Source: a virus. From it: a DNA stretch of 64,000 nucleotides. The stretch lies in the IMG/VR virus record IMGVR_UViG_3300010399_000040, positions 1 to 64,000 of that record; one strand, given 5' to 3'. Below the pieces are notes generated by a model. That model was not told the DNA's origin and did no database searches. It worked only from the letters and a program-made list of their open reading frames with translations. Numbering within the stretch: the first letter of the stretch is position 1; the number at the start of each line of letters is the position of its first letter. The position numbers and the translations under genes are program-made. This document shows, one piece after another, positions 1 through 64,000 of the stretch.

Positions 1-2
1 AG

Positions 3-34
3 CGCCCCGGCCACCATCATTAGCGACCGGGGCG
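3..34. other. GC-rich hairpin near left edge
   Basis: Perfect 8-bp inverted repeat CGCCCCGG/CCGGGGCG with a 16-base loop. It lies about 60 bases beyond the stop of the leftward gene at 94-588, so it could end that transcript, but there is no U tract on either strand. Its role is inferred from position only. Confidence 0.4.
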
Positions 35-93
35 AAGTTATATCCGCGCTTTCTCCATCGCGCAAGTTGTACAACCACAATTGATGGGGTGCA

Positions 94-588
94 TTACACA
101 TCACCTTCCTCTCCGTTGGGGCGTGGCCCCTGTTTGAGTTCTGCGAGCAGTTCGACGGCACGGCGGCATTCACCTACAGTAGGGACAATTGAATAACATG
201 ATTCGTTTTCCAGTGCCCAAACTGGCGGCAACGGTGGTATCAACGACCCCAGCACACTCACGACCTTGGCCCGCAGTGCGGCGAGTTCCTGCTCCAAGAT
301 GCTGAGTTTCAATGGGGCGTCGGCGACCACAGAGAGCAGATACTTTGCAGCGTCCCGTTCTTCTCGAACTGACGATAACTCACTGAGAGCCGCATCTCGC
401 TCTTTAATTACTGCGACGTTGTGTGATACAAGTACCTCAATCTTCTGTTCGGCGGCGTGGCATCGGCGGATGATGGACTCCACGGACAGGCGATACACCC
501 AATCACCATTGACAGGTGGTCGAGTATAAATTGCGGCGAGGTCAATCGCCTTGTCCGCGTCGCTGGGCGGTGGAATGTCGGTGTTCAT
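94..588 (-). CDS. Coiled-coil hypothetical protein
   Basis: A 164-aa soluble protein that I cannot assign to a family. Residues about 40-110 are rich in Glu, Lys, Arg, Ala and Leu with heptad-like spacing (ERDAALSELSSVREERDAAK), consistent with a coiled coil. The start ATG overlaps the stop of the upstream gene as ATGA, so the two are translationally coupled. Last gene of the short leftward trio 1288-94. Confidence 0.7.
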   Translation of the reverse strand: MNTDIPPPSDADKAIDLAAIYTRPPVNGDWVYRLSVESIIRRCHAAEQKIEVLVSHNVAVIKERDAALSELSSVREERDAAKYLLSVVADAPLKLSILEQELAALRAKVVSVLGSLIPPLPPVWALENESCYSIVPTVGECRRAVELLAELKQGPRPNGEEGDV

Positions 589-971
589 GATTGCTCCTTC
601 GTCGCCAACGTCGCGAGCAGTCGAGCAACGCAGATGGCGCGGCAGAGGTCGTTAGGTGTTGGCAGCCAGAATGGAACTACTATTCGATTATCTGCGTCGT
701 AGGTTACGACTACTTCACGTAATGCAAGATCAACGACAACATGTTCTACGTCGCCAAACGCCTCCAGTAGCGGTCCAGTTTCAGCCCAACTAGACGATAC
801 TTTCCAATCATCAACACAGGCAATGGCGTTTAATCTTTTACCTTTTTGTTCCCAATACAAGGACGACTCATCTTTTACAACCCATCCCATAACGTGCTCA
901 GCGACCCACGCATCCAGCCTCCTCCCCGCTGGCATGGCACGGATTTCTGCTTCGGTCGGTAGAGTGCTCAT
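585..971 (-). CDS. Phage ABA-sandwich-like protein
   Basis: A 128-aa protein. Its N-terminus (EIRAMPAGRRLDAWVAEHVMGW) has the pattern of small phage proteins with the so-called phage ABA sandwich domain, which typically begin with a D-x-x-VA-x-x-VMGW helix and later have an N-D-x-x-A helix; here NDLCRAICVARLL fits. The molecular role of that family is unknown. It is coupled by ATGA overlaps to both neighbours (968-1288 and 94-588). Confidence 0.72.
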   Translation of the reverse strand: MSTLPTEAEIRAMPAGRRLDAWVAEHVMGWVVKDESSLYWEQKGKRLNAIACVDDWKVSSSWAETGPLLEAFGDVEHVVVDLALREVVVTYDADNRIVVPFWLPTPNDLCRAICVARLLATLATKEQS

Positions 972-1288
972 TCCCTCTCCTCGTTACTATCGACTACATT
1001 CAGCTGTTTTAGCCTTTCCTGTAATGGATCTACTATAGGAGCTCTACCAGCAAGCCTCTCGTAAAACTCCGGTGGGACCATGTTCACTTGAACACCTACG
1101 TTCGTTGGTCTCTCCTTTACGAGTCCGAAGATCTTACACCTCTGTTCGATACACCAAGCTATTCTCTCCAGGAATCGAGGATCGCCGGCCTGTCCCACAG
1201 AATGCCTCTTGGTTACTTCTTTCACTACTACCATCTTACTCGTAGCAGGCGAGACGGGTGAGGGCTTGAGAACTTTCTTAGAGTTCAT
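968..1288 (-). CDS. Small protein resembling terminase-small-subunit tail
   Basis: 106 aa. The central stretch GDPRFLERIAWCIEQRCKIFGL resembles the C-terminal helix seen in some phage terminase small subunits and small regulatory proteins (GDPRFL...IE-R--LLGL). A separate good TerS candidate exists at 27384, so this is more likely a relic or an unrelated small DNA-associated protein. No clear ribosome site precedes the ATG; the upstream bases are AT-rich (TTTAATCAATATCG), so transcription may start close by. Function unknown. Confidence 0.6.
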   Translation of the reverse strand: MNSKKVLKPSPVSPATSKMVVVKEVTKRHSVGQAGDPRFLERIAWCIEQRCKIFGLVKERPTNVGVQVNMVPPEFYERLAGRAPIVDPLQERLKQLNVVDSNEERE

Positions 1289-1430
1289 CGATATTGATTA
1301 AATGGGGGCTGAGATTCTTCATTTCAGAGCTCCGGGAAGAGTTCGTTATGGGAGATACGTTCGAGGCCGATACGGAAAACGTACCTCGCTACTGGTCTTT
1401 CCATATGCGTTCGATTTCCACTGACTGGGT

Positions 1431-2477
1431 TCATCGGTTCAGCTCCTCGCGCCAGAGTGGACCCAACTTCTCCCAGCTGTTCTCCAACGCGTACTGACGT
1501 CCGAGGAGGCTGTACGCGTACACGTCAGCGCCGTACAACTCGTCGAGCTTGTCGGCGATGTCCCGTGGATCGACCTTCGCTTCCTCGTACCAGTTGAACG
1601 GACCGCCCACACGTTGACGAGAGTAGCTAGCAACGGGGATGAGCGGCTCGTTCGGGAGCCACGTCGTCATGGGGAATCGCGCGCTAGTGACGATGCACAT
1701 GCCCGATGCAAACGCTTCCTGTAGAGGCAGCGACAGCCCATTGTACTTCTCAGCCATGACGAAGCAGTCGAAGTCTGCAGGGAATAAGTCTTCACGCGCT
1801 ACAGGACGCATGTCGACGTGCAACGATGCACCGTGCGGCCTCCGGAACCACGCTCGCTCATCTTGGTACAAGATTCTTTGGTCGAAAACGTCGCTAAGCA
1901 ACGTTCGCAACCCTGCGGTGTCCTGCGCTCTCACAGTGAGGTCGACAGGACGTTTACACTGCCTCCATGCTTCGAGTATCTCGCGGGTGCCCTTGTGTCC
2001 GCGGAGCCCGAGGTTCCCACCGTTGTGGAGAAATCGCTTGCAGACGCGCCTCTCCGTCCACTTCGCTTCCACAGGGACGGGGAGGTAAGGCGACTTCGGG
2101 AAGTAGTCCCGCTGGTCCAGGAGCGACGGACATATCCACTTGTCAGGTTCGTGCGGACGGTACACCGGAGTGCACTCGTACATCGGAACGATGCACGTAC
2201 GCACTCCGAACTTCTTTGCGAGCGCCAGGACCTGCCAGTCGAAAGGCGTCTCGAACTGCAGCAACACGTCGAGCTTAGACAGCCACCCCTCTACGACAGG
2301 TCCATTGAACGGACGCTGGACTAGCTCCGCGGTGCCCTCCGGATACCACTCTATGTGAGTGGGTCGCGATCCGTGGCGGAACACCGCGACGTCCGTGACG
2401 ACGCCGTGATCGTAGAAGTCCTTCGGTAGGTACCCTATGCCCTGCTCAGTCGCGTAGCAGATAGTCCCTACTCGCAC
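1431..2477 (-). CDS. GT-B fold glycosyltransferase
   Basis: 348 aa, about the size of a single GT-B enzyme. The C-terminal half has features of family 1-like transferases: LFPADFDCFVMAEKYNGL followed by LPLQEAFASGMCIVTS, matching the donor-binding E-x7-E-x-x-x-G-x-P region (E before AFASG). It starts at a GTG that overlaps the last codons of the dehydratase gene upstream. It is the last gene of the leftward sugar cassette (methyltransferase, co-chaperonin, dehydratase, transferase). Acceptor unknown: virion protein, host surface sugar or phage DNA are all possible. Confidence 0.8.
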   Translation of the reverse strand: MRVGTICYATEQGIGYLPKDFYDHGVVTDVAVFRHGSRPTHIEWYPEGTAELVQRPFNGPVVEGWLSKLDVLLQFETPFDWQVLALAKKFGVRTCIVPMYECTPVYRPHEPDKWICPSLLDQRDYFPKSPYLPVPVEAKWTERRVCKRFLHNGGNLGLRGHKGTREILEAWRQCKRPVDLTVRAQDTAGLRTLLSDVFDQRILYQDERAWFRRPHGASLHVDMRPVAREDLFPADFDCFVMAEKYNGLSLPLQEAFASGMCIVTSARFPMTTWLPNEPLIPVASYSRQRVGGPFNWYEEAKVDPRDIADKLDELYGADVYAYSLLGRQYALENSWEKLGPLWREELNR

Positions 2478-3322
2478 TTGTATTTCTCCTTCAGCATGTC
2501 GACGAGCATCGAGGGTGACGTGGAACTCCTGTACGTCGTCCTACTACGTGACGTCACTGGATACTCCGGTTGATCGTACTCGCCGCGCACCAGTTCGCAA
2601 CCAGCGAGCGCCGCCCACTCGGCCATGCTCAACACCGGCCCGCTGAACATCGCATCGTGAGACGGATATTCGAGCATGAACTGCATCTGTCTAGCGAAGT
2701 CGCCTGCGAAGCCTACCTCGACGAGCCTGTCCGGGTCGCTGCACACGACACGTCCGTCGCGCACCATCTTGTGCAGCAGATAGTCGCCGCTCCGCCGAGG
2801 ACTGTCGTGGTTAGCGAGGATGCCTACGTAGACTCTCGTGTTGTACTTCTCGCGGTGCATGCGACACAAGTGCCAAGCGTGCGCCTTCGCGCAGGCGTAC
2901 GGAGACAGTGGACGCAGGGGCGTGTCGAGGTCGCACGCTCCGTGACCGCCGCTGAACATCGTCACTGAGCACGGCTGAAAGAAGCTGATAAACGTGCCGC
3001 GCAAAGTTTCCAGGATCGTCTGGACTGCCCCGACAGTGACGTCTACGGACGTTCGCGGAGTCTCGTACGACCACCCGACGTGGTCCTGGTCGGCGAGGTT
3101 GTAAAGTTCGTCCGGCGCGAGGTCGCGTATCAGCTTCGTCAACGCGATGGAGTCCATCATGTCCCCTCTGTGGAGTGTGAGCGCAGGGATGTGTCGCACA
3201 CGCGCGATGTTGTCGACGGAGCTGCGGCGGTGCAGACCGTGGACCTCGTAACCGACGCTGAGCAGATGCTCAGCGAGGTAGCTACCGTCCTGCCCACCGA
3301 CGCCAAGTATGAGCGCTCTCAT
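2468..3322 (-). CDS. GDP-mannose 4,6-dehydratase-like NAD sugar epimerase/dehydratase
   Basis: 284 aa, extended SDR family. The start ALILGVGGQDGSYLAEHLL has the NAD-binding GxxGxDG motif and GxxGQDGSYL is the signature of GDP-mannose 4,6-dehydratases; HRRSS after strand 2 also fits. The catalytic YxxxK is visible in LSPYACAKAHAW. The usual SSSEM-(Y/F)G segment is altered to PCSVTMFSG, so specificity may differ. It is shorter than the about 340-370 aa of GMD because the C-terminus is reduced. The ATG at 3322 overlaps the co-chaperonin stop (ATGA). It would make a 4-keto-6-deoxysugar, a substrate for the methyltransferase and aminotransferase also encoded here. Confidence 0.8.
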   Translation of the reverse strand: MRALILGVGGQDGSYLAEHLLSVGYEVHGLHRRSSVDNIARVRHIPALTLHRGDMMDSIALTKLIRDLAPDELYNLADQDHVGWSYETPRTSVDVTVGAVQTILETLRGTFISFFQPCSVTMFSGGHGACDLDTPLRPLSPYACAKAHAWHLCRMHREKYNTRVYVGILANHDSPRRSGDYLLHKMVRDGRVVCSDPDRLVEVGFAGDFARQMQFMLEYPSHDAMFSGPVLSMAEWAALAGCELVRGEYDQPEYPVTSRSRTTYRSSTSPSMLVDMLKEKYKCE

Positions 3323-3624
3323 GCGATAGCCTTCGCGAGGACGTTCTCCGGCGAGCAGAAGACGATGGAAACGCCGTCGTTCTCGTCGCCGAAGTCGTGC
3401 TCGAACCCGTTCTGGTAGTGCACAAGAATCTTGTCGCCGATGTCGAATCCCTCCTCCTTCGCTTTCGGACCGACCGCCAGGACGGTGGCCCAAAGTGAAT
3501 ACGTCACGCTAACGTCAGCTAACACGATGCTGCCGACTTTGGTCGTCGGCTTATCGCGCTGCGCCACGATGCGGTTCATGTGAGCTTCAAACTTCGGCGC
3601 CTTCTTGTTTATCTCGGGTCTCAC
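3319..3624 (-). CDS. GroES-type co-chaperonin
   Basis: 101 aa, the size of GroES. The start is a GTG at 3624, six bases after AAGGAG and overlapping the upstream stop as GTGA. The sequence follows the GroES fold: N-terminal NRIVAQRDKPTTKVGSIVLAD, where GroES has (R)VLVKPD...GGI-LP, then a strand VTYSLWATVLAVGPKAKEEGFDIGDKILVHYQNG matching the G-VLAVGPG...VK-GDKVLF-(K/Y)-G core. Phage co-chaperonins such as T4 gp31 replace host GroES on GroEL to fold the capsid protein. It sits oddly inside the sugar cassette rather than near the head genes. Confidence 0.85.
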   Translation of the reverse strand: MRPEINKKAPKFEAHMNRIVAQRDKPTTKVGSIVLADVSVTYSLWATVLAVGPKAKEEGFDIGDKILVHYQNGFEHDFGDENDGVSIVFCSPENVLAKAIA

Positions 3625-4850
3625 AATATCTCCTTGAAGGTCGGTAGTGGCACTATGAACTTCCCACCGCGAGCTAGCCACTCACGCTCGCGCAGGAGGA
3701 ACTCGCTGATGAACGCGTAAGGGAGGATGAGGAAGCGCTGCGCGCGCCTCCGTCCGAACTCCTCGTCGTGTATCGGTATGTCCGTTCCGACCGTCTTGCG
3801 GCCGTGCTTCTCCACGCTCTTGTCGACAGCTCCGTCGATGAGCGACCTGTCGAACCCGTACCACTGGAGGATCGTGTTGCCCTTCGTCGATGCGCCGTAG
3901 ACCCACACAAGGTGATGTCGGCTGACGTAGTCGACGCATCTGTCCCGTTGCTCGCACAGCCGACGGAACCAATCCTTCCACATGCGAGGTTGCGTAATCT
4001 CTTGCTCGACACCGCGGGCGAGCTGCACGTTCAAGCTTTCAGGTCCATCGCCTCCAGCGTGCCTCACGAACAACCTGTAGCTCTGCCCGTTGCAGTCGTT
4101 CGTTTCGACGTCAAATATCTCCAGACCATGCGATGCAAAGAGTCGGTCGAGCGAGCGCAGTGTGTAGAACTCCAGATGTTCGTGGCACAGGTTGCCTACG
4201 TCCATCATCTGGTACATGTTGTACGCGCACATGAGCTGCGCGATGAACACTCCGTCCTTATGCAGGACGTGTGCGACGTCGCGTATGAATTGGTTCGGGT
4301 CTTCGAGGTCGTAGAACATGCCGAGCGCCGTCACGACCTTGAACTTCGTGTCCGCGAAGCTACCGAGAGCTCCGACGCTCCAGAAGTCGCTCACGAGCAT
4401 GCTTAGCCCGCGCCGACCGTCCTCCACAAGGTTGAGAGCGGGCTCCACGCCCACCCTCACTGTGTCAGGTCGCATGTATCCGAGCTGACGCAGGAACGTA
4501 CCGTCGTTGGAACCTATGTCGAGGATGCTGTCGCCGTCAGCGAGGTACTGAATCGAGACGCTCGCGAGGTCGCCTAGATGCTTCCGCATCCAGTCGGTAG
4601 TGCCGCTGCGATACCAGTAGTGACGCGTGTACATGAAGTCGCTTGGCGCGGTGTGGAGCTGCTGCACGAGCGTGCAGTCGCTGCACATGACGACGTCGAT
4701 GGGCACCTTAGCGTCGTCAGGTGGCTGCGTTTTGACGAAGTCGCTGACATGCTGAGCACCTAGCGAGAACAACTCCTGTAGCGAGCGCGAGCCGCACGCC
4801 CTACACGTGCTACGAGTCGTGTACGTCACTTTAGAAGTTTCTCCAACCAT
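3621..4850 (-). CDS. SAM-dependent sugar C-methyltransferase (zinc N-domain type)
   Basis: 409 aa, typical of NDP-hexose C-methyltransferases. Domain order: N-terminal zinc domain with CRACGS at about residues 16-21 and VMCSDC later; central Rossmann SAM domain with motif I ILDIGSNDGTFL at about residue 115; family-typical HEHLEFYTLRSL; C-terminal domain with VYGASTKGNTILQWYG, matching the GASxKGNTxL nucleotide-sugar region. It probably methylates a 4-keto-deoxysugar made by the neighbouring dehydratase. The stop overlaps the GTG of the co-chaperonin and the start overlaps 4826-5035. Confidence 0.87.
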   Translation of the reverse strand: MVGETSKVTYTTRSTCRACGSRSLQELFSLGAQHVSDFVKTQPPDDAKVPIDVVMCSDCTLVQQLHTAPSDFMYTRHYWYRSGTTDWMRKHLGDLASVSIQYLADGDSILDIGSNDGTFLRQLGYMRPDTVRVGVEPALNLVEDGRRGLSMLVSDFWSVGALGSFADTKFKVVTALGMFYDLEDPNQFIRDVAHVLHKDGVFIAQLMCAYNMYQMMDVGNLCHEHLEFYTLRSLDRLFASHGLEIFDVETNDCNGQSYRLFVRHAGGDGPESLNVQLARGVEQEITQPRMWKDWFRRLCEQRDRCVDYVSRHHLVWVYGASTKGNTILQWYGFDRSLIDGAVDKSVEKHGRKTVGTDIPIHDEEFGRRRAQRFLILPYAFISEFLLREREWLARGGKFIVPLPTFKEIL

Positions 4851-5035
4851 CGCTCAGCCTCCTCCGCACCCTGTCTGAGCACGCGCCGAGCCCACGCGTC
4901 CAACGCGTTCAACTTCGCTCTGCGCTCCTCGCAGCAGCAGTCGCCGATGAGCGCCTTCACTCGCTGCTCAGTCACGCCCGCAAGCGAAAGCGCCTTCTGC
5001 ACGTAGTCTCCGAGCATGCTCCACCAGAGCTCCAT
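4826..5035 (-). CDS. Small hypothetical protein with Cys-Cys-Cys-Glu-Glu-Arg motif
   Basis: 69 aa, mostly helical. The pattern VTEQRVKALIGDCCCEERRAKLNALDAWARRVL resembles small phage proteins of the form V-x-R-V-x-x-x-x-G-x-C-x-C-E-R-x-x-x-LN. Function unknown. The start may be the ATG at 5035 or the one at 5017 (preceded by GGTGGAGC). It overlaps the glycosylase gene upstream by up to 68 bases and the methyltransferase start downstream. Confidence 0.65.
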   Translation of the reverse strand: MELWWSMLGDYVQKALSLAGVTEQRVKALIGDCCCEERRAKLNALDAWARRVLRQGAEEAERWLEKLLK

Positions 5036-5441
5036 CGCCGGAAGTCAGTTCGGTACATCCGAAGCACGCGAGGCCGACGACGTCAACGACGTACGGACCG
5101 ACGCCCGGTAGGTCGCGCAAGTCCTTCCACGTGTCGGTGAGGAACACCTGCGAGAAGCGGACGAGTCGCGTCGCGCGAGTGTGTTGGAAGCCGAGTGGTC
5201 GGAGCAGATCAGCGAGCTCGCGGCGGTCAGCCTTCGCGAGCGACGGAGGGTCGGGGTAGCGAGCGAGGAGCTTCGCGAGCACCGGTTGCATCGCTACGCG
5301 CCGCGTGCGGTTCAGCAGAATGCTCGCGACGCACACGCGCCACGGGCATCCGCCGAGCCCACACTGTATAGGGACGGCGTCGAAGTCCAGCTCGTCCGTC
5401 GTAGCGAGCGTCAGCACGCGCTCGCGGGGCAGAGGTATCAC
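4968..5441 (-). CDS. HhH-GPD family DNA glycosylase (endonuclease III-like)
   Basis: 157 aa. It starts at a GTG at 5441, preceded by AAGGAG and overlapping the SWIM gene stop (GTGA). It shows the core of the endonuclease III/MBD4 superfamily: VASILLNRTRRVAMQPVLAKLL (helix with the conserved Q/N-T region), LRPLGFQHTRATRLV, and the helix-hairpin-helix DLPGVGPYVVDVVGLACFG, the L-PGVG-x-Y-x-A element. The catalytic Asp normally follows about 18 residues after the HhH; here SGDGAL is the only candidate, so activity is uncertain. It lacks an obvious FeS cluster. Likely base-excision repair or removal of altered bases. Confidence 0.8.
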   Translation of the reverse strand: MIPLPRERVLTLATTDELDFDAVPIQCGLGGCPWRVCVASILLNRTRRVAMQPVLAKLLARYPDPPSLAKADRRELADLLRPLGFQHTRATRLVRFSQVFLTDTWKDLRDLPGVGPYVVDVVGLACFGCTELTSGDGALVEHARRLRAEGAFACGRD

Positions 5442-5863
5442 CGTAGCTCCTTCAGCACTTGGAGGTGCTTGCACGCGCCGTTGGTCTTGAACTGCCAGCA
5501 GGAGCACGCACCGCCGACGACAGTGTGCTCCTCCGCGTCGTCGTGGGTGCCGATCACGCTCCAAGTGTCGGGTCCTACCTTGCAGACAGCGAAGGTCTGC
5601 GCGTTACACACCTTCAGCACGCGCCGACCCTCGACCACGTCGAGGATCACTTTGCGCTGTAGCGGCGTCAGCTGCGCTGCCTTCTTCGCTATCCTGTGGA
5701 GCTTCGGCGGCTTCGGCTTCCTCGGTGGCACCGGCACCTCGCCGAGGTAGGAGTTCGCGTTGACTCTCGCGAGCAACTCCCCGATCGTCTCCTTCGGCTT
5801 GTGCCCTGTCGTGTAACTGCTAGCGAGCGTCCTACCTTCGCTGCTCGGGTCGTGGTTAGCCAT
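5438..5863 (-). CDS. SWIM zinc-finger protein
   Basis: 141 aa starting at the ATG at 5863; the longer upstream reading would begin inside the hammerhead ribozyme. The C-terminus has a SWIM finger, CSCWQFKTNGACKHL (CxC...CxH). SWIM domains bind DNA or proteins and are common in phage accessory genes. The N-terminal half is basic and proline-rich (VPVPPRKPKPPKLHR). The ribozyme at 5881-5941 lies directly upstream, so this cistron would get a processed 5' end. The gene is coupled to the downstream glycosylase. Confidence 0.78.
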   Translation of the reverse strand: MANHDPSSEGRTLASSYTTGHKPKETIGELLARVNANSYLGEVPVPPRKPKPPKLHRIAKKAAQLTPLQRKVILDVVEGRRVLKVCNAQTFAVCKVGPDTWSVIGTHDDAEEHTVVGGACSCWQFKTNGACKHLQVLKELR

Positions 5864-5880
5864 CGCGACGTCTCTCAGAG

Positions 5881-5941
5881 CGACCTGGCTCATCAGCGTG
5901 CGGCGGTCAGCACGCACAGACGCCCTTGCGGGCGTTTCGCC
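5881..5941 (-). ncRNA. Type II hammerhead ribozyme HH1
   Basis: Read on the minus strand: stem II GGC, GAAA, then C-GCCC-GCAA-GGGC-G (stem III), GUC, stem I UGUGCG/CGCACG, CUGAUGA, stem II GCC. All invariant core bases are present. The loop of stem I contains GACC, complementary to GGUC just after stem II (5881-5886). The upstream gene's TGA (5942-5944) abuts stem II. Predicted cleavage is 3' of the C opposite 5919. Confidence 0.94.
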
Positions 5942-6847
5942 TCACTTGACAATCGCAGGTATCGCAGCCTTCGCGTGGTAGTTAAGCGAGGTCGGCTCCT
6001 CCTTGCGCCATGCGTTCCACGCGTGGAGGCACTTAACGTACATCTCACGGGAGGCGACAATCTTACGTTCTATTCCGGATCGCCTCGTCATTGAAGCTCT
6101 TACGAGGAACCGTGCGAGCACCCTCGTCGGACACATGTTGTCCGGCGCAGACTCGTCCTTCACTTTCGCCCAGAACTCCGTCGCAGCTCCTCGCGTCGAA
6201 GAGCGATCGAAGGTCGCCATCATCGCGCGCACTACAGGTTCGCGGAGCATATGCTTCGCTGGAGACATAGCAGACTTCGTGTCGCTGCTGCCGCAGAGCT
6301 TCTTCAGCCAGAGGCAGAAATCCTGACGCTCGATGAGCTGCTCAGCTCTCTCCGCGTGGGGCACGCGCGCTATCTCTGCATCAGACCACTTCAAGTTAGC
6401 TGCCGCCGACACCGTGAGGTTGATGTACTTCGTACCGACGTCTTTCAGCTCCGGGATCGTAGCAGCGAACGACAGGTTGACGTCGCTATGCGTCCTGCTG
6501 GACAAGTTGCTGTCGTAAGTGGCGTACAACATAGCCGCGTCGTTCAACGTGTCGCACTTCCACCGCTCCAGGATAACGTAGAAATCAAGAGGGAGCTTCT
6601 CCTGTGAGCCCAGCATAACTGACGTGTGCTTGCCGTTCACTCGGTACGTGCAGTTAGTCTCCTTGCAGAGCACCGACGCCCACGTGACAGGGCGAAAGTT
6701 TCCGTCCTTCAAGATGCGGCGGTACACCAGCAACCGTCGTTCGCTCAACGGACGATCGTGCGGCGCCGGTTCCATCTCCACGAACTCCTTGACCAGCGCC
6801 TGCGTAGGCAATATCGTCCTCGGTTTCTCCATCTGCGACCATGCCAT
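5942..6847 (-). CDS. ParB-N/DGQHR-like hypothetical protein
   Basis: 301 aa, soluble. The region FRPVTWASVLCKETNCTYRVNGKHTSVML resembles the ParB-like or DGQHR pattern (a conserved N-G-x-H-(R/T) after a strand), a fold used by nucleotide-binding and DNA-associated proteins in phages. The rest is helical and unassigned. The start ATG follows GAGGTAG by six bases. It lies between two hammerhead ribozymes, HH2 upstream and HH1 directly at its stop, so its mRNA would be cut out as a single cistron. Function unknown. Confidence 0.72.
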   Translation of the reverse strand: MAWSQMEKPRTILPTQALVKEFVEMEPAPHDRPLSERRLLVYRRILKDGNFRPVTWASVLCKETNCTYRVNGKHTSVMLGSQEKLPLDFYVILERWKCDTLNDAAMLYATYDSNLSSRTHSDVNLSFAATIPELKDVGTKYINLTVSAAANLKWSDAEIARVPHAERAEQLIERQDFCLWLKKLCGSSDTKSAMSPAKHMLREPVVRAMMATFDRSSTRGAATEFWAKVKDESAPDNMCPTRVLARFLVRASMTRRSGIERKIVASREMYVKCLHAWNAWRKEEPTSLNYHAKAAIPAIVK

Positions 6848-6867
6848 TGCAATCTACCTCTGCGAGG

Positions 6868-6927
6868 GAACTGCCTCCTCAGCAGCGAGAGTTCATCCTC
6901 GCTGGACGCCCTTTCGGGCGTTTCGGC
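6868..6927 (-). ncRNA. Type II hammerhead ribozyme HH2
   Basis: Minus strand: stem II GCC, GAAA, C-GCCC-GAAA-GGGC-G (stem III), GUC, 7-bp stem I CAGCGAG/CTCGCTG with loop GATGAACT, CTGAGGA, stem II GGC, then AGTTC. Loop GAACU is perfectly complementary to the 3' AGUUC (6868-6872). The upstream stop TGA (6928-6930) is immediately 5' of stem II. Predicted cleavage is after the C opposite 6905. Confidence 0.95.
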
Positions 6928-7122
6928 TCACTCCTCGTCGGTGTCCTCCGTCACTACCATCTCGTTGATGGACTCCCTCAACTGCACGACCTCATAGTCG
7001 TCGATGTTTGGCTCGCCGTCGAACTCGCTCAACTTATCGTTGAGAGCATCGTTCGCGGCGTCCTCCGTGTCGTAACTGCCGTACACGCAGCAGGCGCTCA
7101 CGTGGTTGATGCCGTACTTCAT
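6928..7122 (-). CDS. Acidic small hypothetical protein
   Basis: 64 aa from the ATG at 7122, nine bases after GGAGG; an ATG at 7131 directly abuts the GGAGG and is a poor start. The sequence is acidic (ending VVTEDTDEE) with a short basic/aromatic N-terminus (MKYGINHVSACCVYGSYDTE). No family recognised. Its stop leads directly into ribozyme HH2. The gap upstream (7123-7169) carries no ribozyme, unlike most junctions of this operon. Confidence 0.65.
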   Translation of the reverse strand: MKYGINHVSACCVYGSYDTEDAANDALNDKLSEFDGEPNIDDYEVVQLRESINEMVVTEDTDEE

Positions 7123-7169
7123 CGCGATCATCCTCCGGGGTTAAGATACTGTCTCTTATATGCGAAAGT

Positions 7170-7775
7170 CTACCTCACACCTCCGATCAGCTGAGCCACG
7201 ATCCGGTCGGCGCACACAGGGCCGATGCCACGTGTGACGCTCTCCGGCGTAGTCAGAGGCCGACCGCAGCATCCGCATCGGCCCTCGTGGTGTATCCTGA
7301 AACCGTTCGCTTCGATTACGTCGAGTTCGTCGGCGAACAGACGCTTCAGCACCTTGTTGAGCAACTTCACAGGGAAGCTGTCGAGGGAGTAGCTGCTCCT
7401 CCCAGTGACTCTGACTTGGCCGTCGACCAACTTGCCGACGTACGTGTAGTCGGCCGTGTTGTTGGGGCCCGTCAAAAGCTTTACGAAGTAGGCCACTGGC
7501 CAGTTACCGTTCGCCTCCACGCGTTGCGCCCTGTAGGTGTAGTGTCGTGCTTCCGTCGCGCGGTAGCGCTCCGGTATCTCGACGGTGAAGATAGCGTCAC
7601 CAGCTAGGAGCCAGCTACTGGAGAGTCGAAAGCTTTCGGTTGAGCTCTCTGGCCTCGGCGTGGGCTCGCTGACGGTCTCCTGTGACGAAGACGACGTCGA
7701 ACCATCCGTCAGCGCAGACGAACCCGACGAAGAACGCTCTTTCGTCTGGGCATACAACGACTTGGTACACGACAT
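7170..7775 (-). CDS. DUF6011-like zinc-binding protein
   Basis: 201 aa. The C-terminus HHEGRCGCCGRPLTTPESVTRGIGPVCADRI matches the DUF6011 pattern CxxCGRxL-(T/S)-x-PES-x-x-GIGPxC, a four-Cys zinc site widespread in actinobacterial and phage proteins of unknown role. Residues about 15-50 are a Ser/Thr-rich low-complexity linker. A strong ribosome site (GGAAGAGAG) precedes the ATG at 7775. HH3 lies in its 5' untranslated region. Confidence 0.75.
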   Translation of the reverse strand: MSCTKSLYAQTKERSSSGSSALTDGSTSSSSQETVSEPTPRPESSTESFRLSSSWLLAGDAIFTVEIPERYRATEARHYTYRAQRVEANGNWPVAYFVKLLTGPNNTADYTYVGKLVDGQVRVTGRSSYSLDSFPVKLLNKVLKRLFADELDVIEANGFRIHHEGRCGCCGRPLTTPESVTRGIGPVCADRIVAQLIGGVR

Positions 7776-7795
7776 GGTACTCTCTTCCAGCGAGG

Positions 7796-7855
7796 GAACT
7801 GCCTCATCAGTGCGGAGAGTTCATCCTCCGCAAACGCCCGTGAGGGCGTTTCGGC
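7796..7855 (-). ncRNA. Type II hammerhead ribozyme HH3
   Basis: Minus strand: GCC, GAAA, C-GCCC-TCAC-GGGC-G, GUU, 7-bp stem I TGCGGAG/CTCCGCA with loop GATGAACT, CTGATGA, GGC, AGTTC. The cleavage triplet is GUU rather than GUC, allowed by the NUH rule but usually slower. Loop GAACU pairs with AGUUC at 7796-7800. The upstream stop TGA (7856-7858) touches stem II. Confidence 0.93.
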
Positions 7856-8065
7856 TCAAGTTTTTATTGTCGATTCCAACAAGAAGCCTATTGAACTCTT
7901 CTTCGTCCGCTCCAGACACTTGTCACACACTGCCAGGCCGCTACCCCTTGGTCCGCCTACATTCTCGCCGCCGAACTCAAATCCAGCTGTGAAAGGTTCA
8001 TCGCAAAAATCACACATAGGCCATTCATCTTTGACAGATAGCCTCCGTATGCGTCGAATCTGCAT
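7856..8065 (-). CDS. Small zinc-finger-like protein
   Basis: 69 aa with two Cys pairs, CDFCDEPF at about residue 18 and VCDKCLERT at about residue 46, a treble-clef or zinc-ribbon arrangement. A glycine-rich turn (GGENVGGPRGSG) separates them. No specific family. Its first codons overlap the end of the upstream gene 8025-8213 (no intergenic ribozyme there), while its stop leads straight into HH3. Confidence 0.68.
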   Translation of the reverse strand: MQIRRIRRLSVKDEWPMCDFCDEPFTAGFEFGGENVGGPRGSGLAVCDKCLERTKKSSIGFLLESTIKT

Positions 8066-8213
8066 GCTTCACCTCCTCTCCTGTGAGGGTATATGTCGGA
8101 GCTTCCTCTCCTTCCACCCACGTGTAGAAGTTCGGTAGGTTGTTCATCCGCAGGAACTCCTGCCGCTCCTCGAACGGCAGGAGTTCCGCGATCTTCTCAA
8201 GCTCGGTCCGCAT
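8025..8213 (-). CDS. Small hypothetical protein
   Basis: 62 aa from the ATG at 8213, which lies inside the last codons of the upstream gene; a GAGGCGGTGG stretch serves as ribosome site. The N-terminal half (MRTELEKIAELLPFEERQEFLRM) is an amphipathic helix. No family recognised. It overlaps both neighbours, so the trio 8406-7856 is one coupled unit between ribozymes HH4 and HH3. Confidence 0.6.
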   Translation of the reverse strand: MRTELEKIAELLPFEERQEFLRMNNLPNFYTWVEGEEAPTYTLTGEEVKHADSTHTEAICQR

Positions 8214-8406
8214 TCGCCACCGCCTCGTGGAACTCGCCACGGTAGTAGGCCGCCACCACCTCGTTCAAGGCGTCAGCTACCATCGCAGCGACGTCGCCCA
8301 ACGGAACGTTGCCTCCGCCGGCGTCAGCTTGGTCCACTTCCAACTCGCCGGAGACGATTAGCGTCCTATCCGGCCTCATGGAAGCAGTGAAAGGTCTCGG
8401 GTACAC
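8197..8406 (-). CDS. Small hypothetical protein
   Basis: 69 aa starting with GTG at 8406, six bases after GAGGAGA. Acidic, with a likely beta strand (DRTLIVSGELEVD) and a helix (VAAMVADALNEVVAAYYRG). Unassigned. It is the first cistron after ribozyme HH4 and overlaps the next gene's ATG. Confidence 0.6.
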   Translation of the reverse strand: MYPRPFTASMRPDRTLIVSGELEVDQADAGGGNVPLGDVAAMVADALNEVVAAYYRGEFHEAVANADRA

Positions 8407-8425
8407 ATTGCTCTCCTCATGTTGA

Positions 8426-8493
8426 GGGGACTGCCTCATCAGTCGGAAGCATTTCAAGCTTCCGAAACTTGGAGCAGAGCTCCAAGTTTCGGC
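8426..8493 (-). ncRNA. Type II hammerhead ribozyme HH4 (variant)
   Basis: Minus strand: GCC, GAAA, long stem III C-TTGGAG...CTCCAA-G, GUU, 8-bp stem I TCGGAAGC/GCTTCCGA, CTGATGA, GGC. The core is complete and stems III and I are longer than in the other copies. The stem I loop (TTGAAAT) does not match the downstream AGTCCC, so the loop-to-flank pairing seen in the other seven is missing. The upstream stop TGA (8495-8497) is one base from stem II. Confidence 0.88.
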
Positions 8494-8494
8494 G

Positions 8495-8905
8495 TCAGAT
8501 CGCGAGAATCTGCTTGAACTTCTTAATCGTGTCCATGTGAGGATTGCGATAGAGCACGTAATCACCGTCTCCGACCTTGACGAGCAGATCGCGTTCGTAC
8601 TCACAGCCCCGCCACGACCCGTGCAGCCAACCGACGACGTTCTTGTTCATCCACGCGCTGAACGAAGGTTTACTCGCCAACTCTTGGGCTTCCTGCCGCT
8701 CTTCCTCAGTTGCACCACTGGGAGTCGAGTACTTCGCTTCGATGCTCTTGAGACGTTGCTCCTCAACTGGCGAACGGAGAGCGACTGGAATGAGCGCCTG
8801 CAGATCGCTGAAAGTGCCGATCGACCTCATCTGCTTGAGGATGCTCTTGGTGAGCTTACAGGTCCGCAACTCCGCTTCGCCAGTCCGGACAATGACATCT
8901 GCCAT
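8495..8905 (-). CDS. Hypothetical protein
   Basis: 136 aa from the ATG at 8905 after AAGGAG. Mostly helical with many charged residues; the C-terminal part GWLHGSWRGCEYERDLLVKVGDGDYVLYRN looks like a small beta domain. No family recognised. Its first residues MADVIVRTG resemble the start of 9940-10386 (MADVKTAP), but not beyond four residues. HH4 follows its stop. Confidence 0.62.
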   Translation of the reverse strand: MADVIVRTGEAELRTCKLTKSILKQMRSIGTFSDLQALIPVALRSPVEEQRLKSIEAKYSTPSGATEEERQEAQELASKPSFSAWMNKNVVGWLHGSWRGCEYERDLLVKVGDGDYVLYRNPHMDTIKKFKQILAI

Positions 8906-8994
8906 GGTAAAACTCCTTGTTGAGCTCTGCTCGGATTGAGTCAGTAGCTCGTGTAGTGCTGGCTCCGGGCTCCAGCACAGCGCGAGACACTGCG

Positions 8995-9213
8995 TCAGTG
9001 CCACCAGCACACCTCGCAGATCGGGCACACGAGGGTGTGACCATGCTGCGTGATGACTACCTTCTCATGGGCGTCGTCGTACCTCCAGCACTTCGGGCAC
9101 TCGTGACCTGGGTCGTGACCCAAATCAGCGAGTCGCCGACCAGACTCAGTGAACATCGCGCAGTGGAACTTGACCCTGTCGCACAGGGCGGGTAGAGAGT
9201 CCATCTCTTTCAT
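8995..9213 (-). CDS. Zinc-ribbon-like small protein
   Basis: 72 aa. Cys pairs HECPKCWRYDD and LVCPICEVCWWH form a probable zinc ribbon (CxxC...CxxC). No catalytic motif. The 89-base gap downstream (8906-8994) has two simple hairpins (CACTG/CAGTG and GTGCTGG/CCAGCAC) but no ribozyme core. HH5 lies directly upstream. Confidence 0.65.
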   Translation of the reverse strand: MKEMDSLPALCDRVKFHCAMFTESGRRLADLGHDPGHECPKCWRYDDAHEKVVITQHGHTLVCPICEVCWWH

Positions 9214-9224
9214 TCTTCGCGAGG

Positions 9225-9286
9225 GACCTGCCTCGTCAGGCGACGGAGGTCGTACCGTCGCGACACCGCTTGTGCGGTGTTTCGGC
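9225..9286 (-). ncRNA. Type II hammerhead ribozyme HH5
   Basis: Minus strand: GCC, GAAA, C-ACCGC-ACAA-GCGGT-G, GUC, 7-bp stem I GCGACGG/CCGTCGC with loop TACGACCT, CTGACGA, GGC, AGGTC. Loop GACCU pairs with AGGUC at 9225-9229. The upstream gene's stop TAG (9286-9288) shares its G with stem II, so coding sequence and ribozyme overlap by one base. Confidence 0.95.
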
Positions 9287-9855
9287 TAGAACTCACCTGT
9301 GTAATTCCTGAGCTTCATCGCATCGGCCTCTCGGCCGTTGTCGCTGAGGTAGTCGCAGTACACGTCTATCGGCAATCGTTCGTCTGGGTTGTCGAGGATC
9401 GCTTCCAAGAGAGCGTAGTGGTCGCGCCCAGCGAACGATCCGGCGTTCTTCGCTTGGGAGTAGAGTAGAAGCAACTTGAGGAGGTCCTTGCGGCACTCTT
9501 TGTCGGTCACTGAGTAGTTGTCGCAGTCGGCGTTCGCCCTCGCGACACCCGCGGCATTGAGCTGCAGTCGTACGGGAGCTAACCACTGCCTCAGTTGCGC
9601 CTCATCAAGTCGCTTAGTCTCGGCGGAAGCTAACTCGGGAAGGCGAGCTACGATGTGCATCACTGCCTCGAGCACTTGAGCGCGCCTGAACCGACGCCCC
9701 AAGAACACCGCTGTTCGGGGACCGCGGAGGTTGACGTATATCTCGACTCTGTTTCCGACGTGTATCGTTGCGCTGTAATAACCATGCGCTTCTAACCTCG
9801 CGTTCACACCTCCGGCGTTGAGCGACTGGACGACGGCGTCCAAGAAGTCCTGCAT
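9286..9855 (-). CDS. TIGR02996-like domain protein
   Basis: 189 aa from the ATG at 9855, preceded by GGAGGAAGAG; the longer reading frame starts inside ribozyme HH6. The C-terminus HYALLEAILDNPDERLPIDVYCDYLSDNGREADAMKLRN closely follows the planctomycete repeat-companion domain TIGR02996 (LL-A-I--DP-DD--R-VYADWLEE-GD--RAE-IRLQ). That domain is mostly known from Gemmata-type planctomycetes, so it supports the host assignment. The N-terminal part has a beta-rich segment (YYSATIHVGNRVEIYVNL). Function unknown. Confidence 0.75.
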   Translation of the reverse strand: MQDFLDAVVQSLNAGGVNARLEAHGYYSATIHVGNRVEIYVNLRGPRTAVFLGRRFRRAQVLEAVMHIVARLPELASAETKRLDEAQLRQWLAPVRLQLNAAGVARANADCDNYSVTDKECRKDLLKLLLLYSQAKNAGSFAGRDHYALLEAILDNPDERLPIDVYCDYLSDNGREADAMKLRNYTGEF

Positions 9856-9872
9856 GAACTCTTCCTCCGGAG

Positions 9873-9939
9873 CGACCTGGCTCATCAGCACGTGGAGGTC
9901 GTTCCACGTGGACACCGGGCTCTCACCCGGTGTTTCGCC
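9873..9939 (-). ncRNA. Type II hammerhead ribozyme HH6
   Basis: Minus strand: GGC, GAAA, C-ACCGGG-TGAGAG-CCCGGT-G, GUC, 7-bp stem I CACGTGG/CCACGTG with loop AACGACCT, CTGATGA, GCC, AGGTCG. Loop CGACCU pairs with AGGUCG at 9873-9878. Stem II is GGC/GCC, swapped relative to most copies, a compensatory change. The upstream stop TAA (9940-9942) abuts stem II. Confidence 0.95.
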
Positions 9940-10386
9940 TTACTTCGTGATACCAAGCGCTTTGAGTTGCTCCTTGACCCGCTCGGCTTCCGCCGGGTTG
10001 GTCGCGAGCAGCGTCTTGAGCATCTCGGTCACCGAATCGGCCGTCACGGCCTTCGGAGCGCGAGGCGCCTTGCCGATCTCCTCCGCAGTGCCACCGAGGT
10101 GGTGGAGCAGCGGAGTGCCGACAGTCATGAAGTTGTGACTCACGACAAAGTAGGTCTTTCCATGGAGGTCGACCTTGAACGCTCGCCGTGGCCCGCTGTC
10201 GCGCGCGCTCGCCGCCTTCACCGCCTCCTCCGAAGTGGCGAAGATCGCTGGAAGGTCCTTCCAGCTCGTTTTCTTCTCCTTCTTCGGAGCGTCACCGGCC
10301 ACCGGGACCTTCGCGTCCCCACCCTTGTGGGTGGTGGGAGCGGTCTGGGCTTTCGGGGAAGCGGGGGCCGTCTTGACATCTGCCAT
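9940..10386 (-). CDS. Hypothetical protein with Lys/Pro/Ala-rich N-terminus
   Basis: 148 aa from the ATG at 10386, seven bases after CAGGAG; the upstream part of the open frame is ribozyme. Residues 1-40 are a basic low-complexity tail (KTAPASPKAQTAPTTHKGGDAK...), then a compact domain (RRAFKVDLHGKTYFVVSHNF) and a C-terminal helix pair. The tail suggests nucleic-acid or protein binding. No family recognised. HH6 sits at its stop and HH7 upstream. Confidence 0.62.
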   Translation of the reverse strand: MADVKTAPASPKAQTAPTTHKGGDAKVPVAGDAPKKEKKTSWKDLPAIFATSEEAVKAASARDSGPRRAFKVDLHGKTYFVVSHNFMTVGTPLLHHLGGTAEEIGKAPRAPKAVTADSVTEMLKTLLATNPAEAERVKEQLKALGITK

Positions 10387-10440
10387 TGTAGAGCTCCTGA
10401 ACGCAGCTTCAGTGGGTGCTGCTGGACCCGTACCGAGGAA

Positions 10441-10505
10441 AACCTGCCTCGTCAGAGTGGGTAGGTTAACTCCCACCTACACTGCACTATATGCAGTGTT
10501 TCGGC
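10441..10505 (-). ncRNA. Type II hammerhead ribozyme HH7
   Basis: Minus strand: GCC, GAAA, C-ACTGCA-TATA-GTGCAGTG region as stem III, GUA, stem I GGTGGG/CCCACT (closing G-U pair), loop AGTTAACCTA, CTGACGA, GGC, AGGTT. The cleavage triplet is GUA. Loop AACCU pairs with AGGUU at 10441-10445, a third covarying sequence. The upstream stop lies at 10511-10513, five bases before stem II. Confidence 0.92.
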
Positions 10506-10510
10506 TCGCA

Positions 10511-10729
10511 TCACTTGATCGAGAACTCCTTAGCCGTCTCCTCGCGGTACTTCTTGTAGAGGATGGAGTACGACGGGGAGTAGTGGCAGCTCAACTCGGG
10601 GAACACTTCGCGATCGATGTCACGGAAAGTCGCGCCTTCGAGTCGCTTCTGAGCGACCTCGTCGGTCAAGTACTTCTGGACACCGCTAGGGAGCTTGTTG
10701 AAGTCGCGGAGAATGGACTTAGTCTGCAT
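10511..10729 (-). CDS. Small hypothetical protein
   Basis: 72 aa from the ATG at 10729, six bases after GAGGTG. Basic and helical: ILRDFNKLPSGVQKYLTDEVAQKRLEGATFRDIDREVFPE, which could be a small helix-turn-helix-like DNA-binding protein, but no family is clear. It lies between HH8 and HH7. Confidence 0.6.
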   Translation of the reverse strand: MQTKSILRDFNKLPSGVQKYLTDEVAQKRLEGATFRDIDREVFPELSCHYSPSYSILYKKYREETAKEFSIK

Positions 10730-10756
10730 AGAGCACCTCGTGTATTTGAGTGAGAG

Positions 10757-10818
10757 GAACTGCCTCATCAGTGCGGAGAGTTCAACCTCCGCAGAGCAGT
10801 CACGAGACTGCTTTCGGC
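10757..10818 (-). ncRNA. Type II hammerhead ribozyme HH8
   Basis: Minus strand: GCC, GAAA, GCAGTC-TCGT-GACTGC as stem III, CUC, 7-bp stem I TGCGGAG/CTCCGCA with loop GTTGAACT, CTGATGA, GGC, AGTTC. The first full pair of stem III is G-C where the other copies have C-G, and the triplet becomes CUC, so base pairing is kept. Loop GAACU pairs with AGUUC at 10757-10761. It is the most promoter-proximal ribozyme. Confidence 0.94.
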
Positions 10819-10835
10819 TAGATGTGGGTGGCCGC

Positions 10836-10946
10836 TCAGGATCGACCCGTAGGTCGCTCACCCGTCCACCTTGTGTCGGCCTCGGTCGTCGCTGCCCACT
10901 TTCCGTCGTGGGTCTTGCCCAGCGCGACTCCGACCCGAATTGTCAA
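10836..10946 (-). CDS. Possible small protein before first ribozyme
   Basis: About 36 residues if started at the TTG near 10944-10946, reading TIRVGVALGKTHDGKW then AATTEADTRW. The composition looks protein-like and the stop is 18 bases before HH8, the same layout as the other ribozyme-linked genes. No good ribosome site or ATG is visible, so this is a weak call. Confidence 0.3.
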   Translation of the reverse strand: MTIRVGVALGKTHDGKWAATTEADTRWTGERPTGRS

Positions 10947-10977
10947 AGATATGTCATCAAGGAGTTAGAGGGTCGAG

Positions 10978-11028
10978 TCAGCAGAAGGATTCTTCGTCTC
11001 TTCTCGCTCTCTTTCTCGCTCCATACAT
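10978..11028 (-). CDS. Possible leaderless leader peptide
   Basis: A 16-codon ORF (MYGARKRARRDEESFC) whose ATG lies eight bases past the -10 element of the promoter at 11036-11063, a spacing that would put the transcription start at or beside the ATG. It is highly basic. It could be a leader peptide or chance; two other strong promoters here show the same near-leaderless spacing. Confidence 0.3.
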   Translation of the reverse strand: MYGARKRARRDEESFC

Positions 11029-11035
11029 TAGATAC

Positions 11036-11063
11036 ATCATAGCAGTGAAAGTTTCAGAGTCAA
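11036..11063 (-). promoter_or_regulatory. Sigma70-like promoter for the ribozyme operon
   Basis: Minus strand TTGACT (11063-11058), 16-base spacer, TATGAT (11041-11036). It points leftward into the genes punctuated by hammerhead ribozymes. The same -35 sequence and 16-base spacing recur at 27347-27374. Confidence 0.65.
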
Positions 11064-11106
11064 CAGTTATTTTTAAGTCTTGACTTGCAAACGACTTAGG
11101 TCTCGT

Positions 11107-11210
11107 TCTCCAGGTTCAATCCTGGTACCGCCGATCCGGGGATGATATAAACCCCGACCCGCCGGAGATATCAGTCCATGGATCATCCAGGGAGAACTGG
11201 GATTGATACC
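11107..11210 (+). repeat. Structured intergenic element, copy A
   Basis: Read on the plus strand, three hairpins: CCAGG-TTCAAT-CCTGG, GGGG-ATGATATAAA-CCCC and CCATGG-ATCAT-CCAGGG, followed by GAGAACTGGGATTGA. Blocks ACCGCCGA, GGATGAT, GACCCG and AGAACTGGGAT match in the same order the minus-strand element at 60777-60884. The rest of the gap 10837-11229 holds a promoter and a possible leader peptide; no other gene is visible. The GGTTCAATCC segment mimics a tRNA T arm but the loop has only six bases and no tRNA can be built. Confidence 0.6.
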
Positions 11211-11229
11211 GTGTACCGCTAGAGGTGAT

Positions 11230-11724
11230 CTATCGACCAGCACCTAATAGCGCTGCCAACTTCGCCTTCCACTCCAGGAGCTGACCCTCGCTGTGCTGCA
11301 GAGCGCGGACGAGGGCAGCTCGTTTGGCTGCGATCACTTCCTTCGGAGAGGAGTAACTCCTTCCTCGTTGCTTATGGCGCCGCCCTTTCAGCTCCGCATC
11401 CCTCACGTTGTCGGTGTTGGAGCCCCAGAACACGTGGTCGACGCGGGCGCACTTCCTGTTGTCGCACCTGTGACACACGACGAGGCCACGGCCGATGGGA
11501 GCACCTAGCGCTGCGATCCAAGCTCTGCGTCGGTCGCGGAGCTCCTCGTACTCCTCGCACGGAGTCGTAGCTTTCTCGCCAAGCTTCTGCCCGAGGCTTC
11601 CCACTGTGTACGTCTCAAGCTCCACCAGCTGCAGGGACACCACCTTCACCTTGTCCTCGTGGAGCCTCACTTTCAGCAAAGCCGATCTGAGCTTCGGGTG
11701 GGCGTCTTTCAGCGCCGTCTGCAT
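11230..11724 (-). CDS. HNH endonuclease
   Basis: 164 aa from the ATG at 11724, five bases after GAGGAGAG; the frame is open further upstream but that part overlaps another gene. The C-terminal half has the HNH motif of the phage/homing type: VVCHRCDNRKCARVDHVFWGSNTDNVRDAELKGR (C-H then N-x-x-C-x-x-x-x-H then G-x-x-x-x-N). Such enzymes are often free-standing homing nucleases or nicking enzymes in phage packaging. It lies beside the replication genes and borders the repeat element A. Confidence 0.82.
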   Translation of the reverse strand: MQTALKDAHPKLRSALLKVRLHEDKVKVVSLQLVELETYTVGSLGQKLGEKATTPCEEYEELRDRRRAWIAALGAPIGRGLVVCHRCDNRKCARVDHVFWGSNTDNVRDAELKGRRHKQRGRSYSSPKEVIAAKRAALVRALQHSEGQLLEWKAKLAALLGAGR

Positions 11725-11968
11725 CACTCTCCTCTCTATGTAGAGAGTCCAGTGGAGCACGTTGCTCGCTACCCTCTTGTCGCAACCTCTCAGTTTCGCT
11801 CTCAGCTTCGTGAGCGATCTCATCCAGCCTCCTCAGCACGACGTCCTTAGGTAACCACACTTCCTTCACCACGAGGTCGACGTCGCCGAGTCGGTCGTAC
11901 GCCTCTGCTACGTCCTCGCGCTGCCTCCTGCGTACTTCCTCCAGGAGCGAATCCTCACATGGGATCAT
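11615..11968 (-). CDS. Hypothetical protein overlapping HNH gene
   Basis: 117 aa. The first about 80 residues look real (LLEEVRRRQREDVAEAYDRLGDVDLVVKEVWLPKD, helical with a DVVLRRL segment resembling a helix-turn-helix), while the last about 35 overlap the HNH gene in another frame and are Arg/Pro/Glu-rich. Its start overlaps the end of the kinase gene. No family recognised. Confidence 0.5.
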   Translation of the reverse strand: MIPCEDSLLEEVRRRQREDVAEAYDRLGDVDLVVKEVWLPKDVVLRRLDEIAHEAESETERLRQEGSEQRAPLDSLHREESDADGAERRPPEAQIGFAESEAPRGQGEGGVPAAGGA

Positions 11969-12464
11969 CGCGGCCGCCGACTACGCCTTTGACGACGTCA
12001 ATGAGCTCCTTGATGGGTCTGCTGGCGTCCAATCGGATGTACCTGTACTTCCGCACTTCCTCCCTGTATATCTGGACGAGCCTCTCGTATTTCGCCATGT
12101 CGAAGAGCGGATCGGGAGAGGCTGTCCAGCGTTGCTTCAACGTAACTAGTGGACAATCGAGGTAGAGGATGACGGACTGACGCCGCCAGAACGACTCATT
12201 GTGCGTGGAGACAGGACGACCGTAGAGGCGACCGTAGACGACGTTCGTCAAGCTCATGTGGCGGTCCACGATGTACGTCTTGGAAGGATCGTAGAGCGAT
12301 ATCCACAGCCTCTCGAAGCACCGTTCGACTTGGTCGACGATCTTGAGTATGTCGGACGTCATAGGAAGCGTAGGTACGAACGTGGCGTGAAGCCGACCTT
12401 GCAGAGCTTGAAAGAGCGTCGTCTTTCCGCTCTTGTCCGGCCCTTCGAGAGACACTATGGGCAA
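11955..12464 (-). CDS. Thymidylate/dNMP kinase-like protein
   Basis: 169 aa. P-loop SLEGPDKSGKTTLFQAL at residues 4-20 is the (G-x-D-G-x-GK-(S/T)-T) signature of thymidylate kinases; the DR(H/Y) nucleoside element appears in YIVDRHMSLTNVVYGRLYG. A C-terminal lid region is short. It would phosphorylate a deoxynucleoside monophosphate, possibly the modified dCMP product of the enzyme at 13905-14663. The gene is shorter than bacterial Tmk (about 205 aa), as in many phages. Confidence 0.82.
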   Translation of the reverse strand: MPIVSLEGPDKSGKTTLFQALQGRLHATFVPTLPMTSDILKIVDQVERCFERLWISLYDPSKTYIVDRHMSLTNVVYGRLYGRPVSTHNESFWRRQSVILYLDCPLVTLKQRWTASPDPLFDMAKYERLVQIYREEVRKYRYIRLDASRPIKELIDVVKGVVGGRDDPM

Positions 12465-13438
12465 CTGAGTATCCTCCGGATGTCAGCGACTGCGGTCTTG
12501 GCAGCCTCGTCGAAGCTGAAAGAGAGCATCTGCTTGAGGGGAACTTGCGCAGGGGCTTGCAACGCTCCTTCGATGCTAGCCACTAGATCAGCTCTGTCGG
12601 CGAAGTGCGGCCACTTCGGACCGATCACCTCCGTGTACTCGTGCTTCCGCAGAACCACTGGACAGCAGCCAGCGGCGCACGCTTCGCGGAAGCTGACAGT
12701 GCTACCGACATTCTCAGTGAGGTGCACAGAGACTTCGCACGTAGCTAGCTGCCTCTCGTACGATTCGGAAGTCGACCACGACGCCGGTACGATGCCTTTA
12801 CGTCGTCCGTACCCAGTCGGATCGCTCACGTACACTCGGACCCCGCGGAGCTTCTTAGCGGCCGCTGCAAACATCGCGTAGTTCGTGTAGTCTGGATCGC
12901 TGATGCGACCTGAGAACAGAATCGAGCGGGGCACTCGCGCGGAGCTCCGTAGCTGTAGCAAGTTAGTTTCGTACCCGAATGGCCACACGTCGTCGCGGAG
13001 CTTCGACGACAGCGCGTACACGAAGTTCGCGCAGTTCCACCCTTCGCTGTACAGCGAAAGCTGCTCTGGCTTCGCTGGAAGCGTAGCTTCGACGATCGTC
13101 TTGACGTGAGGATGCAAGTGACGCATGGGTATAGGTAGGAACTCGTTCGACGTGACGACGACGCCTCCGTCGCCAGCTAGACGAGCAAGCTCGCGCAACC
13201 GCGACGGGTCCCAGTGGAACTTCCTCTCCAGGTTGCTGACGTAACTCGTCCAAATCCTGTATACAGCAGAGGTGTCTACGTTGCCCTCGCACGCGCCGCG
13301 TTCAGGTAGGACCAGCAAAGAGTCGTCGATGAGTTTCGCTAAGTGCGCGTAGATGCGCACGCACGAATCGCTCATAAGGAACTTGTCGGTAACTTTGTTC
13401 TGCTGGGAGCAGAAGGGGTAGAATACTACTCTCGGCAT
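12455..13438 (-). CDS. Glycosyltransferase-like protein
   Basis: 327 aa from the ATG at 13438, seven bases after GGAGGAAG. GT-B-like layout: N-terminal RVVFYPFCSQQNKV, mid-region SILFSGRISDPDYTNYAMFAAAAKKL, and the C-terminal donor region VHLTENVGSTVSFREACAAGCCPVVL, which matches the E-A-x-A-x-G-x-P/V pattern of family 1-like transferases. The acceptor is unknown. Its location among deoxynucleotide enzymes makes DNA-base glycosylation a possibility, but this is inference. Confidence 0.68.
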   Translation of the reverse strand: MPRVVFYPFCSQQNKVTDKFLMSDSCVRIYAHLAKLIDDSLLVLPERGACEGNVDTSAVYRIWTSYVSNLERKFHWDPSRLRELARLAGDGGVVVTSNEFLPIPMRHLHPHVKTIVEATLPAKPEQLSLYSEGWNCANFVYALSSKLRDDVWPFGYETNLLQLRSSARVPRSILFSGRISDPDYTNYAMFAAAAKKLRGVRVYVSDPTGYGRRKGIVPASWSTSESYERQLATCEVSVHLTENVGSTVSFREACAAGCCPVVLRKHEYTEVIGPKWPHFADRADLVASIEGALQAPAQVPLKQMLSFSFDEAAKTAVADIRRILSCP

Positions 13439-13929
13439 CGCACTTCCTCCCACGTGGTCGCGATCGCTTGACGAAAATCGATGTTCCACGTCTCGCAGAG
13501 ACGGAGCAAATGCGCCACGTAGTACACGATCGCACCGCGCTCTCGCGGGTCCTCGCACACGTACGCCGCTTGCCCGCAGAGCTTCGCTGCCATCAGGAAA
13601 GCCTCCTTCGGCTTTGGGAGCACAAGCGACGCGTCAGCGACGACTTTAGCGAAAGCTAAATTGTTGGCGGAGCACAGCGAGCAGACGAAGATCGCGCAAT
13701 CTCCGACGGCGTCAACTAACATCGCGTTGAAATCAGCGTCTACGTAACGTCGCTCCGGATGCTTACCTCCGTTCGCTTGCTGGCACTTCAGCAGAGCGCG
13801 CATCAGCTCTCCTGACTCCTCGACGAGCCCTGCTGCCGGAAAGACTGGGAGCTGATCTGGGTACAACCTATCAAGCCACGCTCTGTGGTCGCGTTGGAAC
13901 AGCTCTAACTCAGTAGCGACGACGCCCAC
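13426..13929 (-). CDS. MazG-like nucleotide pyrophosphohydrolase
   Basis: 167 aa. The all-alpha NTP-pyrophosphohydrolase signature is visible: GLVEESGELMRALLKC (ExxE) and later DAVGDCAIFVCSLC (the second metal-binding ExxD-type helix, here with D). Phage MazG-like enzymes hydrolyse dNTPs or regulatory nucleotides; next to a predicted dCMP-modifying enzyme, removal of unmodified dCTP is an attractive role. It overlaps the neighbours on both sides. Confidence 0.78.
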   Translation of the reverse strand: MGVVATELELFQRDHRAWLDRLYPDQLPVFPAAGLVEESGELMRALLKCQQANGGKHPERRYVDADFNAMLVDAVGDCAIFVCSLCSANNLAFAKVVADASLVLPKPKEAFLMAAKLCGQAAYVCEDPRERGAIVYYVAHLLRLCETWNIDFRQAIATTWEEVRCRE

Positions 13930-14663
13930 GGGTAGGCCTCCGGGTTACGCAATGCGTCGAAACAGGTGTCCCTCGACGCGTCGCTTGGTACTAAGATGGA
14001 CTCGTTACGGGAACCGCTCTCGAACGCAGGGTTCGGCTCTATACTGTGCAGCGAACCGAACGTCCAGAACAGTGAACCGACGCTACGACCGAGCGTTTCC
14101 GCAACGCGGATCAACACGTTCGTCAGCACGACGAGGTCGTACGGCATCACCTTCGTGAAGTTGCAGCTACGCTGGTAGACGAGCAGATCGAGTCCGTAGC
14201 GCCCGAACAAGAAGTGGAGATGTGACCAGCACGCCGGTCTGTTGACGTCACGCGGAATCGGGCCACCCATCTGGACCACCGCCGCACGCGTGAAAGGGTC
14301 GAGCTGAAGCGCTGCGATGCACTGCTCTATCTGAGGCACCGCGATCGCTCCGTATGCTCCGATCCACCTGTCACCCGTGAGGTACTTCCCGGCGCGAGCG
14401 TTGTACTTACGCAGCACACCTGCTTCCTCCGTCGCTGCGAAGAAATGGAGCACGTTCGCTAGCGCCCATCTCCTGTCGATAGGACGCTCCGTGACGACGT
14501 TGAAGAGCGGGTTAGTCAGCTCGAACGTAGTGCCGGGTTTCGCTTCGAACGTGAAGCCGTCGCACGCAGGCGAACTCTCCACGCGACGCACGTACTTGTG
14601 CTCACGTATAGCACTCCACATCCCCCTGTAGAGTTCGCAGGCGTTCGCGCATCTAAGCATCAC
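13905..14663 (-). CDS. Thymidylate synthase-fold enzyme, predicted dCMP-specific
   Basis: 252 aa, thymidylate synthase superfamily. The nucleophile Cys is in NRPACWSHLHFLF; 20 residues on is YQRSC (phosphate-binding Arg and Ser); and 31 residues on the residue is Asp (KVMPYDLVVL) where E. coli TS has Asn177. In T4 dCMP hydroxymethylase the equivalent residue is also Asp and selects dCMP over dUMP. The usual catalytic Glu58 position reads Asn (ALANVLHFF), and the Asp169 position reads Asn, so chemistry may differ. Neighbours are a MazG-like enzyme, a dNMP kinase and DNA polymerase. Likely makes 5-substituted dCMP. Confidence 0.8.
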   Translation of the reverse strand: MMLRCANACELYRGMWSAIREHKYVRRVESSPACDGFTFEAKPGTTFELTNPLFNVVTERPIDRRWALANVLHFFAATEEAGVLRKYNARAGKYLTGDRWIGAYGAIAVPQIEQCIAALQLDPFTRAAVVQMGGPIPRDVNRPACWSHLHFLFGRYGLDLLVYQRSCNFTKVMPYDLVVLTNVLIRVAETLGRSVGSLFWTFGSLHSIEPNPAFESGSRNESILVPSDASRDTCFDALRNPEAYPWASSLLS

Positions 14664-15217
14664 AGCCTCCTGAGCACCGCTTGCTTACCGAGCTCCAGCA
14701 CCTCGTACGAGTCAGCATACGCTCGGATTAAGAAGTCGATAGCTTCCTTCGGTTGCACGGCTACACGTTTGAAAGGGCGCGAGTAATCGTCGAAGATCAC
14801 GGTGCAACCTTCATTGAGCAATCGGTGCACCAACACGAAGTCCTGGACGACGCTACGTCCCTCGTGGTCACCGTCTATGTAGACGAAGTCGTAAGGTCCG
14901 CTGTGCCACAGGAGATATGCCTCGCTCCGCATACGTCTGATAGTGACCTGTCTGCGACGCGCATGTTCAGCGATGTTTCGCGTGAACACCTCGTACGTGT
15001 CGCGGAGCGTCTTCTCGCTCTCTGCGGTCCCCGTGAAAGGATCAACGCACGTGAGCCGAGCATCGCTGTGTGTCAGCAGATTATCGAGCATCCATACAGC
15101 GCTTCGCCCTTCGAAGGAGCCAATCTCCAGGCACTTGCACTTAGTACCTGCCAAGTGAAGGAGATACTTCTCCCACGTCGGGACGTGCTCGCTGAACCAG
15201 TCGACAGTGAAGTTCAC
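14660..15217 (-). CDS. Class I SAM methyltransferase (Methyltransf_24-like)
   Basis: 185 aa from the GTG at 15217, five bases after GGGAGG and overlapping the polymerase stop (GTGA). SAM motif I is CKCLEIGSFEGRSAVWML; the acidic motif II is LTCVDPF; YDFVYIDGDHEGRSVVQDF is the characteristic D-x-D-H metal/substrate loop of the family found in sugar and cephalosporin hydroxylase-related methyltransferases. Substrate unknown; small molecule or sugar is more likely than DNA because no DNA methylase motif IV (DPPY/NPPY) is seen. Confidence 0.78.
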   Translation of the reverse strand: MNFTVDWFSEHVPTWEKYLLHLAGTKCKCLEIGSFEGRSAVWMLDNLLTHSDARLTCVDPFTGTAESEKTLRDTYEVFTRNIAEHARRRQVTIRRMRSEAYLLWHSGPYDFVYIDGDHEGRSVVQDFVLVHRLLNEGCTVIFDDYSRPFKRVAVQPKEAIDFLIRAYADSYEVLELGKQAVLRRL

Positions 15218-17277
15218 AGTATCCTCCCGCACATCGCATCCATCTTAGCCCACCCTCCGGTGTTCTTGCTCCACATGGTGGCTGTGGTGCCTTCGGCTAA
15301 CAAGGGGAAATCCGGCGCCCACGCTGGGCACTCGGACATAGCGATCATGAACTCGCGAAAATGCTTCGGGCCCTTCTGACAACCGCCTTCGTCGTGTACG
15401 TGGAAGACGGGGTCAAGTCCTAACTGCTCGTGACGGACTAACGCCATGCCGAGGAAGTCCGCGCATATCCCTTGACAGATGTTCTCGACGGCCTTCGACC
15501 CATAGAGAAAGCCCGTATAGCCACGCGGATGGTCGTAGACGAACGTCGGGATCGCCTTCTCCGGCATGTTGTACATCTTGCAGTACGCCGGGACCATGTC
15601 AGCTATGCGTGAATTGCGGTACACGATGGGTCTGCCACTCGGCAGCTCTATGTGCAAAGAGTTCTGCTTCACGTAGAACTTGCACTTAGCTACCTCCGAC
15701 GACACGCCGTGCACGGCGTTTATAACAGCGTCGCCCACCGTCTTCCACAGAGCAGGAACTTCCGGGTACGTCGAGCGGTAGAACTTGACTGCCTCGTCGG
15801 CGGTGTAGCCTGCGTCGTACATCGCTTGCAGCATATCGAACTCACCACGAGCCCTGTTAGTGAACTCGAACTTCGCACCGGACATGCCGTATCCGCACCC
15901 GAGGATCAGAGCTTTACAGAGGTTGTACTTGTCAGCTTCGTCCTTCTTGGAGACGCGTCGTCCGAATATCTTCTCACTGAGGTCGATGTACAAACTCTGC
16001 TTCACGTCAGCGAACGTCGCGAGCATCTTCTTGGAGTCGGCGATCCACGCGAGGCACCGCGCTTCGATCTGAGCGTAGTCAGCGATGAGGAGATCGCCCT
16101 GCACGATGTGTCGGATCATGCCGTTGAGAATCTCGGAAGGTGCGATGTGTCGCTTAGCTTTCTCGCTAGCGTGCTTCGCAGCTGCTACCACCGCCTCGTA
16201 TTCAAGCTCCACGCCGCGGATGTCGGTCTCGCGAGCGAGCACGGAAGGAAGGTTGTGAGGTTGGAGACCACGTCCAGCCCAACGACCTGGACCTGCGCCG
16301 TACACGACGAACGCGTCTCGTATGCGATCGTCAGCTTCGAGGACACCCTCGTACCTCGCTCCCTTCCTCTCGTAGCCAAGCACCGCGTCGAGCTTGCCTA
16401 CGCCAATGCCTACGAGCTCCTTGCGGTGCATCAGAGCTTCCTGCGCGACCTTCAGCATCTCGCCGAGAGATCCTTCCCCCGTGAAGAACGTCTCCGGAGA
16501 GTCGTTGAACTGCTTGAGCGTGGCTTTGTTCACGCCGTCAAGCTTGAAACCCAACGTCTCCATCCACTCTTGCACCTGCTTCGACGAGCGCGGGTTCACT
16601 TTCTCTCCGTCGTTCTCGTACTCGTCGAAAGCGTCGGCGGAGCGCCGACGGTTCTCGGCAAACAGAGCTTTCAGCTTCACAGCGAACTCGCGGTTCACGG
16701 GGATGCCTCGTTGGTTGATGATGCGATCGACCGTCATGACGTCGGCTATGCCGTACCCCGCCACGTGCGAGTGTATCTGCTCCAGCAATACTACGTCGCG
16801 GACGTTATACTCCATCAGCATGGCGTGAGCGGGACCGACGGCAGGAACGCCCAACCGACCGACTTTGCACAGCATGTCGATCAGCCGAGCGCCGTTCTTG
16901 TCTTTGCCCTCCCCTGTGAGCGCCATACCGAGCTTGTCGAGGCCTCCGGGGAGGCCAGCGGCGTGGGCCATCGGAAGAGTGTCGCACCACGTCGCTTCAG
17001 GTAGTTTCAGCGTGTGCTCCCATATCGCAGCGTCGAAGGCGGCGTTGTGCGCCACCAACGTGTGTTGCTCTGCGATACGTTGCAACGTCTCTCTGTGCTC
17101 CGGCGTGAGGTACGGGCCCATGCGGTGGATCGCGTCGCCGACCTTGACTACGCAAGTGAGCACCTTAGTCGACGGGTCCTTGGCGTACTTCTGCGCAGTG
17201 GAGCCTTTGAGCTCGTGCGAACTCTGAGTCTCGAAGTCGATATACGCAGGGTTCACTGGCGACCAGTCACACTTCAC
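15214..17277 (-). CDS. polA: DNA polymerase, family A
   Basis: 687 aa, a phage replicative polymerase of the Pol I family. N-terminal 3'-5' exonuclease (DEDDy): YIDFETQS at about residue 12, VAHNAAFDAAIW near 75 and YNVRDVVLLEQIHSHV near 160. Polymerase domain: motif A LLIADYAQIEARCLAW, motif B region CKALILGCGYGMSG (the usual K...YG helix), motif C FHVHDEGG (HDE). No 5'-3' exonuclease domain is present. Overlaps the methyltransferase gene downstream and is preceded by 17274-17441. Confidence 0.95.
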   Translation of the reverse strand: MKCDWSPVNPAYIDFETQSSHELKGSTAQKYAKDPSTKVLTCVVKVGDAIHRMGPYLTPEHRETLQRIAEQHTLVAHNAAFDAAIWEHTLKLPEATWCDTLPMAHAAGLPGGLDKLGMALTGEGKDKNGARLIDMLCKVGRLGVPAVGPAHAMLMEYNVRDVVLLEQIHSHVAGYGIADVMTVDRIINQRGIPVNREFAVKLKALFAENRRRSADAFDEYENDGEKVNPRSSKQVQEWMETLGFKLDGVNKATLKQFNDSPETFFTGEGSLGEMLKVAQEALMHRKELVGIGVGKLDAVLGYERKGARYEGVLEADDRIRDAFVVYGAGPGRWAGRGLQPHNLPSVLARETDIRGVELEYEAVVAAAKHASEKAKRHIAPSEILNGMIRHIVQGDLLIADYAQIEARCLAWIADSKKMLATFADVKQSLYIDLSEKIFGRRVSKKDEADKYNLCKALILGCGYGMSGAKFEFTNRARGEFDMLQAMYDAGYTADEAVKFYRSTYPEVPALWKTVGDAVINAVHGVSSEVAKCKFYVKQNSLHIELPSGRPIVYRNSRIADMVPAYCKMYNMPEKAIPTFVYDHPRGYTGFLYGSKAVENICQGICADFLGMALVRHEQLGLDPVFHVHDEGGCQKGPKHFREFMIAMSECPAWAPDFPLLAEGTTATMWSKNTGGWAKMDAMCGRIL

Positions 17278-17441
17278 TTCACGTCCTCTGGAGGCGGTAT
17301 CTCACCGACGTAAAGCCAGTGAGTGTAATCCTGACAGCACTCGCGATACTCATTAGGCAATATGTAGCGTTCCCAATGCGTGTCTGTGTGCCACATGACG
17401 TTGAACTTGACAGGTAGCACAGACACAGGGTGCCAGTTCAT
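17274..17441 (-). CDS. DUF551-like small protein
   Basis: 55 aa from the ATG at 17441, overlapping the upstream stop (ATGA). The pattern NWHPVSVLPVKFNVMWHTDTHW...YTHWLYVGEIPPPED follows DUF551, small phage proteins of the form W-x-PVS-x-LP...V-T-HW-x-x-LP-x-PP. Function unknown. The 4-base overlap with the polymerase start suggests coupling. Confidence 0.68.
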   Translation of the reverse strand: MNWHPVSVLPVKFNVMWHTDTHWERYILPNEYRECCQDYTHWLYVGEIPPPEDVK

Positions 17442-17830
17442 AGCTTCGGCCACACGTAAGGAAGGGTGGAAGGTTCGGACCATCCGAACTGACTGTAATG
17501 CTCAGGAAACTTCCGGAGCAGGTTGGACCTGTGGCTCGCGTGGAAAGTTTCGTCACCGAACCATGGAGGCAAAGGACGAACGTCGCTAGCGTATGCTTCT
17601 ATCTTGTCGTAGCAGGTGTCGCGATACCCGCGACTCTGCCACTCGACGCATACGTAGAGGCCGTACACCGCTAGGGCCGCTTCGAAGCCACGCCACATCT
17701 TGGAAGCGGGATGGTGAGGCCTGCTACCTCTGAGCAGCTGCAGGACTTCGACACGTTGCTTGCCCAAACGCGCTCTATCGAGACAGGCGGCGCTGCGCGC
17801 GAAATCAGCGTGAGGTAGGAACGTGTTCAC
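17438..17830 (-). CDS. Pyrimidine-dimer DNA glycosylase family protein
   Basis: 130 aa from the GTG at 17830 (GTGA overlap). The sequence FLPHADFARSAACLDRARLGKQRVE, then HHPASKMWRGFEAALAVYGLYVC, then FHASHRSNLLRKFPEHYSQFGW and YVWP is the conserved layout of the phage/actinobacterial family annotated as pyrimidine dimer DNA glycosylase (T4 DenV-like) or MSMEG_6728-like. It probably acts on UV-damaged or modified DNA. It is distinct from the HhH glycosylase at 4968-5441. Confidence 0.82.
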   Translation of the reverse strand: MNTFLPHADFARSAACLDRARLGKQRVEVLQLLRGSRPHHPASKMWRGFEAALAVYGLYVCVEWQSRGYRDTCYDKIEAYASDVRPLPPWFGDETFHASHRSNLLRKFPEHYSQFGWSEPSTLPYVWPKL

Positions 17831-18030
17831 TGGTGAAGCTCTCGCGCTACACGGTCTAGCGACCAACCTTCGAAGATCGCACGAAAAGCGATGGCTGGAC
17901 GACGGTAGAGCCTCACAGCGAGTTCAGCTCTCTCGACGTCGCTCATCGACCAACCTACTTCCTTTATGAGGCCCACGTGGTGGACGATGTCTCGCCCGCA
18001 GTCGACGAGCTGCTCACCGTCTACGCTCAC
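17827..18030 (-). CDS. Small hypothetical protein, possible HTH
   Basis: 67 aa from the GTG at 18030, overlapping the primase stop (GTGA). The C-terminal AIFEGWSLDRVARELHQ looks like a helix-turn-helix segment (W-x-x-x-x-(I/V)-A-x-x-L). The N-terminal half is unassigned. Coupled to genes on both sides. Confidence 0.6.
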   Translation of the reverse strand: MSVDGEQLVDCGRDIVHHVGLIKEVGWSMSDVERAELAVRLYRRPAIAFRAIFEGWSLDRVARELHQ

Positions 18031-20174
18031 AACTTCATCCCCGTGTACCACTTACCAGTGGCGTCGCAGGAGAAGCCTAACTTCTCCACTATCGCTCTGA
18101 ACGTCTTAATGTTCACTTGGTCCAGGTTCTGACCCATCGACCATCCCTTATATGCAGAGTAGACGTCAGCTACTTTACATTTTGCTCCTTCTGCTCGCTC
18201 CAGACGATCCGATGCGAACAGCGAGACGCTGTCCTGAGTTCCTTTGTACTCCTCCGTCGCTCTGCTGACTTCAGGAGTGTCACCAAGCCCTTCGCGCTGC
18301 CACAGGAAGCACCCCTCGACCATCCAGCTGAGTATACCCGGAGCTTCGTTCTGCAGCTGAGCCGCTAGCGACGTGTCCTGTTTAGCGCCTTCGAAGACGC
18401 GAAGGAACGGAACGAGCTTCAACCGCGACCAGATGGCTATATCGACGCCCTTCACTTTAGGCTCGCAGTTGGTGCAGAGGATCAGCTTGTGCGACGGTTC
18501 GAAGTACCAAAAGTCTTCGTAGAGCCTGCGCGCTTTGATCTGGTCGCCACCTGTCACGCGCTTGACTAGCTCCTCGTCTAGGCGCGCACCGTCTCCTGTC
18601 TCAAGGTCAGCGACGAAACGCTTGCCGTAGAGGCTCACTAACTTCGTAGGGTGCTGCTCACCCCTAGCTACAGTGAGGAAGCCGGAGGGAGTCGTACCGC
18701 TGTAGTCCTGACCGAGCACGGTCATGATGGCTTTGACGAATGTCGACTTGCCGTTGCGCCCGACGCCGTGGAAGATCGGAAGGACGTGCTCCTTCACGAC
18801 GCCCGTGAGGCAGTAACCCATCAACTTCTGCACCCACGACACAGTCAGACGGTCGGAGAAGACTTCGTCGAGGAACTGCATCCAACGCGGCGCCTGCGCG
18901 CCTTCGACGTACTCGGTCGGGCATAGGTTGGTGACGCGGTCGGATGGGTCGTGGTCCAACAGCTCTCCGTTGCGTAGGTTCAGCTTACCGTTCGCGCAGT
19001 TCAACGTCCACGGGTCTTTGTCGAAGGCTCTGTAATCGACTGAGAGAGTCGGTTCGGATTCAGCTAACGTACGCGCTCCGCGTATGCTCCGCTCATCCTC
19101 GTGGCGTCGGATGGCTTGCATGAAAGCCAGCTTCGACTTACGTCGTCTCTGCACATCCTCGTCGTCGCTCTTGGCTAGCTTGCTCATAGACTCGCACGCC
19201 TTCGCCATCCGGTGCTCAAGGACTTCCTTCTGAAGCTCCACTACGTACTTCTCTGCTTCTTCGCGAGTCCAGTGAGTGCCCGTCCAGCGGAGCCATCCCC
19301 ACACCGCTGAGTGGAGTATGCGACCCTCCCCCATGCGAGCGAGGATGCGAGCGTTCCCGAGCTCAGTCAGCGGTTCGTGACGGTTGAGCGGTCGGTACCC
19401 GTACGGCTCAGCCCAGTAGAGTATAGTCCGGGTCGTGAGGCCTCCGTCAACGAACGTATTCCAGCGCTTCTTGCACTCCCCAGGAACGTACTTCTCTACG
19501 CACGTCGCGCTCCACTTGTCCCAAAGCTCCAACATGGAAGTGTCACCCGAAGCGTTGTGGAGCGCCATCCCGACGCCTATCCACTTATCGTATTCGTACG
19601 CTGGGAGGAAGCCAAGAGCTTCTGTGACTTGTTGAACGTCAGGTAGCTTGAGAGTCGGGCGAAGCTCCTTCTCCAGTTGCTTTATCATCAACCCGCTGTA
19701 GTAGTCGAGCAACCACACAGGGAGCTGAGCTGGAGGAGATTCGTTGATCCAGGAATAACCCGGAGAAGGAGGCAGAACTGTGTACGCACCCGTCGACTGC
19801 AAGCGGAGCTCGTTGTGCTCCCCCTCGCCCGTCCACAGTGTGGAGGTAGTCACGCCGTCGCACCATTTGAGGAGCCAACCACGCCCACCTGACTGAGTGG
19901 CGAACTCGGACGTGTCTGGGCATCCGCCGAGCTTCTGGAACTGCTCCAGCCCACCAGGTCCGTCCACGTCGATGCGGACTACACCCGAGACTCCACCTAG
20001 AGCTAAGCCGATGAAGGCGTCCGGCCAGTCCGACCACCACTGTTTGACCTGAGCTTCGTCTGCTCTCTCCGTCTGGTACTTCTTCCATGGGACGTGGGGC
20101 CTTCTCTTGTCGTGGAGCGGGAATACGCTCCATCCGCGCTGACAGTAAACCAGCGCCGCTTCCTTGAGCGACAT
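18027..20174 (-). CDS. Primase-helicase (Prim-Pol plus D5/SF3 helicase)
   Basis: 715 aa. N-terminal about 190 residues are a bifunctional primase-polymerase domain: WSVFPLHDKRRPHVPWKKYQT, then GVSGVVRIDVDGPGG (the catalytic D-x-D) and SGGRGWLLKW (S-G-x-GxH-like). A PriCT-like middle follows, then a D5_N/SF3 helicase with Walker A GVGRNGKSTFVKAI at about residue 465 and KRFVADLETGDGARLDEELVKRVTGGD. This is the replicative primase-helicase partner for the family A polymerase. Confidence 0.92.
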   Translation of the reverse strand: MSLKEAALVYCQRGWSVFPLHDKRRPHVPWKKYQTERADEAQVKQWWSDWPDAFIGLALGGVSGVVRIDVDGPGGLEQFQKLGGCPDTSEFATQSGGRGWLLKWCDGVTTSTLWTGEGEHNELRLQSTGAYTVLPPSPGYSWINESPPAQLPVWLLDYYSGLMIKQLEKELRPTLKLPDVQQVTEALGFLPAYEYDKWIGVGMALHNASGDTSMLELWDKWSATCVEKYVPGECKKRWNTFVDGGLTTRTILYWAEPYGYRPLNRHEPLTELGNARILARMGEGRILHSAVWGWLRWTGTHWTREEAEKYVVELQKEVLEHRMAKACESMSKLAKSDDEDVQRRRKSKLAFMQAIRRHEDERSIRGARTLAESEPTLSVDYRAFDKDPWTLNCANGKLNLRNGELLDHDPSDRVTNLCPTEYVEGAQAPRWMQFLDEVFSDRLTVSWVQKLMGYCLTGVVKEHVLPIFHGVGRNGKSTFVKAIMTVLGQDYSGTTPSGFLTVARGEQHPTKLVSLYGKRFVADLETGDGARLDEELVKRVTGGDQIKARRLYEDFWYFEPSHKLILCTNCEPKVKGVDIAIWSRLKLVPFLRVFEGAKQDTSLAAQLQNEAPGILSWMVEGCFLWQREGLGDTPEVSRATEEYKGTQDSVSLFASDRLERAEGAKCKVADVYSAYKGWSMGQNLDQVNIKTFRAIVEKLGFSCDATGKWYTGMKL

Positions 20175-20194
20175 GCATCTACACCCTGTTGTAG

Positions 20195-20345
20195 TGGAGC
20201 GGACGGGAGTCGAACCCGTTTTTCTTCAGCCTACTGGACTGAATAATACGACCGGTACACCCCAAGTGGAGCGGTTCCCACGCTCCTTCCGGTTTTAGCC
20301 CCGGATGGCGTTCCTTCGCGCCGATTGCCTTGCTTAGAGGTTAGG
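20195..20345 (-). other. tRNA-like hairpin cluster
   Basis: On the minus strand the 3' part reads ACGGG-TTCGACT-CCCGT then CCGCTCC-A, a perfect T arm plus acceptor 3' strand. A possible 5' acceptor (GGAGCGT) lies about 85 bases upstream and TTCAG...CTGAA could be an anticodon stem, but the loop is nine bases and no D arm forms, so a standard tRNA is not supported. GGAGCG...CGCTCC and CCGG...CCGG hairpins precede it. Could be a degenerate tRNA, tmRNA-like or other structured RNA. Fills the 191-base gap 20175-20365. Confidence 0.4.
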
Positions 20346-20365
20346 TGCGAAGGATCGGCGGGAAG

Positions 20366-20656
20366 TCACGGAGCCGGCGGAGTCGCGTCGGCTTCAGCTT
20401 GGCTGAAGTCTGCGTCGAGCTTCGTCACGGCGTCGACGACGGCTTGCGGAACGGCGGGAGTGGCACCGATGAGAGCTTTGATGGCCTTGATGTTGGCGTC
20501 GAGAGCCTGGAAGCGAGCGTCGTACGACTGCAGCTTCGCAGTGAGTTCGTCGATAGTCATGAACGTAGCATCTCCGAAGAAGTAAGAAACTGACAGGGTG
20601 ACGATAGCGACCAACAAGGTCGCGATCGAGGTAGCTAAGATGGCTGTGAGCATCAT
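20366..20656 (-). CDS. Membrane-anchored coiled-coil protein
   Basis: About 96 aa. One N-terminal transmembrane helix (ILATSIATLLVAIVTLSVSYFF) followed by an amphipathic helical tail (LTAKLQSYDARFQALDANIKAIKALI) ending in an Ala/Pro-rich stretch. The layout resembles small phage membrane proteins linked to lysis or membrane attachment, but it sits between replication genes. Its ATG overlaps the upstream stop; M at 20653 is equally possible. Confidence 0.62.
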   Translation of the reverse strand: MMLTAILATSIATLLVAIVTLSVSYFFGDATFMTIDELTAKLQSYDARFQALDANIKAIKALIGATPAVPQAVVDAVTKLDADFSQAEADATPPAP

Positions 20657-21420
20657 CAGGAGGCTTTCATGAGTGCGTCGAGCTTGGCTGCGCGGAAAGC
20701 GAAACGCTCCGCACACTTGTTCATCAGAGCAACGCTCTCGGGGTCCTGGTTGAAGGTTGCGATGAGCTTCCACTCATCCGGACCGGTCGGGAAGACGTCG
20801 GCGCGGGTCGGGCGGTACGGATATCCACCTCCCTTCGGCGGACGCGGTGGAAGGACTTCGTACTTGGCGTAGAAGCGCCAGAACGGCTGCTGGAGTTGGA
20901 GCGTCTGCTTGTACAGCTCACCCTTGGACGCCCACTCGTTCGTCGACGCCAGATGCAGAGCGTCGTTGATCGTGACCATCCCGGAGCACTTCGCTTTGCG
21001 ACACTCGATGGTCGCTGGAACGATGCGGTCGGAGAGGTACACGAGGATCGCAGCATCAATCACTTCAGCGAATGGGGAGGGCATCTCCACGGCCGAGACT
21101 TCAGCAGGTTCGAACACGCCGTTCTTCTCGACAGTGCGCACCCACCTCTGCTGAAGCTTGAGGATGGTGCACTTCATCACAGGGAGCGGTGTGACCGTCT
21201 TCGCTTCCATGAGGAACATGTCGTGGTCGTCGGGCGCACGTCCGATCGCTTGGACGATGCGTCTGTACTCGTCAGCGCGCTTCGCGTGAGCGAAGCACAC
21301 GTACGTGCCCCAGTCCTTCGCCTTGATGTCCTCAGCGGGCCCGCCGAAGATGGCAGGCAGCTTCGTCTCCGAGTGCTGCAGAGCACCAGATTGGGCTGCG
21401 AGGGACGTTTGCTTAGCCAT
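20656..21420 (-). CDS. Replication-associated protein of unknown fold
   Basis: 254 aa from the ATG at 21420; the ORF is open further upstream but that part overlaps the nuclease gene. It sits between the nuclease/helicase and primase, where phages often encode a single-strand DNA-binding protein. Visible features: DWGTYVCFAHAKRADEYRRIV near the start, a beta-rich middle (LPVMKCTILKLQQRWVRTVE) and a Gly/Pro-rich loop (PPRPPKGGGYPYRP). No acidic C-terminal tail typical of SSBs. Function inferred from location only. Confidence 0.6.
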   Translation of the reverse strand: MAKQTSLAAQSGALQHSETKLPAIFGGPAEDIKAKDWGTYVCFAHAKRADEYRRIVQAIGRAPDDHDMFLMEAKTVTPLPVMKCTILKLQQRWVRTVEKNGVFEPAEVSAVEMPSPFAEVIDAAILVYLSDRIVPATIECRKAKCSGMVTINDALHLASTNEWASKGELYKQTLQLQQPFWRFYAKYEVLPPRPPKGGGYPYRPTRADVFPTGPDEWKLIATFNQDPESVALMNKCAERFAFRAAKLDALMKAS

Positions 21421-21437
21421 GCGACTAGTCTCCAGTG

Positions 21438-22274
21438 TCAAGTGACGGAAAGTTCCACTGCGGGTGCGGTGGTTCGAAGCTCCTGCTTGAGCTGCATGAG
21501 TTTGGGGAAGCAGATGTCGGGGTGACCTTGGTGACAATACTTGCACCCGTTCGGATCGGGGAAGTGGTGGATCGCACCACGTCGTACGTCTGCGACTGCT
21601 CGGCGCAGCGGCCACACTAACTCGTCTATCCACGCTGCCTTGTAGTTGAACAGGTAGAACACCGGTGCGGAGCTGGGATCGACCCCTGGCTTGTAGTTGC
21701 GCGGCATGATGAGGCCACCTGGTTCGACGAGTTTGCCGAGCTTGATGCTCGCGCCTACACAGTAGAGCCCCATCTGGTACCAAGACTCCGACATGACTTC
21801 GACGGGAGACCGTTTGGACGTCTTTATGTCGTAGCACTTGTAGCGGTAGCCGTCGAAGCGGACTTGGTCGGTGGTAGCTACTACCTCGATTCGCTCTCCC
21901 GTCGGATCGTCTGGCGCGGCCTCGATGGAGAAGGCGAGGGGCTCTTCGCAGAGGACGAGGTTGGCGTCTCTGTTGCGAGAGTCGCAGGAATATCCGAGAA
22001 ACATCTGCGCCGCTTCGGCTAGGACAGCGAGAGGGTACTTGCGCACCTGCTCCCTCATGCCCACGATAGCCTCAGCGACGCTCGCTCCTTTGTGGAATAG
22101 TTCCGCTGCTTTGTGCATCGCCGACCCAGTGTCGGCCGCCTGCCCACTGCTGTCGTCCTCCGGCACGAGTCCGAGGTAGGGCATCACGATGCGCCACGGA
22201 CACATGATGAGGACGCGGGCTCCGGAAGGGTGCACCGGCCACTCCTTCGTCCCGAACTTACGTAGATCGCGCAT
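21438..22274 (-). CDS. Cas4/RecB-type PD-(D/E)XK nuclease
   Basis: 278 aa, starting after GGAGG. The nuclease core is visible in VVATTDQVRFDGYRYKCYDIKTSKR (D...D-x-K) with the QMGLYCVG motif (Q-x-x-x-Y) downstream. An N-terminal Cys (IMCPWR) and a C-terminal cluster GCKYCHQGHPDICFP (C-x2-C...C) match the four-Cys iron-sulfur site of Cas4/AddB-like nucleases. Probably processes DNA ends in replication or recombination together with the adjacent helicase. Confidence 0.85.
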   Translation of the reverse strand: MRDLRKFGTKEWPVHPSGARVLIMCPWRIVMPYLGLVPEDDSSGQAADTGSAMHKAAELFHKGASVAEAIVGMREQVRKYPLAVLAEAAQMFLGYSCDSRNRDANLVLCEEPLAFSIEAAPDDPTGERIEVVATTDQVRFDGYRYKCYDIKTSKRSPVEVMSESWYQMGLYCVGASIKLGKLVEPGGLIMPRNYKPGVDPSSAPVFYLFNYKAAWIDELVWPLRRAVADVRRGAIHHFPDPNGCKYCHQGHPDICFPKLMQLKQELRTTAPAVELSVT

Positions 22275-22537
22275 CCTACCTCCATGTTCGTGAAGTCTTT
22301 ATATGAGAGAGTTATCTCTACGTGATATCCTCCGGAACGACCTCGACGCGTCACCGGACCTTGCGCCGCATGCTGTGCACGGAACGCCCGCGCTTTAGCT
22401 TTGAAGTACTTCGTGGACGGACCTGCACAGTAGTATGGTATCGAGTCGATCCAGAACTGTAAGTCAGTCTCGCGAGGGTAGAAACGTAGCTTATCGAGCT
22501 CCGCTCGCACTCCGTCCGCGAACTCCTTACGAGTCAT
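22184..22537 (-). CDS. Hypothetical protein
   Basis: 117 aa. N-terminal helix MTRKEFADGVRAELDKLRFYPRETDLQFWID followed by a short domain; the last about 30 residues overlap the nuclease gene in another frame. No family recognised. The start overlaps the stop of the upstream gene. Confidence 0.55.
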   Translation of the reverse strand: MTRKEFADGVRAELDKLRFYPRETDLQFWIDSIPYYCAGPSTKYFKAKARAFRAQHAAQGPVTRRGRSGGYHVEITLSYKDFTNMEVGCAIYVSSGRRSGRCTLPEPASSSCVRGAS

Positions 22538-22740
22538 TGTATCACCAAGGGTGTGGAGACAGCACGTTCAGCGACGCGTAACTTCGTGAGCACGCGGAAG
22601 ATTCTCGCCATGTCGCATCCGCGGAGCGCGGCTGCCTTGATGATGCTGGCCACGACCTCCTCAAGAGGTACGTCCCTCGGGAATTGAACGTCGATTGATC
22701 CATCGTCACGTACCAGAGCAAGTAGAGCTAATTCATCCAT
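22534..22740 (-). CDS. Small hypothetical protein
   Basis: 68 aa: LALVRDDGSIDVQFPRDVPLEEVVASIIKAAALRG then RIFRVLTKLRVAERA. It has a strand-helix pattern but no recognised family. Its ATG overlaps the helicase stop and its stop overlaps the next ATG. Confidence 0.55.
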   Translation of the reverse strand: MDELALLALVRDDGSIDVQFPRDVPLEEVVASIIKAAALRGCDMARIFRVLTKLRVAERAVSTPLVIQ

Positions 22741-24227
22741 CAGTCAGGCCAGCCGCCTACGTTAGAGAGGACGGGCAAGATGGTGAAGTTCTTCTTAGTC
22801 ACAGGTTGATTGGGGTCGATGCCGTACCGACGGGCGCCAGTCGGCTTCGTCCACCATGCGCTCTGCTTGGGCGATACTTCCTTCGGAGGAACGCTAGCGA
22901 ACCCAGAGAGTCCATCAGGAGCGGGGCATAGCAACCACGTTCCCCAATCGCGCGTGCGGTCCTCGTTCACCTTGCTGATCTTGGTAGCCCACAGCGGCTC
23001 CGCTCGCATCGGGTGGACGATGCACGCGTACTCGTGCACGATCATGTCGCGCAGGACTGACATGGTGTACACGTCGACGGTAGCACCGTCGAGCATCTTC
23101 ACAGACGTAGGCTTGAAGCGACCCACCGCCTCCATGCCGAGCACTCGGACGTTGCGCCGAGTCGTCGGCGGGAGCATCGCTTCGGCTTCGACGATCGACG
23201 ACACAGGGACCATTCCATCCAACGCGTAACAGTGACGCAGGAGGTTGCGATTGGTGCACCAATACTCGGGTGGTGCGTCGTCGGCGGGGCGGGTGATGCG
23301 ACCGAGCTGCTGCACCCACTTCACAGGGGACATAGTGGGGGACAGGTCGACCAGCCTACGGAAGGGTTCGTCGACACCTTCGCTGACGATGTTGATGTGG
23401 AGCAGAGCGAATATGCGCTCACGGCAAGCCTGAAATATCTGCCTGCGAGTCGCGGTGGGCGTCTCGGCGGATATGATGGCCGTCGGTACGCTGAGCCGCG
23501 CGAGCTCCTGCTGGAGACGGAGGCTGGTCGTCGAGGATGGACACGAAAAAACAGTTGAGCGATCCCACCTGTCGCCGTCGTACCACCGTTTCGCGTGCTG
23601 CGCGAGATCGCCGAGGCGGTCCACAGTGACGCTGTCGATGGACTTGACGTCGAAGTCTCCACCGGACGTGACTGACACTACGTCGTCATCGACTAACGGG
23701 AGCTGCGCGAACGTCGGCAGCCTGATGAACTTCTCAGCGACAGCTTCCTTGAACGTGATGAGCCAAAGGGGCTCTCCCCACATCTCAAGCCACTCGCGCG
23801 TGCCCTTCGGTGAGCCACGGTACGGAGTCGCCGTGTAAGCGACTGACGGCGCGAGACCAGTCAGGAGGTCGAGCTGCTGCCACGTCTCCGCGTTGTGGTG
23901 GTGAGCTTCGTCGAAGATGAGCTTGCCCGGACGCACATGACCCTGCATGAGCATGTTACGCAGCTTCACAGGGGTGCAGATGCGGTGCGGGATCGGATCG
24001 CAGCACGGATCGACGCCCAACTTGTCGAGGAGGCCGTAGATTATCTCCTCCCGCGGCGTGACTATCCACAGGTCCGGAAAAGCTTCGCGCACGAGAAGCT
24101 CCACGACGCTCTTGCCTACTCCGGTAGGAGCGGCGTAAGCTTGCTTCCGTCCGGGCGCAGCTTCGCTGAGGAACGCTATCGCGTGCTCGGCTGCTACCTT
24201 CTGGAAAGGGCGCGGTGCGAACTTCAC
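22740..24227 (-). CDS. SF2 DNA helicase (DEAH/UvsW-like)
   Basis: 495 aa starting at a GTG that overlaps the stop of the small gene upstream. Motif I AAPTGVGKSVVELLV, motif II LIFDEAHHHNAETW, motif III VAYTATPYRGSPKG, motif IV-V region FALLHINIVSEGVDEP and motif VI KWVQQLGRITRPAD are all present, as in restriction-type and UvsW-like helicases. It probably remodels replication forks or recombination intermediates. Confidence 0.9.
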   Translation of the reverse strand: MKFAPRPFQKVAAEHAIAFLSEAAPGRKQAYAAPTGVGKSVVELLVREAFPDLWIVTPREEIIYGLLDKLGVDPCCDPIPHRICTPVKLRNMLMQGHVRPGKLIFDEAHHHNAETWQQLDLLTGLAPSVAYTATPYRGSPKGTREWLEMWGEPLWLITFKEAVAEKFIRLPTFAQLPLVDDDVVSVTSGGDFDVKSIDSVTVDRLGDLAQHAKRWYDGDRWDRSTVFSCPSSTTSLRLQQELARLSVPTAIISAETPTATRRQIFQACRERIFALLHINIVSEGVDEPFRRLVDLSPTMSPVKWVQQLGRITRPADDAPPEYWCTNRNLLRHCYALDGMVPVSSIVEAEAMLPPTTRRNVRVLGMEAVGRFKPTSVKMLDGATVDVYTMSVLRDMIVHEYACIVHPMRAEPLWATKISKVNEDRTRDWGTWLLCPAPDGLSGFASVPPKEVSPKQSAWWTKPTGARRYGIDPNQPVTKKNFTILPVLSNVGGWPD

Positions 24228-24373
24228 TGCAACCTCGATGCGTCAGGAAAGACTACGTGTATAGCGCCGGAGCGGTACACGTAGCGGATGAGCCCTACCT
24301 TGTGCCATTTGTCAAGGAGGGCTAAGCTGTACGTGGGGCGAGAGAGCACGTACGTGAGCGACAGTATACGCAT
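24224..24373 (-). CDS. Small winged-helix-like protein
   Basis: 49 aa (MRILSLTYVLSRPTYSLALL then DKWHKVGLIRYVYRSGAIHVVF). The helix-turn-helix followed by a short hairpin resembles a winged-helix DNA-binding core. The stop overlaps the helicase GTG start (GTGA). The first 24 bases around its ATG are repeated exactly at 24696-24719. Too short for usual gene-length cut-offs but the coupling supports it. Confidence 0.6.
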   Translation of the reverse strand: MRILSLTYVLSRPTYSLALLDKWHKVGLIRYVYRSGAIHVVFPDASRLQ

Positions 24374-24379
24374 GGTAGG
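24356..24379. repeat. 24-base direct repeat, copy 1
   Basis: GAGCGACAGTATACGCATGGTAGG covers the start codon region of 24224-24373 and recurs exactly at 24696-24719. It contains the palindrome GTATAC. It may be the remnant of a gene-start duplication or a protein-binding site. Confidence 0.7.
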
Positions 24380-24391
24380 TACATTGGGTTT

Positions 24392-24670
24392 CTAGATAGA
24401 GGAGCGAGTTTCGCCGGTTTTCACGATAGCGATGCGGTACCCAGAATCGCCAACACCGCACTGCAGCAACAGGCCGTTTTCGTGCATGATAACTAACTTA
24501 ACGTAACACGAGTCTCCGACACCGATGCAAGCGAGCACCTTTCCACGCCATGGTGCACCCTTGTCTATGTAGCGAACAGGCTCTTCCATAGTCCCTTTGT
24601 ACTCAGTATCGCGAACCCGTTCCTGAACGAGCACTTCCGCTCCGATGAGGATAGAACTGACGTTACTCAT
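24392..24670 (-). CDS. Hypothetical protein
   Basis: 92 aa from the ATG at 24670, five bases after AAGGAG. Predicted mostly beta: ILIGAEVLVQERVRDTEYKG, GKVLACIGVGDSCYVKLVIM, LLLQCGVGDSGYRIAIV, with two related GVGDS(C/G)Y units about 30 residues apart, suggesting an internal duplication. No family recognised. Confidence 0.6.
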   Translation of the reverse strand: MSNVSSILIGAEVLVQERVRDTEYKGTMEEPVRYIDKGAPWRGKVLACIGVGDSCYVKLVIMHENGLLLQCGVGDSGYRIAIVKTGETRSSI

Positions 24671-24695
24671 CTTAGCTCCTTCAGCATTTACCAGC

Positions 24696-24719
24696 GAGCG
24701 ACAGTATACGCATGGTAGG
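24696..24719. repeat. 24-base direct repeat, copy 2
   Basis: Exact copy of 24356-24379. Here the ATG opens a frame of only ten codons (MRILSLAGKC), so it looks like a truncated duplicate of the start of the gene at 24224-24373. Confidence 0.7.
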
Positions 24720-24740
24720 CTGTATATGGAGACGTCCATT

Positions 24741-24998
24741 CTACGTCTTCTCGGGTGTCAGCAGGACTTGCATGGTCATCCACACGTCGCGGATGCCGCG
24801 TAAGCACGCCTCGTAGTCGGGGTCCACGTGGCTACACACGATGTTCCGCGACGCAAAGCCGCTCGGAAACGTGTGGATCGCAGCGTAGTAAGCGAAGGAG
24901 CCATCTTTCCTCTTGATATGGGAGAGGATGAGGCTCGGTGCCAGCGGGTGCTCAGCGTAAGCTTTGCTGAGCATCTGGAGGAACTCGGGGACGTTCAT
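24741..24998 (-). CDS. Hypothetical protein
   Basis: 85 aa from the ATG at 24998, preceded by AGGAG. N-terminal helix (PEFLQMLSKAYAEHPLAPSLILSHI), beta segment (GSFAYYAAIHTFPSG) and C-terminal helix (YEACLRGIRDVWMTMQVL). No family recognised. Confidence 0.6.
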   Translation of the reverse strand: MNVPEFLQMLSKAYAEHPLAPSLILSHIKRKDGSFAYYAAIHTFPSGFASRNIVCSHVDPDYEACLRGIRDVWMTMQVLLTPEKT

Positions 24999-25009
24999 TT
25001 GCGTTGCTC

Positions 25010-25072
25010 CTAGTGCCAAAACAGTGCGATACGTGTGTCGTCTCCGAGCTCTGCGAGGTACGCGACGCCCAT
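25010..25072 (-). CDS. Possible 20-residue peptide gene
   Basis: MGVAYLAELGDDTRIALFWH, preceded by AAAGGGG and eight bases; its TAG overlaps the ribosome site of the next gene. It fills the only gap between 24998 and 25075. Real expression is uncertain. Confidence 0.3.
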   Translation of the reverse strand: MGVAYLAELGDDTRIALFWH

Positions 25073-25074
25073 AA

Positions 25075-25344
25075 TTAGCCCCTTTGTTTGCGTAGCATAC
25101 GTTTTAGGTGCCTGTGTATCTGCTCCAGCGTGGCTTGGGCGGGATCGTGAGGCGGCCACACTTCAGCCTTGACACAGGGGGACAAGGCTGATTTGGGTAC
25201 GGGCACGTACTTTCCGCGGCCGAAGATCGTGCGTCCAGTCTCGGTGTCTACGTAGTCCCACTCCACTATTGCGACCGTCTCAGTCTCCGAGACGACGTCG
25301 CCGTGGGCGGTACCAGTCACGTCAGCCCACGTTACGCGCGACAT
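25075..25344 (-). CDS. Hypothetical protein
   Basis: 89 aa. Beta-rich N-terminal part (VTWADVTGTAHGDVVSETETVAIVEWDYVD) resembling a small SH3-like barrel, then a basic C-terminal helix (LEQIHRHLKRMLRKQRG). Its start overlaps the CsrA gene. No family recognised. Confidence 0.58.
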   Translation of the reverse strand: MSRVTWADVTGTAHGDVVSETETVAIVEWDYVDTETGRTIFGRGKYVPVPKSALSPCVKAEVWPPHDPAQATLEQIHRHLKRMLRKQRG

Positions 25345-25516
25345 TGTCTTTGGCCTCGGTTACTTCGCGACGGTCGATGATCACGTCCGCGGGAGCGTCG
25401 AAACAGAGGCGAATCTTGTTGCGGTCGAGGTCCGATACAGTGATGGAGAACTGGACGTCGCCGACCTTCACGTCGACGATCTCGCCCTCTCTGCGAGTGA
25501 GCACTAGCTTGGGCAC
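25322..25516 (-). CDS. csrA: CsrA-family translational regulator
   Basis: 64 aa, the size of CsrA/RsmA. The pattern KLVLTRREGEIVDVKVGD, FSITVSDLDRNKIRLCFDAPADVIIDRREV follows CsrA strand by strand (L-LTRR-GE--IG--I-ITV----...-V+LGI-AP--V-V-R-E-). The two RNA-contacting areas are kept: LTRR in strand 1 and the Arg of DRREV equivalent to E. coli Arg44. CsrA binds GGA in hairpin loops over ribosome sites. A phage copy could retune host or phage mRNA translation. Overlaps genes on both sides. Confidence 0.85.
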   Translation of the reverse strand: MPKLVLTRREGEIVDVKVGDVQFSITVSDLDRNKIRLCFDAPADVIIDRREVTEAKDNVARNVG

Positions 25517-26034
25517 GGCTTCTCCTTGATGGCTAGAAACAGGAAGTACTTGTCAGTGCGTAAATCCACTTGGAACTTCCGGCGTAAAGCAAGACCTAAG
25601 TCACGCTTAGTCACCCACTTACAGTAGTAGTGTCCAGCGAACCATTCGTCCCACGCTTCAAACACTCGCTTCTTCAGCACGTGAGTCGTCGCGGCGTAGA
25701 GGCGCGCTTCTACAAACTCGCCCAGAAAACGTTTGACGATCTTCATTCGGTATTGAGTCAACGTGCGGATAGCGATGTAGCTGCCGACGTTTGCGAGATT
25801 CTGCAATTCCTCCACGCTCGGGAGCTTCGGATAAGGACTCTTCTGAGGCGGTGGAGGGGCAGGTGGACACAATAATTCTCTCGTTGTAAGCGATAGACCT
25901 ACAGCACGTAGCATCTGTCCGTGTTTGGGGCATGTGTACGTTATCTCGGTGTCGGTAGCTGAGTGTACCTTGACTTCGCGGAGGCATCTCAACTGCGCAC
26001 CGAGTTCGATCGGACATCGGGGAGGCATCTTCAT
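25504..26034 (-). CDS. Hypothetical protein with N-terminal Cys pairs
   Basis: 176 aa. N-terminal region has CPIELG...LRCL and TCPKHGQMLRA, a possible zinc knuckle (C-x-x-x...C-x2-H), followed by a proline-rich linker (LCPPAPPPPQKSPYPKLP) and a helical, basic C-terminal half. No family recognised. Second-to-last member of the coupled early block with CsrA. Confidence 0.6.
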   Translation of the reverse strand: MKMPPRCPIELGAQLRCLREVKVHSATDTEITYTCPKHGQMLRAVGLSLTTRELLCPPAPPPPQKSPYPKLPSVEELQNLANVGSYIAIRTLTQYRMKIVKRFLGEFVEARLYAATTHVLKKRVFEAWDEWFAGHYYCKWVTKRDLGLALRRKFQVDLRTDKYFLFLAIKEKPCPS

Positions 26035-26193
26035 CGGAACTCTATATGCTGAAGTTTTATGAGCGTATCATTGATTTCCTGAGTCTGACACTTTCTTGCC
26101 ATTGCAGGTTTCAAATTATAGGCATATCTCTAAGAGGTATGCATACATTTTAGTTTTCAACCCTGGAAAAAGATTTAAACTCAAGAAAATACC
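26035..26193. promoter_or_regulatory. AT-rich spacer with palindrome
   Basis: This 159-base spacer is far richer in A+T than its surroundings. It contains a near-perfect palindrome at 26122-26142 (GCATATCTC-TAA-GAGGTATGC, one G-U) and, on the minus strand, TATAAT at about 26114-26119. It could hold a promoter, an operator or a replication start for the leftward genes. No gene is visible in it. Confidence 0.4.
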
Positions 26194-26475
26194 TCATGTG
26201 AATAGAATGGCAGTCAATCGAAACGTTTTGATCGCTTCTGCTTCGCCGAACCAACTGAACAGTTTGTCGTCGTCGAGCCACATCTTCCACCTGTTGAGTA
26301 CGTCCGCGAGCGAGTGTCGACCTCTGAGCAAATCGTTGTTGTCGCAGACAAATGCGAGCACAAACTTGCTGAGATCGTTGTCGAGTTTCTTCTGGAAGGC
26401 GTCGCCTGCTTTCATCTTAGGCATTAAGTCGTAGTAAGCGTCGTAGCACAGCTTGAACTTCTCTTTGTCGCGCAC
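26194..26475 (-). CDS. Hypothetical helical protein
   Basis: 93 aa starting with GTG at 26475, one base after the sigma-like gene stop. Acid/basic helices (MRDKEKFKLCYDAYYDLMPKMKAGDAFQKKLDNDLSKFVLAFV) and LADVLNRWKMWLDDDKLFSWFG. No family recognised. It ends at the AT-rich spacer. Confidence 0.62.
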   Translation of the reverse strand: MRDKEKFKLCYDAYYDLMPKMKAGDAFQKKLDNDLSKFVLAFVCDNNDLLRGRHSLADVLNRWKMWLDDDKLFSWFGEAEAIKTFRLTAILFT

Positions 26476-26476
26476 G

Positions 26477-26995
26477 TCATTTCTCCATAGCGAGTGAGAG
26501 GGCGTAACCGACGAAATCTTCGGTAGGGAAAGCTCTGACGAACCTGGACAGCGCTTCCTTGACGCGTCTCTTAGCTCCTGCGACAGTGATGCAGTAGCGT
26601 TTCGCTACTACGTCCCAGGCCCAGCCGTCGATGTACTTTTCGCACAGTATCTGCCAATCGGCGGGTGAGCACTCGAAGTCCGACGGTTCCGGATCGTAGG
26701 TGCACACCACCGACTCCCACCACCCGTCAGTGCGTTCGTTGCTCCTCTTCTTAGTGCAGTGGAGCTTCCGCCACTCGCCCTGGATGCCCTGAGTGACGTG
26801 CATCGCGATCCAACCTTCCTCCGTGTAGTTGCCCCACTTCAGCGTGGGCTCTCGGTAGGAGGAGTAGGCTCTCCAGGCGGCTTCGTTTGCGATAGACTCC
26901 GCTTCCGGGTCGTCCCACAAGCGTTTCGCGACTTTGCTCGCGAACGCAATGTACTCTTCGAGCGTCTTTCTGGTTCCGTGGGCAGGCGCGTCCAT
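26477..26995 (-). CDS. Small sigma-70-like protein
   Basis: 172 aa, the size of an ECF-type sigma factor. An N-terminal helical part (IAFASKVAKRLWDDPEAESIANEAAWRAY...WIAMHVTQGIQGEWRKL) resembles sigma region 2 with its aromatic helix, and the C-terminal part (LCEKYIDGWAWDVVAKRYCITVAGAKRRVKEAL) has the region 4 helix-turn-helix spacing. It follows GGAGAAGGA. Could direct RNA polymerase to the promoters at 27347-27374 and 38544-38571, but this is inference. Confidence 0.68.
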   Translation of the reverse strand: MDAPAHGTRKTLEEYIAFASKVAKRLWDDPEAESIANEAAWRAYSSYREPTLKWGNYTEEGWIAMHVTQGIQGEWRKLHCTKKRSNERTDGWWESVVCTYDPEPSDFECSPADWQILCEKYIDGWAWDVVAKRYCITVAGAKRRVKEALSRFVRAFPTEDFVGYALSLAMEK

Positions 26996-27258
26996 TCCTT
27001 CTCCGTATTGCGCAGGTAAGTGAGCATGAGCCTAAGGACAGTCTTAGCGCCCATCACTCGGTACTTGACACCGTGCTCCAACCACGATATGTAGCACTGG
27101 TTCGTGTCGCACAGCTCAGCTACTTCGTCCTGGCTACGCGATCCTCGCATCTCCATCAGCACTTCAGGATGCTCCCTGACGTACGTTTCGAGAGTAGCTA
27201 GCGCGTCCTCCTGCTTGAGCTGTCGATCCAGAGCTTCTACGTAGTCGACGATAGTCAT
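26839..27258 (-). CDS. XRE-type HTH regulator
   Basis: Up to 139 aa. The section LMEMRGSRSQDEVAELCDTNQCYISWLEHGVKYRV has the helix-turn-helix layout of Cro/C1 repressors (R-(S/T)-Q-x-E-(L/V)-A...S-x-(I/W)-x-E-x-G). The last about 50 residues overlap the sigma-like gene and are low-complexity, so the functional part is about 85 residues. The ATG lies seven bases past the -10 of the leftward promoter, so the mRNA would be leaderless. First gene of the leftward operon, beside an inverted repeat at 27301-27318 that could be its operator. Confidence 0.7.
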   Translation of the reverse strand: MTIVDYVEALDRQLKQEDALATLETYVREHPEVLMEMRGSRSQDEVAELCDTNQCYISWLEHGVKYRVMGAKTVLRLMLTYLRNTEKEWTRLPTEPERRSKSTLRSRAKSRNACGTTRKRSLSQTKPPGEPTPPTESPR

Positions 27259-27264
27259 AGGCTC

Positions 27265-27293
27265 ATTATATCAGATTCATAGAGAGACGTCAA
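27265..27293 (-). promoter_or_regulatory. Leftward sigma70-like promoter
   Basis: Minus strand TTGACG (27293-27288), 17-base spacer, TATAAT (27270-27265). The ATG of the HTH gene starts seven bases after the -10, so the transcript would begin at or next to the start codon. Confidence 0.75.
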
Positions 27294-27300
27294 TCCTGGA

Positions 27301-27318
27301 GGAGTTCATGATAACTCC
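27301..27318. promoter_or_regulatory. Inverted repeat between divergent promoters
   Basis: Perfect GGAGTT-CATGAT-AACTCC midway between the leftward and rightward promoters. A natural operator candidate for the XRE-type protein encoded next to it. Confidence 0.5.
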
Positions 27319-27346
27319 ACTAAGCAAAAAATGTTCAAAATAATTC

Positions 27347-27374
27347 TTGACTCCTTGGATTATCTCAATAGAAT
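27347..27374 (+). promoter_or_regulatory. Rightward structural-operon promoter
   Basis: TTGACT, 16-base spacer, TAGAAT, preceded by an A-rich stretch. The 30 bases ending in ATAGAATGCC match 38542-38574 at most positions, so both are probably read by the same polymerase form. The terminase small subunit ATG lies ten bases past the -10 with no ribosome site. Confidence 0.72.
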
Positions 27375-27383
27375 GCCTCGACA

Positions 27384-28070
27384 ATGCAGCCTGAGATAAC
27401 TGCCGAAGACATCATCGACAAGGCTCGCCACTTGTCGCGCATCGAGCGTGACTACCTCCAGGACACGCTCGACGCGCTCAATGGCGTGTACGAGGACAAG
27501 CTCACTGACTTCGAACACCGCATAGTCGACGACATGGCGATCGAGTGCGACATAAAGCGGACTGCTAAGAACTTGGGCTACAAACCTCGCGAAGTCCGTG
27601 CGGCGCTCAGCAAAGCTGACGTGCAAGATGCGCTCACTGAGAAGCTACTGCAGCATGCTGAAGAAGCTGACCTCACCGCAGTGTACGTCCGCAAGTACGT
27701 CAAGGACATCCTCGACCTCAGCCCTGTCGACTACTACGAGGTCCTCGCAGACGGTCGGGTGGTCGTCGACTTCGACACCGTCAAGGAGGCGCCTCGCGAG
27801 GTGAAGCGACTCATCGAGTCCATCGAGACTCGATACGAAAAGCGTACTGGCGAGTGCGTGACGATCGTCAAGTTCGTGAGCAAAGCTGCCGCGCTAGCTC
27901 TCGCAGCGAAGTACACGTTGGTCGAGGAGCACACTGTCAACGTCAACAACGTGCCGTGGGCTGAGGTAGCGGGCAAGACTATCAAGGAGCTTCCTGCGCA
28001 CGAGGCCAAGATCGACGACCTTCTGAAGGAGGCTGACGCTGGACTGGCGCCGACTCCGGGGGTGGCGTGA
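27384..28070 (+). CDS. terS: Terminase small subunit
   Basis: 228 aa. Helical N-terminus with a helix-turn-helix-like segment (IECDIKRTAKNLGYKPREVRAALSKADVQ), then the family hallmark VKDILDLSPVDYYEVLADGRVVVDFDTVKEAPREVKRLIESIE and FVSKAAALALAAKYT. In TerS proteins this conserved region follows the DNA-recognition helices; the protein binds pac/cos DNA and feeds the large subunit. No ribosome site precedes the ATG, consistent with a leaderless mRNA. The gene directly precedes terL. Confidence 0.88.
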   Translation: MQPEITAEDIIDKARHLSRIERDYLQDTLDALNGVYEDKLTDFEHRIVDDMAIECDIKRTAKNLGYKPREVRAALSKADVQDALTEKLLQHAEEADLTAVYVRKYVKDILDLSPVDYYEVLADGRVVVDFDTVKEAPREVKRLIESIETRYEKRTGECVTIVKFVSKAAALALAAKYTLVEEHTVNVNNVPWAEVAGKTIKELPAHEAKIDDLLKEADAGLAPTPGVA

Positions 28071-29595
28071 GTGCGTCAGCTTCTGCTGGCCTCACTACAC
28101 GCTCTACGACAAGCAGTGTGAGGTGTTCCAGAGCGTCTGGGACAACCGCTTCTCAGTGGTGCCCGCTGGACACAAGCTCGGAAAGGACTTCGTCGCGCCG
28201 CTCATAGCGTTGGTCGTCTTCCTCACGAGGCACCCGTGTCGCATACTCACGACGTCAGTCGATGGTAAGCAGCTGGAAGGCGTGCTCTGGGGCGAGATGA
28301 AGCGGCACATACAGGAGAGCAGAGTCCCGCTGCTGGCGGAGAAGGGTGGTTGCCTCCGCGTCAACCACATGATGATACGTAAGGTGTACGACGGAGAGGA
28401 GTGCGGACTCAGCTACATAATGGGACGTGTCGCTGAGTCTCCTGAAGGACTCTCCGGCCACCACATCGCGCAGACGGGAGACGGAATCTTCCGAACTCTC
28501 GCGATCGCTGACGAGTGCTCGGGCATCGACGAGCAGTGCCTCGATAAGATGACGGAGTGGAGCCAACGTAACTTGTGGATCGGCAATCCGTACGAGTGCC
28601 AGAACGAGTTCCGCTACGCAGTGAAGGGCAATCCGAACACGAACGATCCTGGTGGAGACCTCCGCGATCCTGACACAGGGAAGCTTATCCGCAAGATCAT
28701 CCGCATAACTGCCGAGGATTCGCCCAACGTCAAGTACGCGCTGCGCGAGATCGCTAACGGAAAGAAGCCGAGCGGTCGCATCATCATACCTGGCGTACTG
28801 CCCTACGACGACTACGCGTGGGCGCGGAAGTACTGGAACGCCAAGAAGCAGTGCGCGGGACTCGACGCCGACTGGTACACCGGCTCCGAAGTCCTCATGT
28901 TCCCGCCGGAATGGCTCAATCGCGCGGAATCGCTCGCGGCAGCTTTGTCAGGAAAGCGACGCGCTGGAAAGGGCCTCGGCATCGACCCAGCGGAGGGTGG
29001 AGACAACACGTCGTGGACGATCGTCGATGAGCTCGGCGTACTCGAGCAACTGTCCATGAAGACCGTCGATACGGAGCCCATCGTGAGCCGGACTTTGGCT
29101 CTCATGCGGGAGCACAACGTTCCGGCCGACCGAGTGTGCTTCGACCGTGGAGGCGGTGGCAAGGAGCACGCCGATCGTATGCGGAAGATGGGTCACCCAG
29201 TCCGCACTGTGGGTTTCGGCGAGAGCGTCGCGTTGGAGATAAAAGCGGGTAAGAACCCCGTGTCTCTGCGACGCGAAGTCAAGGAGGAGAAGTACGCCTT
29301 CGTGAACCGTCGCGCGCAGATGTACTGGGAAGCGCGAGACCTCCTCAACCCTGTGTCGAAGGTCGGTTTCGCGATCCCGAAGTCGCTGTCGCGCCTCCGG
29401 CATCAGCTTAGCGTGATCCCTCTGACGTACGATCGCGAGGGGCGTTGCTCGCTCCTGCCGAAGCACGATCCGGACCCGAAGAAGCCATCGTTCACGAAGC
29501 TCGTCGGCCACTCCCCGGACGAAGCTGACAGCTTCGTGTTAGCGTTGCACGCGATGCTGCACAAATCGCATCGCGCCGTCGCAGGAGCCGCATGA
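28039..29595 (+). CDS. terL: Terminase large subunit (CTG start proposed)
   Basis: 518 aa if started at the CTG at 28039, six bases after AAGGAGG; a GTG at 28123 would delete the YDKQCEVFQ adenine-binding Q-type motif. ATPase: Walker A region VVPAGHKLGKDFV (Asp where Thr/Ser is usual), Walker B LAIADECSG. Nuclease: GKGLGIDPAEGGDNTSW, VCFDRGGGGKEHADRM and DEADSFVLAL supply the acidic residues of the RNase H-like domain. It packages DNA into the prohead. The frame has a TGA at 28024-28026, so no ATG, GTG or TTG start is possible upstream of 28123. Confidence 0.85.
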   Translation: MDWRRLRGWRECVSFCWPHYTLYDKQCEVFQSVWDNRFSVVPAGHKLGKDFVAPLIALVVFLTRHPCRILTTSVDGKQLEGVLWGEMKRHIQESRVPLLAEKGGCLRVNHMMIRKVYDGEECGLSYIMGRVAESPEGLSGHHIAQTGDGIFRTLAIADECSGIDEQCLDKMTEWSQRNLWIGNPYECQNEFRYAVKGNPNTNDPGGDLRDPDTGKLIRKIIRITAEDSPNVKYALREIANGKKPSGRIIIPGVLPYDDYAWARKYWNAKKQCAGLDADWYTGSEVLMFPPEWLNRAESLAAALSGKRRAGKGLGIDPAEGGDNTSWTIVDELGVLEQLSMKTVDTEPIVSRTLALMREHNVPADRVCFDRGGGGKEHADRMRKMGHPVRTVGFGESVALEIKAGKNPVSLRREVKEEKYAFVNRRAQMYWEARDLLNPVSKVGFAIPKSLSRLRHQLSVIPLTYDREGRCSLLPKHDPDPKKPSFTKLVGHSPDEADSFVLALHAMLHKSHRAVAGAA

Positions 29596-29966
29596 TGCCG
29601 CGAGCTGAGCTAGTCAAAGGTGGAGTTAAAATCTTCTGCCCTGGGTGCAAAGAATACCACGTGCTAGACGCTCGGTGGGCGTTCAACGGCGATCTGGAGA
29701 AGCCTACGTTCAGTCCAAGTGGCCTGGGGAAGACTTGCTCACTGTTAATTCGCACTGGACACTACTCGCAGTTCCACAAGCAAGGCGATGGTTGCTGGTG
29801 TACGTTCAAAGAGAGGTACGGATACGATCCGGGCTTCGTATGCAAGCAGTGCCATTCGCACATAACGGACGGTCGCATAGCGTTTCTTGCTGACTGTTCG
29901 CACGAGCTTCGTGGCCAGACAGTTGACTTACCTGACATTGCGACAGGAGCTGCGCTGGAGATATGA
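29592..29966 (+). CDS. DUF6527 family protein
   Basis: 124 aa. The whole protein follows the DUF6527 layout: FCPGCKEYHVL (zinc CxxC), RWAFNGDLEKPTFSPSGLG (W-x-F-NGD-x-x-x-PTFSPS), then CHSHITDGRIAFLADCSHELRGQTVDLPD (CH-(S/T)-x-x-x-GRI-x-(F/Y)-L-x-DC-x-H-x-L-x-GQ). These small zinc proteins are common in phages; function unknown. The ATG overlaps the terL stop. It opens a block of accessory genes between terminase and portal. Confidence 0.87.
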   Translation: MMPRAELVKGGVKIFCPGCKEYHVLDARWAFNGDLEKPTFSPSGLGKTCSLLIRTGHYSQFHKQGDGCWCTFKERYGYDPGFVCKQCHSHITDGRIAFLADCSHELRGQTVDLPDIATGAALEI

Positions 29967-30178
29967 GCGATCCGTTGACGTTCCTCTACGTCGTGTTCTT
30001 CTCGGCGCTAGCGCTGCTGATCGTCTACGACGTCTACCGTTACGCGAGGTACGGCGTGCCCGGTACGATCTCGCATTGGATGTACGTCAAGGGTACGACG
30101 CGACCGTTCTACGCGTTCATGGTGGGCGTGTTCATCGGTGGTCTGGTCTTCGGGCTCGCTGCCCATTTCTGGAGCTGA
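29963..30178 (+). CDS. Small two-helix membrane protein
   Basis: 71 aa with two hydrophobic helices (FLYVVFFSALALLIVYDVY and FYAFMVGVFIGGLVFGLAAHFW) separated by a basic loop (RYARYGVPG). The loop makes a holin or membrane-anchor role possible. Coupled to the previous gene by ATGA. Confidence 0.65.
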   Translation: MSDPLTFLYVVFFSALALLIVYDVYRYARYGVPGTISHWMYVKGTTRPFYAFMVGVFIGGLVFGLAAHFWS

Positions 30179-30192
30179 CAAGGAGGTAGAAA

Positions 30193-30642
30193 ATGAGGTC
30201 GAAGTTCGTCCTGATTGCGTTATCGGTGCTGACCCTATCGACGGTAGCCCAAGCTGGTCCGCGAGCGAGGCGAGGCTACTCGCAAACGCCGCTGATTCAG
30301 TGTTCAGTTCCGGGACCGTACACTCCGGCGGTGGAGGCTCTTAGCGAAGTCAACGCCGCGAGAGCAGCTCGCGGCTTGCCGCCGTTCGCTTTTGATCCGG
30401 GCCTCTGCGACGCGGCGCGGGTGTGCGCCAACCACCGTGCCGCAACTCTCAACACGGGTCACACCGCTAACGACTTCGCAGCGCTGGCGCCCGGAGTTTA
30501 CGCTTCCGCCGCGGGGTGCGGCGGATTGGAGTGGAGCTGGGGCTGGGGGACCTGCTGCACGTACGACAACTACAGGTACGCCGGTGCGGCGTACGCTGTT
30601 GGTAGGGACGGTAAGCGCTACATGCACATCTTCGTGCGGTAG
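30193..30642 (+). CDS. Secreted CAP/SCP-domain protein
   Basis: 149 aa preceded by AGGAGG. Signal peptide (MRSKFVLIALSVLTLSTVAQAG with a probable cut after AQA) followed by a CAP domain: VEALSEVNAARAARGLPPFAFDPGLCDAARVCANHRA (the L-x-x-(H/N)-(N/D)-x-x-R...L-x-x-x-A-x-x-x-A helix) and a C-terminal YAGAAYAVGRDGKRYMHIFV. The usual metal-binding His in HTANDF is plausible. Exported proteins of this type are rare in phages; it may act on the host envelope. Confidence 0.78.
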   Translation: MRSKFVLIALSVLTLSTVAQAGPRARRGYSQTPLIQCSVPGPYTPAVEALSEVNAARAARGLPPFAFDPGLCDAARVCANHRAATLNTGHTANDFAALAPGVYASAAGCGGLEWSWGWGTCCTYDNYRYAGAAYAVGRDGKRYMHIFVR

Positions 30643-30663
30643 CTAACTCCAAGGAGGTTCGGT

Positions 30664-30909
30664 ATGTTTCGCCTGGCCCTGTTAGTTCTGCTGATCGCGT
30701 GCTCCGACGTGTTCGCTCAGTGCCCGAACGGCCGATGCCCTGCTCAATCGAGCGGCATCGTACGCTCCCGCACTGTGCAACGCGTCCGCCTGCAGCAAGC
30801 GCCGCCAGTGGTCGCTCCCGTCGCTGTCACTGTCTCTGGTTGCGCGTCGCAAGGTTGCGCATCGCAGAGCACCTCGCGTCGTTTCCACATCCTTCCCTGG
30901 CGCCGATGA
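30664..30909 (+). CDS. Small secreted Cys-rich protein
   Basis: 81 aa with an N-terminal signal (MFRLALLVLLIACSDVFAQ) and repeated short Cys motifs (QCPNGRCP and SGCASQGCASQS). Preceded by AAGGAGG. Such small CxxGxC secreted proteins are common in planctomycete genomes. Function unknown. Stop overlaps the next ATG. Confidence 0.6.
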   Translation: MFRLALLVLLIACSDVFAQCPNGRCPAQSSGIVRSRTVQRVRLQQAPPVVAPVAVTVSGCASQGCASQSTSRRFHILPWRR

Positions 30910-31355
30910 GTCGGCGGATCGTAGTACGCCTGGACTGGCGCGCCTACTTCGCTAAGTTCTGCGAGGAGCACGGTGAGCCAGTCAACTACCGCGGAAGGCT
31001 CCTCTTCCGCGATGGCTACATGTACTCAGCAACAAACCACGCCGGCCCGGAGTATTCGCCTCCGGTCGGCGAGGCTCTGTCGCAGCTCCAGAGCGAGTAT
31101 TGGACGCTGCGACGGCGCATGATACAGGAGCAGATCGACGACCTGACTTACGTCGCGGAGAGCGTGTTCCAGATGCAAGCAGGTCGCAGCGTCAAGCTCC
31201 AGCAAGTCACGTCGTACAAAGATGACGAAGGGCGTGTCAAAGTCGAGATAGGCGACGTCGACAGGGAAGCTCTTGTGGAGCGCATGAAGTGGCTAGTCGC
31301 AGAAGCTAAGTCAGCAGATGAGATGCTTCGATCCTTAGCACCGGTGACAACATGA
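30906..31355 (+). CDS. Hypothetical helical protein
   Basis: 149 aa from the ATG at 30906 (overlap with the upstream stop). Central helix bundle (LSQLQSEYWTLRRRMIQEQIDDLTYVAESVFQM) and a C-terminal helix (ALVERMKWLVAEAKSADEML). It may be a head-assembly or chaperone-like factor, but no family is recognised. Confidence 0.62.
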   Translation: MSRRIVVRLDWRAYFAKFCEEHGEPVNYRGRLLFRDGYMYSATNHAGPEYSPPVGEALSQLQSEYWTLRRRMIQEQIDDLTYVAESVFQMQAGRSVKLQQVTSYKDDEGRVKVEIGDVDREALVERMKWLVAEAKSADEMLRSLAPVTT

Positions 31356-31555
31356 TGACGATTAAACTTATTACTGACGACGGAGAAGTAGCTGAGTTTA
31401 CAGTTCAGGATAGCTTCGAATTGTGTAAGGCAATTCGCGATCTTGTTACGGAACGAGGTGGTTGGTTGAGCAATTTTGCGTCGCCTGGCATGCAAGAGAG
31501 CGAAGTGCCTCTGATGAGCATTCAGTTCGTTACGGAGGTTGAGCGATGCCCGTGA
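31352..31555 (+). CDS. Small hypothetical protein
   Basis: 67 aa: TIKLITDDGEVAEFTVQDSFELCKAIRDLVTERGGWL, a ubiquitin-like or small alpha/beta pattern. The stretch uses more A/T-rich codons than its neighbours, suggesting separate acquisition. Unassigned. Confidence 0.55.
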   Translation: MMTIKLITDDGEVAEFTVQDSFELCKAIRDLVTERGGWLSNFASPGMQESEVPLMSIQFVTEVERCP

Positions 31556-31737
31556 GGAGTAACGTAGGTCGCCGTGACGGGCACGTCGCGACGAGCGACG
31601 TCGTAATCTACACCGACGAGGAGTTCGAGTTCCTCAAGGCAGTCGACAAGTACAAGCGCGAGAAGCGCAGACCCTTTCCAACTTGCTCCGAGATACTCGC
31701 TATCGCCCGTGCGCTGGGCTACAGGAAGGTGGCGTGA
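31546..31737 (+). CDS. Small hypothetical protein, HTH-like
   Basis: 63 aa: SDVVIYTDEEFEFLKAVDKYKREKRRPFPTCSEILAIARALGYRKV. The C-terminal part (PTCSEILAIARALGYRKV) resembles a winged-helix recognition segment. The stop overlaps the portal ATG. Confidence 0.58.
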   Translation: MPVRSNVGRRDGHVATSDVVIYTDEEFEFLKAVDKYKREKRRPFPTCSEILAIARALGYRKVA

Positions 31738-34700
31738 TGAACCGCCTCTGGGTTAACGATCCGATACTCGTCAACAAGCTTGAAGAGATGGAGAAGCGTA
31801 TGATCGCGAACGAGACGGGCATGTCTCGCGTCGCGTTGTTGGCGCAGATGTTCGATCCTCGACGTGACATCGACAACGAATGCGGATACCCGAAGAACAC
31901 GTTCTGGAGCGCCGACCAGTACCAGGATTTGTACGAGCGTGAACCCGTCGCGAACCGTGCGATACAACTCTTCCCGAAGGAAGCGTGGCAACGCTTACCG
32001 AGCATCTCCGAGGACGAGGACAGTCGGCACTTCACGAAGTTCGAGCAGGCGGTGCAGGACTTCTCTCAGAAGCTCAGCGCCAGTTCGTGGCACTCTGACA
32101 CGACCGGCGTCACGTTGTGGGAGCATTGTCACCGCATCAACACACTGTGTAGGGTCGGTTCGTTCGGTCTGCTGCTGATCGGCCTCGACGACGGCAAGGA
32201 CTTGAGTGAACCCGTCGACGGCATGGTCACGGTCAACCGCCGCTTGGAGCCCATCTACAGGGTGGACGCAGAGGGCGATCCTGTGCTCAACTCCGCGGGA
32301 AAGCCTACGCAAGCCGGCGTGCGAGTAGTGAAGGAGGGTGATGCTGTCCCAGCTTTTCCTGATGGGCCGATCCTCCGCAACGAGCTCACTGCGCTGCGCA
32401 ACCCTGTCAAGCTGACGGAGGACCAAATCAAAGCGGGCGTGCGTCAGACGCCCGCTCTCAACGATGCGGAGGCGGCGGTCGTCGCTAAGTGGGAACGAGG
32501 CTGGGTCGAGGACGCTCCTGTATACGCGCGGCGTGAGGAGGTCGTCAACAAAGTCGCGACGACGTTCAGCGACTTGACTGCGACGGGGCAGCAGAGCATC
32601 CAGGGCACCGACCAGCAGTACTTCGGTGTGCAGTTCGGTCCGACCCAGCAACCTGCTCAGAAGCCAGTCAAGGCGGGTGACGTCATCTTCATGCAGGAGT
32701 TCGGTGAGCCCCTGGTGCAGATCGTGCGGTACGAGTGGAACATCCGGAATCCGCGCTTTGGCATGCCAGTCATGTACCGCGTGACGCTCAATGATCCCAG
32801 GCAGGTGCACAGCGGCGTCGGCTTGCCTCTCGCGACCGTCTTCGTCCACTGGAGTCGCGTGATCCACGTCCACGACAGCTACTCCAACCCCGGGTCGTCG
32901 CGCATCTTTGCTTACCCGGCGCTCATGCCGATCCTTAATCCCGTGCTCGACATAAAGAAGGTGCGCGGGGCCAGTGCGGAAGCTTACTGGAAGAACTGCC
33001 TCGCGTCGCTCAGTCTTGAGACGCATCCGCAGCTCGGTGGCGACGTGGACGTCGACAAGCAATCGCTGAAAGACATGCTGGAGCAAAAGAACAACGGGCT
33101 CCAGCGCGACATCATCCTCACTGGAATGACAGCCAAGACGATCGCTCCGCAGGCGGTCGATCCGACGCCGTACATCGCTACGCAGATCGAAGCCATCTGC
33201 ATCCAGCTAGGGTGTCCGATACGCGTGTTCAAAGGCGCGGAGCGTGGTGAGTTAGCCAGCTCCCAGGACGACGCTGATTGGAACGACCGGATCATGGGAT
33301 ACTGCAACGGGTTCTGCACACCCTACATCATCGCGCCGCTATTCGACAGGCTCATCATGTTCGGTTCGCTGCCCGAACCCGAGTCGTACACTGTTAAGTG
33401 GCCGGACCCGGAAGCTCTCGGCGACGCTGAGAAAGCGACCGTCGGGCTCACGCTCACTCAAGCGATGGCGGCGTATAACCAGGGCGACGTCAAGATGCTC
33501 GTCGGCGTTGAGGACTACATGGTGGGCGTGCTCGGCATGGACCAGGACAAAGTGGAGGAGTGGGTCAAGAACGCGCAGAAGGCGGCCGAAGACGAGCAAG
33601 CCGATCAGCAGGCTCTCGCTGACGAGCAAGGTTTCGAGCCTGCGCCTCCGCCGGGTTTTCAGACGCCCGTCGACGACAGCGAGACGCCCGTCGACGACAG
33701 CGAACCATTGGCGAACCTCCGCAGCGCTTGGAACGCGTTCTGCGCCACAGGCGAAGGCGGTGGAGTCGATCCTACGTGCTCTTCATCCGAGCATTCTTCG
33801 GCAGCTGACTCTAGCGAGAAGCTAGCCAGATCGCTGACTCAGCAATCTAAGGCGGCCGCTTCTCAGGGCGTACACGAAGTCGCCGACGCCTACGCGCACG
33901 CTGCTCAAGCGACTCGTGAGGTAGCCGGCAAGCACCGCGAGCTAGCTCAGGAACTCGCTAAAGACGAGCGAGTGGCTGCTTCACAGAGTAAAGTGGCTGC
34001 GGCGGAACGTCGAGTCGCTGAGGCGAAGCAGAAGGAGGCTGATGCGCGAAGGAAAGTCGAGGCGCTCCGTCAGAAGTACGGTATAGCTGCCAACGAGTGG
34101 AGCGATGCTGCGCGCGAGGCGGCGCTAGAAGCACGGCGGGCGAAGATGGCGGGCAAGGAAGTTCCGGAGCACCTCATGGAAGCGGAGCATTTGCTGCACC
34201 TGGGTCACCTCAGCACCGAGGTGAGAGAGGTCGCGGAGCACCTCGCGACCGGCCACTTCGGCGTCGAAGACATCGCTACCGTCGTCGGTTCCGCTCTCAA
34301 ACCTCTTGCGCTCAAAGTCGGCGAAGCTTTGCAGCGGGTGCCTGGTGCGAAGGCTGCTGGTCACGCGTTGGTCGCTCTCCACGACAAGTGCAGAGACATC
34401 GCTCACGCCGCGATTGTTCGCGCTATAGAGAGGTACGGGCACGGGGCAGTCAGCGCGGCGATCGGCGTCGGCGGGTTCGCATCGACGATGGCGGCGAAGA
34501 GCGTCGGACTTGGCGCGGCTGAGGCGGTCGGCCACAACGCTGCGAAGTACGTGGGGGCGATGCCGATCCTCGCGCTCGCTGAGGTTGGCCACCAATTGGG
34601 CGTCGTAGCGCCTCACACGAAGCTCGACAAAGGGTTGACGTACACCGCCACCAAGTTGTTCGTGATGAGGGAGGCGGCGCACATCATCGCGCGGAGCGCC

Positions 34701-35666
34701 GTCAGCAAGGTGATCAGTAAAGTGACTGGAGGCAAGGCGCCTGTGGGCAACGCAGATATCGTCGGCGAGATACTCAAGGAGGTCGGAGACAAGTTCACGC
34801 ACGAAGCGAAGGCGGACTCGCTCCTGCTTCAAGGCGACGGCGCGGACCACATGTTCAGCGCGTTGGAGTCGCTTACGACCAACGCGTTCTGCGCTACAGG
34901 CGAAGGTGGTGGAGTCGATCCGACCTGCAGTCCAAGCGGTGGCCGCGGCGGCGGTGGCGACGCTGCGAAGGGGCTCAAGGGCAGCGGTACGAAGGAGGAT
35001 CCGTACCAGTGCGGTGCTGACATCGAGAAGGCAGCGGTGCTCCTCGCGGGTGGACACCACATCACGCTCGCTCAACCGGACCAGGTGTCTTCGCTCCTCG
35101 ACAAGATCGCTTCCGTCGTGAGCCAAGCGAAGGCAGCCGGCAAGGAGGCTCCGAAGTACAACCTGTGCAACGTTAGCGTGCCGAAGACGAACCTCTTCTG
35201 CCAGGACAGCCTCGGCATACCGCGCATCAAGATGCCTCAGCTCGACGGTAGCCCTCTCTCTGGAACTAAAGCTGCCGGTATGCCGCGCGAGAAGAATGGC
35301 AACGTCGACGTGGGCCCGGCGTTCATCGAGTACATGGCCTCGAAGGGAGTGACGCACACCGACGAGATTGTCTCAGCGTCGCACCTACGTGCGTCGCAGG
35401 GTGAGCTGGTCGGGAGCAAGGTCGCGGGCATGGTGAGGGCGGCGGAGGAGCACAAGTTCGATCCGACGAAGGGAGCGATCTACGTCACGAAGGACAACTA
35501 CATCATCGACGGGCACCACCGCTGGGCGACCATCGTGGGCTTGTCATATGCAGAACGTAAAGACATACGGATGCCAGTGCGTCGGTTGAACATCGACATC
35601 GGTACCGCGCTAGATCACGCGAACCAGTTCACTAAGGACATCGGGATCGCGCCGCAAGCAGGATAA
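31737..35666 (+). CDS. Portal protein with C-terminal ParB-like effector domain
   Basis: 1309 aa, about twice the usual portal length. Residues about 1-640 are a DUF1073-type portal (VANRAIQLFPKEAWQRLP, LLLIGLDDGKDLS, VIHVHDSYSNPGSSRIF, DDADWNDRIMGY). After a PVDDSETPVDDSE linker the motif NAFCATGEGGGVDPTC occurs near residue 666 and again near residue 1050, flanking a helical/hydrophobic section. The C-terminal about 240 residues begin DPYQCGADIEKAAVLL, contain YNLCNVSVPKTNLFC and end in a ParB/Srx-like core (GAIYVTKDNYIIDGHHRW). Such fusions occur in phage-borne toxins or injected effectors. Confidence 0.85.
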   Translation: MNRLWVNDPILVNKLEEMEKRMIANETGMSRVALLAQMFDPRRDIDNECGYPKNTFWSADQYQDLYEREPVANRAIQLFPKEAWQRLPSISEDEDSRHFTKFEQAVQDFSQKLSASSWHSDTTGVTLWEHCHRINTLCRVGSFGLLLIGLDDGKDLSEPVDGMVTVNRRLEPIYRVDAEGDPVLNSAGKPTQAGVRVVKEGDAVPAFPDGPILRNELTALRNPVKLTEDQIKAGVRQTPALNDAEAAVVAKWERGWVEDAPVYARREEVVNKVATTFSDLTATGQQSIQGTDQQYFGVQFGPTQQPAQKPVKAGDVIFMQEFGEPLVQIVRYEWNIRNPRFGMPVMYRVTLNDPRQVHSGVGLPLATVFVHWSRVIHVHDSYSNPGSSRIFAYPALMPILNPVLDIKKVRGASAEAYWKNCLASLSLETHPQLGGDVDVDKQSLKDMLEQKNNGLQRDIILTGMTAKTIAPQAVDPTPYIATQIEAICIQLGCPIRVFKGAERGELASSQDDADWNDRIMGYCNGFCTPYIIAPLFDRLIMFGSLPEPESYTVKWPDPEALGDAEKATVGLTLTQAMAAYNQGDVKMLVGVEDYMVGVLGMDQDKVEEWVKNAQKAAEDEQADQQALADEQGFEPAPPPGFQTPVDDSETPVDDSEPLANLRSAWNAFCATGEGGGVDPTCSSSEHSSAADSSEKLARSLTQQSKAAASQGVHEVADAYAHAAQATREVAGKHRELAQELAKDERVAASQSKVAAAERRVAEAKQKEADARRKVEALRQKYGIAANEWSDAAREAALEARRAKMAGKEVPEHLMEAEHLLHLGHLSTEVREVAEHLATGHFGVEDIATVVGSALKPLALKVGEALQRVPGAKAAGHALVALHDKCRDIAHAAIVRAIERYGHGAVSAAIGVGGFASTMAAKSVGLGAAEAVGHNAAKYVGAMPILALAEVGHQLGVVAPHTKLDKGLTYTATKLFVMREAAHIIARSAVSKVISKVTGGKAPVGNADIVGEILKEVGDKFTHEAKADSLLLQGDGADHMFSALESLTTNAFCATGEGGGVDPTCSPSGGRGGGGDAAKGLKGSGTKEDPYQCGADIEKAAVLLAGGHHITLAQPDQVSSLLDKIASVVSQAKAAGKEAPKYNLCNVSVPKTNLFCQDSLGIPRIKMPQLDGSPLSGTKAAGMPREKNGNVDVGPAFIEYMASKGVTHTDEIVSASHLRASQGELVGSKVAGMVRAAEEHKFDPTKGAIYVTKDNYIIDGHHRWATIVGLSYAERKDIRMPVRRLNIDIGTALDHANQFTKDIGIAPQAG

Positions 35667-35692
35667 ATAACAACACCCAGCGAGAAGCCAGC

Positions 35693-36466
35693 ATGAGACT
35701 ACGTTTCGAACAACTCGAATCGCGAACCAACCCCTCGACCGACGTGTTCGGCATCGACCACGCGGCTTTGTATCCCGGCGTCCCCGAGGTCATCGCGTAC
35801 GGCGATTACAACGGCGACGGCCGGCAGGACGAAGCGATCGTCGCCGGTCGGGGTGGCGGGCCAGCCTCCACGGTCATCTCCGACGCGGGTAGCGGACAGA
35901 ACTCGCCGAACCCCGACCCATTGTCGCCGTTCGTGCTGTTCAAGGATTTCGTGATGGAGCCGTCAGCCCGCATGGGCATCACGGTTGCCTCGATGCGCTC
36001 CGCCGACAACACGCATGACATGCTCGTGTACGCTTCGGATTTCGGCGGCGGCCCGCGCGTCGTCGTGCAAGACCTCATGAAAGGAACGATTACCTCGTTC
36101 TTCGTGATGGACCAGAATTACTACGGCGGCATCCATCTCACCGAGGCCGGGCCGAATTACTCCATCGTCAACGGCTTCCCCGTGGCACTGCCCGGCCACG
36201 TCAACGATATGGTTGTCGCGTTTGCCGAGGTTGGCGGCGCTCCGGAATGCACGCTGTTCAACGCGAACGGTCTGGTGAATTCGTTCTTCGCGGGGCCGCA
36301 GGATGATCGCTCTGGCGATTACCAGCCAGCGCCCGCAGCAGTCGGCGCTACGATCCTTGACGGCACACACGCGGACGGAATGATCGTCAGCAATCCGGAT
36401 GGATCGAGCACGTTCTACGACATGCTGGGACGGGTGCATGCTGATCCGTTCGCGGGGACGGATTGA
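35693..36466 (+). CDS. Host-like exported beta-propeller protein
   Basis: 257 aa. It begins MRLRFEQLESRTNPS, the N-terminal LE(D/S)RT-PS type carried by many exported Gemmata-type planctomycete proteins. FG-GAP-like repeats follow (AYGDYNGDGRQDEAIVAGRGGGP, MLVYASDFGGGPRVVV, VVAFAEVGGAP), each a short blade with D-x-NGDG or GGGPR loops, as in planctomycete calcium-binding propellers. It lies between portal and MuF genes in the same orientation, with few of the codon habits of its neighbours, so it looks like host-derived cargo. Role at the host surface or in the virion is unknown. Confidence 0.75.
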   Translation: MRLRFEQLESRTNPSTDVFGIDHAALYPGVPEVIAYGDYNGDGRQDEAIVAGRGGGPASTVISDAGSGQNSPNPDPLSPFVLFKDFVMEPSARMGITVASMRSADNTHDMLVYASDFGGGPRVVVQDLMKGTITSFFVMDQNYYGGIHLTEAGPNYSIVNGFPVALPGHVNDMVVAFAEVGGAPECTLFNANGLVNSFFAGPQDDRSGDYQPAPAAVGATILDGTHADGMIVSNPDGSSTFYDMLGRVHADPFAGTD

Positions 36467-38298
36467 TGAAGCACGTACGCAACTACACGCCCGATCAAGC
36501 ACGCGATGAGCACGGGAGGTGGACTTCCGGTGGTGGCGGAGGCTTCGCGAGCAGACCGAACCTCAAGTCGTTCACTGTCTTCCACGGCACCGCAGAGTCG
36601 CTCCTGTGCCGAAAGAAGCTCACCGTCAACCCGTTCGTCAGCGAAGCACAGCGCAAGGCTTGCTACGCAGGTGCGATGCCCGGCGTCGACTGCGACGAGT
36701 GGAATCGCAAGACGAAGGGCAAGCTGATACGCAAGAAGCGTCACGTCAACAACGTCAGCACGCTGAAGTACGATCCTTCGCGCACGCTCCACCTCCGTCG
36801 CCAACTGTCTCTGGAGCTCAAACGACGCTTCTCCAAGCTCCGAGGTAAGTTGCGCAAGCTTATCGTAGTCGACGACGCTTTCGGCCTCGTCGCGAACTGC
36901 GGCGGACCCGGAGGCAAACCTGGTCCATGTCCGGAGGAAGGTCGTCTGCACTACCTCGTGGCGGGAATGAAGGCGAAGATACACGAGAAGTACGTGAAGC
37001 TTGAAGCGAGGTACGGTCCTAAGTTCGCGAAGGCTATCATCGGAGCGGCATTCGCGGGCCTGCCCATTCCTGTGCCCGGAGCGTCGATCCTGGCAGCAGC
37101 GCCGATGCTGGCGCTCGCTGAGCTCCACCACCAGCTGACGCGCAACGCTGATTCGGCGATGATCGCGGGCATCGCTTTGCAGGCGGTCGACACCCGACGC
37201 GTGCTGATGCTCCAACGAAGCGACACGAAGGAGTGGGAGTTCCCTGGCGGGCACGTCCAGACGGGCGAGACGATCGAGCAAGGTGCGATCCGCGAGTGGC
37301 AGGAGGAGACGGGGCTCAATTTCCGCGGCAAGCTCCTCCCCATGTGGCGGTGGACGACCCCGACGTACAACGGGCACTACGTCGGCATGCTGGCTGAGTG
37401 TCCGAGCGAGCTGACGTTCGGCGCTCTGCCAGCGGAGACTTCCGCGTTGAAGTGGGTGAAGCCGAGCGAGCTGAAGGACCTCGATTTGAGGCCGAGCGTG
37501 CGAGCGTCGCTACCGACTTTCCTCCCCATGCTGAGGATGGACGCAAGCGAGCGTGGGACGTTTGAGGATGCGCTCATTCGTGAGGAGGCGAGGGCTTTGC
37601 TGCAGTCGCTGACTGTCACTGTCAACAAGACGTACGCGTTCGTGACGGATCCGGAGAAAGTTAGGCAGTTCCAGGCGTGGCTCAGGACTCAGATCAGCGT
37701 AGCCGGCCTCTCCGACGAGCAACTGTGGCGACGCTACGCCGCGGCTGGATTTCGGAAGGGCGCCGCACGTAGCTACGACGACGTATCTGCGAAGCAATTA
37801 CGTGCGGAGAGCGAGGACTTTTACAAAGGCGGTCGAGCGCAGTTCTTGGAGTCATCGTTCAACCGACCCGAGACGGTCGACAAGGTGAAGCTTCTCGCCG
37901 GTCGCAGCTACTCCGACATGAAGGGAGTGACGGACGTGATGGCGACACGCATGTCTCGCAAACTCGTCGACGGGCTCGTGGAAGGAAAGAACCCGCGCGA
38001 GATCGGCGGCGACATCGACGACGAGCTTGATCTCGCGGAGGGCCGTGCGACCACCATCGCGCGGACGGAGATCGTCAGAGCTCACGCCGAGGGTCAGCTC
38101 GACTCCATGGAGCAACTCGGCGTGGACGAGATCGGTGTCGAGGTCGAGTTCGCTACCGCTGACGACGGAGACGTCTGCGACGAGTGCGACGACCTCGAGG
38201 GCGACACTTACTCCGTCGACGATGCCCACGGTGTGATCCCAGTTCACCCCAACTGTAGATGCGCTTTCATCCCAACGGGGGACGCCCTGAAACTGTGA
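36466..38298 (+). CDS. MuF-type head morphogenesis protein with NUDIX domain
   Basis: 610 aa from the ATG at 36466 (a TTG at 36463 is also possible). Starts with YTPDQARDEHGRWTSGGGGG, a motif common at the front of modular MuF/portal cargo. A VANCGGPGGKPGPC variant follows, then a hydrophobic helix. Residues about 240-360 are a NUDIX hydrolase with the full box GGHVQTGETIEQGAIREWQEETG (GX5EX7REXXEEXG). The C-terminal about 200 residues are a Mu gpF domain: ARTEIVRAHAEGQ, CDECDDLEG and HPNCRCAF. MuF proteins enter the host with the DNA, so the NUDIX part could be a delivered effector. Confidence 0.87.
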   Translation: MKHVRNYTPDQARDEHGRWTSGGGGGFASRPNLKSFTVFHGTAESLLCRKKLTVNPFVSEAQRKACYAGAMPGVDCDEWNRKTKGKLIRKKRHVNNVSTLKYDPSRTLHLRRQLSLELKRRFSKLRGKLRKLIVVDDAFGLVANCGGPGGKPGPCPEEGRLHYLVAGMKAKIHEKYVKLEARYGPKFAKAIIGAAFAGLPIPVPGASILAAAPMLALAELHHQLTRNADSAMIAGIALQAVDTRRVLMLQRSDTKEWEFPGGHVQTGETIEQGAIREWQEETGLNFRGKLLPMWRWTTPTYNGHYVGMLAECPSELTFGALPAETSALKWVKPSELKDLDLRPSVRASLPTFLPMLRMDASERGTFEDALIREEARALLQSLTVTVNKTYAFVTDPEKVRQFQAWLRTQISVAGLSDEQLWRRYAAAGFRKGAARSYDDVSAKQLRAESEDFYKGGRAQFLESSFNRPETVDKVKLLAGRSYSDMKGVTDVMATRMSRKLVDGLVEGKNPREIGGDIDDELDLAEGRATTIARTEIVRAHAEGQLDSMEQLGVDEIGVEVEFATADDGDVCDECDDLEGDTYSVDDAHGVIPVHPNCRCAFIPTGDALKL

Positions 38299-38510
38299 CG
38301 CCCACAGAGCAACGCATCCTGTCTATGCTCGAGGCGCGGCCGTGCACCGCTGCCGACTTGCATCGCTGCTTACCCGACGAGCTGACGAGCGTTGCAGCAG
38401 TGAAGATGCACGTGAGCAACCTTCGCAAGCGGTTGAGCCTGCGCGGTGGCGACGTGGTGTGCCGCAGCGGGACGTACATCCTCGTGCGTATGCTGTGCGA
38501 CGACAGCTGA
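38295..38510 (+). CDS. OmpR-type winged-helix protein
   Basis: 71 aa from the GTG at 38295 (GTGA overlap with MuF stop; an ATG at 38259 is also open). TPTEQRILSMLEARPCTAADL, AVKMHVSNLRKRLSL and CRSGTYILVRML match the OmpR/PhoB effector wing (T-x-x-E-x-x-(I/L)-x-x-L...V-x-x-x-I-x-x-LR-x-K-(L/I)...V-x-G-x-GY-x-L). No receiver domain. It could regulate the promoter that lies just downstream at 38544. Confidence 0.75.
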   Translation: MTPTEQRILSMLEARPCTAADLHRCLPDELTSVAAVKMHVSNLRKRLSLRGGDVVCRSGTYILVRMLCDDS

Positions 38511-38543
38511 ATCTTTACCTTGTTAGACGTGAGTACGAGCCTC

Positions 38544-38571
38544 TTCACTCCAGGTCTATTCTCGATAGAAT
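38544..38571 (+). promoter_or_regulatory. Second rightward promoter
   Basis: TTCACT (38544-38549), 16-base spacer, TAGAAT (38566-38571). Matches the promoter at 27347-27374 in spacing and in most surrounding bases (ACTCC, TCTC(A/G)ATAGAATGCC). It would drive the capsid genes, starting at the protease. Confidence 0.7.
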
Positions 38572-38577
38572 GCCGTC

Positions 38578-40272
38578 ATCGAGACAATATCTCTAAACTC
38601 CGTCGGCAGAGCACGACGGGAGACGCTCAACGGACGAGAGTACTTCGTGGCGCCTATGACCACGATAGTGCCTGGCGTGCTCAACGGCTCGCAGGGTCCT
38701 TTGCACTACGAACCTGAGGAGATCGCGAAGGCAGTCAAAGCGTGGGACCAAGTCGACATCTGCGTCAACCATCCTTACGATGAGCTAGGCAATCCCATCT
38801 CCGTGAAGCATCCGAGCGCACGGAAGAACGTGATCGGCTTCCTCCGGAACTCTCGCTTCGAGGGCAAACTCCAGCACGAGGGCTGGTTCGACGTCGAGAA
38901 CACGAAGCGAGTCGACCACCGGGTGTACAACGCCCTGGAGCGCGGTGAACCGATGGAGCTCTCCACGGGACTCCACACCGACAATGTGGACGAGGATGGT
39001 AAGTCTTACGCCCGCAACCATCGCCCTGACCACCTCGCGGTCCTTCCTGACCACAGGGGCGCTTGCTCCATCGACGACGGTTGCGGAGTCCTCGTCAACG
39101 TGGAGAAGCGAGGCATCTGGGAGAAGCTGAAAACGCTGCTCGGCATCGCTGACAACTCCCTCGGACGAGGCAACCACGGTTACGCGAAACTCAAAGCGCA
39201 CGCGGAGTCCCTGTCTGCGTCGGCGAGCACCGCCGACGAGCACAAGGCAGCCGGTGATGCACACATGGAGGCTTCGCAGGAAGCTGCCCAACCGAAAGCG
39301 ACGGGTGGCGAGACGAATTACAGCGCCTCAGGTGCTCACAAAGTGAAGGCGCAGGAACACTACGACAAGGCGGCCGCCATGACTAACAACGCGATGACGG
39401 AAGCTTACAAGACCGATGCGGAGAACGCCCGCGGAGCGTCGCAGAAGGCTGAGAAGGCTTCCGACGCTGGCGACCACTCGAAGGCTGCCGACGCTCATTA
39501 CGATGCTGCAGTTGCTCAGCGTAAAGCTGCCTCCCACGACAACGAGCATGCGCAGACGCACATGGAAGCGGCCTCGCAGCACTCGAGCAAGGGCGACGAC
39601 CACTACATGCAATCCGTCGGGCTCACCCGCAATAACTCCAAGGGAGGTTCCACCATGACCGCTGCTGAGAGGAAGTCCACGGTGGCCTTCCTGACGACCA
39701 ACTGCAAGTGCGAGGAACCGTCGCTCAATAAGTTGAGTGACGAACGGTTGCTCGCGCTGAAGGTGGCCCACGAGTCGCACGCGAAGCGCGTGAAGAAGCT
39801 TCTGGCGAACGTGAGCGACGACGAGGACGATGAAGACGATGAAGACGACTCCGAGATGGAGGAGGAGAACCGCCGGCGCATGAAGGGCAAGAAGACCAAC
39901 AACCTGTCTGCAGACGACAACGAAGCCCTTCAGCTCGCTCGCGAACTTCGCGACGGAGAGAAGCGTCAACTCATCGAGAGGCTCGTCGCCAACGTCAAAG
40001 ACAAGGACCTCCGCGAAGCGAAGGTAGCGAAGTACAACGGGAAGACGGTCGCCCAGCTCCGGGAGTTCGCGGAGCTCCTCCCGGAGCCCGCCCGCAACAC
40101 CGATCCGCGGTACATCGGCGCGGTCGGTGGCCCAGCGTCCATGGCGGCTCCTGTCGCCAACTTCGACAAGAGCGACGACCTGCTCGACCTGCCGACGTTC
40201 AATCTGGACATCGACGACGAGACGGGGGAACCGACTAGCGCCGCGGCGACCGCCGCAGGGGGTGACAAGTGA
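38578..40272 (+). CDS. Prohead protease (DUF2213-like) with scaffold C-terminus
   Basis: 541 aa from the GTG at 38647, or 564 aa if translation starts at the AUC at 38578, seven bases past the -10. The extra residues (NSVGRARRETLNGREYFVAP) look like the genuine N-terminus of DUF2213-type proteases, and there is no ATG, GTG or TTG before 38647. VPGVLNGSQGPLHYEPEEI, DICVNHPYDE and MELSTGLHTD follow the family. A Ser/His/Ala-rich helical repeat (about residues 180-330) and an acidic run (DDEDDEDDEDDSEMEEE) make up a scaffold part. An internal ATG at 39655 could give a separate scaffold protein. Confidence 0.8.
   Translation: METISLNSVGRARRETLNGREYFVAPMTTIVPGVLNGSQGPLHYEPEEIAKAVKAWDQVDICVNHPYDELGNPISVKHPSARKNVIGFLRNSRFEGKLQHEGWFDVENTKRVDHRVYNALERGEPMELSTGLHTDNVDEDGKSYARNHRPDHLAVLPDHRGACSIDDGCGVLVNVEKRGIWEKLKTLLGIADNSLGRGNHGYAKLKAHAESLSASASTADEHKAAGDAHMEASQEAAQPKATGGETNYSASGAHKVKAQEHYDKAAAMTNNAMTEAYKTDAENARGASQKAEKASDAGDHSKAADAHYDAAVAQRKAASHDNEHAQTHMEAASQHSSKGDDHYMQSVGLTRNNSKGGSTMTAAERKSTVAFLTTNCKCEEPSLNKLSDERLLALKVAHESHAKRVKKLLANVSDDEDDEDDEDDSEMEEENRRRMKGKKTNNLSADDNEALQLARELRDGEKRQLIERLVANVKDKDLREAKVAKYNGKTVAQLREFAELLPEPARNTDPRYIGAVGGPASMAAPVANFDKSDDLLDLPTFNLDIDDETGEPTSAAATAAGGDK
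39655..40272 (+). CDS. Nested scaffolding protein (internal start)
   Basis: In frame with the protease, the ATG at 39655 is preceded by AAGGGAGG seven bases away, an excellent ribosome site inside the gene. It would give a 205-aa helical acidic protein containing the DDEDDEDD stretch, like lambda Nu3 nested in C. The N-terminal part of the full gene would then be the protease. Expression is inferred from the ribosome site and the domain border. Confidence 0.55.
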   Translation: MTAAERKSTVAFLTTNCKCEEPSLNKLSDERLLALKVAHESHAKRVKKLLANVSDDEDDEDDEDDSEMEEENRRRMKGKKTNNLSADDNEALQLARELRDGEKRQLIERLVANVKDKDLREAKVAKYNGKTVAQLREFAELLPEPARNTDPRYIGAVGGPASMAAPVANFDKSDDLLDLPTFNLDIDDETGEPTSAAATAAGGDK

Positions 40273-40766
40273 AGGGCAATGAGATACTCCTCTCGTTCAC
40301 TGGCGGCGAAGGCCGTCAGCGGATCGAAGGCGTAATCTCCGGCACGCCGAAGCCGGGGACTATCATGGAGCTCGTCCCTGCGACAGCTCCAATCGGTGGG
40401 CGCTTCACGTACCGCGTGTGGCAACCGGGCACCGGTGACGGCACCCCCGGTGCGATGTACATCCTCGACACCGACCCCGACCAGGGTAAGCTCTTCAGCG
40501 ACGCGTACGTCAGTGGCACGCGCGGATTCTTGCATCAGCTCCTGCCAGGCGACGAGGTCAACGTCCGCAAAGCAGACATCTCCGGTACCGGTTCTGCGAC
40601 CGAAGACGTCGCGATCGGCGACAAGTTCTACGTCGTCGACGGCACGGGCATGATCAGCAAAGTCGCTGTGGGCATACTCAACGCCAGCGCTGTCCAAAAG
40701 TTCCAATCCCAAGAGGCCTTCGTGGATCAGGCGGCGGAGACGCTCGTCTGGTGCCGAGTGATCTAA
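40269..40766 (+). CDS. Capsid decoration-like protein
   Basis: 165 aa starting at GTG (overlap with the upstream stop). All-beta, Gly/Thr-rich: GEGRQRIEGVISGTPKPGTIMEL, GRFTYRVWQPG, FLHQLLPGDEVNVRKADISGTGSATEDVAIGDKFYVVDGTG. The position between scaffold and major capsid and the size suit a head decoration or stabilisation protein (lambda gpD position). No strict family match. Confidence 0.7.
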   Translation: MKGNEILLSFTGGEGRQRIEGVISGTPKPGTIMELVPATAPIGGRFTYRVWQPGTGDGTPGAMYILDTDPDQGKLFSDAYVSGTRGFLHQLLPGDEVNVRKADISGTGSATEDVAIGDKFYVVDGTGMISKVAVGILNASAVQKFQSQEAFVDQAAETLVWCRVI

Positions 40767-40776
40767 GGAGACCACC

Positions 40777-42090
40777 TTGTTCGTCGACAACTACATTCCG
40801 CTGCCGCGCGAGGCTGGCGTCCAGAGCGACGCCGCGCCTCTCTCGCTCAACATGTTCGCGGGTCGTTCGTTCGACCCGGGCCTCCGCCGACCGTACTACG
40901 ACAAGTACGACCGGCCTTGCGTCACTGTGAACACAGGGCGCTGGACGGTCGAGAAGGGCGTGCGTCGTCCGATCCGCGAACGTCGTCTCCTCCGCGACAT
41001 GATCCTGGAGGGCGTCGTTCCTCCTGTGTTCAACGCGACGGCGCTCCGTAAGGAGGAGTGGATCGAGCTCGACAAGAAAGTGGTGCGTGCGACGCGCTAC
41101 CGACTCCGCGCGGTGGGTGACCTCCAGGCGGCGTCGAGCTACGGTGGGTTCAACGGCATGGGCAAGATGCTCCTTGAGCACGAGACTATGTCGGACCCGG
41201 GCGAAGCGATCGTCGACATGGACGGCATGACTCAGGGTCGGAACGACTCTCCGAAGTTCCAACTCGAAGGTCTGCCGTTGCCTATCACTCACGCGGACTT
41301 CTTCTACGACGCGCGGCGATTGGCCATCAGTCGGAACACCGGCACTCCGCTCGACATGACGACGAGCGAAGCTGGCGGACGTCGCATCGGTGAGATGCTG
41401 GAGAAGACGCTCATCGGAGTCAACACCGGCATCACGTACGGTGGTAACTCGACGCAGATTGGCGGCTACGGCCGCACGTCGGCGGTGTACGGATACACCA
41501 ACTTCCCGACGCGCATCGTGAAGAACAATCTCACGCAGCCGACTGGTTCCAACGCCAGTTCGACGCTCGCTGACGTCCTTGCGATGCGCGATTCGATGTA
41601 CGCAGCGAAGTTCTTCGGCCCGTTCATGCTGTACCACAGCAACGACTGGGACCAGTACCTCGACAACGATTACATCTTGTCGGGAGGAAACGTCGCGACT
41701 CAGACGCTCCGCAACCGTCTACGGAGCATCGGTGGGGCGGCTGACGGAAAGGGTGACGGCATACAGGACGTGCGCCGTCTCGACTTCCTGTTCGGCACCG
41801 CTCCGCAGACTAACCCATACTACACCTCCTCGACGGTCGGGACGACCGGCATCGCGGTGTACAAGGGACCCGGTGGCGACGTCGACGCTTCGCTCAAGCC
41901 GTTCACGATGATCCTTGTACAGATGACGGAGGAAGTCGCGCGGTGGGTGAACGGCATGGACATCACCACTCTGCAGTGGGAGTCCATGGGTGGGATGCGC
42001 GTGAACTTCAAGATCATGTGCATCCAGGTCCCGCAGCTCCGCGCTGACTTCTACGGTAACTGCGGCATCCTCCACGCCACCACGAGCTGA
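40777..42090 (+). CDS. Major capsid protein
   Basis: 437 aa starting at TTG, seven bases after AAGGAG. Located directly after protease, scaffold and decoration genes. Contains a P-loop-type region IPLPREAGVQSDA, a long spine-like stretch and the encapsulin/HK97-like GLPLPITHADFFYDARRLAISRNTGTPLDMTTSEAGGRRIGEMLEKTLIGV, then MLYHSNDWDQYLDNDY and the C-terminal VARWVNGMDITTLQWESMGGMRVNFKIMCIQVP. The co-chaperonin at 3319-3624 is the likely folding partner with host GroEL. Confidence 0.88.
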   Translation: MFVDNYIPLPREAGVQSDAAPLSLNMFAGRSFDPGLRRPYYDKYDRPCVTVNTGRWTVEKGVRRPIRERRLLRDMILEGVVPPVFNATALRKEEWIELDKKVVRATRYRLRAVGDLQAASSYGGFNGMGKMLLEHETMSDPGEAIVDMDGMTQGRNDSPKFQLEGLPLPITHADFFYDARRLAISRNTGTPLDMTTSEAGGRRIGEMLEKTLIGVNTGITYGGNSTQIGGYGRTSAVYGYTNFPTRIVKNNLTQPTGSNASSTLADVLAMRDSMYAAKFFGPFMLYHSNDWDQYLDNDYILSGGNVATQTLRNRLRSIGGAADGKGDGIQDVRRLDFLFGTAPQTNPYYTSSTVGTTGIAVYKGPGGDVDASLKPFTMILVQMTEEVARWVNGMDITTLQWESMGGMRVNFKIMCIQVPQLRADFYGNCGILHATTS

Positions 42091-42115
42091 ATCACCTTTC
42101 GCCCGGAGTACTCCG

Positions 42116-42292
42116 ATGTCGAAAGGCCTCATATTCTGGTTGCTGATGCTGCTGTGGTTCCTGTTCGGCATTTACTGGGCTTGGCCTGAGCTCCGGATCG
42201 GCAGCTACGGGTTGGCAGGTAGCAACTTAGTGCTGTTCATCCTTCTGGTGCTACTTGGTTGGCGGACTTACGGTCCGCCAGTCAAAGACTGA
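42116..42292 (+). CDS. Two-helix small membrane protein (holin candidate)
   Basis: 58 aa: GLIFWLLMLLWFLFGIYWAW, then SNLVLFILLVLLGW, both hydrophobic helices, ending in a short polar tail. Preceded by GGAG at nine bases. Too short for the usual length cut-off, but tightly placed between the capsid and the next membrane gene. Holin or antiholin role is possible; the adjacent gene is also a membrane protein with a coiled coil. Confidence 0.62.
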   Translation: MSKGLIFWLLMLLWFLFGIYWAWPELRIGSYGLAGSNLVLFILLVLLGWRTYGPPVKD

Positions 42293-42310
42293 CTTCACGG
42301 AGGAGCGATT

Positions 42311-42727
42311 TTGGAGCTCTCACCAAAGTCGGCGTTGATCGGTGTAGTAGTCATCATTACGGTCGCAGTATTCGGCGCAGTGGAATCGCCCACCAACGCT
42401 ACGCAGATATTCGGCTTCTGTACGATGGCGGTACTGACGTTGCTAGGCATCGTCAACCAACAACGCTTAAGCAAGAAAGCTGACAACCTCGACAGGAAAG
42501 TCGACCAGAACACCCAGCTCACTGTCGAAGCGAAGCAGGAGGCGAAAGCAGCCAAGCAAGCCTTGGCTATCTCGGACGCCGACAAGAGCAAGAAGTTCGA
42601 CGAGCTGAAGAAGGCTGTCGACACCGTCGTCAAGCAGACGAACGGTCCGCTGACTGAGCAGCTCCACGACATCAAGGCGACCGTGGAGGAAGTCAAGCAG
42701 AAACTACCTGATCCTCCCGCCCCGTAG
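42311..42727 (+). CDS. Membrane protein with coiled-coil tail (holin-like)
   Basis: 138 aa starting at TTG, seven bases after GGAGGAG. Two transmembrane helices (SALIGVVVIITVAVFGAV and TQIFGFCTMAVLTLLGIV) then a long charged helix (KKADNLDRKVDQNTQLTVEAKQEAKAAKQ...) to the C-terminus. Similar layouts occur in phage holins and in spanin-like membrane proteins. It pairs with 42116-42292. Confidence 0.7.
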   Translation: MELSPKSALIGVVVIITVAVFGAVESPTNATQIFGFCTMAVLTLLGIVNQQRLSKKADNLDRKVDQNTQLTVEAKQEAKAAKQALAISDADKSKKFDELKKAVDTVVKQTNGPLTEQLHDIKATVEEVKQKLPDPPAP

Positions 42728-42743
42728 ACGGTGTTTGCTTTTT

Positions 42744-42786
42744 CGGGGAAGCCGACTCTCCTACGTGGGCGGAGAGGGCTTCCCCG
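42744..42786 (+). other. Long hairpin between membrane and secreted genes
   Basis: CGGGGAAGCC pairs perfectly with GGCTTCCCCG over 10 bp, and inside it CTCTCC pairs with GGAGAG, so the total stem is about 15 bp. A T-rich run lies before the stem (GCTTTTTC), not after it, so it is not a classical terminator for the plus strand. May control the 5' end of the next gene. Confidence 0.6.
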
Positions 42787-42809
42787 CCTCAACCCGAAGA
42801 GGTATCCGA

Positions 42810-43634
42810 ATGCGTCACGTTCTACTCATGTGCCTGCTGGCGGTCCAACCGCCTGCTCCGCCGATTCCAGGATTGAAGTTCCTGGACGTCGTACCAGTCA
42901 ACCCTCCGAGCCCTAAGCCGCCTGCCCCGCCGGACCCGTCCGTCGTTCCGACGCTCACGTCCGATCAGCTCTACATACCGATCACGTCAGACCAGCCGTT
43001 CCTCCTGGTGGCGTCGCCTTCGGGCGTCGTCTCCATCACCAAGGAGGCGGGGCCGATGCGGGTGCGGGCGAAGTTCAGCGACGGGAACGGCAAGTCGGAG
43101 ACTCGCAACATCACTGCGAAGTACTTCGCGACGGTGGAGGCTGTGAGTACCGGCACCGTGGAGCTGATCGCGGTACCTGTAGGCGCGACGGACGAATCTG
43201 CGATCATCCGCAAGACGATCAACGTCAACGCGGGGCAGGCTCCCCAACCTCCGCCACCGCCGAAACCCGTCGACCCTGCAGTGCCGAAGGCTTCGAAGCT
43301 GAAAGTGCTCATCATCGAAGAGACGGGCGACCGGACGAAGTTACCGAAGACGCAGTTGAATGTGCTCTTCAGCAAGACGCTGAGGGACTACCTCGACACA
43401 GTGACTCCTGTAGGTAGCGACGGTAAGACTCACGAGTGGCGCATCTGGGACAAGGACAGCGACGCATCGAGCGAACCCGCTTTCTGGCAGGGGGCGATGA
43501 AGCTAGCGGGGTCGACTCCTTGGATAGTGGTCGGCGACGCTGACACCGACAAAGTGCTGCTGAGTCAGAAGCTCCCACTCACTGTCGCTGACACCCAAGC
43601 CCTCCTCGCTACCACCCTGACTGGAGGGAAGTGA
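42810..43634 (+). CDS. Secreted proline-rich beta protein
   Basis: 274 aa from the ATG at 42810 (GAAGAGG ahead). Short N-terminal hydrophobic segment (MRHVLLMCLLAVQ), then Pro-rich runs (PPAPPIPGL, PSPKPPAPPDPS), a beta sandwich-like region (FLLVASPSGVVSITKEAGPMRVRAKF), a second Pro linker and a C-terminal domain (KLKVLIIEETGDRTKLPKTQLNVLFSKTLRDYLD) that resembles Gemmata-type proteins. Function unknown; exported or virion-exposed. Confidence 0.68.
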   Translation: MRHVLLMCLLAVQPPAPPIPGLKFLDVVPVNPPSPKPPAPPDPSVVPTLTSDQLYIPITSDQPFLLVASPSGVVSITKEAGPMRVRAKFSDGNGKSETRNITAKYFATVEAVSTGTVELIAVPVGATDESAIIRKTINVNAGQAPQPPPPPKPVDPAVPKASKLKVLIIEETGDRTKLPKTQLNVLFSKTLRDYLDTVTPVGSDGKTHEWRIWDKDSDASSEPAFWQGAMKLAGSTPWIVVGDADTDKVLLSQKLPLTVADTQALLATTLTGGK

Positions 43635-43636
43635 AC

Positions 43637-44545
43637 ATGCTAAGCGAGAACGAACTCATCATCGACGAACTGACGCCGGAAGAAGTCCACGAAGCTCCCG
43701 ACGGTCGGAAAAAAGGGCTCATCCCGCGCGACTACGAGGCGCATCCGCGAGGCTTCTACGCCAGCGTGGCAGCGGTGGACGTGCCGCTCATCGACAGGTC
43801 GGAGTGGCCCGAGCGGATCGCAGACAAAGTCGCGAACGAATCTCGGCTCAGCGATATCCGACTGCGAGGCAATGGTGGGCAGATGATCCCGTCGCGAGAC
43901 CAGGACGGCAAGGGTTACTGCTGGGCTCATAGCTCCACCGCCGCAGTTATAATCCTGCGGGCGCTGCAGAACCTTCCGTACTCGTCGCTCAGCGCCTATG
44001 CGGTGGCTTGCATCATCAAGAACTTCCGTGACGAAGGCGGATGGGGTGCTCAGTCCCTCGACTTCATCACGCAGCGAGGAGTACCCGACGAGAAGTACTG
44101 GCCTCAGCAATCCATGTCTCGCGCGAATGACAACCCTCAGACGTGGAAGAACGCTGCTTTCCACAAGGTGACGGAAGGTTGGATCGACCTCGCTGTCGCG
44201 CAGTACGACCGGAAGTTATCCTTCGACCAGGAAATAACTCTCTTGTTGAGCGACGTCCCCGTCGTGAAGGACGAGAACTGGTGGGGACACTCGATCCTTG
44301 GGCTCGACGCCGTCGACGGGAACGCACTGAAAGACACGATGCGCGCAGAGAGTGGTAAACTCATGGCTCCCGCTGAGTTCGCAGAGCGGTGGGGCATGGA
44401 CGGCGTCACTGGTGGCATCGGAGTGCGCATCTGGAACAGCTGGGGAGACAGTTGGTCCGACCGTGGCATGGGCGTCCTCACGGGGAGCAAGGCGGTGTCC
44501 GACGGCGCCGTCGCTCCCCGCATGGCGACCATCTCGGAGGTGTGA
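43637..44545 (+). CDS. Papain-like cysteine protease
   Basis: 302 aa from the ATG at 43637, eight bases after GGAGGG. Catalytic Cys in DGKGYCWAHSSTAAV (Q-G-x-C-x-(S/A)-x-x-x family), His in NWWGHSILGLDAVDG, Asn in GVRIWNSWGDSWSDRGMGVL, the C1A peptidase triad with a W-x-x-W-G-x-x-(F/W)-G after Asn. No signal peptide. It could cleave virion or host surface proteins during entry or lysis; it is not a typical phage protease for capsid maturation. Confidence 0.82.
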   Translation: MLSENELIIDELTPEEVHEAPDGRKKGLIPRDYEAHPRGFYASVAAVDVPLIDRSEWPERIADKVANESRLSDIRLRGNGGQMIPSRDQDGKGYCWAHSSTAAVIILRALQNLPYSSLSAYAVACIIKNFRDEGGWGAQSLDFITQRGVPDEKYWPQQSMSRANDNPQTWKNAAFHKVTEGWIDLAVAQYDRKLSFDQEITLLLSDVPVVKDENWWGHSILGLDAVDGNALKDTMRAESGKLMAPAEFAERWGMDGVTGGIGVRIWNSWGDSWSDRGMGVLTGSKAVSDGAVAPRMATISEV

Positions 44546-44547
44546 AC

Positions 44548-44859
44548 GTGCGATCGCTCCTTATCACACTGTGTCTGGCGTCAATCGGAGCGTTGCCACA
44601 AGCTCCGAAGTTACCGCAGGCGCCCACTTCTACCGTGTGCGACTGCGAGGCTACGCGCCGGTGCGCGTGTTGGGACACCCAGTGCGTGTGCAGCGCTTGC
44701 AAAACTATTGTCCCTGCTCTGCGTTACAACGCTGACCACACGTGCCCGAACTGCCGATACACTTCGCCGCCGGGGCAAGGCACGTGGGTCGTCAAGCGAT
44801 TCACTGCCGGCGGCCACGTACACTCCTGTCCTAACTGTGGGACTGAGTGGTTCCACTGA
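44548..44859 (+). CDS. Secreted zinc-ribbon-rich protein
   Basis: 103 aa from the GTG at 44548. Signal peptide (MRSLLITLCLASIGALPQAP), then four clustered Cys pairs: CDCEATRRCACWDTQC, CSACKT, CPNCRY and CPNCGTEWFH. The last two CPNC knuckles make a zinc ribbon. Probably exported; role unknown. It follows the papain-like gene at two bases. Confidence 0.65.
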   Translation: MRSLLITLCLASIGALPQAPKLPQAPTSTVCDCEATRRCACWDTQCVCSACKTIVPALRYNADHTCPNCRYTSPPGQGTWVVKRFTAGGHVHSCPNCGTEWFH

Positions 44860-44873
44860 CCCGAGGTGAACCG

Positions 44874-45167
44874 ATGTCTCTGCTGACTGACCTGCTGAAG
44901 CTTGAGCAAGCGATCACTGCGAGCCCTCGCAGCGCGAAGGATATCTGGGCGGCGTTGAAGGTGGTCGGCGACGACTTCCTCGGCGGAACGGCTCCGCTGA
45001 CTTTCGCGGCGCAAGCTGGCGCCCAAGAGGACGACTGCCGAGCGTGCGTCGAGCGCATCCGCGAGGCGTGCGCGCCACGCGCCGGCGAGGCGTCGCTCGG
45101 CGACGGTAAGATTCTGCAAGCAGTGATGCAGATTCTTCCGATCATCCTCTCACTGTTCGGATTGTGA
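44874..45167 (+). CDS. Small helical hypothetical protein
   Basis: 97 aa from the ATG at 44874. Two helical parts around a CxxC-like segment (EDDCRACVERIREACAPRAG), ending in a hydrophobic stretch (LQAVMQILPIILSLFGL) that could insert into a membrane. Unassigned. Confidence 0.6.
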   Translation: MSLLTDLLKLEQAITASPRSAKDIWAALKVVGDDFLGGTAPLTFAAQAGAQEDDCRACVERIREACAPRAGEASLGDGKILQAVMQILPIILSLFGL

Positions 45168-45168
45168 C

Positions 45169-45441
45169 ATGAAGAAGCGATACCGCCTCCTCTTCGGGAT
45201 GTTCCAGACTACCATGGACATCAACGGAGTGCCGACGGAGTGCACCTTTAAGGCGGGCGACGAGTTCGAGACGGAAGCCGACCTGCTGTCGTTCAACGGG
45301 AAAGGTGGCATGACGCCGAAGTTCCAGTTGATCGACAGCACGGTGATCGACGAGAACTTGGAACTTCGAGCGGAGATCGCTCGGTTGAAGGCTGAGCTCA
45401 TGGAAGCCCGCGAAGGCGTCCCCGTTGGAGCAGAATCGTGA
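45169..45441 (+). CDS. Small hypothetical protein
   Basis: 90 aa: beta-rich N-terminus (YRLLFGMFQTTMDINGVPTECTFKAGDEFETEADLL) and a coiled C-terminal helix (NLELRAEIARLKAELMEAREG). It and the next gene overlap (GTGA). Position upstream of tail fibres suggests virion use, not proven. Confidence 0.6.
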   Translation: MKKRYRLLFGMFQTTMDINGVPTECTFKAGDEFETEADLLSFNGKGGMTPKFQLIDSTVIDENLELRAEIARLKAELMEAREGVPVGAES

Positions 45442-45695
45442 AGATCGCTCTGCACGAAATCCGCGACGGTCAGGAGCACGAGGTGCTGAAGAGCCCTCAC
45501 GTGCTCGTGGCTACCGACGGGACTGAGTACCCGATCGTCGAAGCGAGGGTCGGAGTTCCTTTCGACACTCGCTTCCCCGCAGTCCACTGCAAAGTGACAA
45601 TCGACGGCAAACCGGCTCAGCTCTCCGATCTGCATCAGGGTCTGGAGTGCGAACTGACGATCGTCGACGGTAAAGTGCTGGAGGTGACGGCGTGA
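45438..45695 (+). CDS. Small hypothetical protein
   Basis: 85 aa starting with GTG. Predicted all-beta: IALHEIRDGQEHEVLKSPHVLVATDGTEYPIVEARVGVPF, ending ELTIVDGKVLEVTA. Overlaps both neighbours by four bases. No family. Confidence 0.58.
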   Translation: MKIALHEIRDGQEHEVLKSPHVLVATDGTEYPIVEARVGVPFDTRFPAVHCKVTIDGKPAQLSDLHQGLECELTIVDGKVLEVTA

Positions 45696-46345
45696 CACCG
45701 CGTGGGCATCCTATCGCCGAGCAAGCGAATGCGGAAGGCGTCTACGATGTGCAGTGCGTCGGCCCTCGCACGGAGGCTGAGGGTCGTCGCATCGTCGAGT
45801 ACGTCCGTGACCATCCGGAGCTAGCTGCCGAGTTCGGCGGCATGTGCAACATGGAGGCAGCGGAGCGACTCGGCATCCCACTCGTTGAGAAGTGGACGGA
45901 CCTCGTTCCGAACACCGTAGTCACTGTAGGCAAGAACTTAGCTCTGGACACGTTCCTCGCAGGAGCGTCGTACACCGTGACCGGGCCCTACATGGGGCTC
46001 ATCAGCAGTGTAAGTTACTCGTCCATCTCTGCGACCGACACTATGTCGAGCCACGCGGGGTGGTTGGAAGCCGGATCGGCGAATGCTCCGACGTACGCGA
46101 GGCCTCGCCCGACCGCTGCGTGGAGTTCAGCATCGGCTGGTTCCAAGTCGCTCAGCGCCGCTCTGTCGTTCGCCATCACTAGCGCAGGAACTGTCAAGGG
46201 TGCGTTCCTCGTCTTCGGCAGTGGTGCACTGACGCAGATCGACTCCACACCTGGTACTCTGTACTCCGCCGGCCTCTTCACTGGTGGCGACAAGGTCGTC
46301 GGCAGTGGCGATACACTCAACGTCTCTTACTCAGCGAGTATGTGA
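45692..46345 (+). CDS. Tail-fibre-like beta protein
   Basis: 217 aa from a GTG. After a helical start (ERLGIPLVEKWTDLVPNTVVTVGKNLALDTFLAG) it has long Ser/Thr/Ala/Gly-rich beta segments (GPYMGLISSVSYSSISATDTM...FLVFGSGALTQIDSTPGTLYSAGLFTGGDKVVGSGDTLNVSYSA). That layout is typical of receptor-binding tip or fibre proteins in phages. Overlaps the next gene. Confidence 0.7.
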   Translation: MTPRGHPIAEQANAEGVYDVQCVGPRTEAEGRRIVEYVRDHPELAAEFGGMCNMEAAERLGIPLVEKWTDLVPNTVVTVGKNLALDTFLAGASYTVTGPYMGLISSVSYSSISATDTMSSHAGWLEAGSANAPTYARPRPTAAWSSASAGSKSLSAALSFAITSAGTVKGAFLVFGSGALTQIDSTPGTLYSAGLFTGGDKVVGSGDTLNVSYSASM

Positions 46346-46650
46346 TGGCCTATTCAGCAGACAAGAATCTCACCACGTTCCAACGCATGAAGAACCTGTG
46401 CGTTGCCCTGCAAAACATCCGCGAAGAGGCGGTTCGATTGCAGAACGTCCACGATCAGGAAGCGAAGCCTGGCGGTGTCGCCGATGCCGCTTACGTCGAT
46501 ACAGACATCGCAACCGTGGCCGAGTTTGAGGTGATGTACAGCTATCTCACCGAGTTCCGCGAGTTCAACGACGGCAATGGCCCGACCGCAGGTCTACAGG
46601 TCGCACGGTGGGGCCAACTCGTGCCATTCATCGACACGACTCCGGCGTAA
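46345..46650 (+). CDS. Hypothetical protein in fibre module
   Basis: 101 aa (ATG at 46345; GTG at 46342 also open). Helical: TTFQRMKNLCVALQNIREEAVRLQNVHDQEA then YVDTDIATVAEFEVMYSYLTEFREFNDG. It overlaps the fibre-like gene upstream. Codon use is less biased to TCG/ACG triplets than the surrounding genes, pointing to a different origin. Confidence 0.62.
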   Translation: MAYSADKNLTTFQRMKNLCVALQNIREEAVRLQNVHDQEAKPGGVADAAYVDTDIATVAEFEVMYSYLTEFREFNDGNGPTAGLQVARWGQLVPFIDTTPA

Positions 46651-46657
46651 ATAAATC

Positions 46658-47959
46658 ATGGCAACGTGGTTCGTCAACTCGAACGCGACCGGTACGAACG
46701 CCGGCACGTCCTGGCTCAACGCCTGGACGAGCATCGCGTCGGCGACCGGCGTTGCGGCGGGCGACATCGTCAAGGTTGAGTATCGACACTCGGAGACTAC
46801 GCTTGCTGCGAACGTGAACTTTGCGAACGGTACACTTACGTCGCCGGTTCAGATCATCTCATGCGACAAGGACAATTCGGATGCGCTGCGGGCGGGAGCG
46901 GTGATCGGCTGGGGCACGTCGGGCGTCGGTGTACTCGGCAATCTCTACACGTATGGCTGCACGATCCAATCGTCAGCAAATTCGTTGCGGCTCGTTCCGC
47001 CGAGCAATGGCCAGCAGGAGCACGAAAACGCAACCTTAAAAGTGACTGGAACGACTGGCATTTCGCTGGGCGACGGCAGTGCAGCCCGCTGGAAAATGAA
47101 GTGGACGAACGCGACATATGACATTTCCGGCGCGTCGGGAACCGGGGCAATTCTGACCTTAAACCCCAGCACTCAGGGGATTTTCGAGTGGGTCGGCGGA
47201 ACGTATATTTGCCGATCATCGCAGGTCTCTCTATTTACCGCGAATGTCCCTTGTGACATTATCTGCCGTGGTGTCAATTTCAGTGGCACCGTGACGAACC
47301 TATTCGCCGGAAGCATCAACTCGCCCTCTCACGTCTGGATGATTGGCTGCGTTCCGCCGACCTACACCAACGTGTTTGGCGCCGCCCCGACGAGCTATTG
47401 CGGCCGCATCAACCTCGACGGCTTCCAGTCCGGCACACTCACCGCGGCGCTGCTTCCGCCGACGCTCGAAGTGGACGTGACGGGCACCATCGCCGCCGAC
47501 CTGACGCGATACCGCACGGGCGGTGCAAACGATGGCAGCAACGCCAACGCCTACTCATGGGCGTTCAATACCAACTCGAATGCCGCTCAGTTCACCACGC
47601 CGATAACGTCTCCGCCCATCTCTCGCTGGGTGGCGGCGGGCAGTCACACGGTCACCGTGTACGTCGCGAGCGGCGCAACGCAACACAATGACGATGTTTG
47701 GCTGGAGGTGATGAGTCCAAGCGAAGCAGTCTCGGCGACGGGACAGGCCCGTTACCAATCGACTCGCCGGGCGCCGCTCGCGACTCCGGCCGCGTTGACG
47801 ACTGACGGCGTGAGTACCTGGACGGGAACCGGCGTTGGAACATTGCAGAAGATCAGTGTGACGATTAACCCGACCGTAGCGGGTGTCGTGAGCGTGCGGG
47901 TGAACGTCGCTGATCCGAGCGTGTCGGTTTACATCGACCCCAAGCTGGACGTGTCCTAA
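46658..47959 (+). CDS. Large parallel beta-helix adhesin or fibre protein
   Basis: 433 aa. Starts MATWFVNSNATGTNAGTSWLNAWTSIASA, a pattern at the head of planctomycete right-handed beta-helix proteins (WFV-(N/D)-x-x-A-(T/G)-G-x-(N/D)-x-G-(T/S)-SW). Middle is Ser/Thr/Asn/Gly-rich beta. C-terminal part (VAGVVSVRVNVADPSVSVYIDPKLDVS) is a beta sandwich-like tail. Likely host-binding fibre. Base use differs from neighbours (fewer CTCGACG-type runs), suggesting transfer from a host gene. Confidence 0.75.
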   Translation: MATWFVNSNATGTNAGTSWLNAWTSIASATGVAAGDIVKVEYRHSETTLAANVNFANGTLTSPVQIISCDKDNSDALRAGAVIGWGTSGVGVLGNLYTYGCTIQSSANSLRLVPPSNGQQEHENATLKVTGTTGISLGDGSAARWKMKWTNATYDISGASGTGAILTLNPSTQGIFEWVGGTYICRSSQVSLFTANVPCDIICRGVNFSGTVTNLFAGSINSPSHVWMIGCVPPTYTNVFGAAPTSYCGRINLDGFQSGTLTAALLPPTLEVDVTGTIAADLTRYRTGGANDGSNANAYSWAFNTNSNAAQFTTPITSPPISRWVAAGSHTVTVYVASGATQHNDDVWLEVMSPSEAVSATGQARYQSTRRAPLATPAALTTDGVSTWTGTGVGTLQKISVTINPTVAGVVSVRVNVADPSVSVYIDPKLDVS

Positions 47960-47971
47960 AGGAGCGTCCAC

Positions 47972-48622
47972 ATGAGCGCGGAGCGATTCTACGATGGGGT
48001 GCAGGTCGGTGAGACGGGGACTGCGGACCGGTTTTATCATGGCGGACAGGTTGGGGAGACTGTTAGCGGTGGTACGACCTACAATGTATCGGTTAACGAG
48101 AGTGCGTCAGCGACCGACACTGCTAACGTGGTAGCGATATACGTCTCCACAGACATGGAAACAGCCGTAGGAACGGATACGTTGAGTGCGTTAGCGACGT
48201 ACGTCGCATCGCTGAGCGAAGCAGCAGTCGCTGATGACTCCGTGTTCAACGGTAGCATGGTGTCAGTCGACGTAGCAGAGAGCGTCGCAGCCGCTGACAT
48301 GGCTAGCGGTACTGCGACGTACGTTGACTCAGTTAGCGAAGGTGCGAACGTCAGCGAAGCGATTTCGGCGCTGAGCACTTACGTCGGAGCTATAGCTGAA
48401 GTCAGCGTCGCTGACGACGCGGCGTCGGCAGTCGCGACCTTCGTCGCGACGCTAGCTGAATCTGCCAACGCTGTTGACGTCTACACCCTTACGTCGGGTA
48501 CTGTCGTCGGCCGAGTGATCGACGTGACGGGTGTCGACAGCACGAGCAAACGTACGAGCGGTGTGCGCACGACGCTCAATGTGAAGGGCTTCGACACGAC
48601 AGACATGGCGGTGGTAGCTTGA
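47972..48622 (+). CDS. Repetitive fibre protein
   Basis: 216 aa. A conserved opening ERFYDGVQVGETGTADRFYHGGQVGET repeats a FY-(D/H)-GG-x-QVGET unit twice. It is followed by about five or six repeats of roughly 23 residues (for example SALATYVASLSEAAVADDSVF, SGTATYVDSVSEGANVSEAI, SALSTYVGAIAEVSVADDAA) of the form TYV...(S/A)-E-x-x-x-(V/A)-x-D. Such repeats form elongated trimeric fibres. Unrelated to known enzymes. Confidence 0.72.
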   Translation: MSAERFYDGVQVGETGTADRFYHGGQVGETVSGGTTYNVSVNESASATDTANVVAIYVSTDMETAVGTDTLSALATYVASLSEAAVADDSVFNGSMVSVDVAESVAAADMASGTATYVDSVSEGANVSEAISALSTYVGAIAEVSVADDAASAVATFVATLAESANAVDVYTLTSGTVVGRVIDVTGVDSTSKRTSGVRTTLNVKGFDTTDMAVVA

Positions 48623-48948
48623 CGAACCCGCAGGATTTAGAGTGCTCAGCCTTCGAGAGCATCGTCATAACTATGACCATGTCTCCCGTGGAGGACATCA
48701 CAGGGTGGACGCTGGAAGCGCATTTCCGCGATCGCCCTGTTGGCAGCACGCCGACTCTGCTCTTGACACGCTCTGGCGTACTCAGCGACCCGACCAACGG
48801 CGTCGCGACGTTCGCGATCGTCAGCAGCGAGACGGGCACGACACTAGGCGCCGGAGACTTCGACTACGACATATGGCGCATAGATGCAGGCTCCGAGAAG
48901 CGACTGGTGTGGGGTGAGCTCAGCGTGAGGGACCAGCAATGGCAGTGA
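48619..48948 (+). CDS. BppU/baseplate-like beta domain protein
   Basis: 109 aa from TTG. Layout SIVITMTMSPVEDITGWTLEAHFRDRPVGSTPTLLL...GTTLGAGDFDYDIWRIDAGSEKRLVWGELSV is that of the N-terminal domain of BppU-like and other phage Ig-like baseplate subunits (I-x-(G/W)...F-x-(V/I)-x-x-x-D-T-x-x-L-x-x-G-x-Y-x-Y-D-(I/V)-x-x-x). Last gene of the fibre module before the connectors. Confidence 0.65.
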   Translation: MTNPQDLECSAFESIVITMTMSPVEDITGWTLEAHFRDRPVGSTPTLLLTRSGVLSDPTNGVATFAIVSSETGTTLGAGDFDYDIWRIDAGSEKRLVWGELSVRDQQWQ

Positions 48949-49376
48949 GGACGAAGGAGAAGGACGTCATTGACTTGCTTGGGGACAACTACGGATTGAA
49001 AGCCGACGGTTCGGCGCCAGTAATGAGGGGCTTCATGCTGACAGCCAATTCGCTCGTCAACCAGATGCTGACGTGCGCCTCGCGGAAGGGCGTGACAGTG
49101 AGCGTGAGCGATCAGGAGATCATCGAGCGTATGCTCTCCGCCCACATGTACATGATGAGCGACAAGGCGTACCAGAGCAGGACCACCGCCGGACGTTCAG
49201 GAACTTTCCAGGGGCAGACTGGAATGCGATTGGAAGCGACTGACTACGGCCAGCAAGCGATGGTCGTCGACCCGTCCGGATGCTTGGAGAACATCAACAA
49301 GAGGCAGAAGGCCGGAGGTGCATGGCTCGGTAAGACCAACGCGGAAGCTCTTGACTACGACCAGAGGATGAGCTGA
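48939..49376 (+). CDS. Head-tail connector (gp6-like)
   Basis: 145 aa. Helical, position first in the connector set. N-terminal MAVRTKEKDVIDLLGDNYGL and helices MLTANSLVNQMLTCASRKGV and QEIIERMLSAHMYMMSDK match adaptor proteins that sit under the portal. C-terminal TDYGQQAMVVDPSGCLE. Function inferred from gene order and helical layout. Confidence 0.7.
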   Translation: MAVRTKEKDVIDLLGDNYGLKADGSAPVMRGFMLTANSLVNQMLTCASRKGVTVSVSDQEIIERMLSAHMYMMSDKAYQSRTTAGRSGTFQGQTGMRLEATDYGQQAMVVDPSGCLENINKRQKAGGAWLGKTNAEALDYDQRMS

Positions 49377-49768
49377 TGCCTCCGTTCGAGTCGATGGGGC
49401 GGTACACGAGCTTCGTCCTGTGGCCGGCGATCGGTGTGGGCCCGCGTGGCGAACCGATCGTGTCGGCAGTCCCTCAAAACATCAAGTTGAAGGTCGACGA
49501 CTCTCAGCGTCGCATGCTCGACGCCAAAGGAGACGAGGTCGCGCTCGACGGGACAGCGGTAGCGGGACAGAGCATCCCCGTCGGCTCCATCCTGTGGAGG
49601 GGCTCGACGGACGACATAAGTGGCACTGGATCAGCGGCGTATCCACCCAGTGGATTGCTGCAAGTGAAGCTGTCGTCAGCGAAAGACGACCTCAAGGGAC
49701 GCAACATCGCGTACGACGTCGGCTACATGAGGTACAACAGCGTGATGCCGTGGAGCTGGAATGGCTAA
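49376..49768 (+). CDS. Head closure/stopper-like protein
   Basis: 130 aa, mostly beta: RYTSFVLWPAIGVGPRGEP then IKLKVDDSQRRMLDAKGDEVALDGTAVAGQ and DVGYMRYNSVMPWSW. It lies between the connector and the tail completion protein, where head-closure stoppers are encoded. Start overlaps the connector stop (ATG within GATGA). Confidence 0.65.
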   Translation: MPPFESMGRYTSFVLWPAIGVGPRGEPIVSAVPQNIKLKVDDSQRRMLDAKGDEVALDGTAVAGQSIPVGSILWRGSTDDISGTGSAAYPPSGLLQVKLSSAKDDLKGRNIAYDVGYMRYNSVMPWSWNG

Positions 49769-50120
49769 AGTGATGGGCGTACCGAAGCTCGTGGAGCAGC
49801 TGAGAGCGAAAGCTGCCGCCGCTCGCCGCGACGAGGACGTGGACGTCGAAGTGGGGTACACTGCATCGTACGCGATCTACGTCCACGAGAACTTGCAGGC
49901 TCACCATCCTCACGGACAAGCGAAGTTCCTGGAGGCGCCACTGCGAGCGCTCCGTGACGAGCTTATACAGTTAGTGCTCCGAGCGAGGATGCAGGGCCGA
50001 ACGATGGCACAAGCTCTGCTTATAGCGGGCCTGCGACTGCAACGCGAATCGCAGCTCCTGTGCCCCATCGACACCGGTAATCTGCGCGCGAGCGCGTTCA
50101 CGAGGTTGGTGCCCAAGTGA
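49761..50120 (+). CDS. HK97 gp10-like tail completion protein
   Basis: 119 aa. DVDVEVGYTASYAIYVHENLQAHHPHGQAKFLEAPL contains the YA-x-(Y/W)-V-H-(E/D) and KFL-(E/x)-P signatures of the HK97 gp10 family, and C-terminal CPIDTGNLRASAFT is the P-V-D-TG-x-LR-x-S signature. This protein joins tail to head. Confidence 0.85.
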   Translation: MAKVMGVPKLVEQLRAKAAAARRDEDVDVEVGYTASYAIYVHENLQAHHPHGQAKFLEAPLRALRDELIQLVLRARMQGRTMAQALLIAGLRLQRESQLLCPIDTGNLRASAFTRLVPK

Positions 50121-50563
50121 GCGACACGCTCCTCCACAACCCGAGTCGGATGCTAGTGCAGCTCCTCCTGGACGCTGCGCTGGTCGCGGCGTTTGATGCG
50201 ACCTCCGGCTGGCCGGCGTTCTGGGAGGGCATGGCAGACTCGCCCGACGACGCTATCAGCATCACCGACACTTTAGGCATCGCGGAAGGCGTGACGATGC
50301 CGGACGGAGCTATACAGGAGCACCAGGGTTTCCAGCTGCGAGTGAGGAGTTCGCGCCCGCATGACGGCTACACCAAGATAGCGCAGCTGCGTCAGTACTT
50401 GTCGGAGAGCGTCGCCAATCAGTTAGTGAACGTTGACGGCACTCAGTACACCGTCCACGCTGTCACGAAGCTCGGTCCGATACTGCCGCTCGGCAGAGAA
50501 GTCCCCGGTTCCAGACGATCCGCCCACACTGTGAATGGGCTCGTATCCGTGACAAGGAGATGA
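50117..50563 (+). CDS. Tail terminator-like protein
   Basis: 148 aa from GTG. GFQLRVRSSRPHDGYTKIAQLRQYLSESVANQLVNVDGTQYTVHAVTKLGPILPLG fits gpU-like/tail terminator proteins (x-Q-(V/L)-x-x-R...A-x-x-I-x-x-x-L...Y-x-(V/L)). Position after the gp10-like gene and before the tail tube agrees. Confidence 0.72.
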   Translation: MSDTLLHNPSRMLVQLLLDAALVAAFDATSGWPAFWEGMADSPDDAISITDTLGIAEGVTMPDGAIQEHQGFQLRVRSSRPHDGYTKIAQLRQYLSESVANQLVNVDGTQYTVHAVTKLGPILPLGREVPGSRRSAHTVNGLVSVTRR

Positions 50564-50567
50564 ACAC

Positions 50568-51044
50568 ATGTCAGCACCTGTAGCGACCCCGCGCGGAGCT
50601 CCCTCCGGCATCAAGCTGAAGGAAGGTCACGCGATAAAGCACACGTTCGGTCGCAACGCCACGATCGAGCTGTGGGAGAAGGGCGTGAAGCCTCCGTCTG
50701 TAGATGGTGGCGAACCCGTAGACCAGACGACTCAACACAACGTGACGTACGAGACGATGGCGCCTCGCACGCTCATCAAAAACGGACCTGTCACGTTCAA
50801 GTGTGCGTACGATCCTTCGATCTACACCACGATCATGAACCACGTCAACGTCGAAGACACGTGCACTGAGACGTTTCCCGACGGGTCGACGCTCGCTTAC
50901 TTCGGCTTCTTGCAGAAGTTCGAGCCCGACGACGTGGAGATCGGCAAGCAGCCTGAAGCGACCGTCACTATCATCGTGACGAACTGGGATTACGTCGGGA
51001 AGGTCGAAGCAGGTCCTGTGATGACGTCCGTCGCGGGCACTTGA
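50568..51044 (+). CDS. Major tail tube protein
   Basis: 158 aa, ribosome site AAGGAGATGAACAC. Contains IELWEKGVKPPSVDGG, ITYE-like VTYETMAPRTLIKNGPVTFKCAYDPSIYTTIMNHVN, and GSTLAYFGFLQKFEPDDVEIGKQPEATVTIIVTNWD, the usual beta pattern of siphophage tube proteins (F-x-G-x-L-x-x-x-x-P-x-x...E-(A/I)-x-(V/I)-x-(I/V)). Gene order agrees. Confidence 0.8.
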   Translation: MSAPVATPRGAPSGIKLKEGHAIKHTFGRNATIELWEKGVKPPSVDGGEPVDQTTQHNVTYETMAPRTLIKNGPVTFKCAYDPSIYTTIMNHVNVEDTCTETFPDGSTLAYFGFLQKFEPDDVEIGKQPEATVTIIVTNWDYVGKVEAGPVMTSVAGT

Positions 51045-51070
51045 CTTCCGCTTCTCCACCCGTATACAAT
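51041..51070 (+). promoter_or_regulatory. Promoter-like sequence in tail operon
   Basis: TTGACT (51041-51046) with TATACA at 51063-51068 (16-base spacing) or TACAAT at 51065-51070 (18). The -35 equals the one at 27347. It lies just before the small membrane protein gene 51092-51289. Confidence 0.5.
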
Positions 51071-51091
51071 GTAGGGTGGAGGTACTACGTC

Positions 51092-51289
51092 ATGAAGAAG
51101 TTCTTTCTTGGTCTGTTAGCGAGTCTGTTGGTCGGCGCGTGGCCGGCTTACGAACTAGCACGGTACTTACGCGAAGCGCGCGATGCGCGTCGCGAACTCG
51201 ACGAATCGTACGAGCGTGGCGACGAACTGTCACGAAAGCAGTACGAAGCGCAACACAGGAGAGTGCAACGTGCCATCTACAGTCCTTAA
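51092..51289 (+). CDS. Small single-helix membrane protein
   Basis: 65 aa from the ATG at 51092: MKKFFLGLLASLLVGAWPAYELARYLREARDARREL, an N-terminal transmembrane helix then a charged coiled tail. A membrane protein in the tail operon is unusual; it has its own promoter-like sequence. Its end overlaps the chaperone gene start. Confidence 0.6.
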   Translation: MKKFFLGLLASLLVGAWPAYELARYLREARDARRELDESYERGDELSRKQYEAQHRRVQRAIYSP

Positions 51290-51653
51290 CTTCGACGACT
51301 TCGAGGAGATGGTAGTCGGTCCGTTCTCGCTCCCACGCAGCACGAGCAAGTTCGTGCTCAAAGAACCGTCCGCTGCAGGCAAAGCAACGTTCCGCGATGC
51401 GCAGCTGGCGTGCGTCACTTCGCGTGATGAGGACAAGCTCTACTTCGGAGCTGGCATCGCTAAGACGGAGCTCGTGCTCGTCCGCGAGTGTCTGTTCGAA
51501 GTGCTGGAGAGTGGCGAGCACCGTCCGGTGTCCAAGGAGTTCGTAGAAGGCCTACCTGACAGAGTGACATCGAAGCTCTACGACGCGATCAAGGAGATGG
51601 AGAAAGTCGACCCAAAAGCTTCGTCGATCGTAACTACGGATGGTTCCGAGTAG
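51270..51653 (+). CDS. Tail assembly chaperone (short form)
   Basis: 127 aa from the GTG at 51270 with AGGAG ahead. FDDFEEMVVGPFSLPRSTSKFVLKEPSAAGKATFRDA and FGAGIAKTELVLVRECLFEV match chaperones of gpG type that bind the tape measure. A slippery CCCAAAA (51611-51617), read C-CCA-AAA in this frame, lies near the end, 36 bases before the stop. Confidence 0.75.
   Translation: MPSTVLNFDDFEEMVVGPFSLPRSTSKFVLKEPSAAGKATFRDAQLACVTSRDEDKLYFGAGIAKTELVLVRECLFEVLESGEHRPVSKEFVEGLPDRVTSKLYDAIKEMEKVDPKASSIVTTDGSE
51611..51617 (+). promoter_or_regulatory. -1 programmed frameshift site CCCAAAA
   Basis: The heptamer C-CCA-AAA fits the X-XXY-YYZ rule in the frame of 51270-51653. The -1 frame is open from upstream of this point to 51979. 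Confidence 0.75.
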
Positions 51654-51979
51654 CAGCGGCGTTGCACTGCACCGTGCGTGAAGCTAAGAAGCGCATGGGT
51701 TACAGGGAGTACCTTGGGTGGCTGGAGTTCCTGGACAGGGAGGTGCGAAGTCCTTGGCGTGCTACGGACTTGTACTTGGTGTCTTTGGCGAGGGAAGTTC
51801 GGCAGAAGTTGAGTTCGCGAGTCGTGCCATTCAAAGAGATGCTCCTCAGACACGAGGAGCCTATCACGGAAGTTCACGTAGCGGATCTGACGCGACACGC
51901 TAAGAACGTCGCTCTTGGCAGGTTGCAAGGCATGCAGGTAACGGAGGTACGAGTGCGGAGGTCCGAGCTTGGCAGCTGA
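51618..51979 (+). CDS. Tail assembly chaperone -1 frameshift extension
   Basis: About 120 residues beginning SFVDRNYGWFRVAAALHCTVREAKKRMGYREYLGWLEFLDRE..., reached by -1 slippage after AAA at 51615-51617. It has the W-x-x-(A/x)-AL...(E/x)-x-x-x-M-x-x-x-E-(Y/W)-x-x-W-x-x-(F/Y) pattern of gpT-type extensions. There is no ATG start; a TTG at 51662 would cut off the conserved part. The fused form is about 237 aa. Confidence 0.78.
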
Positions 51980-54260
51980 CACTGAACTTGAGAGCATGGT
52001 CGTCCGGCTCGTCGGAGACGGGTCGTCGTACGTCAAGATGCTGCAGGACGCTCAGGCGCAAGCCACGCGCACGGCTCCTGTAGTCGAAGAACTTTTCCAG
52101 AAAATGGAGCGAGCAGCCAAGAGTGCACTCGGCGTGGTAACTCAGCTAGGCGTCGGTGTCGGCGTGTGGGAAAGCTTCATGAAGTCCGCCGAAGCCGAGC
52201 GGAACATGGTGAAGCTCAAAGCTGCCATCGAAGGTAACGGAGCCGCAGTCACTCGCACGACGGAGGATTACCTCAAGTTCGCCAAGGCTATGAGCGAGAC
52301 GACGCTCATATCCAAGGGTGAGACGCTCGCGATGCTCAAGAAGGCCGAAGCTTTCGGCCTCACCGGAGAGGCAGCTAAGAAGGCGGCGCAGCAGGCGATA
52401 CAGTTAGGGGCTGCTGGCGACGTCGACGCGGAGAGCGCCTTGCGAGTGACTGCTGCGCTCAACAAAGGGGACATCGAGCGAGCCATGCACATGGCGAGGC
52501 TCATCCCTCAGCTTCGCGGCATACGCGACTCCACGGAGTTCCTCACTGTAGCCAACAGGTTGTTCGCCACCGGGCAGAAGACTCTGGCCGCCGAGATGGA
52601 GACTAGCAGTGGTCAGTTGGAGCATATGGAGCACCAACTCGCTGCCGTCACGAAGGAGTTCGGAGCTTCGTTGGCGATAGGCATCAAACCCGCTGTCGGC
52701 TACGCTAAGGAGCTGACGGAGAAGTGGACGGAGCTCGATGATCGCACGAAGAAACTCGCTATGAACCTGCTGGCGTTGACCGCCGGCGTCGGCGGGTTGT
52801 CCAAAGTAGCCCCCATCGCAGTCGCGCAGATGCGCGCTCTGGCGCTCGCTTGCGCCGCTAACCCCTATGTCGCTCTCGCAGCTGTCGTGGTAGGCGTCGG
52901 CGTAGCGATGCATGCTCTGGCTATGGAAACATCCGGAGCGAACAAAGCTTTGGACGAACTGAACGCTTCACTCAAGAGGGGTAAGGAGCTACGGGATGCG
53001 GCTGCTTCCTCACGCGACACTCTGATACAGGAGATGGTGACTAAGGCCAAAGTCACTGGAGACAAATCCGGTCTAGAAGCGATGGCTAAGGACGTCGACA
53101 AGAGCATAGCGCAAGCCGAGCGCGACATAGAGAAGTTTAAAGCTAAGGTAGACGAGATCGGCAAATCCGGTGGAGCGATCGGTCGCCTGCTAGGTATACG
53201 CAGCGAAGATCGCGACGAAGCGAAGCGTGCGATGGATGAAGCGAAGAACCGCCTCGAACAAGCGCAGAAAGACAAGAAGGAATTGGACAAAGGCATCAAT
53301 CCGCTCGGCATCGACAAGTCACAATCGCTCGAAGTTCGCAACGCTGTGCTGGACACCACTAAGAAGCTCAAGGACATGCGCGATGCACTCGGTCTGACCG
53401 CTGAGCAAGCTGAGGTGTTCAAGCTTAAGCAGATGGGCGCGACTGACGCCCAACTCCGAGAAGCAGAGGCTATACGCAAGGAGATAACTGAGTATAACAG
53501 GCTCAACAAAGAGACGGAGGACATAATAGCGCGACGTAAGGCTATCGTCGACAGCATCGTAGAAGTGCAGCAAGCGACGACGGAGGAGATAGCTACGATG
53601 TACATGTCAGCGTCGCAGATCGCGGTGTACAAGTTGCAAGTGAAAGGAGCGACCGACGGGCAGTTGGAGATGGCGAAGTCGCTGCTAGCGACCCGCGACG
53701 CTTGGAAGGCTTACCACGACTTGCAGGACAGAGCGAAGCAACTGACTGAGCAATTCGCGTCACCTCTCGACAAGTACAAGCAGAAGGTCCAAGAGCTGCA
53801 GAATGTGTACGAGCAAGGCATGGTCACGACGGACATCTTCAACGCTGGACTCAAGAGCGCTAAGGACGACCTGGACAGCGCGACGAAGGCTGCCGAAGGG
53901 ACCAAAAGCGCGATGGACCATCTCGACGCGACTCTCAACCACACGGCAGCATCGCAAGCTAAAGTCGAGGACTTCCTGTCTAAGCACCGCGAGAACGTGC
54001 TGGCTACTCGCTCGGCTGATCGGCTGACGAGCGAGCTTTTCCCGAAGTCCGCCGGACCTGCTAACATAGGACCTCAGTACCCTCCTGGGTACGGGCATTA
54101 CGACGCTCATCCGCCGGTCGGACAAGGGCGGATCGGTAAAGAGATGGTGGAAGCTCTGCTCCCATGGCTCAAGCAGATCGCAGGTGGCACTGGCGACACC
54201 GCGAAATCGCTGTCGAGTATCGGAGCTCAACCTCTACTGGACCTCGTAGGTGGCAGCTAG
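51969..54260 (+). CDS. Tail tape measure protein
   Basis: 763 aa starting at TTG, 10 bases after CGGAGG. Typical composition: long Ala/Lys/Glu-rich helices, N-terminal tape-measure region (SMVVRLVGDGSSYVKMLQDAQAQATRTAPVVEEL), hydrophobic helices near residues 260-320 (LALTAGVGGLSKVAPIAVAQMRALALACAANPYVALAAVVVGVGVAMHALAME), then coiled coil. Length sets tail length (about 115 nm by the usual 1.5 A per residue rule, an estimate). Precedes distal tail genes. Confidence 0.92.
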   Translation: MAADTELESMVVRLVGDGSSYVKMLQDAQAQATRTAPVVEELFQKMERAAKSALGVVTQLGVGVGVWESFMKSAEAERNMVKLKAAIEGNGAAVTRTTEDYLKFAKAMSETTLISKGETLAMLKKAEAFGLTGEAAKKAAQQAIQLGAAGDVDAESALRVTAALNKGDIERAMHMARLIPQLRGIRDSTEFLTVANRLFATGQKTLAAEMETSSGQLEHMEHQLAAVTKEFGASLAIGIKPAVGYAKELTEKWTELDDRTKKLAMNLLALTAGVGGLSKVAPIAVAQMRALALACAANPYVALAAVVVGVGVAMHALAMETSGANKALDELNASLKRGKELRDAAASSRDTLIQEMVTKAKVTGDKSGLEAMAKDVDKSIAQAERDIEKFKAKVDEIGKSGGAIGRLLGIRSEDRDEAKRAMDEAKNRLEQAQKDKKELDKGINPLGIDKSQSLEVRNAVLDTTKKLKDMRDALGLTAEQAEVFKLKQMGATDAQLREAEAIRKEITEYNRLNKETEDIIARRKAIVDSIVEVQQATTEEIATMYMSASQIAVYKLQVKGATDGQLEMAKSLLATRDAWKAYHDLQDRAKQLTEQFASPLDKYKQKVQELQNVYEQGMVTTDIFNAGLKSAKDDLDSATKAAEGTKSAMDHLDATLNHTAASQAKVEDFLSKHRENVLATRSADRLTSELFPKSAGPANIGPQYPPGYGHYDAHPPVGQGRIGKEMVEALLPWLKQIAGGTGDTAKSLSSIGAQPLLDLVGGS

Positions 54261-55269
54261 CCTTCAGAACACCACCGGTGTGCGTACCTACTCCGCTAAG
54301 CGAGACAAGGACGGGTACACCGATTACAAAGTAGTCTTCCGCGTCAACGTCGACAAGGACGACGGACCCGGCGTAGCTATGAACTGCCCAGGTCTTCCGA
54401 TCCCGGGTTCAGCGTGGGACTTCGAAGGCGACAGCGACGAGTGGGCGTACTGCACGTGGGAGATGACTGCGAGTCCGGTGCAGAAGCCAGATGACATAAT
54501 AAAGCAGTTCGACGTGGAAGTGATGTTCACTACGCGACCAATGTCGAAGTACTGTCGCGAAGTCCGGTTCGAGGATCCGCTGTTGGAACCGCCTCGCATC
54601 TCAGGAAGCTTCATAAAGTACACCGAAGAAGCGTCGTACGATCGCTTCGGTCAGCCGATCGTGAACAGCGCTAACGAACGCATGCGAGGTCCGCAGACGG
54701 AGTTCGACAAGAGCCGCAACGCTATCAGCGTAGAGCAGAACGTGCTCGACTTGGAACTCGACCTCTTGTCGCAGATGAACGACACTGTCAACGAAGCTCC
54801 CATGTGGGGACTCCCTGCCCGTTGCATAAAGCTCACTGTCGGCCCATGGGAGAAGAAGTACATCGGAGCTTGCTGCGCTTACTACACGCGCAAGTTCGAC
54901 TTCGAGACTAACGTCGTGGTCGACCCCGAGACAGGAGAAGTCAGCTCCGGCTTCGACCGCGACTTGCTGGACGAAGGCACCAAGTGTCTGCGCGGAGATT
55001 GGGACCGCGATCCAGCGTCGCTCACGTACGGCGCTTTCAAGCTAGCTGACGGCGTCGACGGCACCAAGTCGTCCGACTTCATGCGGTTCAAGGATTGGAA
55101 CGGGGAACTCGGCAAGGTCATACTCGACGGATTCGGCAAACCTATACACGAGGCTATCGGCACTGGCAGCGGCACCGGGGACGCTGTACCGACTAGCCCA
55201 GGAAACGTCCACGTCGAGAAGTACGACGAGTCGGACTTCTTCCTGTTGGGCATACCTACGGAGTTTTAA
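54250..55269 (+). CDS. Distal tail or baseplate protein
   Basis: 339 aa from GTG, overlapping the tape measure by 11 bases. Beta-rich, aromatic: TDYKVVFRVNVDKDDGPGVAMN, DEWAYCTWEMTASPVQKPDDIIKQFDVEVMFTTRPM, YIGACCAYYTRKFDFETNVVVDPETG. Position after the tape measure suits a distal tail protein. No family recognised. Confidence 0.62.
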   Translation: MAASLQNTTGVRTYSAKRDKDGYTDYKVVFRVNVDKDDGPGVAMNCPGLPIPGSAWDFEGDSDEWAYCTWEMTASPVQKPDDIIKQFDVEVMFTTRPMSKYCREVRFEDPLLEPPRISGSFIKYTEEASYDRFGQPIVNSANERMRGPQTEFDKSRNAISVEQNVLDLELDLLSQMNDTVNEAPMWGLPARCIKLTVGPWEKKYIGACCAYYTRKFDFETNVVVDPETGEVSSGFDRDLLDEGTKCLRGDWDRDPASLTYGAFKLADGVDGTKSSDFMRFKDWNGELGKVILDGFGKPIHEAIGTGSGTGDAVPTSPGNVHVEKYDESDFFLLGIPTEF

Positions 55270-55271
55270 CT

Positions 55272-55718
55272 GTGTCCAAGGAGATAACTGTACGTACTTC
55301 GCTCCGCGTCAGCAACGGGGCGATGGTGTACCAGCAGCCGTGTCCTACGCAGTACCAAGTAGATCAAGCGAACTTGGGCGGTGCGACGCCTGGCCAGCTC
55401 AACGTCACTGTGAAGGGCGTCGCTGTCGACTTGTCAGAGCTGACTTTACCGGGCGTGGTGCTCATGGTCAACCTCGATCCGACCAACTATGTAGAGTTCG
55501 GTATCTACTCACCCTCTATTTTGGAGTTCTTCCCGCTCGGAGAACTTCGTCCTGGCGATCCACCGGCATTGTTCCGGCTGAGTCGCAACCTCTCGGAGCA
55601 GTACTATGGCACAGGAACAGGAACTACCGGAGGAGGAGAGTCAAATCAGCTCTACCTCAAAGCGAACGGACCGACGGGGACTATCTGCAAAGTCATCGTC
55701 GACGCGTTCGAAGCTTAG
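55272..55718 (+). CDS. Hypothetical virion beta protein
   Basis: 148 aa from GTG. TVRTSLRVSNGAMVYQQPCPTQYQVDQ and LTLPGVVLMVNLDPTNYVEFGIYSPSILEFFPLGELRPGDPPALFRLS are beta strands and turns as in tail-tip proteins. A poly-Gly/Thr stretch (YGTGTGTTGGGESN) near the end precedes a 113-base overlap with the next gene. Confidence 0.6.
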   Translation: MSKEITVRTSLRVSNGAMVYQQPCPTQYQVDQANLGGATPGQLNVTVKGVAVDLSELTLPGVVLMVNLDPTNYVEFGIYSPSILEFFPLGELRPGDPPALFRLSRNLSEQYYGTGTGTTGGGESNQLYLKANGPTGTICKVIVDAFEA

Positions 55719-56106
55719 CATCGTCGAGAACATCTATTTCCACGAACCGAATGCGCAGCCTACTGGCGTGACCAGCAGGTTCCAGCGAGAGTTGGAGTCC
55801 GATGACTTACCGTACGGACCTCGACGGATGAAAGTCACTGAAGAATGGCAACCACTGGACACAGGGTGGATCGACTCGCCGTCGCTCATCCGCATCGAGA
55901 ACTTGGAGGGCGTGTTCCAGCAGCGCATCCCCACCGTCGAGCAAAGGACAGTCGCCGCCGAGAAAGTAGTCGAGGTAGGTCGCGACGGTGTAGCGTACGC
56001 GTTGGTGCGACCGACGTGCGTAGAACGTATCGTTCCAGCGACTGTGCTGTGCGTACGATGCCGCAGAGGTGAAGCTTCCATCTTAGTCACTGCGTATCCG
56101 AGGTAG
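55606..56106 (+). CDS. Hypothetical tail-tip protein
   Basis: 166 aa; ATG at 55606 with GGAG ten bases before, overlapping the previous gene in another frame for 113 bases. The first 35 residues (MAQEQELPEEESQISSTSKRTDRRGLSAKSSSTRSK) are polar low-complexity; the conserved-looking part begins at SIVENIYFHEPN. Includes FQRELESDDLPYGPRRMKV and TCVERIVPATVLCVRCRRGEASILV. No family recognised. Confidence 0.55.
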   Translation: MAQEQELPEEESQISSTSKRTDRRGLSAKSSSTRSKLSIVENIYFHEPNAQPTGVTSRFQRELESDDLPYGPRRMKVTEEWQPLDTGWIDSPSLIRIENLEGVFQQRIPTVEQRTVAAEKVVEVGRDGVAYALVRPTCVERIVPATVLCVRCRRGEASILVTAYPR

Positions 56107-56107
56107 G

Positions 56108-56653
56108 ATGGCGTTCACTGAGGAATCCGTAAAAGCGTTACAGGAGCTCATCTCGTGGTGGCGCCGACAACGCGTCAACACGCTCAATCGTCCGCACGTC
56201 GAAGATGAGCAAGGCGGTTCGCCGGAAGTCTACGTAGCTCGTGTGCCGACTGATGGCATTCCTGCTTGTTCGCACCCAGGGACTGGCACAGCTCCCCCTG
56301 TGGCGGAAGACGGTGAAGTCCCTGGTACTGCCGACTGCCTTATCTACTACATAGACGAGCTGGGGACACTCCAACCGATAGGCGAGCTCAAGCAGACTGT
56401 CCACAACTTGTCGTTCGTCGACGTGCCTGGAGACACGTGGTGCAGCGTCCACCGCGACAAGTTCGGACGCTGGCTCGCTGCCACCGTCGGGAGCAGCGGC
56501 AGTTCGCTGACATCTGCGTCATTCGAAGTCATATCGGACGTTTCAGTGTCCATCGTCATCGACATGGCTACGTGTTTAGCTACAGCGACTGTGACTAAGA
56601 CGTTCTCGACTGTGACTTTGACAGGGGACAACATCAGCGTGGTGTTCTCGTGA
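56108..56653 (+). CDS. Hypothetical tail-tip protein
   Basis: 181 aa. N-terminal helix with WWRRQRVNTLNRPHVEDE, middle beta region (PGTADCLIYYIDELGTLQPIGEL, HNLSFVDVPGDTWCSVHRDKFGRW) and a Ser/Thr-rich beta C-terminus (VSVSIVIDMATCLATATVTKTFSTVTLTG). Likely virion-associated by position. No family recognised. Confidence 0.58.
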   Translation: MAFTEESVKALQELISWWRRQRVNTLNRPHVEDEQGGSPEVYVARVPTDGIPACSHPGTGTAPPVAEDGEVPGTADCLIYYIDELGTLQPIGELKQTVHNLSFVDVPGDTWCSVHRDKFGRWLAATVGSSGSSLTSASFEVISDVSVSIVIDMATCLATATVTKTFSTVTLTGDNISVVFS

Positions 56654-57522
56654 GGACTACGACTGACGTCACTACGCAGACGCTGGCCTGTCCTTGTACT
56701 AACTGCTTCGGCGGTTGCGAGATGTGCGCCGGCACAGGATCGGGTGCTGGCCCGCTTCCTGACGTGCTCCACATAACTATCTCTGGCAACACCTGGGTCA
56801 AGCGTGCTGGTGACTCTAACGACCACCCTTGGATAGACGAATTAAATCCAGGTACTCAGCTACTCTTCAACGAAGTTACTAACCAGTTCGACATTGCTGC
56901 CTCATGTCCGACTCCTCCTCCGTACGACTCGCCACCCTCCACAGGGGGGCTTCTCGATCCTATCTCCTTTCGACTAGTGTGGGACCCTAACTGGACTAAC
57001 AGGGACGTCTCCGGAACTGGCTTAGGTAACGGAGCCTGGGTATACAAGCAATACGGTGGCGGAGGCTACGTTTACGGTAGCAACTATTCGGCTTTTATCA
57101 TCAAGCTGGTATGCGTCAATGTCGGCGTAGAGGAGACTCCCAGCCTAAAGTGCTACATCTCTTGGTACACCGACGAGACTGGCTTCAGTGGCACAGGGAC
57201 CGGTACCGGTACATCGCCGGGTACAGGCGAGGGCGACCCTGTAGGCGCACCTTACGCGAGGATATCGTCCATCACGACCGTAGGGACGAAATCAGGTTTT
57301 CGCTGGCCCGATCAGAAGGACGTCACTTATACGAACGAGTGTAATCCACCGTTCTTCAAGTTCCCCGATCCAGGCTCGCTGATTTTTAACGCCGAAACGT
57401 CCAATGGCGCTCCTGATCAGCATTTCAGCGGCAACTACATAGGTGCTCCCGGTACGGGTATCGAGCCACTCAACTTCTACACGGGTGCTTACGCTTTACT
57501 GAGCGCTACGGTGACAGCATGA
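56650..57522 (+). CDS. Cys-rich N-terminal tail-tip beta protein
   Basis: 290 aa starting with GTG. TQTLACPCTNCFGGCEMCAGTG at residues 8-29 is a tight Cys cluster (C-x-C-x2-C-x3-C-x2-C). The rest is aromatic/Gly-rich beta (GGGGYVYGSNYSAFIIKLVCVNVGV, GTGTGTGTSPGTGEG, FSGNYIGAPGTGIEPLNF). Looks like a receptor-binding or structural tip protein. No family recognised. Confidence 0.6.
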   Translation: MRTTTDVTTQTLACPCTNCFGGCEMCAGTGSGAGPLPDVLHITISGNTWVKRAGDSNDHPWIDELNPGTQLLFNEVTNQFDIAASCPTPPPYDSPPSTGGLLDPISFRLVWDPNWTNRDVSGTGLGNGAWVYKQYGGGGYVYGSNYSAFIIKLVCVNVGVEETPSLKCYISWYTDETGFSGTGTGTGTSPGTGEGDPVGAPYARISSITTVGTKSGFRWPDQKDVTYTNECNPPFFKFPDPGSLIFNAETSNGAPDQHFSGNYIGAPGTGIEPLNFYTGAYALLSATVTA

Positions 57523-58562
57523 GGCAGTGCAAGTGCGGAAAATGTAGGTTATGTTGGCTCACCGACAACACTGTCGAGTATGCCAAGAAGTTCGGCGAAC
57601 CTGAACCTATCCACCCTAGGCCGACTATTGAGGAAGCTCCTCCACTCCCTGTAGAGTTTCCTTGCGTACACAGGCTGGAGAGGACAGCGCAGAGAGTCGC
57701 TTGCGACGAATGTCAAGAGGGCGCTAGACTCCCTGTTTTAGGCTGCGAACTGTTTGGTACCTGTACCTACTCCAAGCGAGGTGTCGGAGTCGCTAGCTGC
57801 TGCAAATACTGTAAGTCTCGCATGATCCTGGACAAGACGAAAGGCGCTTCGACCGACGGTGTCGGTGTTGTACTCGGAGCCTACAAGTGGCCCGAACTGA
57901 TACGCTTGCAGATACGTCTCGTCCGACACACGTGCGGCGCGGTGCCGATCCTCGTGTCCGACGACATGCAAGGTTCTCCTGTGGACAGGTCAGCTGAGCT
58001 AAGAGTTGTGTGCGAATCTGAGAGTGCGGAGTACGTCGGGGGACCGCACATAGGACACGGCGGCGGCGACGTGGCCGCCTTCCACAGGGGCGTGCTGTGG
58101 GCAACGCGTAAAGAACTGCGAGTATTAGCTAAGCTTTCGCAGAGGTTCTTAGTGCTCAAAGGCGACTGGTTACAGAAGGGCGCAGCGCAGTTGCTGGACA
58201 GCGGTCTACCTCTCGCCACGCGGCACGCACGTCCTTCGTTTCCTCTGCGTACCGAAGCGTGCTTGCTGGACGTCGCAGCGTGGGGAGCATCGCTCAACAA
58301 GATCGAACCCAAAGCTTACTTCTCAGCAGAGAGACTGCACTCGGAGAGCGTGATCCGCAGAGCGCTGGATTCGCTCGGAGGAAAGTACTGGCCTTTGACC
58401 CTATTCGGGCCCGTGCGACGGCAGCCTTACGACGGTACAGTGTGGCACAACTCGCACGGTCGCGAAGCTTACGAGACGATCGCTAGCCTCCTCGGTGTGA
58501 CTCTCGACGAAGACTTCCACACTGACGGCTGGCAGAACGAACCGGAGTACAGCATAGGATGA
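57519..58562 (+). CDS. Glycosyltransferase-like protein with Cys-rich N-terminus
   Basis: 347 aa. The N-terminus CKCGKCRLCW and later CDECQEGARL, CKYCKSRM are paired Cys (zinc knuckles). The remainder (LGAYKWPELIRLQIRLVRHTCGAVPILVSDDMQGS, HGGGDVAAFHRGVLWATRKELRVLAKLSQRFLVL) reads like a GT-A type transferase (PILVSDD...; donor site). Coupled to the next transferase gene by ATGA. Confidence 0.65.
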   Translation: MRQCKCGKCRLCWLTDNTVEYAKKFGEPEPIHPRPTIEEAPPLPVEFPCVHRLERTAQRVACDECQEGARLPVLGCELFGTCTYSKRGVGVASCCKYCKSRMILDKTKGASTDGVGVVLGAYKWPELIRLQIRLVRHTCGAVPILVSDDMQGSPVDRSAELRVVCESESAEYVGGPHIGHGGGDVAAFHRGVLWATRKELRVLAKLSQRFLVLKGDWLQKGAAQLLDSGLPLATRHARPSFPLRTEACLLDVAAWGASLNKIEPKAYFSAERLHSESVIRRALDSLGGKYWPLTLFGPVRRQPYDGTVWHNSHGREAYETIASLLGVTLDEDFHTDGWQNEPEYSIG

Positions 58563-59812
58563 AACTAAGCCTAGTCGTACCAACTATAGGTAGGCCAAGT
58601 ATCGCAAGGACGCTCGCTTCTCTGGTCGCTCAGGAGTGGCGATCTGGCGACGAAGTGCTGCTGGTCGGCGACGGGCATCTACCGCACGTAGAAGAACTGT
58701 GGCACCAGTTCTCGCTGCCAGGGAAGTACGTAGAGGTAGATGGGCCTCACGGAGACTGGGGGCACAGCGTGCGTAACCTCGTGCTCCCTCGCCTCGTCGG
58801 CGACTACGTAATGGCGTTGGACGACGACGACGAGATGGCGCCAGGAGCGATCAGCGTAGTACGGAAAGCGCTGAGTGCAACGCCAAGTAAGTGCCACATG
58901 TTCCGGATGCAGTGGGCCGGTGGACTACTGTGGAAGGATCGTGAATTGCTCCACGAGAACGTCGGCACGCCTATGTTCGTGCACCCGAACGACGGTAAGT
59001 TCGGAAAATACGCCCCTGTGAGGGGCGGAGACTGCCAGTTCGCTCAAGAGACGGTCTCGCTTCACGGAGGTGAGCTCGTCTGGCGCGAGGAGATCGTGTG
59101 CCACGTACGACCGCGATCGTGGGCATCGAAGCCGATCGTTGCACCGCCTCCGCCTCCTACCGCTCGTCCTACCTGGGCTTACGGCGTCACGACGGTACCC
59201 AGCCGACGCGAGACGACGCTGCCACGGACGCTCGCTTCCCTCGCTGCCGCCGGGTTCGCCTCCCCTCGGCTGCGCGTGGACGACGTGGAGAACGATCGGC
59301 TGTACGCGCCTGGGAACTGGTGGTTGCTCCTCCACGAGCTTTGGATTCGCAGCGAAGGTGGAGCCGACTTCTACGCCATATTCCAGGACGACGTGATAGC
59401 TGCGAAGGGCTTGCGGGAGCACATCGAGCGTAGCAGTTTCCCGGAGAAGGTGTACCTCAACCTCTACGTGGACTTCAAGAACGCTCCTCTGGCGCGGGGC
59501 GACGGCGGATGGTTCTACAGCAACCAGATGGGCAGAGGTGCGCTGGGTCTGGTGTTCACTCGCGACGGCGCTAAAATGCTGCTCTGTTCCAACTACATGG
59601 TGGAGAGGTTCGTACCTGACCCTAGGACACCCGGGAGGCACCGTGAAGCTCTCGACGGAGGAGTAGTCACGGCCATGAAACGCGCTGGATACAAGGAGAT
59701 GTGCCACAACCCTTCGCTCGTCGATCACATCGGTACTCACTCGACCATGTCGAGCAAAGTGTGGCCGACGGGATCACCCCTGTGGAAAGGGGAGGACGTA
59801 CTTGTCAGCTAA
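58559..59812 (+). CDS. Double glycosyltransferase (GT2-type)
   Basis: 417 aa. N-terminal GT2 domain: LSLVVPTIGRPSIARTLASLVAQEW, DEVLLVGDGHLPHV, then the metal-binding DDD in YVMALDDDDEMAPGAI. A second, related domain begins about residue 200: WAYGVTTVPSRRETTLPRTLASLAAAGF, LRVDDVENDRLY and FYAIFQDDVIAAKGLREH. A Pro linker (APPPPPTARPT) joins the two. The last 39 bases overlap the convergent aminotransferase gene. Probably builds a glycan for virion or cell. Confidence 0.85.
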   Translation: MKLSLVVPTIGRPSIARTLASLVAQEWRSGDEVLLVGDGHLPHVEELWHQFSLPGKYVEVDGPHGDWGHSVRNLVLPRLVGDYVMALDDDDEMAPGAISVVRKALSATPSKCHMFRMQWAGGLLWKDRELLHENVGTPMFVHPNDGKFGKYAPVRGGDCQFAQETVSLHGGELVWREEIVCHVRPRSWASKPIVAPPPPPTARPTWAYGVTTVPSRRETTLPRTLASLAAAGFASPRLRVDDVENDRLYAPGNWWLLLHELWIRSEGGADFYAIFQDDVIAAKGLREHIERSSFPEKVYLNLYVDFKNAPLARGDGGWFYSNQMGRGALGLVFTRDGAKMLLCSNYMVERFVPDPRTPGRHREALDGGVVTAMKRAGYKEMCHNPSLVDHIGTHSTMSSKVWPTGSPLWKGEDVLVS

Positions 59813-60760
59813 GTCGACAGCGAGTTCCATATATCTGCGGTGTTCGTCGACGGACTCCATCAAGTCCAGCGGGAAATAGAGCACCTCTTGCGACGCCTCC
59901 CTCGCTCCAGGACACGCCTCGCGTCTGAACTCCGCTTGCATGGACATCGGTTTGAAGCCGCACCTCGCTTGCACACCTCGTTTGCGAAGCTCCGCAACCA
60001 ACGCGTCGACGTCGGTGTACTCCACTTTGACGTCGTACACCCAATGAGCATTGCGAGGCGGCATCCGCCACTCCGGAGGCGTCGCATTGCTGTACGCGAG
60101 CACGCGACGCGTCCGACAGTCAACGTTGTGCACGTAGTTACGCAGAGACTCTCGCACCTTCACCGCGAGCGAATCCGCCAACCTGTAGTTGTGCCCGCGC
60201 GGCACGTGCCTGTAGTCGTGCGCATCAGTGAATCCGAGGCACCTGAGTTGCCTGGCCAGGTCAGCTTCGCGGGGTGAGTAGAAAGCGACGGCGCCACCTT
60301 CCTCCCCCGCCACGATCTTGTTCCTGTAGAAGGACCAACACGCGGCGTCTGTGTACTTGTGCGGTATCACGCCGTGAGCTTCAGCGAGGTCCTCCACAAC
60401 GACGGTGGACGTACCATCTACGATGTCGTGTAACGCATCCACGTCGCACCGCCGTCCGTAGATGTGCGTTGCGAGGATCGCTACGGTGTCGCCAGTGATC
60501 GCTCGCTCAACTTTGCGTACGTCGATGAGGAGCTTCTCGTCGCAATCGACGAACACCGGCTTGAGACCAGCCATGACGACCGCCCGCGGGCAAGCCACCA
60601 TGTTGAAGTCGCACATTATGACTTCTCCACCTCTGCGTAGCTGCAGAGCTTCGAAAGCGAGGTGGAGTGCCGCTGTACCGGAGTTGCAAGCTACGACCTG
60701 CGACGCTTCCACCCCGTTGAACTGCGCCCACTCCGCCTCCAACAACCTGACCTGTTCCAT
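59774..60760 (-). CDS. DegT/DnrJ/EryC1-type sugar aminotransferase
   Basis: 328 aa from the ATG at 60760 eight bases after AGGAGG. PLP enzyme signature: CNSGTAALHLAFEAL (the family N-x-(S/T)-A-L-x-x-A-L region), VEDLAEAHG, and SFYRNKIVAGEEGGAVAF with the Schiff-base Lys (N-K-x-(V/I)-x-x-GEGG). Transfers an amino group to a keto sugar such as the product of the dehydratase at 2468-3322. Ends convergently, overlapping the GT gene. Confidence 0.87.
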   Translation of the reverse strand: MEQVRLLEAEWAQFNGVEASQVVACNSGTAALHLAFEALQLRRGGEVIMCDFNMVACPRAVVMAGLKPVFVDCDEKLLIDVRKVERAITGDTVAILATHIYGRRCDVDALHDIVDGTSTVVVEDLAEAHGVIPHKYTDAACWSFYRNKIVAGEEGGAVAFYSPREADLARQLRCLGFTDAHDYRHVPRGHNYRLADSLAVKVRESLRNYVHNVDCRTRRVLAYSNATPPEWRMPPRNAHWVYDVKVEYTDVDALVAELRKRGVQARCGFKPMSMQAEFRREACPGAREASQEVLYFPLDLMESVDEHRRYMELAVDLADKYVLPFPQG

Positions 60761-60776
60761 GGCTGCCACCCTCCTG

Positions 60777-60884
60777 CCTAGTTCGATCCCAGTTCTTCCA
60801 GGTTCGATCCTGGTACCTCGGGACGGGTCGATATGGGGTATTCATCATCCCAGATTCGGCGGTCCCAGTCTTGATCCAGGGAGA
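60777..60884 (-). repeat. Structured element, copy B
   Basis: On the minus strand, blocks TCTCC, ACCGCCGA, GGGATGAT, ACCCC, GACCCG and AGAACTGGGATCGA occur in the same order as in the plus-strand element at 11107-11210, with matching hairpins (CCTGG/CTGGG, GGG/CCC, CCAGG/CCTGG). It covers the end of the cupin gene and the leader of the aminotransferase. Confidence 0.6.
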
Positions 60885-61381
60885 TAAGTCTTATCCGCGC
60901 TACCGACGTACGGACCCTGCTTCACTTCCAGGAACACCGACTCAGCTACCATGGTCAGCGAATGCGCTCCAGAAAGGAGTATCGCTACGTCGCCGTGGTA
61001 AAGTCGAACAGTCTCGACGTGCTCACCCGAGCTGGCGTACACGTCGAGGTCGATGATCCCCGCGACGCAGATGAGCACCTCCTGCGTGCCTACGATGCTT
61101 CGCTTAACAGGGTTGTGCACGTGCGGAGCGATGATGTGACCCTTGGGTCGACGGAACTCCGCGAACTGCAGGGTGGCATCCTCCGGCGTCACGAAGCCCA
61201 GAGGCTTCTTCGCTAGGTTGGGTACGTTGTCGCACACTACGAGAGCGAGCAGACCCTCGCCGCCATCCGGGCTGACGTGCTCTATGCGTCTGAGTCTAGC
61301 GTCCAGGGTAGTCCTCCAAGACTGGAACGATGCTGTCGTCGCATATGAACTCCCACGTTCCGTAGGGATTGCGACCGTCAC
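60845..61381 (-). CDS. Cupin sugar isomerase (FdtA/WxcM-like)
   Basis: 178 aa as an open frame from the ATG at 61381; the first about 25 codons overlap the next gene. A better start may be the CTG at 61306, six bases after GGAGG, giving 153 aa, near the usual 130-150 aa. Cupin pattern: LGFVTPEDATLQFAEFRRPKGHIIAPHVHNPVKRSIVGTQEVLICVAGIIDLDVYASSG (G...H-x-H...E...G) and LYHGDVAILLSGAHS. With the neighbouring aminotransferase this makes a 3,4-keto-isomerase for an amino-deoxysugar likely. Confidence 0.72.
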   Translation of the reverse strand: MTVAIPTERGSSYATTASFQSWRTTLDARLRRIEHVSPDGGEGLLALVVCDNVPNLAKKPLGFVTPEDATLQFAEFRRPKGHIIAPHVHNPVKRSIVGTQEVLICVAGIIDLDVYASSGEHVETVRLYHGDVAILLSGAHSLTMVAESVFLEVKQGPYVGSADKTYLPGSRLGPPNLG

Positions 61382-61988
61382 TGTGCGAACCGTAGACTCT
61401 GTCCCAACGGGCTTTGTGCTGTCGGCGCAACTCCGGAGTCTTGTAACCGTGGTGTATGCAGTGGACGTCCGAAAGGTACTCCGGCGTCACATCGACGGAG
61501 ACGCCGTTACGCAAGAGCGTCGGACCGTAGACTACGGAACTCCGGAACACCCAACGACCGTGGCGTGGCGGCCTCCTGTAGAACTTCGTACGCTTGCGCG
61601 ACTCCTCGCTGAACATCCCGTCTACGCGAATGTGCTGATCGTCTCCCCACAGGTTGACCCACCTAACGTCGAGAGCTAACGCGTTCGGCATCTCCGTCGG
61701 CAATCTGCTCCACGTCTCGTCGACGTCCCAGTGCATCGCCCATTCGGCTTGCGACAGTGCCACGTCCATCGCTCCCTGCTTCATCGTCTCGTCGTACTCC
61801 TTGCTCCGATCGTCTTGGTACGTCGCGTGCAAACACAAGCGCGAACCTCGCATCCGACGCTGCGTATCGAACGAGCACCTGTCGAAGTGCACCACGAACG
61901 GTACGTTCAACCGCTCGACTTCGGATAAGTACTGAGGTATCCAGTGGACGTCATCCTCGCAGATCGGAGTGAACGCGCAGATCAGCAC
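61296..61988 (-). CDS. Glycosyltransferase family 2/WecG-like protein
   Basis: 230 aa from the GTG at 61988, six bases after GGGAGG; the frame is open further upstream. VLICAFTPICEDDVHWIPQYLSEVERL, VVHFDRCSF, then MHWDVDETWSRLP (D-x-D for metal) and HCIHHGYKTPE are a GT2-like series (family of glycosyltransferases that handle the W-D-(x)-DE motif). Probably the sugar transferase for this cassette. The small ORF 61982-62068 overlaps its start. Confidence 0.68.
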   Translation of the reverse strand: MLICAFTPICEDDVHWIPQYLSEVERLNVPFVVHFDRCSFDTQRRMRGSRLCLHATYQDDRSKEYDETMKQGAMDVALSQAEWAMHWDVDETWSRLPTEMPNALALDVRWVNLWGDDQHIRVDGMFSEESRKRTKFYRRPPRHGRWVFRSSVVYGPTLLRNGVSVDVTPEYLSDVHCIHHGYKTPELRRQHKARWDRVYGSHSDGRNPYGTWEFICDDSIVPVLEDYPGR

Positions 61989-62068
61989 AGCAGACCTCCC
62001 AGGACGATTCCCAACGCGATGCCAGCGATGGACCCAACGAGCAGGCCCCAGCAGAAACCCCAGGCCAT
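61982..62068 (-). CDS. Small transmembrane peptide gene
   Basis: 28 aa: MAWGFCWGLLVGSIAGIALG then IVLGGLLC, a single glycine-rich transmembrane helix. The TGA stop overlaps the GTG of the next gene. The ribosome site ahead is weak. It fills the gap between the radical SAM and glycosyltransferase genes. Confidence 0.4.
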   Translation of the reverse strand: MAWGFCWGLLVGSIAGIALGIVLGGLLC

Positions 62069-62100
62069 GTCTTGAAAGGCAGACAGTCCGCAGCGCCCGC

Positions 62101-63039
62101 TCACACGAAGCATGGGTCCACCACGTCACGAGCGGCGATCAACTGCTTGTTGACTTCGTGGAGTTTGCAGCAATGCTGACACTCGCGCACCACCTTCACG
62201 CCGCTTTCTAGCATCTTCCGTCGGCGCTCGCCCTTCCAGACGGCGTCCCATCCGTCTCGGATGTTGCCGAACGTGAACTCGGGTTTGCCGAAGTGATACG
62301 CGCACACTGCGAAGTCGCCATTGTACCACATGAACGGGACGAACGTGTGCCCGAGGCAGACGTCGTACCCGTGCGGCTTGAGGTAGTCGTCCCACTTGTA
62401 GTCAGTGAGGACGATGCGGAACTCCTGCGTGTCGAAATCCATCAGCCAGTCAGGGCGCTCGACTGGCTTCTGCAGGTCCTCGCGATCGGCAAGAGCTGGC
62501 CTTACCTGGAAGTAAGCGACGCCGGCATCTCGCGCCGCCTTGACCATCTCCGGAAGCTTCGTTTCGTTCTCGGCGCAGAGATTGAAGTTGACGCCGACCT
62601 TTGTCGCTTTGGCGTACTCCGCGACGTGTTTCGTGATGACGAACTTCTCCGTCACTGTCACGCGTATCCAGTCTAGCATATCCGGACGTGCTATTCGCTT
62701 GTAAGCGTTCGTGAACATGCCTTGCTTAAACTTGAGCGTATGTGCTAAGTCCACTGCGGCGTCGATGTGGCTGTAGACGCTCGGATCGCCTCCGCCCGTC
62801 CACGTGATCGTTTGGACGCCCGCGTCTTTTGCTTCCAACAGGAAGCGACCTAACACCGCCTCGTCTAACTCCTCGTCCGTGTGGTGCTGCTTGTACTCGC
62901 TCGCGACGTAGAAGCACCACGGGCACTTCGCGTTGCAGCGGTTGGTCGGTGCTATCTCGACGTTGACTGGAGGGTCGTACCATTCGCGATCTGCGAGAGC
63001 GACGTTGAGAAGCTTAGCGGCGGGTGCGAACTCGTTCAC
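62101..63039 (-). CDS. Radical SAM protein with SPASM-like C-terminus
   Basis: 312 aa. The cluster motif CNAKCPWC (C-x3-C-x2-C) sits at about residue 33; GVQTITWTGGGDPSVYSHI is the SAM-binding GGE-type strand (here GGGDP). The C-terminal region has CLGHTFVPFMWYNGDFAVCAYH and RECQHCCKLHEVN, the Cys set of a SPASM/Twitch auxiliary FeS domain. Such proteins modify peptides or sugars; here the sugar cassette suggests a sugar or peptide-linked step. Start overlaps the next gene. Confidence 0.84.
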   Translation of the reverse strand: MNEFAPAAKLLNVALADREWYDPPVNVEIAPTNRCNAKCPWCFYVASEYKQHHTDEELDEAVLGRFLLEAKDAGVQTITWTGGGDPSVYSHIDAAVDLAHTLKFKQGMFTNAYKRIARPDMLDWIRVTVTEKFVITKHVAEYAKATKVGVNFNLCAENETKLPEMVKAARDAGVAYFQVRPALADREDLQKPVERPDWLMDFDTQEFRIVLTDYKWDDYLKPHGYDVCLGHTFVPFMWYNGDFAVCAYHFGKPEFTFGNIRDGWDAVWKGERRRKMLESGVKVVRECQHCCKLHEVNKQLIAARDVVDPCFV

Positions 63040-63950
63040 ATGGCCTCCTTCATCTGCTTCAGCATCTCCTCCACCCTGTGTCTGTACAGGTGCCTCGACA
63101 ACGTGTACTCGTGCTGGAGTCGACGATGCGCCTCCCTCAACGAGTCGTTGGAGAGGTATAGATCGACGTATTCTTCACACTGATCCCTGTCTACGTACAT
63201 CGGAAGTATGCTCTGCGGGTACTGCTCAGCGAGCCCAGCGCAATACGGATGGACGATGAAACCTCCTAACCCTGTAGTGAGGTAGACTCTGTTGCTCCAG
63301 TAGCGGTCGGTCGACGGCCCGTCTGGCGCGACCACGACTTTAGTCGAAGCGAACACCTGAGCTAGCTCACGCCCGTGCACCCGTCCACGGGGACCACGGT
63401 TGCCTACAATAATGAAGTTCTCGCCGTACTTCGCCTTCAGCCTTTCGATGTGCTCGACACGTTTGCATCCGTGGTTCACCATCCCTGTGAAGAGCACCTG
63501 CGGCGCCATCGACGCTACGCTCCGCTCCAGCAAACATGCCTTGCGACCGTCGAAACCCTGCATGAGGTGGCGCAATGGTCCGCCCATCTTCGCTACCCAG
63601 TCACCGTCCGTGCAGAAGCCTAACTTGATGTGTGGCATCACGTCGAACATCCACTGCACGCGAGAGAGACTCCTAGTTCTCAGCGAAGGATCGCCCTCCA
63701 CTGACTCCACCATGTCGAAGTAGTAGAAGAAGCACGGCATGCGTTTCGACGTCTCTATCAGCTCACTCACTGTAGGCCACTTGAGGAACAAGCAGAAATC
63801 AGCTTCGCACGATGCTAGAAGCTTCGTACGTTTCCACCGTTGCTCCTGCAGGCACTCGACTTCGTGGCCAAGCTCGCGGAACGCGTGGGCGATCGCACCT
63901 TCGTCGTCGTTATCTCCGCTGTCATGTTTAGCTACGAACAGAACTCTCAT
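63036..63950 (-). CDS. Glycosyltransferase (GT-B, CgeB-like)
   Basis: 304 aa. MRVLFVAKHDSGDNDDEGAIAHAFRELGHEVECLQEQRW is the N-terminal GT-B strand and helix. C-terminal: VFASTKVVVAPDGPSTDRYWSNRVYLTTG LGGFIVHPYCAG is the (S/N)-x-R-x-(F/Y)-E/x-x-x-(G/A)-C-G-(G/A) donor-binding layout typical of CgeB-like transferases, ending EEYVDLYLSNDSLREAHRRLQHEYTLSRH. Ribosome site CTAGGAG ahead. The next gene upstream is cut by the window end. Confidence 0.82.
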   Translation of the reverse strand: MRVLFVAKHDSGDNDDEGAIAHAFRELGHEVECLQEQRWKRTKLLASCEADFCLFLKWPTVSELIETSKRMPCFFYYFDMVESVEGDPSLRTRSLSRVQWMFDVMPHIKLGFCTDGDWVAKMGGPLRHLMQGFDGRKACLLERSVASMAPQVLFTGMVNHGCKRVEHIERLKAKYGENFIIVGNRGPRGRVHGRELAQVFASTKVVVAPDGPSTDRYWSNRVYLTTGLGGFIVHPYCAGLAEQYPQSILPMYVDRDQCEEYVDLYLSNDSLREAHRRLQHEYTLSRHLYRHRVEEMLKQMKEAM

Positions 63951-64000
63951 TGTGAACTCCTAGGTTCCACTTCTTCACCGAGGCCTAGCGTTCGCGAAGC
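63951..64000. other. Window edge, no gene supportable
   Basis: Fifty bases upstream of the glycosyltransferase. Only its ribosome site (CTAGGAG) can be identified. An upstream gene presumably ends here but its frame cannot be decided. Confidence 0.4.

Follow-up and report, generated by a model that had tools for sequence, protein, structure and literature searches.

Why should a single phage operon carry eight hammerhead ribozymes, and do they divide its transcript into separate messages? The window analysed here comprises 64.0 of the 67.4 kb of one IMG/VR virus record. Its phage origin holds up: DNA polymerase, primase and helicase genes occupy the minus strand at 24–15 kb, and portal and head genes lie on the plus strand. 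Downstream of the replication genes are about 12 small minus-strand genes, among which the ribozyme array sits. Comparison with Pfam and PHROG left nearly all of these operon genes without a known family, the sole clear match being DUF6011 at the C-terminus of the gI product. Neither tRNAs nor Rfam RNAs other than the hammerheads were found in the 64-kb window.

Eight type II hammerheads on the minus strand

Scanning both strands for GAAA, stem II and CTGANGA revealed exactly eight copies (HH1 to HH8), all on the minus strand between 10.82 and 5.88 kb, where the first-pass annotation had placed them; the plus strand and the rest of the minus strand hold zero full motifs. The first G of GAAA lies at 10815, 10502, 9936, 9283, 8490, 7852, 6924 and 5938. 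Resampling the window 60 times with an order-1 Markov model yielded 0 complete motifs for each 64-kb strand, compared with the 8 observed. The catalytic core (GAAA, A15.1–U16.1, NUH and CUGANGA) is intact in 8/8 copies, H17 being C in five, U in two and A in one. Stems I and III are closed by loops and stem II is open, and covariation in all three stems bears out the type II topology claimed earlier.

Scoring against Rfam, proposed beforehand as a check, gave an even split rather than a majority of low scores. With the Hammerhead_II model (RF02276), four of the eight copies lie above the gathering score (HH6, 47; HH1, 44.4; HH7, 43.2; HH4, 37.7 bits), three lie below it with E ≤ 8.2e-5 (HH3, 34.5; HH8, 34.2; HH5, 26.8 bits), and HH2 (10439–10505) was missed in the search of the window. 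A second hammerhead family, RF00008, gave no match, but neither did its control, which leaves this comparison uninformative. A model built from the eight copies, and thus trained on the very sequences it scores, assigned them 56–78.6 bits, against 10 bits for the next-best match in the window.

In the alignment of the copies, 95.4% of the cells are paired and two-sided changes occur in 12 of 19 pairs; stem I of HH5 stands one column off in this alignment (A1) and is therefore scored as partly unpaired. The covariation score is 0.697, compared with 0.203 after shuffling, and 0/500 shuffles reached it. Sliding the structure along the alignment lowered the score to at most 0.109 and the pairing to about 30%–40%.

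All helices covary between copies, and so does, in 7/8 copies, a pseudoknot that joins loop I to the 3′ tail. It comprises 4–6 Watson–Crick pairs (GAACT/AGTTC, GACC(T)/(A)GGTC or AACCT/AGGTT); HH5 is without it. The match between each loop and its own tail was equalled by 8 of 5000 permutations. Among 225 hammerheads gathered from viral and genome contigs, a loop–tail match over at least 4 pairs was present in 82%, versus 30% with permuted tails. The type II hammerhead with this pseudoknot was defined by Perreault et al., and a majority, not all, of the published members possess it (PMC3088659).

Structural identity is settled by covariation, although Rfam is split 4/8: on sequence and covariation the eight copies are genuine type II hammerheads, presumably self-cleaving. 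Since compensatory change keeps all helices and the core, selection on folding or cleavage is indicated.

Operon layout and predicted messages

In transcription order, and with predicted cut sites given in brackets, the minus-strand operon is preceded by a sigma-70-like site, TTGACT-16-TATGAT (11036–11063; 10/12 consensus positions), about 240 nt upstream of HH1. It is a weak promoter assignment, a pointer only, in a window where a promoter scan gives no more sites than shuffles. HH1 (10755–10818; predicted cut after C10794) lies in the leader before gA (10511–10729; 72 aa, an open frame with no Pfam or PHROG match), and no gene ends at it. HH2 (predicted cut after A10478) follows gA and precedes gB (9940–10386; 148 aa). 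HH3 (9872–9939; cut after C9911) separates gB from gC (9286–9855; 189 aa), and the last base of the gC stop codon TAG is the first base of HH4 (9223–9286; cut after C9262). Two genes come next, gD (8995–9213; 72 aa, weakly zinc-ribbon-like by sub-threshold Pfam matches) and gE (8495–8905; 136 aa), followed by HH5 (8426–8493; cut after U8466). The following block comprises gF (8197–8406; 69 aa, an open frame with a GTG start at 8406), gG (8025–8213; 62 aa, an open frame overlapping both of its neighbours) and gH (7856–8065; 69 aa), and ends at HH6 (7794–7855; cut after U7833). Between HH6 and HH7 (6866–6927; cut after C6905) lie gI (7170–7775; 201 aa, DUF6011 matching PF19474 at 8.8e-14 and phrog_20259 at 3.9e-25) and gJ (6928–7122; 64 aa, acidic, pI 4.05). 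Finally, gK (5942–6847; 301 aa, a weak phrog_5931 match) is separated by HH8 (5880–5941; cut after C5919) from gL (5438–5863; 141 aa, ATG start at 5863), which has a homologue in the hammerhead-bearing locus L152 (25% identity; C-terminal CxC..CxH SWIM-like motif).

Seven of the eight copies begin from 5 nt after to 1 nt inside the upstream stop codon, so that the earlier assignment of all eight to intergenic gaps holds for seven and fails for HH1. Parting cistrons is accordingly not the hammerheads' only point, because HH1 lies in the leader; this copy fits 5′-end trimming as well as cistron splitting. The serial placement between neighbouring genes stands, with exceptions: the gaps gD/gE and gI/gJ and the overlaps of gF, gG and gH hold no hammerhead, and neighbouring copies enclose one to three genes each. 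Given these junctions without hammerheads, single-gene processing is not systematic. The tight fit is shared by phage hammerheads at large, among which 165/190 (87%) lie near a stop codon ending a frame of at least 50 codons, compared with 29% of random positions; 132 of these 165 start at −5 to +1 relative to the stop. Past CTGANGA, the median distance to the ribosome-binding site and start codon is 28 nt.

Our main reading, to which we give a probability of roughly two-thirds, is that eight genuine type II hammerheads in one operon cut its RNA into shorter mRNAs. We infer the cleavage, its timing and its benefit from the sequence, structure, covariation and placement described above. Each copy would fold as RNA polymerase passes and cut itself 3′ of the NUH triplet, yielding a leader, seven internal RNAs and a distal RNA beginning with gL. 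By arithmetic on the sequence, the internal RNAs would measure 316 (gA), 567 (gB), 649 (gC), 796 (gD–gE), 633 (gF–gG–gH), 928 (gI–gJ) and 986 nt (gK). Four would thus carry a single gene and three would carry two or three. Each upstream product would end in the stem III hairpin with a 2′,3′-cyclic phosphate, right past the stop codon in seven cases, and each downstream product would begin with a stem I hairpin bearing a 5′-OH, its start codon some tens of bases on. Such a 5′-OH hairpin end should resist the decay by RNase E/J that depends on a 5′-monophosphate. The likely benefits would be insulation of each early gene's RNA stability from its neighbours and a uniform 5′-OH, hairpin-capped leader on every message. 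Against this reading stand the junctions without hammerheads, the weak promoter assignment and the lack in HH5 of the pseudoknot, which is thought to stabilise the active fold; a terminating ribosome could also cover a stop-adjacent hammerhead and leave cleavage partial.

Processing into shorter mRNAs is a plausible reading, the best of those considered here, and it was proposed earlier. Perreault et al. in 2011 reported clustered hammerheads flanking single genes in prophages, including a triple array round ardA in Agrobacterium tumefaciens and clusters in Azorhizobium caulinodans and Clostridium scindens, and proposed mRNA processing by them, while calling the biological purpose of the arrays unknown (PMC3088659). 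Their tandem prophage arrays cleave in vitro, the triple array also in E. coli (PMC3088659). Given these clusters, the first-pass annotation's statement of knowing no described operon with such a layout is not upheld. The clusters and the present array both comprise several coding-strand hammerheads flanking single genes or short blocks in phage DNA. However, the window holds eight copies, whereas the tested arrays were fragments of about 2 kb, the largest named being the triple; and the window array is known from the sequence of an uncultured virus record, whereas theirs were tested for cleavage (PMC3088659). In haloviruses HF1/HF2, a transcript 5′ end falls within three nt of the cleavage site of a hammerhead termed HHphage (PMC3088659). 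Like the window copies, it sits before an early phage gene; unlike them, it occurs singly, as a variant hammerhead of an archaeal virus. A 2017 review agrees on hammerhead clusters and leaves their roles open (PMC6155905), and a 2023 paper notes an enrichment of ribozymes in the vicinity of one another and of Mu-like phage genes (PMC10085705). In a paper on aminoglycosides and phages, hammerheads appear only as known aminoglycoside binders. Our search of the open-access literature yielded no description of arrays of at least eight copies.

Alternative roles for the array

The hammerheads may cut and yet owe their main value to evolution, their conserved cores serving as seams for the exchange of early-gene cassettes. 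Each half of a hammerhead would then move with its adjacent gene, and processing would be a tolerated by-product or would keep a newly joined gene independent. We regard this as unlikely to be the main role, though several patterns of likeness speak for it. Among 69 hammerhead pairs whose stem I sequences agree to 85% or more, neither neighbouring gene is detectably homologous in 33, and only one is in 18. The copy L021:4131 matches L103:6460 and L108:1067 in having the identical stem I and a homologous gene downstream; its stem III, however, differs from theirs, and the gene upstream of it is unrelated. Within the window, HH1 and HH6 are alike in stem I (95%), not in stem III (39%), while HH7 and HH8 are alike in stem III (94%), not in stem I (41%). 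As a sign of halves moving with genes, likeness in stem I is suggestive only, because short GC-rich hairpins may converge and many of the pairs are non-independent, coming from related hammerheads within one Streptomyces phage group. Judging such movement by stem III was rejected, since likeness there is by itself uninformative (161 pairs). Moreover, a recombination seam would not need the compensatory upkeep of helices and core.

A second possibility, which we consider improbable, is a switch coupled to translation, in which the ribosome ending the upstream gene masks the stop-abutting hammerhead and blocks its folding. Cleavage and the fate of both RNAs would then report the translation level of the upstream gene. 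A terminating ribosome would extend beyond GAAA into stem III, and stem II is directly joined to the stop codon, in the window as in most other phage hammerheads. However, no gene ends at HH1, and the compactness of phage genomes alone may explain the tight fit between stop codon and hammerhead.

Slightly less probable still is control of downstream translation, whereby CCTC in the 3′ tail beyond the pseudoknot would pair with GAGG of several ribosome-binding sites, so that folding or cleavage would set ribosome access. CCTC occurs in 6/8 window tails, compared with about 5% in shuffles and 7% in hammerheads from loci retrieved independently of that motif, and the tails of HH1, HH5 and HH7 can pair with GAGG upstream of a start codon. 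Nevertheless, good pairing is confined to some copies, the tail may be common by descent, and it is absent from most other arrays. These three explanations, by seam, ribosome or tail, are not mutually exclusive. As for inactive, chance or decayed hammerhead-like sequences, three copies below the Rfam cut-off and one missed would accord with them, but zero copies are expected by chance and every copy has an intact core and covariation, which makes this account extremely improbable.

Arrays in other phages and the genes around them

A DNA search of the phage collection with the window operon found no similar phage, and no relatives emerged when viral contigs were scanned with the proteins of gK, gI and the DNA polymerase gene; the primase yielded only two, at 29%–34% identity. 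Because close relatives of the window phage were not found, junction conservation was examined in Streptomyces phages as a stand-in.

An IMG/VR motif scan matched at least 119 stretches. Among the matches listed, the first 53 records (L008–L060) include 10 with at least three type II hammerheads and three with at least seven. Nine copies were found in one uncultured record (G007, at L045) and eight in each of three others (G002, G005 and G006). Like the window, these four records carry 8–9 type II hammerheads on one strand within about 5–7 kb; unlike it, they have other gene content and mostly miss the CCTC tail. One uncultured array has related named phages, the Streptomyces phages Amethyst (MF766044), Spernnie (MT701594) and Alvy (MN234208) of the subfamily Arquatrovirinae, with 8, 9 and 11 matches to RF02276, respectively. 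As in the window, all their hammerheads lie on one strand, and those checked fall in intergenic gaps of an independent annotation. Their genes differ, however, with no detectable DNA similarity to the operon, and their stem II is mostly GGC/GCC. The gene tables consulted for these Streptomyces phages annotate no hammerhead.

The supposed uniqueness of the layout in scale is thus contradicted by 7–9 copies in other viral records and by 8, 9 and 11 in cultured phages. The window array is another case of the known phage hammerhead clusters, and its novelty fails in kind as well as in scale. What the present analysis adds is the tight layout of stop codon, hammerhead and ribosome-binding site over about 190 phage hammerheads, their recurrence ahead of Ocr-like antirestriction genes, and signs that neighbouring genes may have been swapped around conserved hammerheads. 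The window array itself shows, at large scale and with strong covariation, many intact copies kept in one operon, each set at a constant place relative to stop codon and ribosome-binding site in seven of the eight.

We tentatively suggest, with the odds somewhat against it, that in several unrelated phage groups hammerheads may be a standard filler between early genes, providing both a uniform 5′-OH leader and a cassette seam, and that arrays of 8–11 copies may be a general expression strategy. If so, this filler would join the stop codon directly and keep a nearly constant spacing to the ribosome-binding site, the exchanged early cassettes would be partly anti-defence, and arrays of 8–11 copies in cultured phages would be no oddity. 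The question of what role phage hammerheads play dates from their discovery in 2011, and large arrays in cultured phages make it testable: the Streptomyces phages with 8–11 copies and sequenced genomes let cleavage, mRNA ends, half-lives and fitness be measured in laboratory strains.

In six related Streptomyces phages, a hammerhead stands ahead of an Ocr-like antirestriction gene, its stems I and III altered in sequence yet still paired. It directly follows the conserved, promoter-like TGTGATACTGT, which probably acts as a promoter. Like HH1, the hammerhead at the Ocr-like gene may mainly remodel the 5′ end. This pairing parallels the association of hammerheads with ardA in Agrobacterium and Legionella (PMC3088659).

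Hammerheads upstream of Ocr-like antirestriction genes

In six related Streptomyces phages, an Ocr-like antirestriction gene lies immediately downstream of a type II hammerhead (L166 8506, L167 5777, L168 5117, L021 7169, L108 3929 and, on the reverse strand, L103 about 4140). Just 5' of this hammerhead, all six carry a conserved promoter-like sequence, TGTGATACTGT, whose promoter role we infer. Elsewhere in L166 and L167, a single intergenic gap holds two tandem hammerheads (L166 4751-4870; L167 1485-1609), which would free a fragment of ~60-70 nt.

Shared halves and 3' tails of the window ribozymes

Among the eight window copies (HH1-HH8), the pairs HH1/HH6 and HH7/HH8 each have one ribozyme half in common and the other not. 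The shared half comprises stem I in HH1/HH6 (95% alike) and stem III in HH7/HH8 (94% alike), as if recombination had occurred within the core. Six of the eight tails carry CCTC 3' of the pseudoknot, complementary to GAGG in several ribosome-binding sites.

Other features of the operon and its flank

The hammerhead-free gap between genes gD and gE (8906-8994, minus strand) is predicted by folding to form a long stable hairpin (-32.8 kcal/mol, z -2.1), for which no Rfam match was found. Operon gene gJ (6928-7122, minus strand) encodes an acidic protein (64 aa, pI 4.05), and a role as a DNA mimic or in anti-defence is conceivable. Beside the array, positions 11083-11140 (plus strand) resemble a tRNA 3' half with a canonical T arm (CCAGGTTCAATCCTGG); ARAGORN called no tRNA there, and the sequence is perhaps a tRNA remnant or attachment site.
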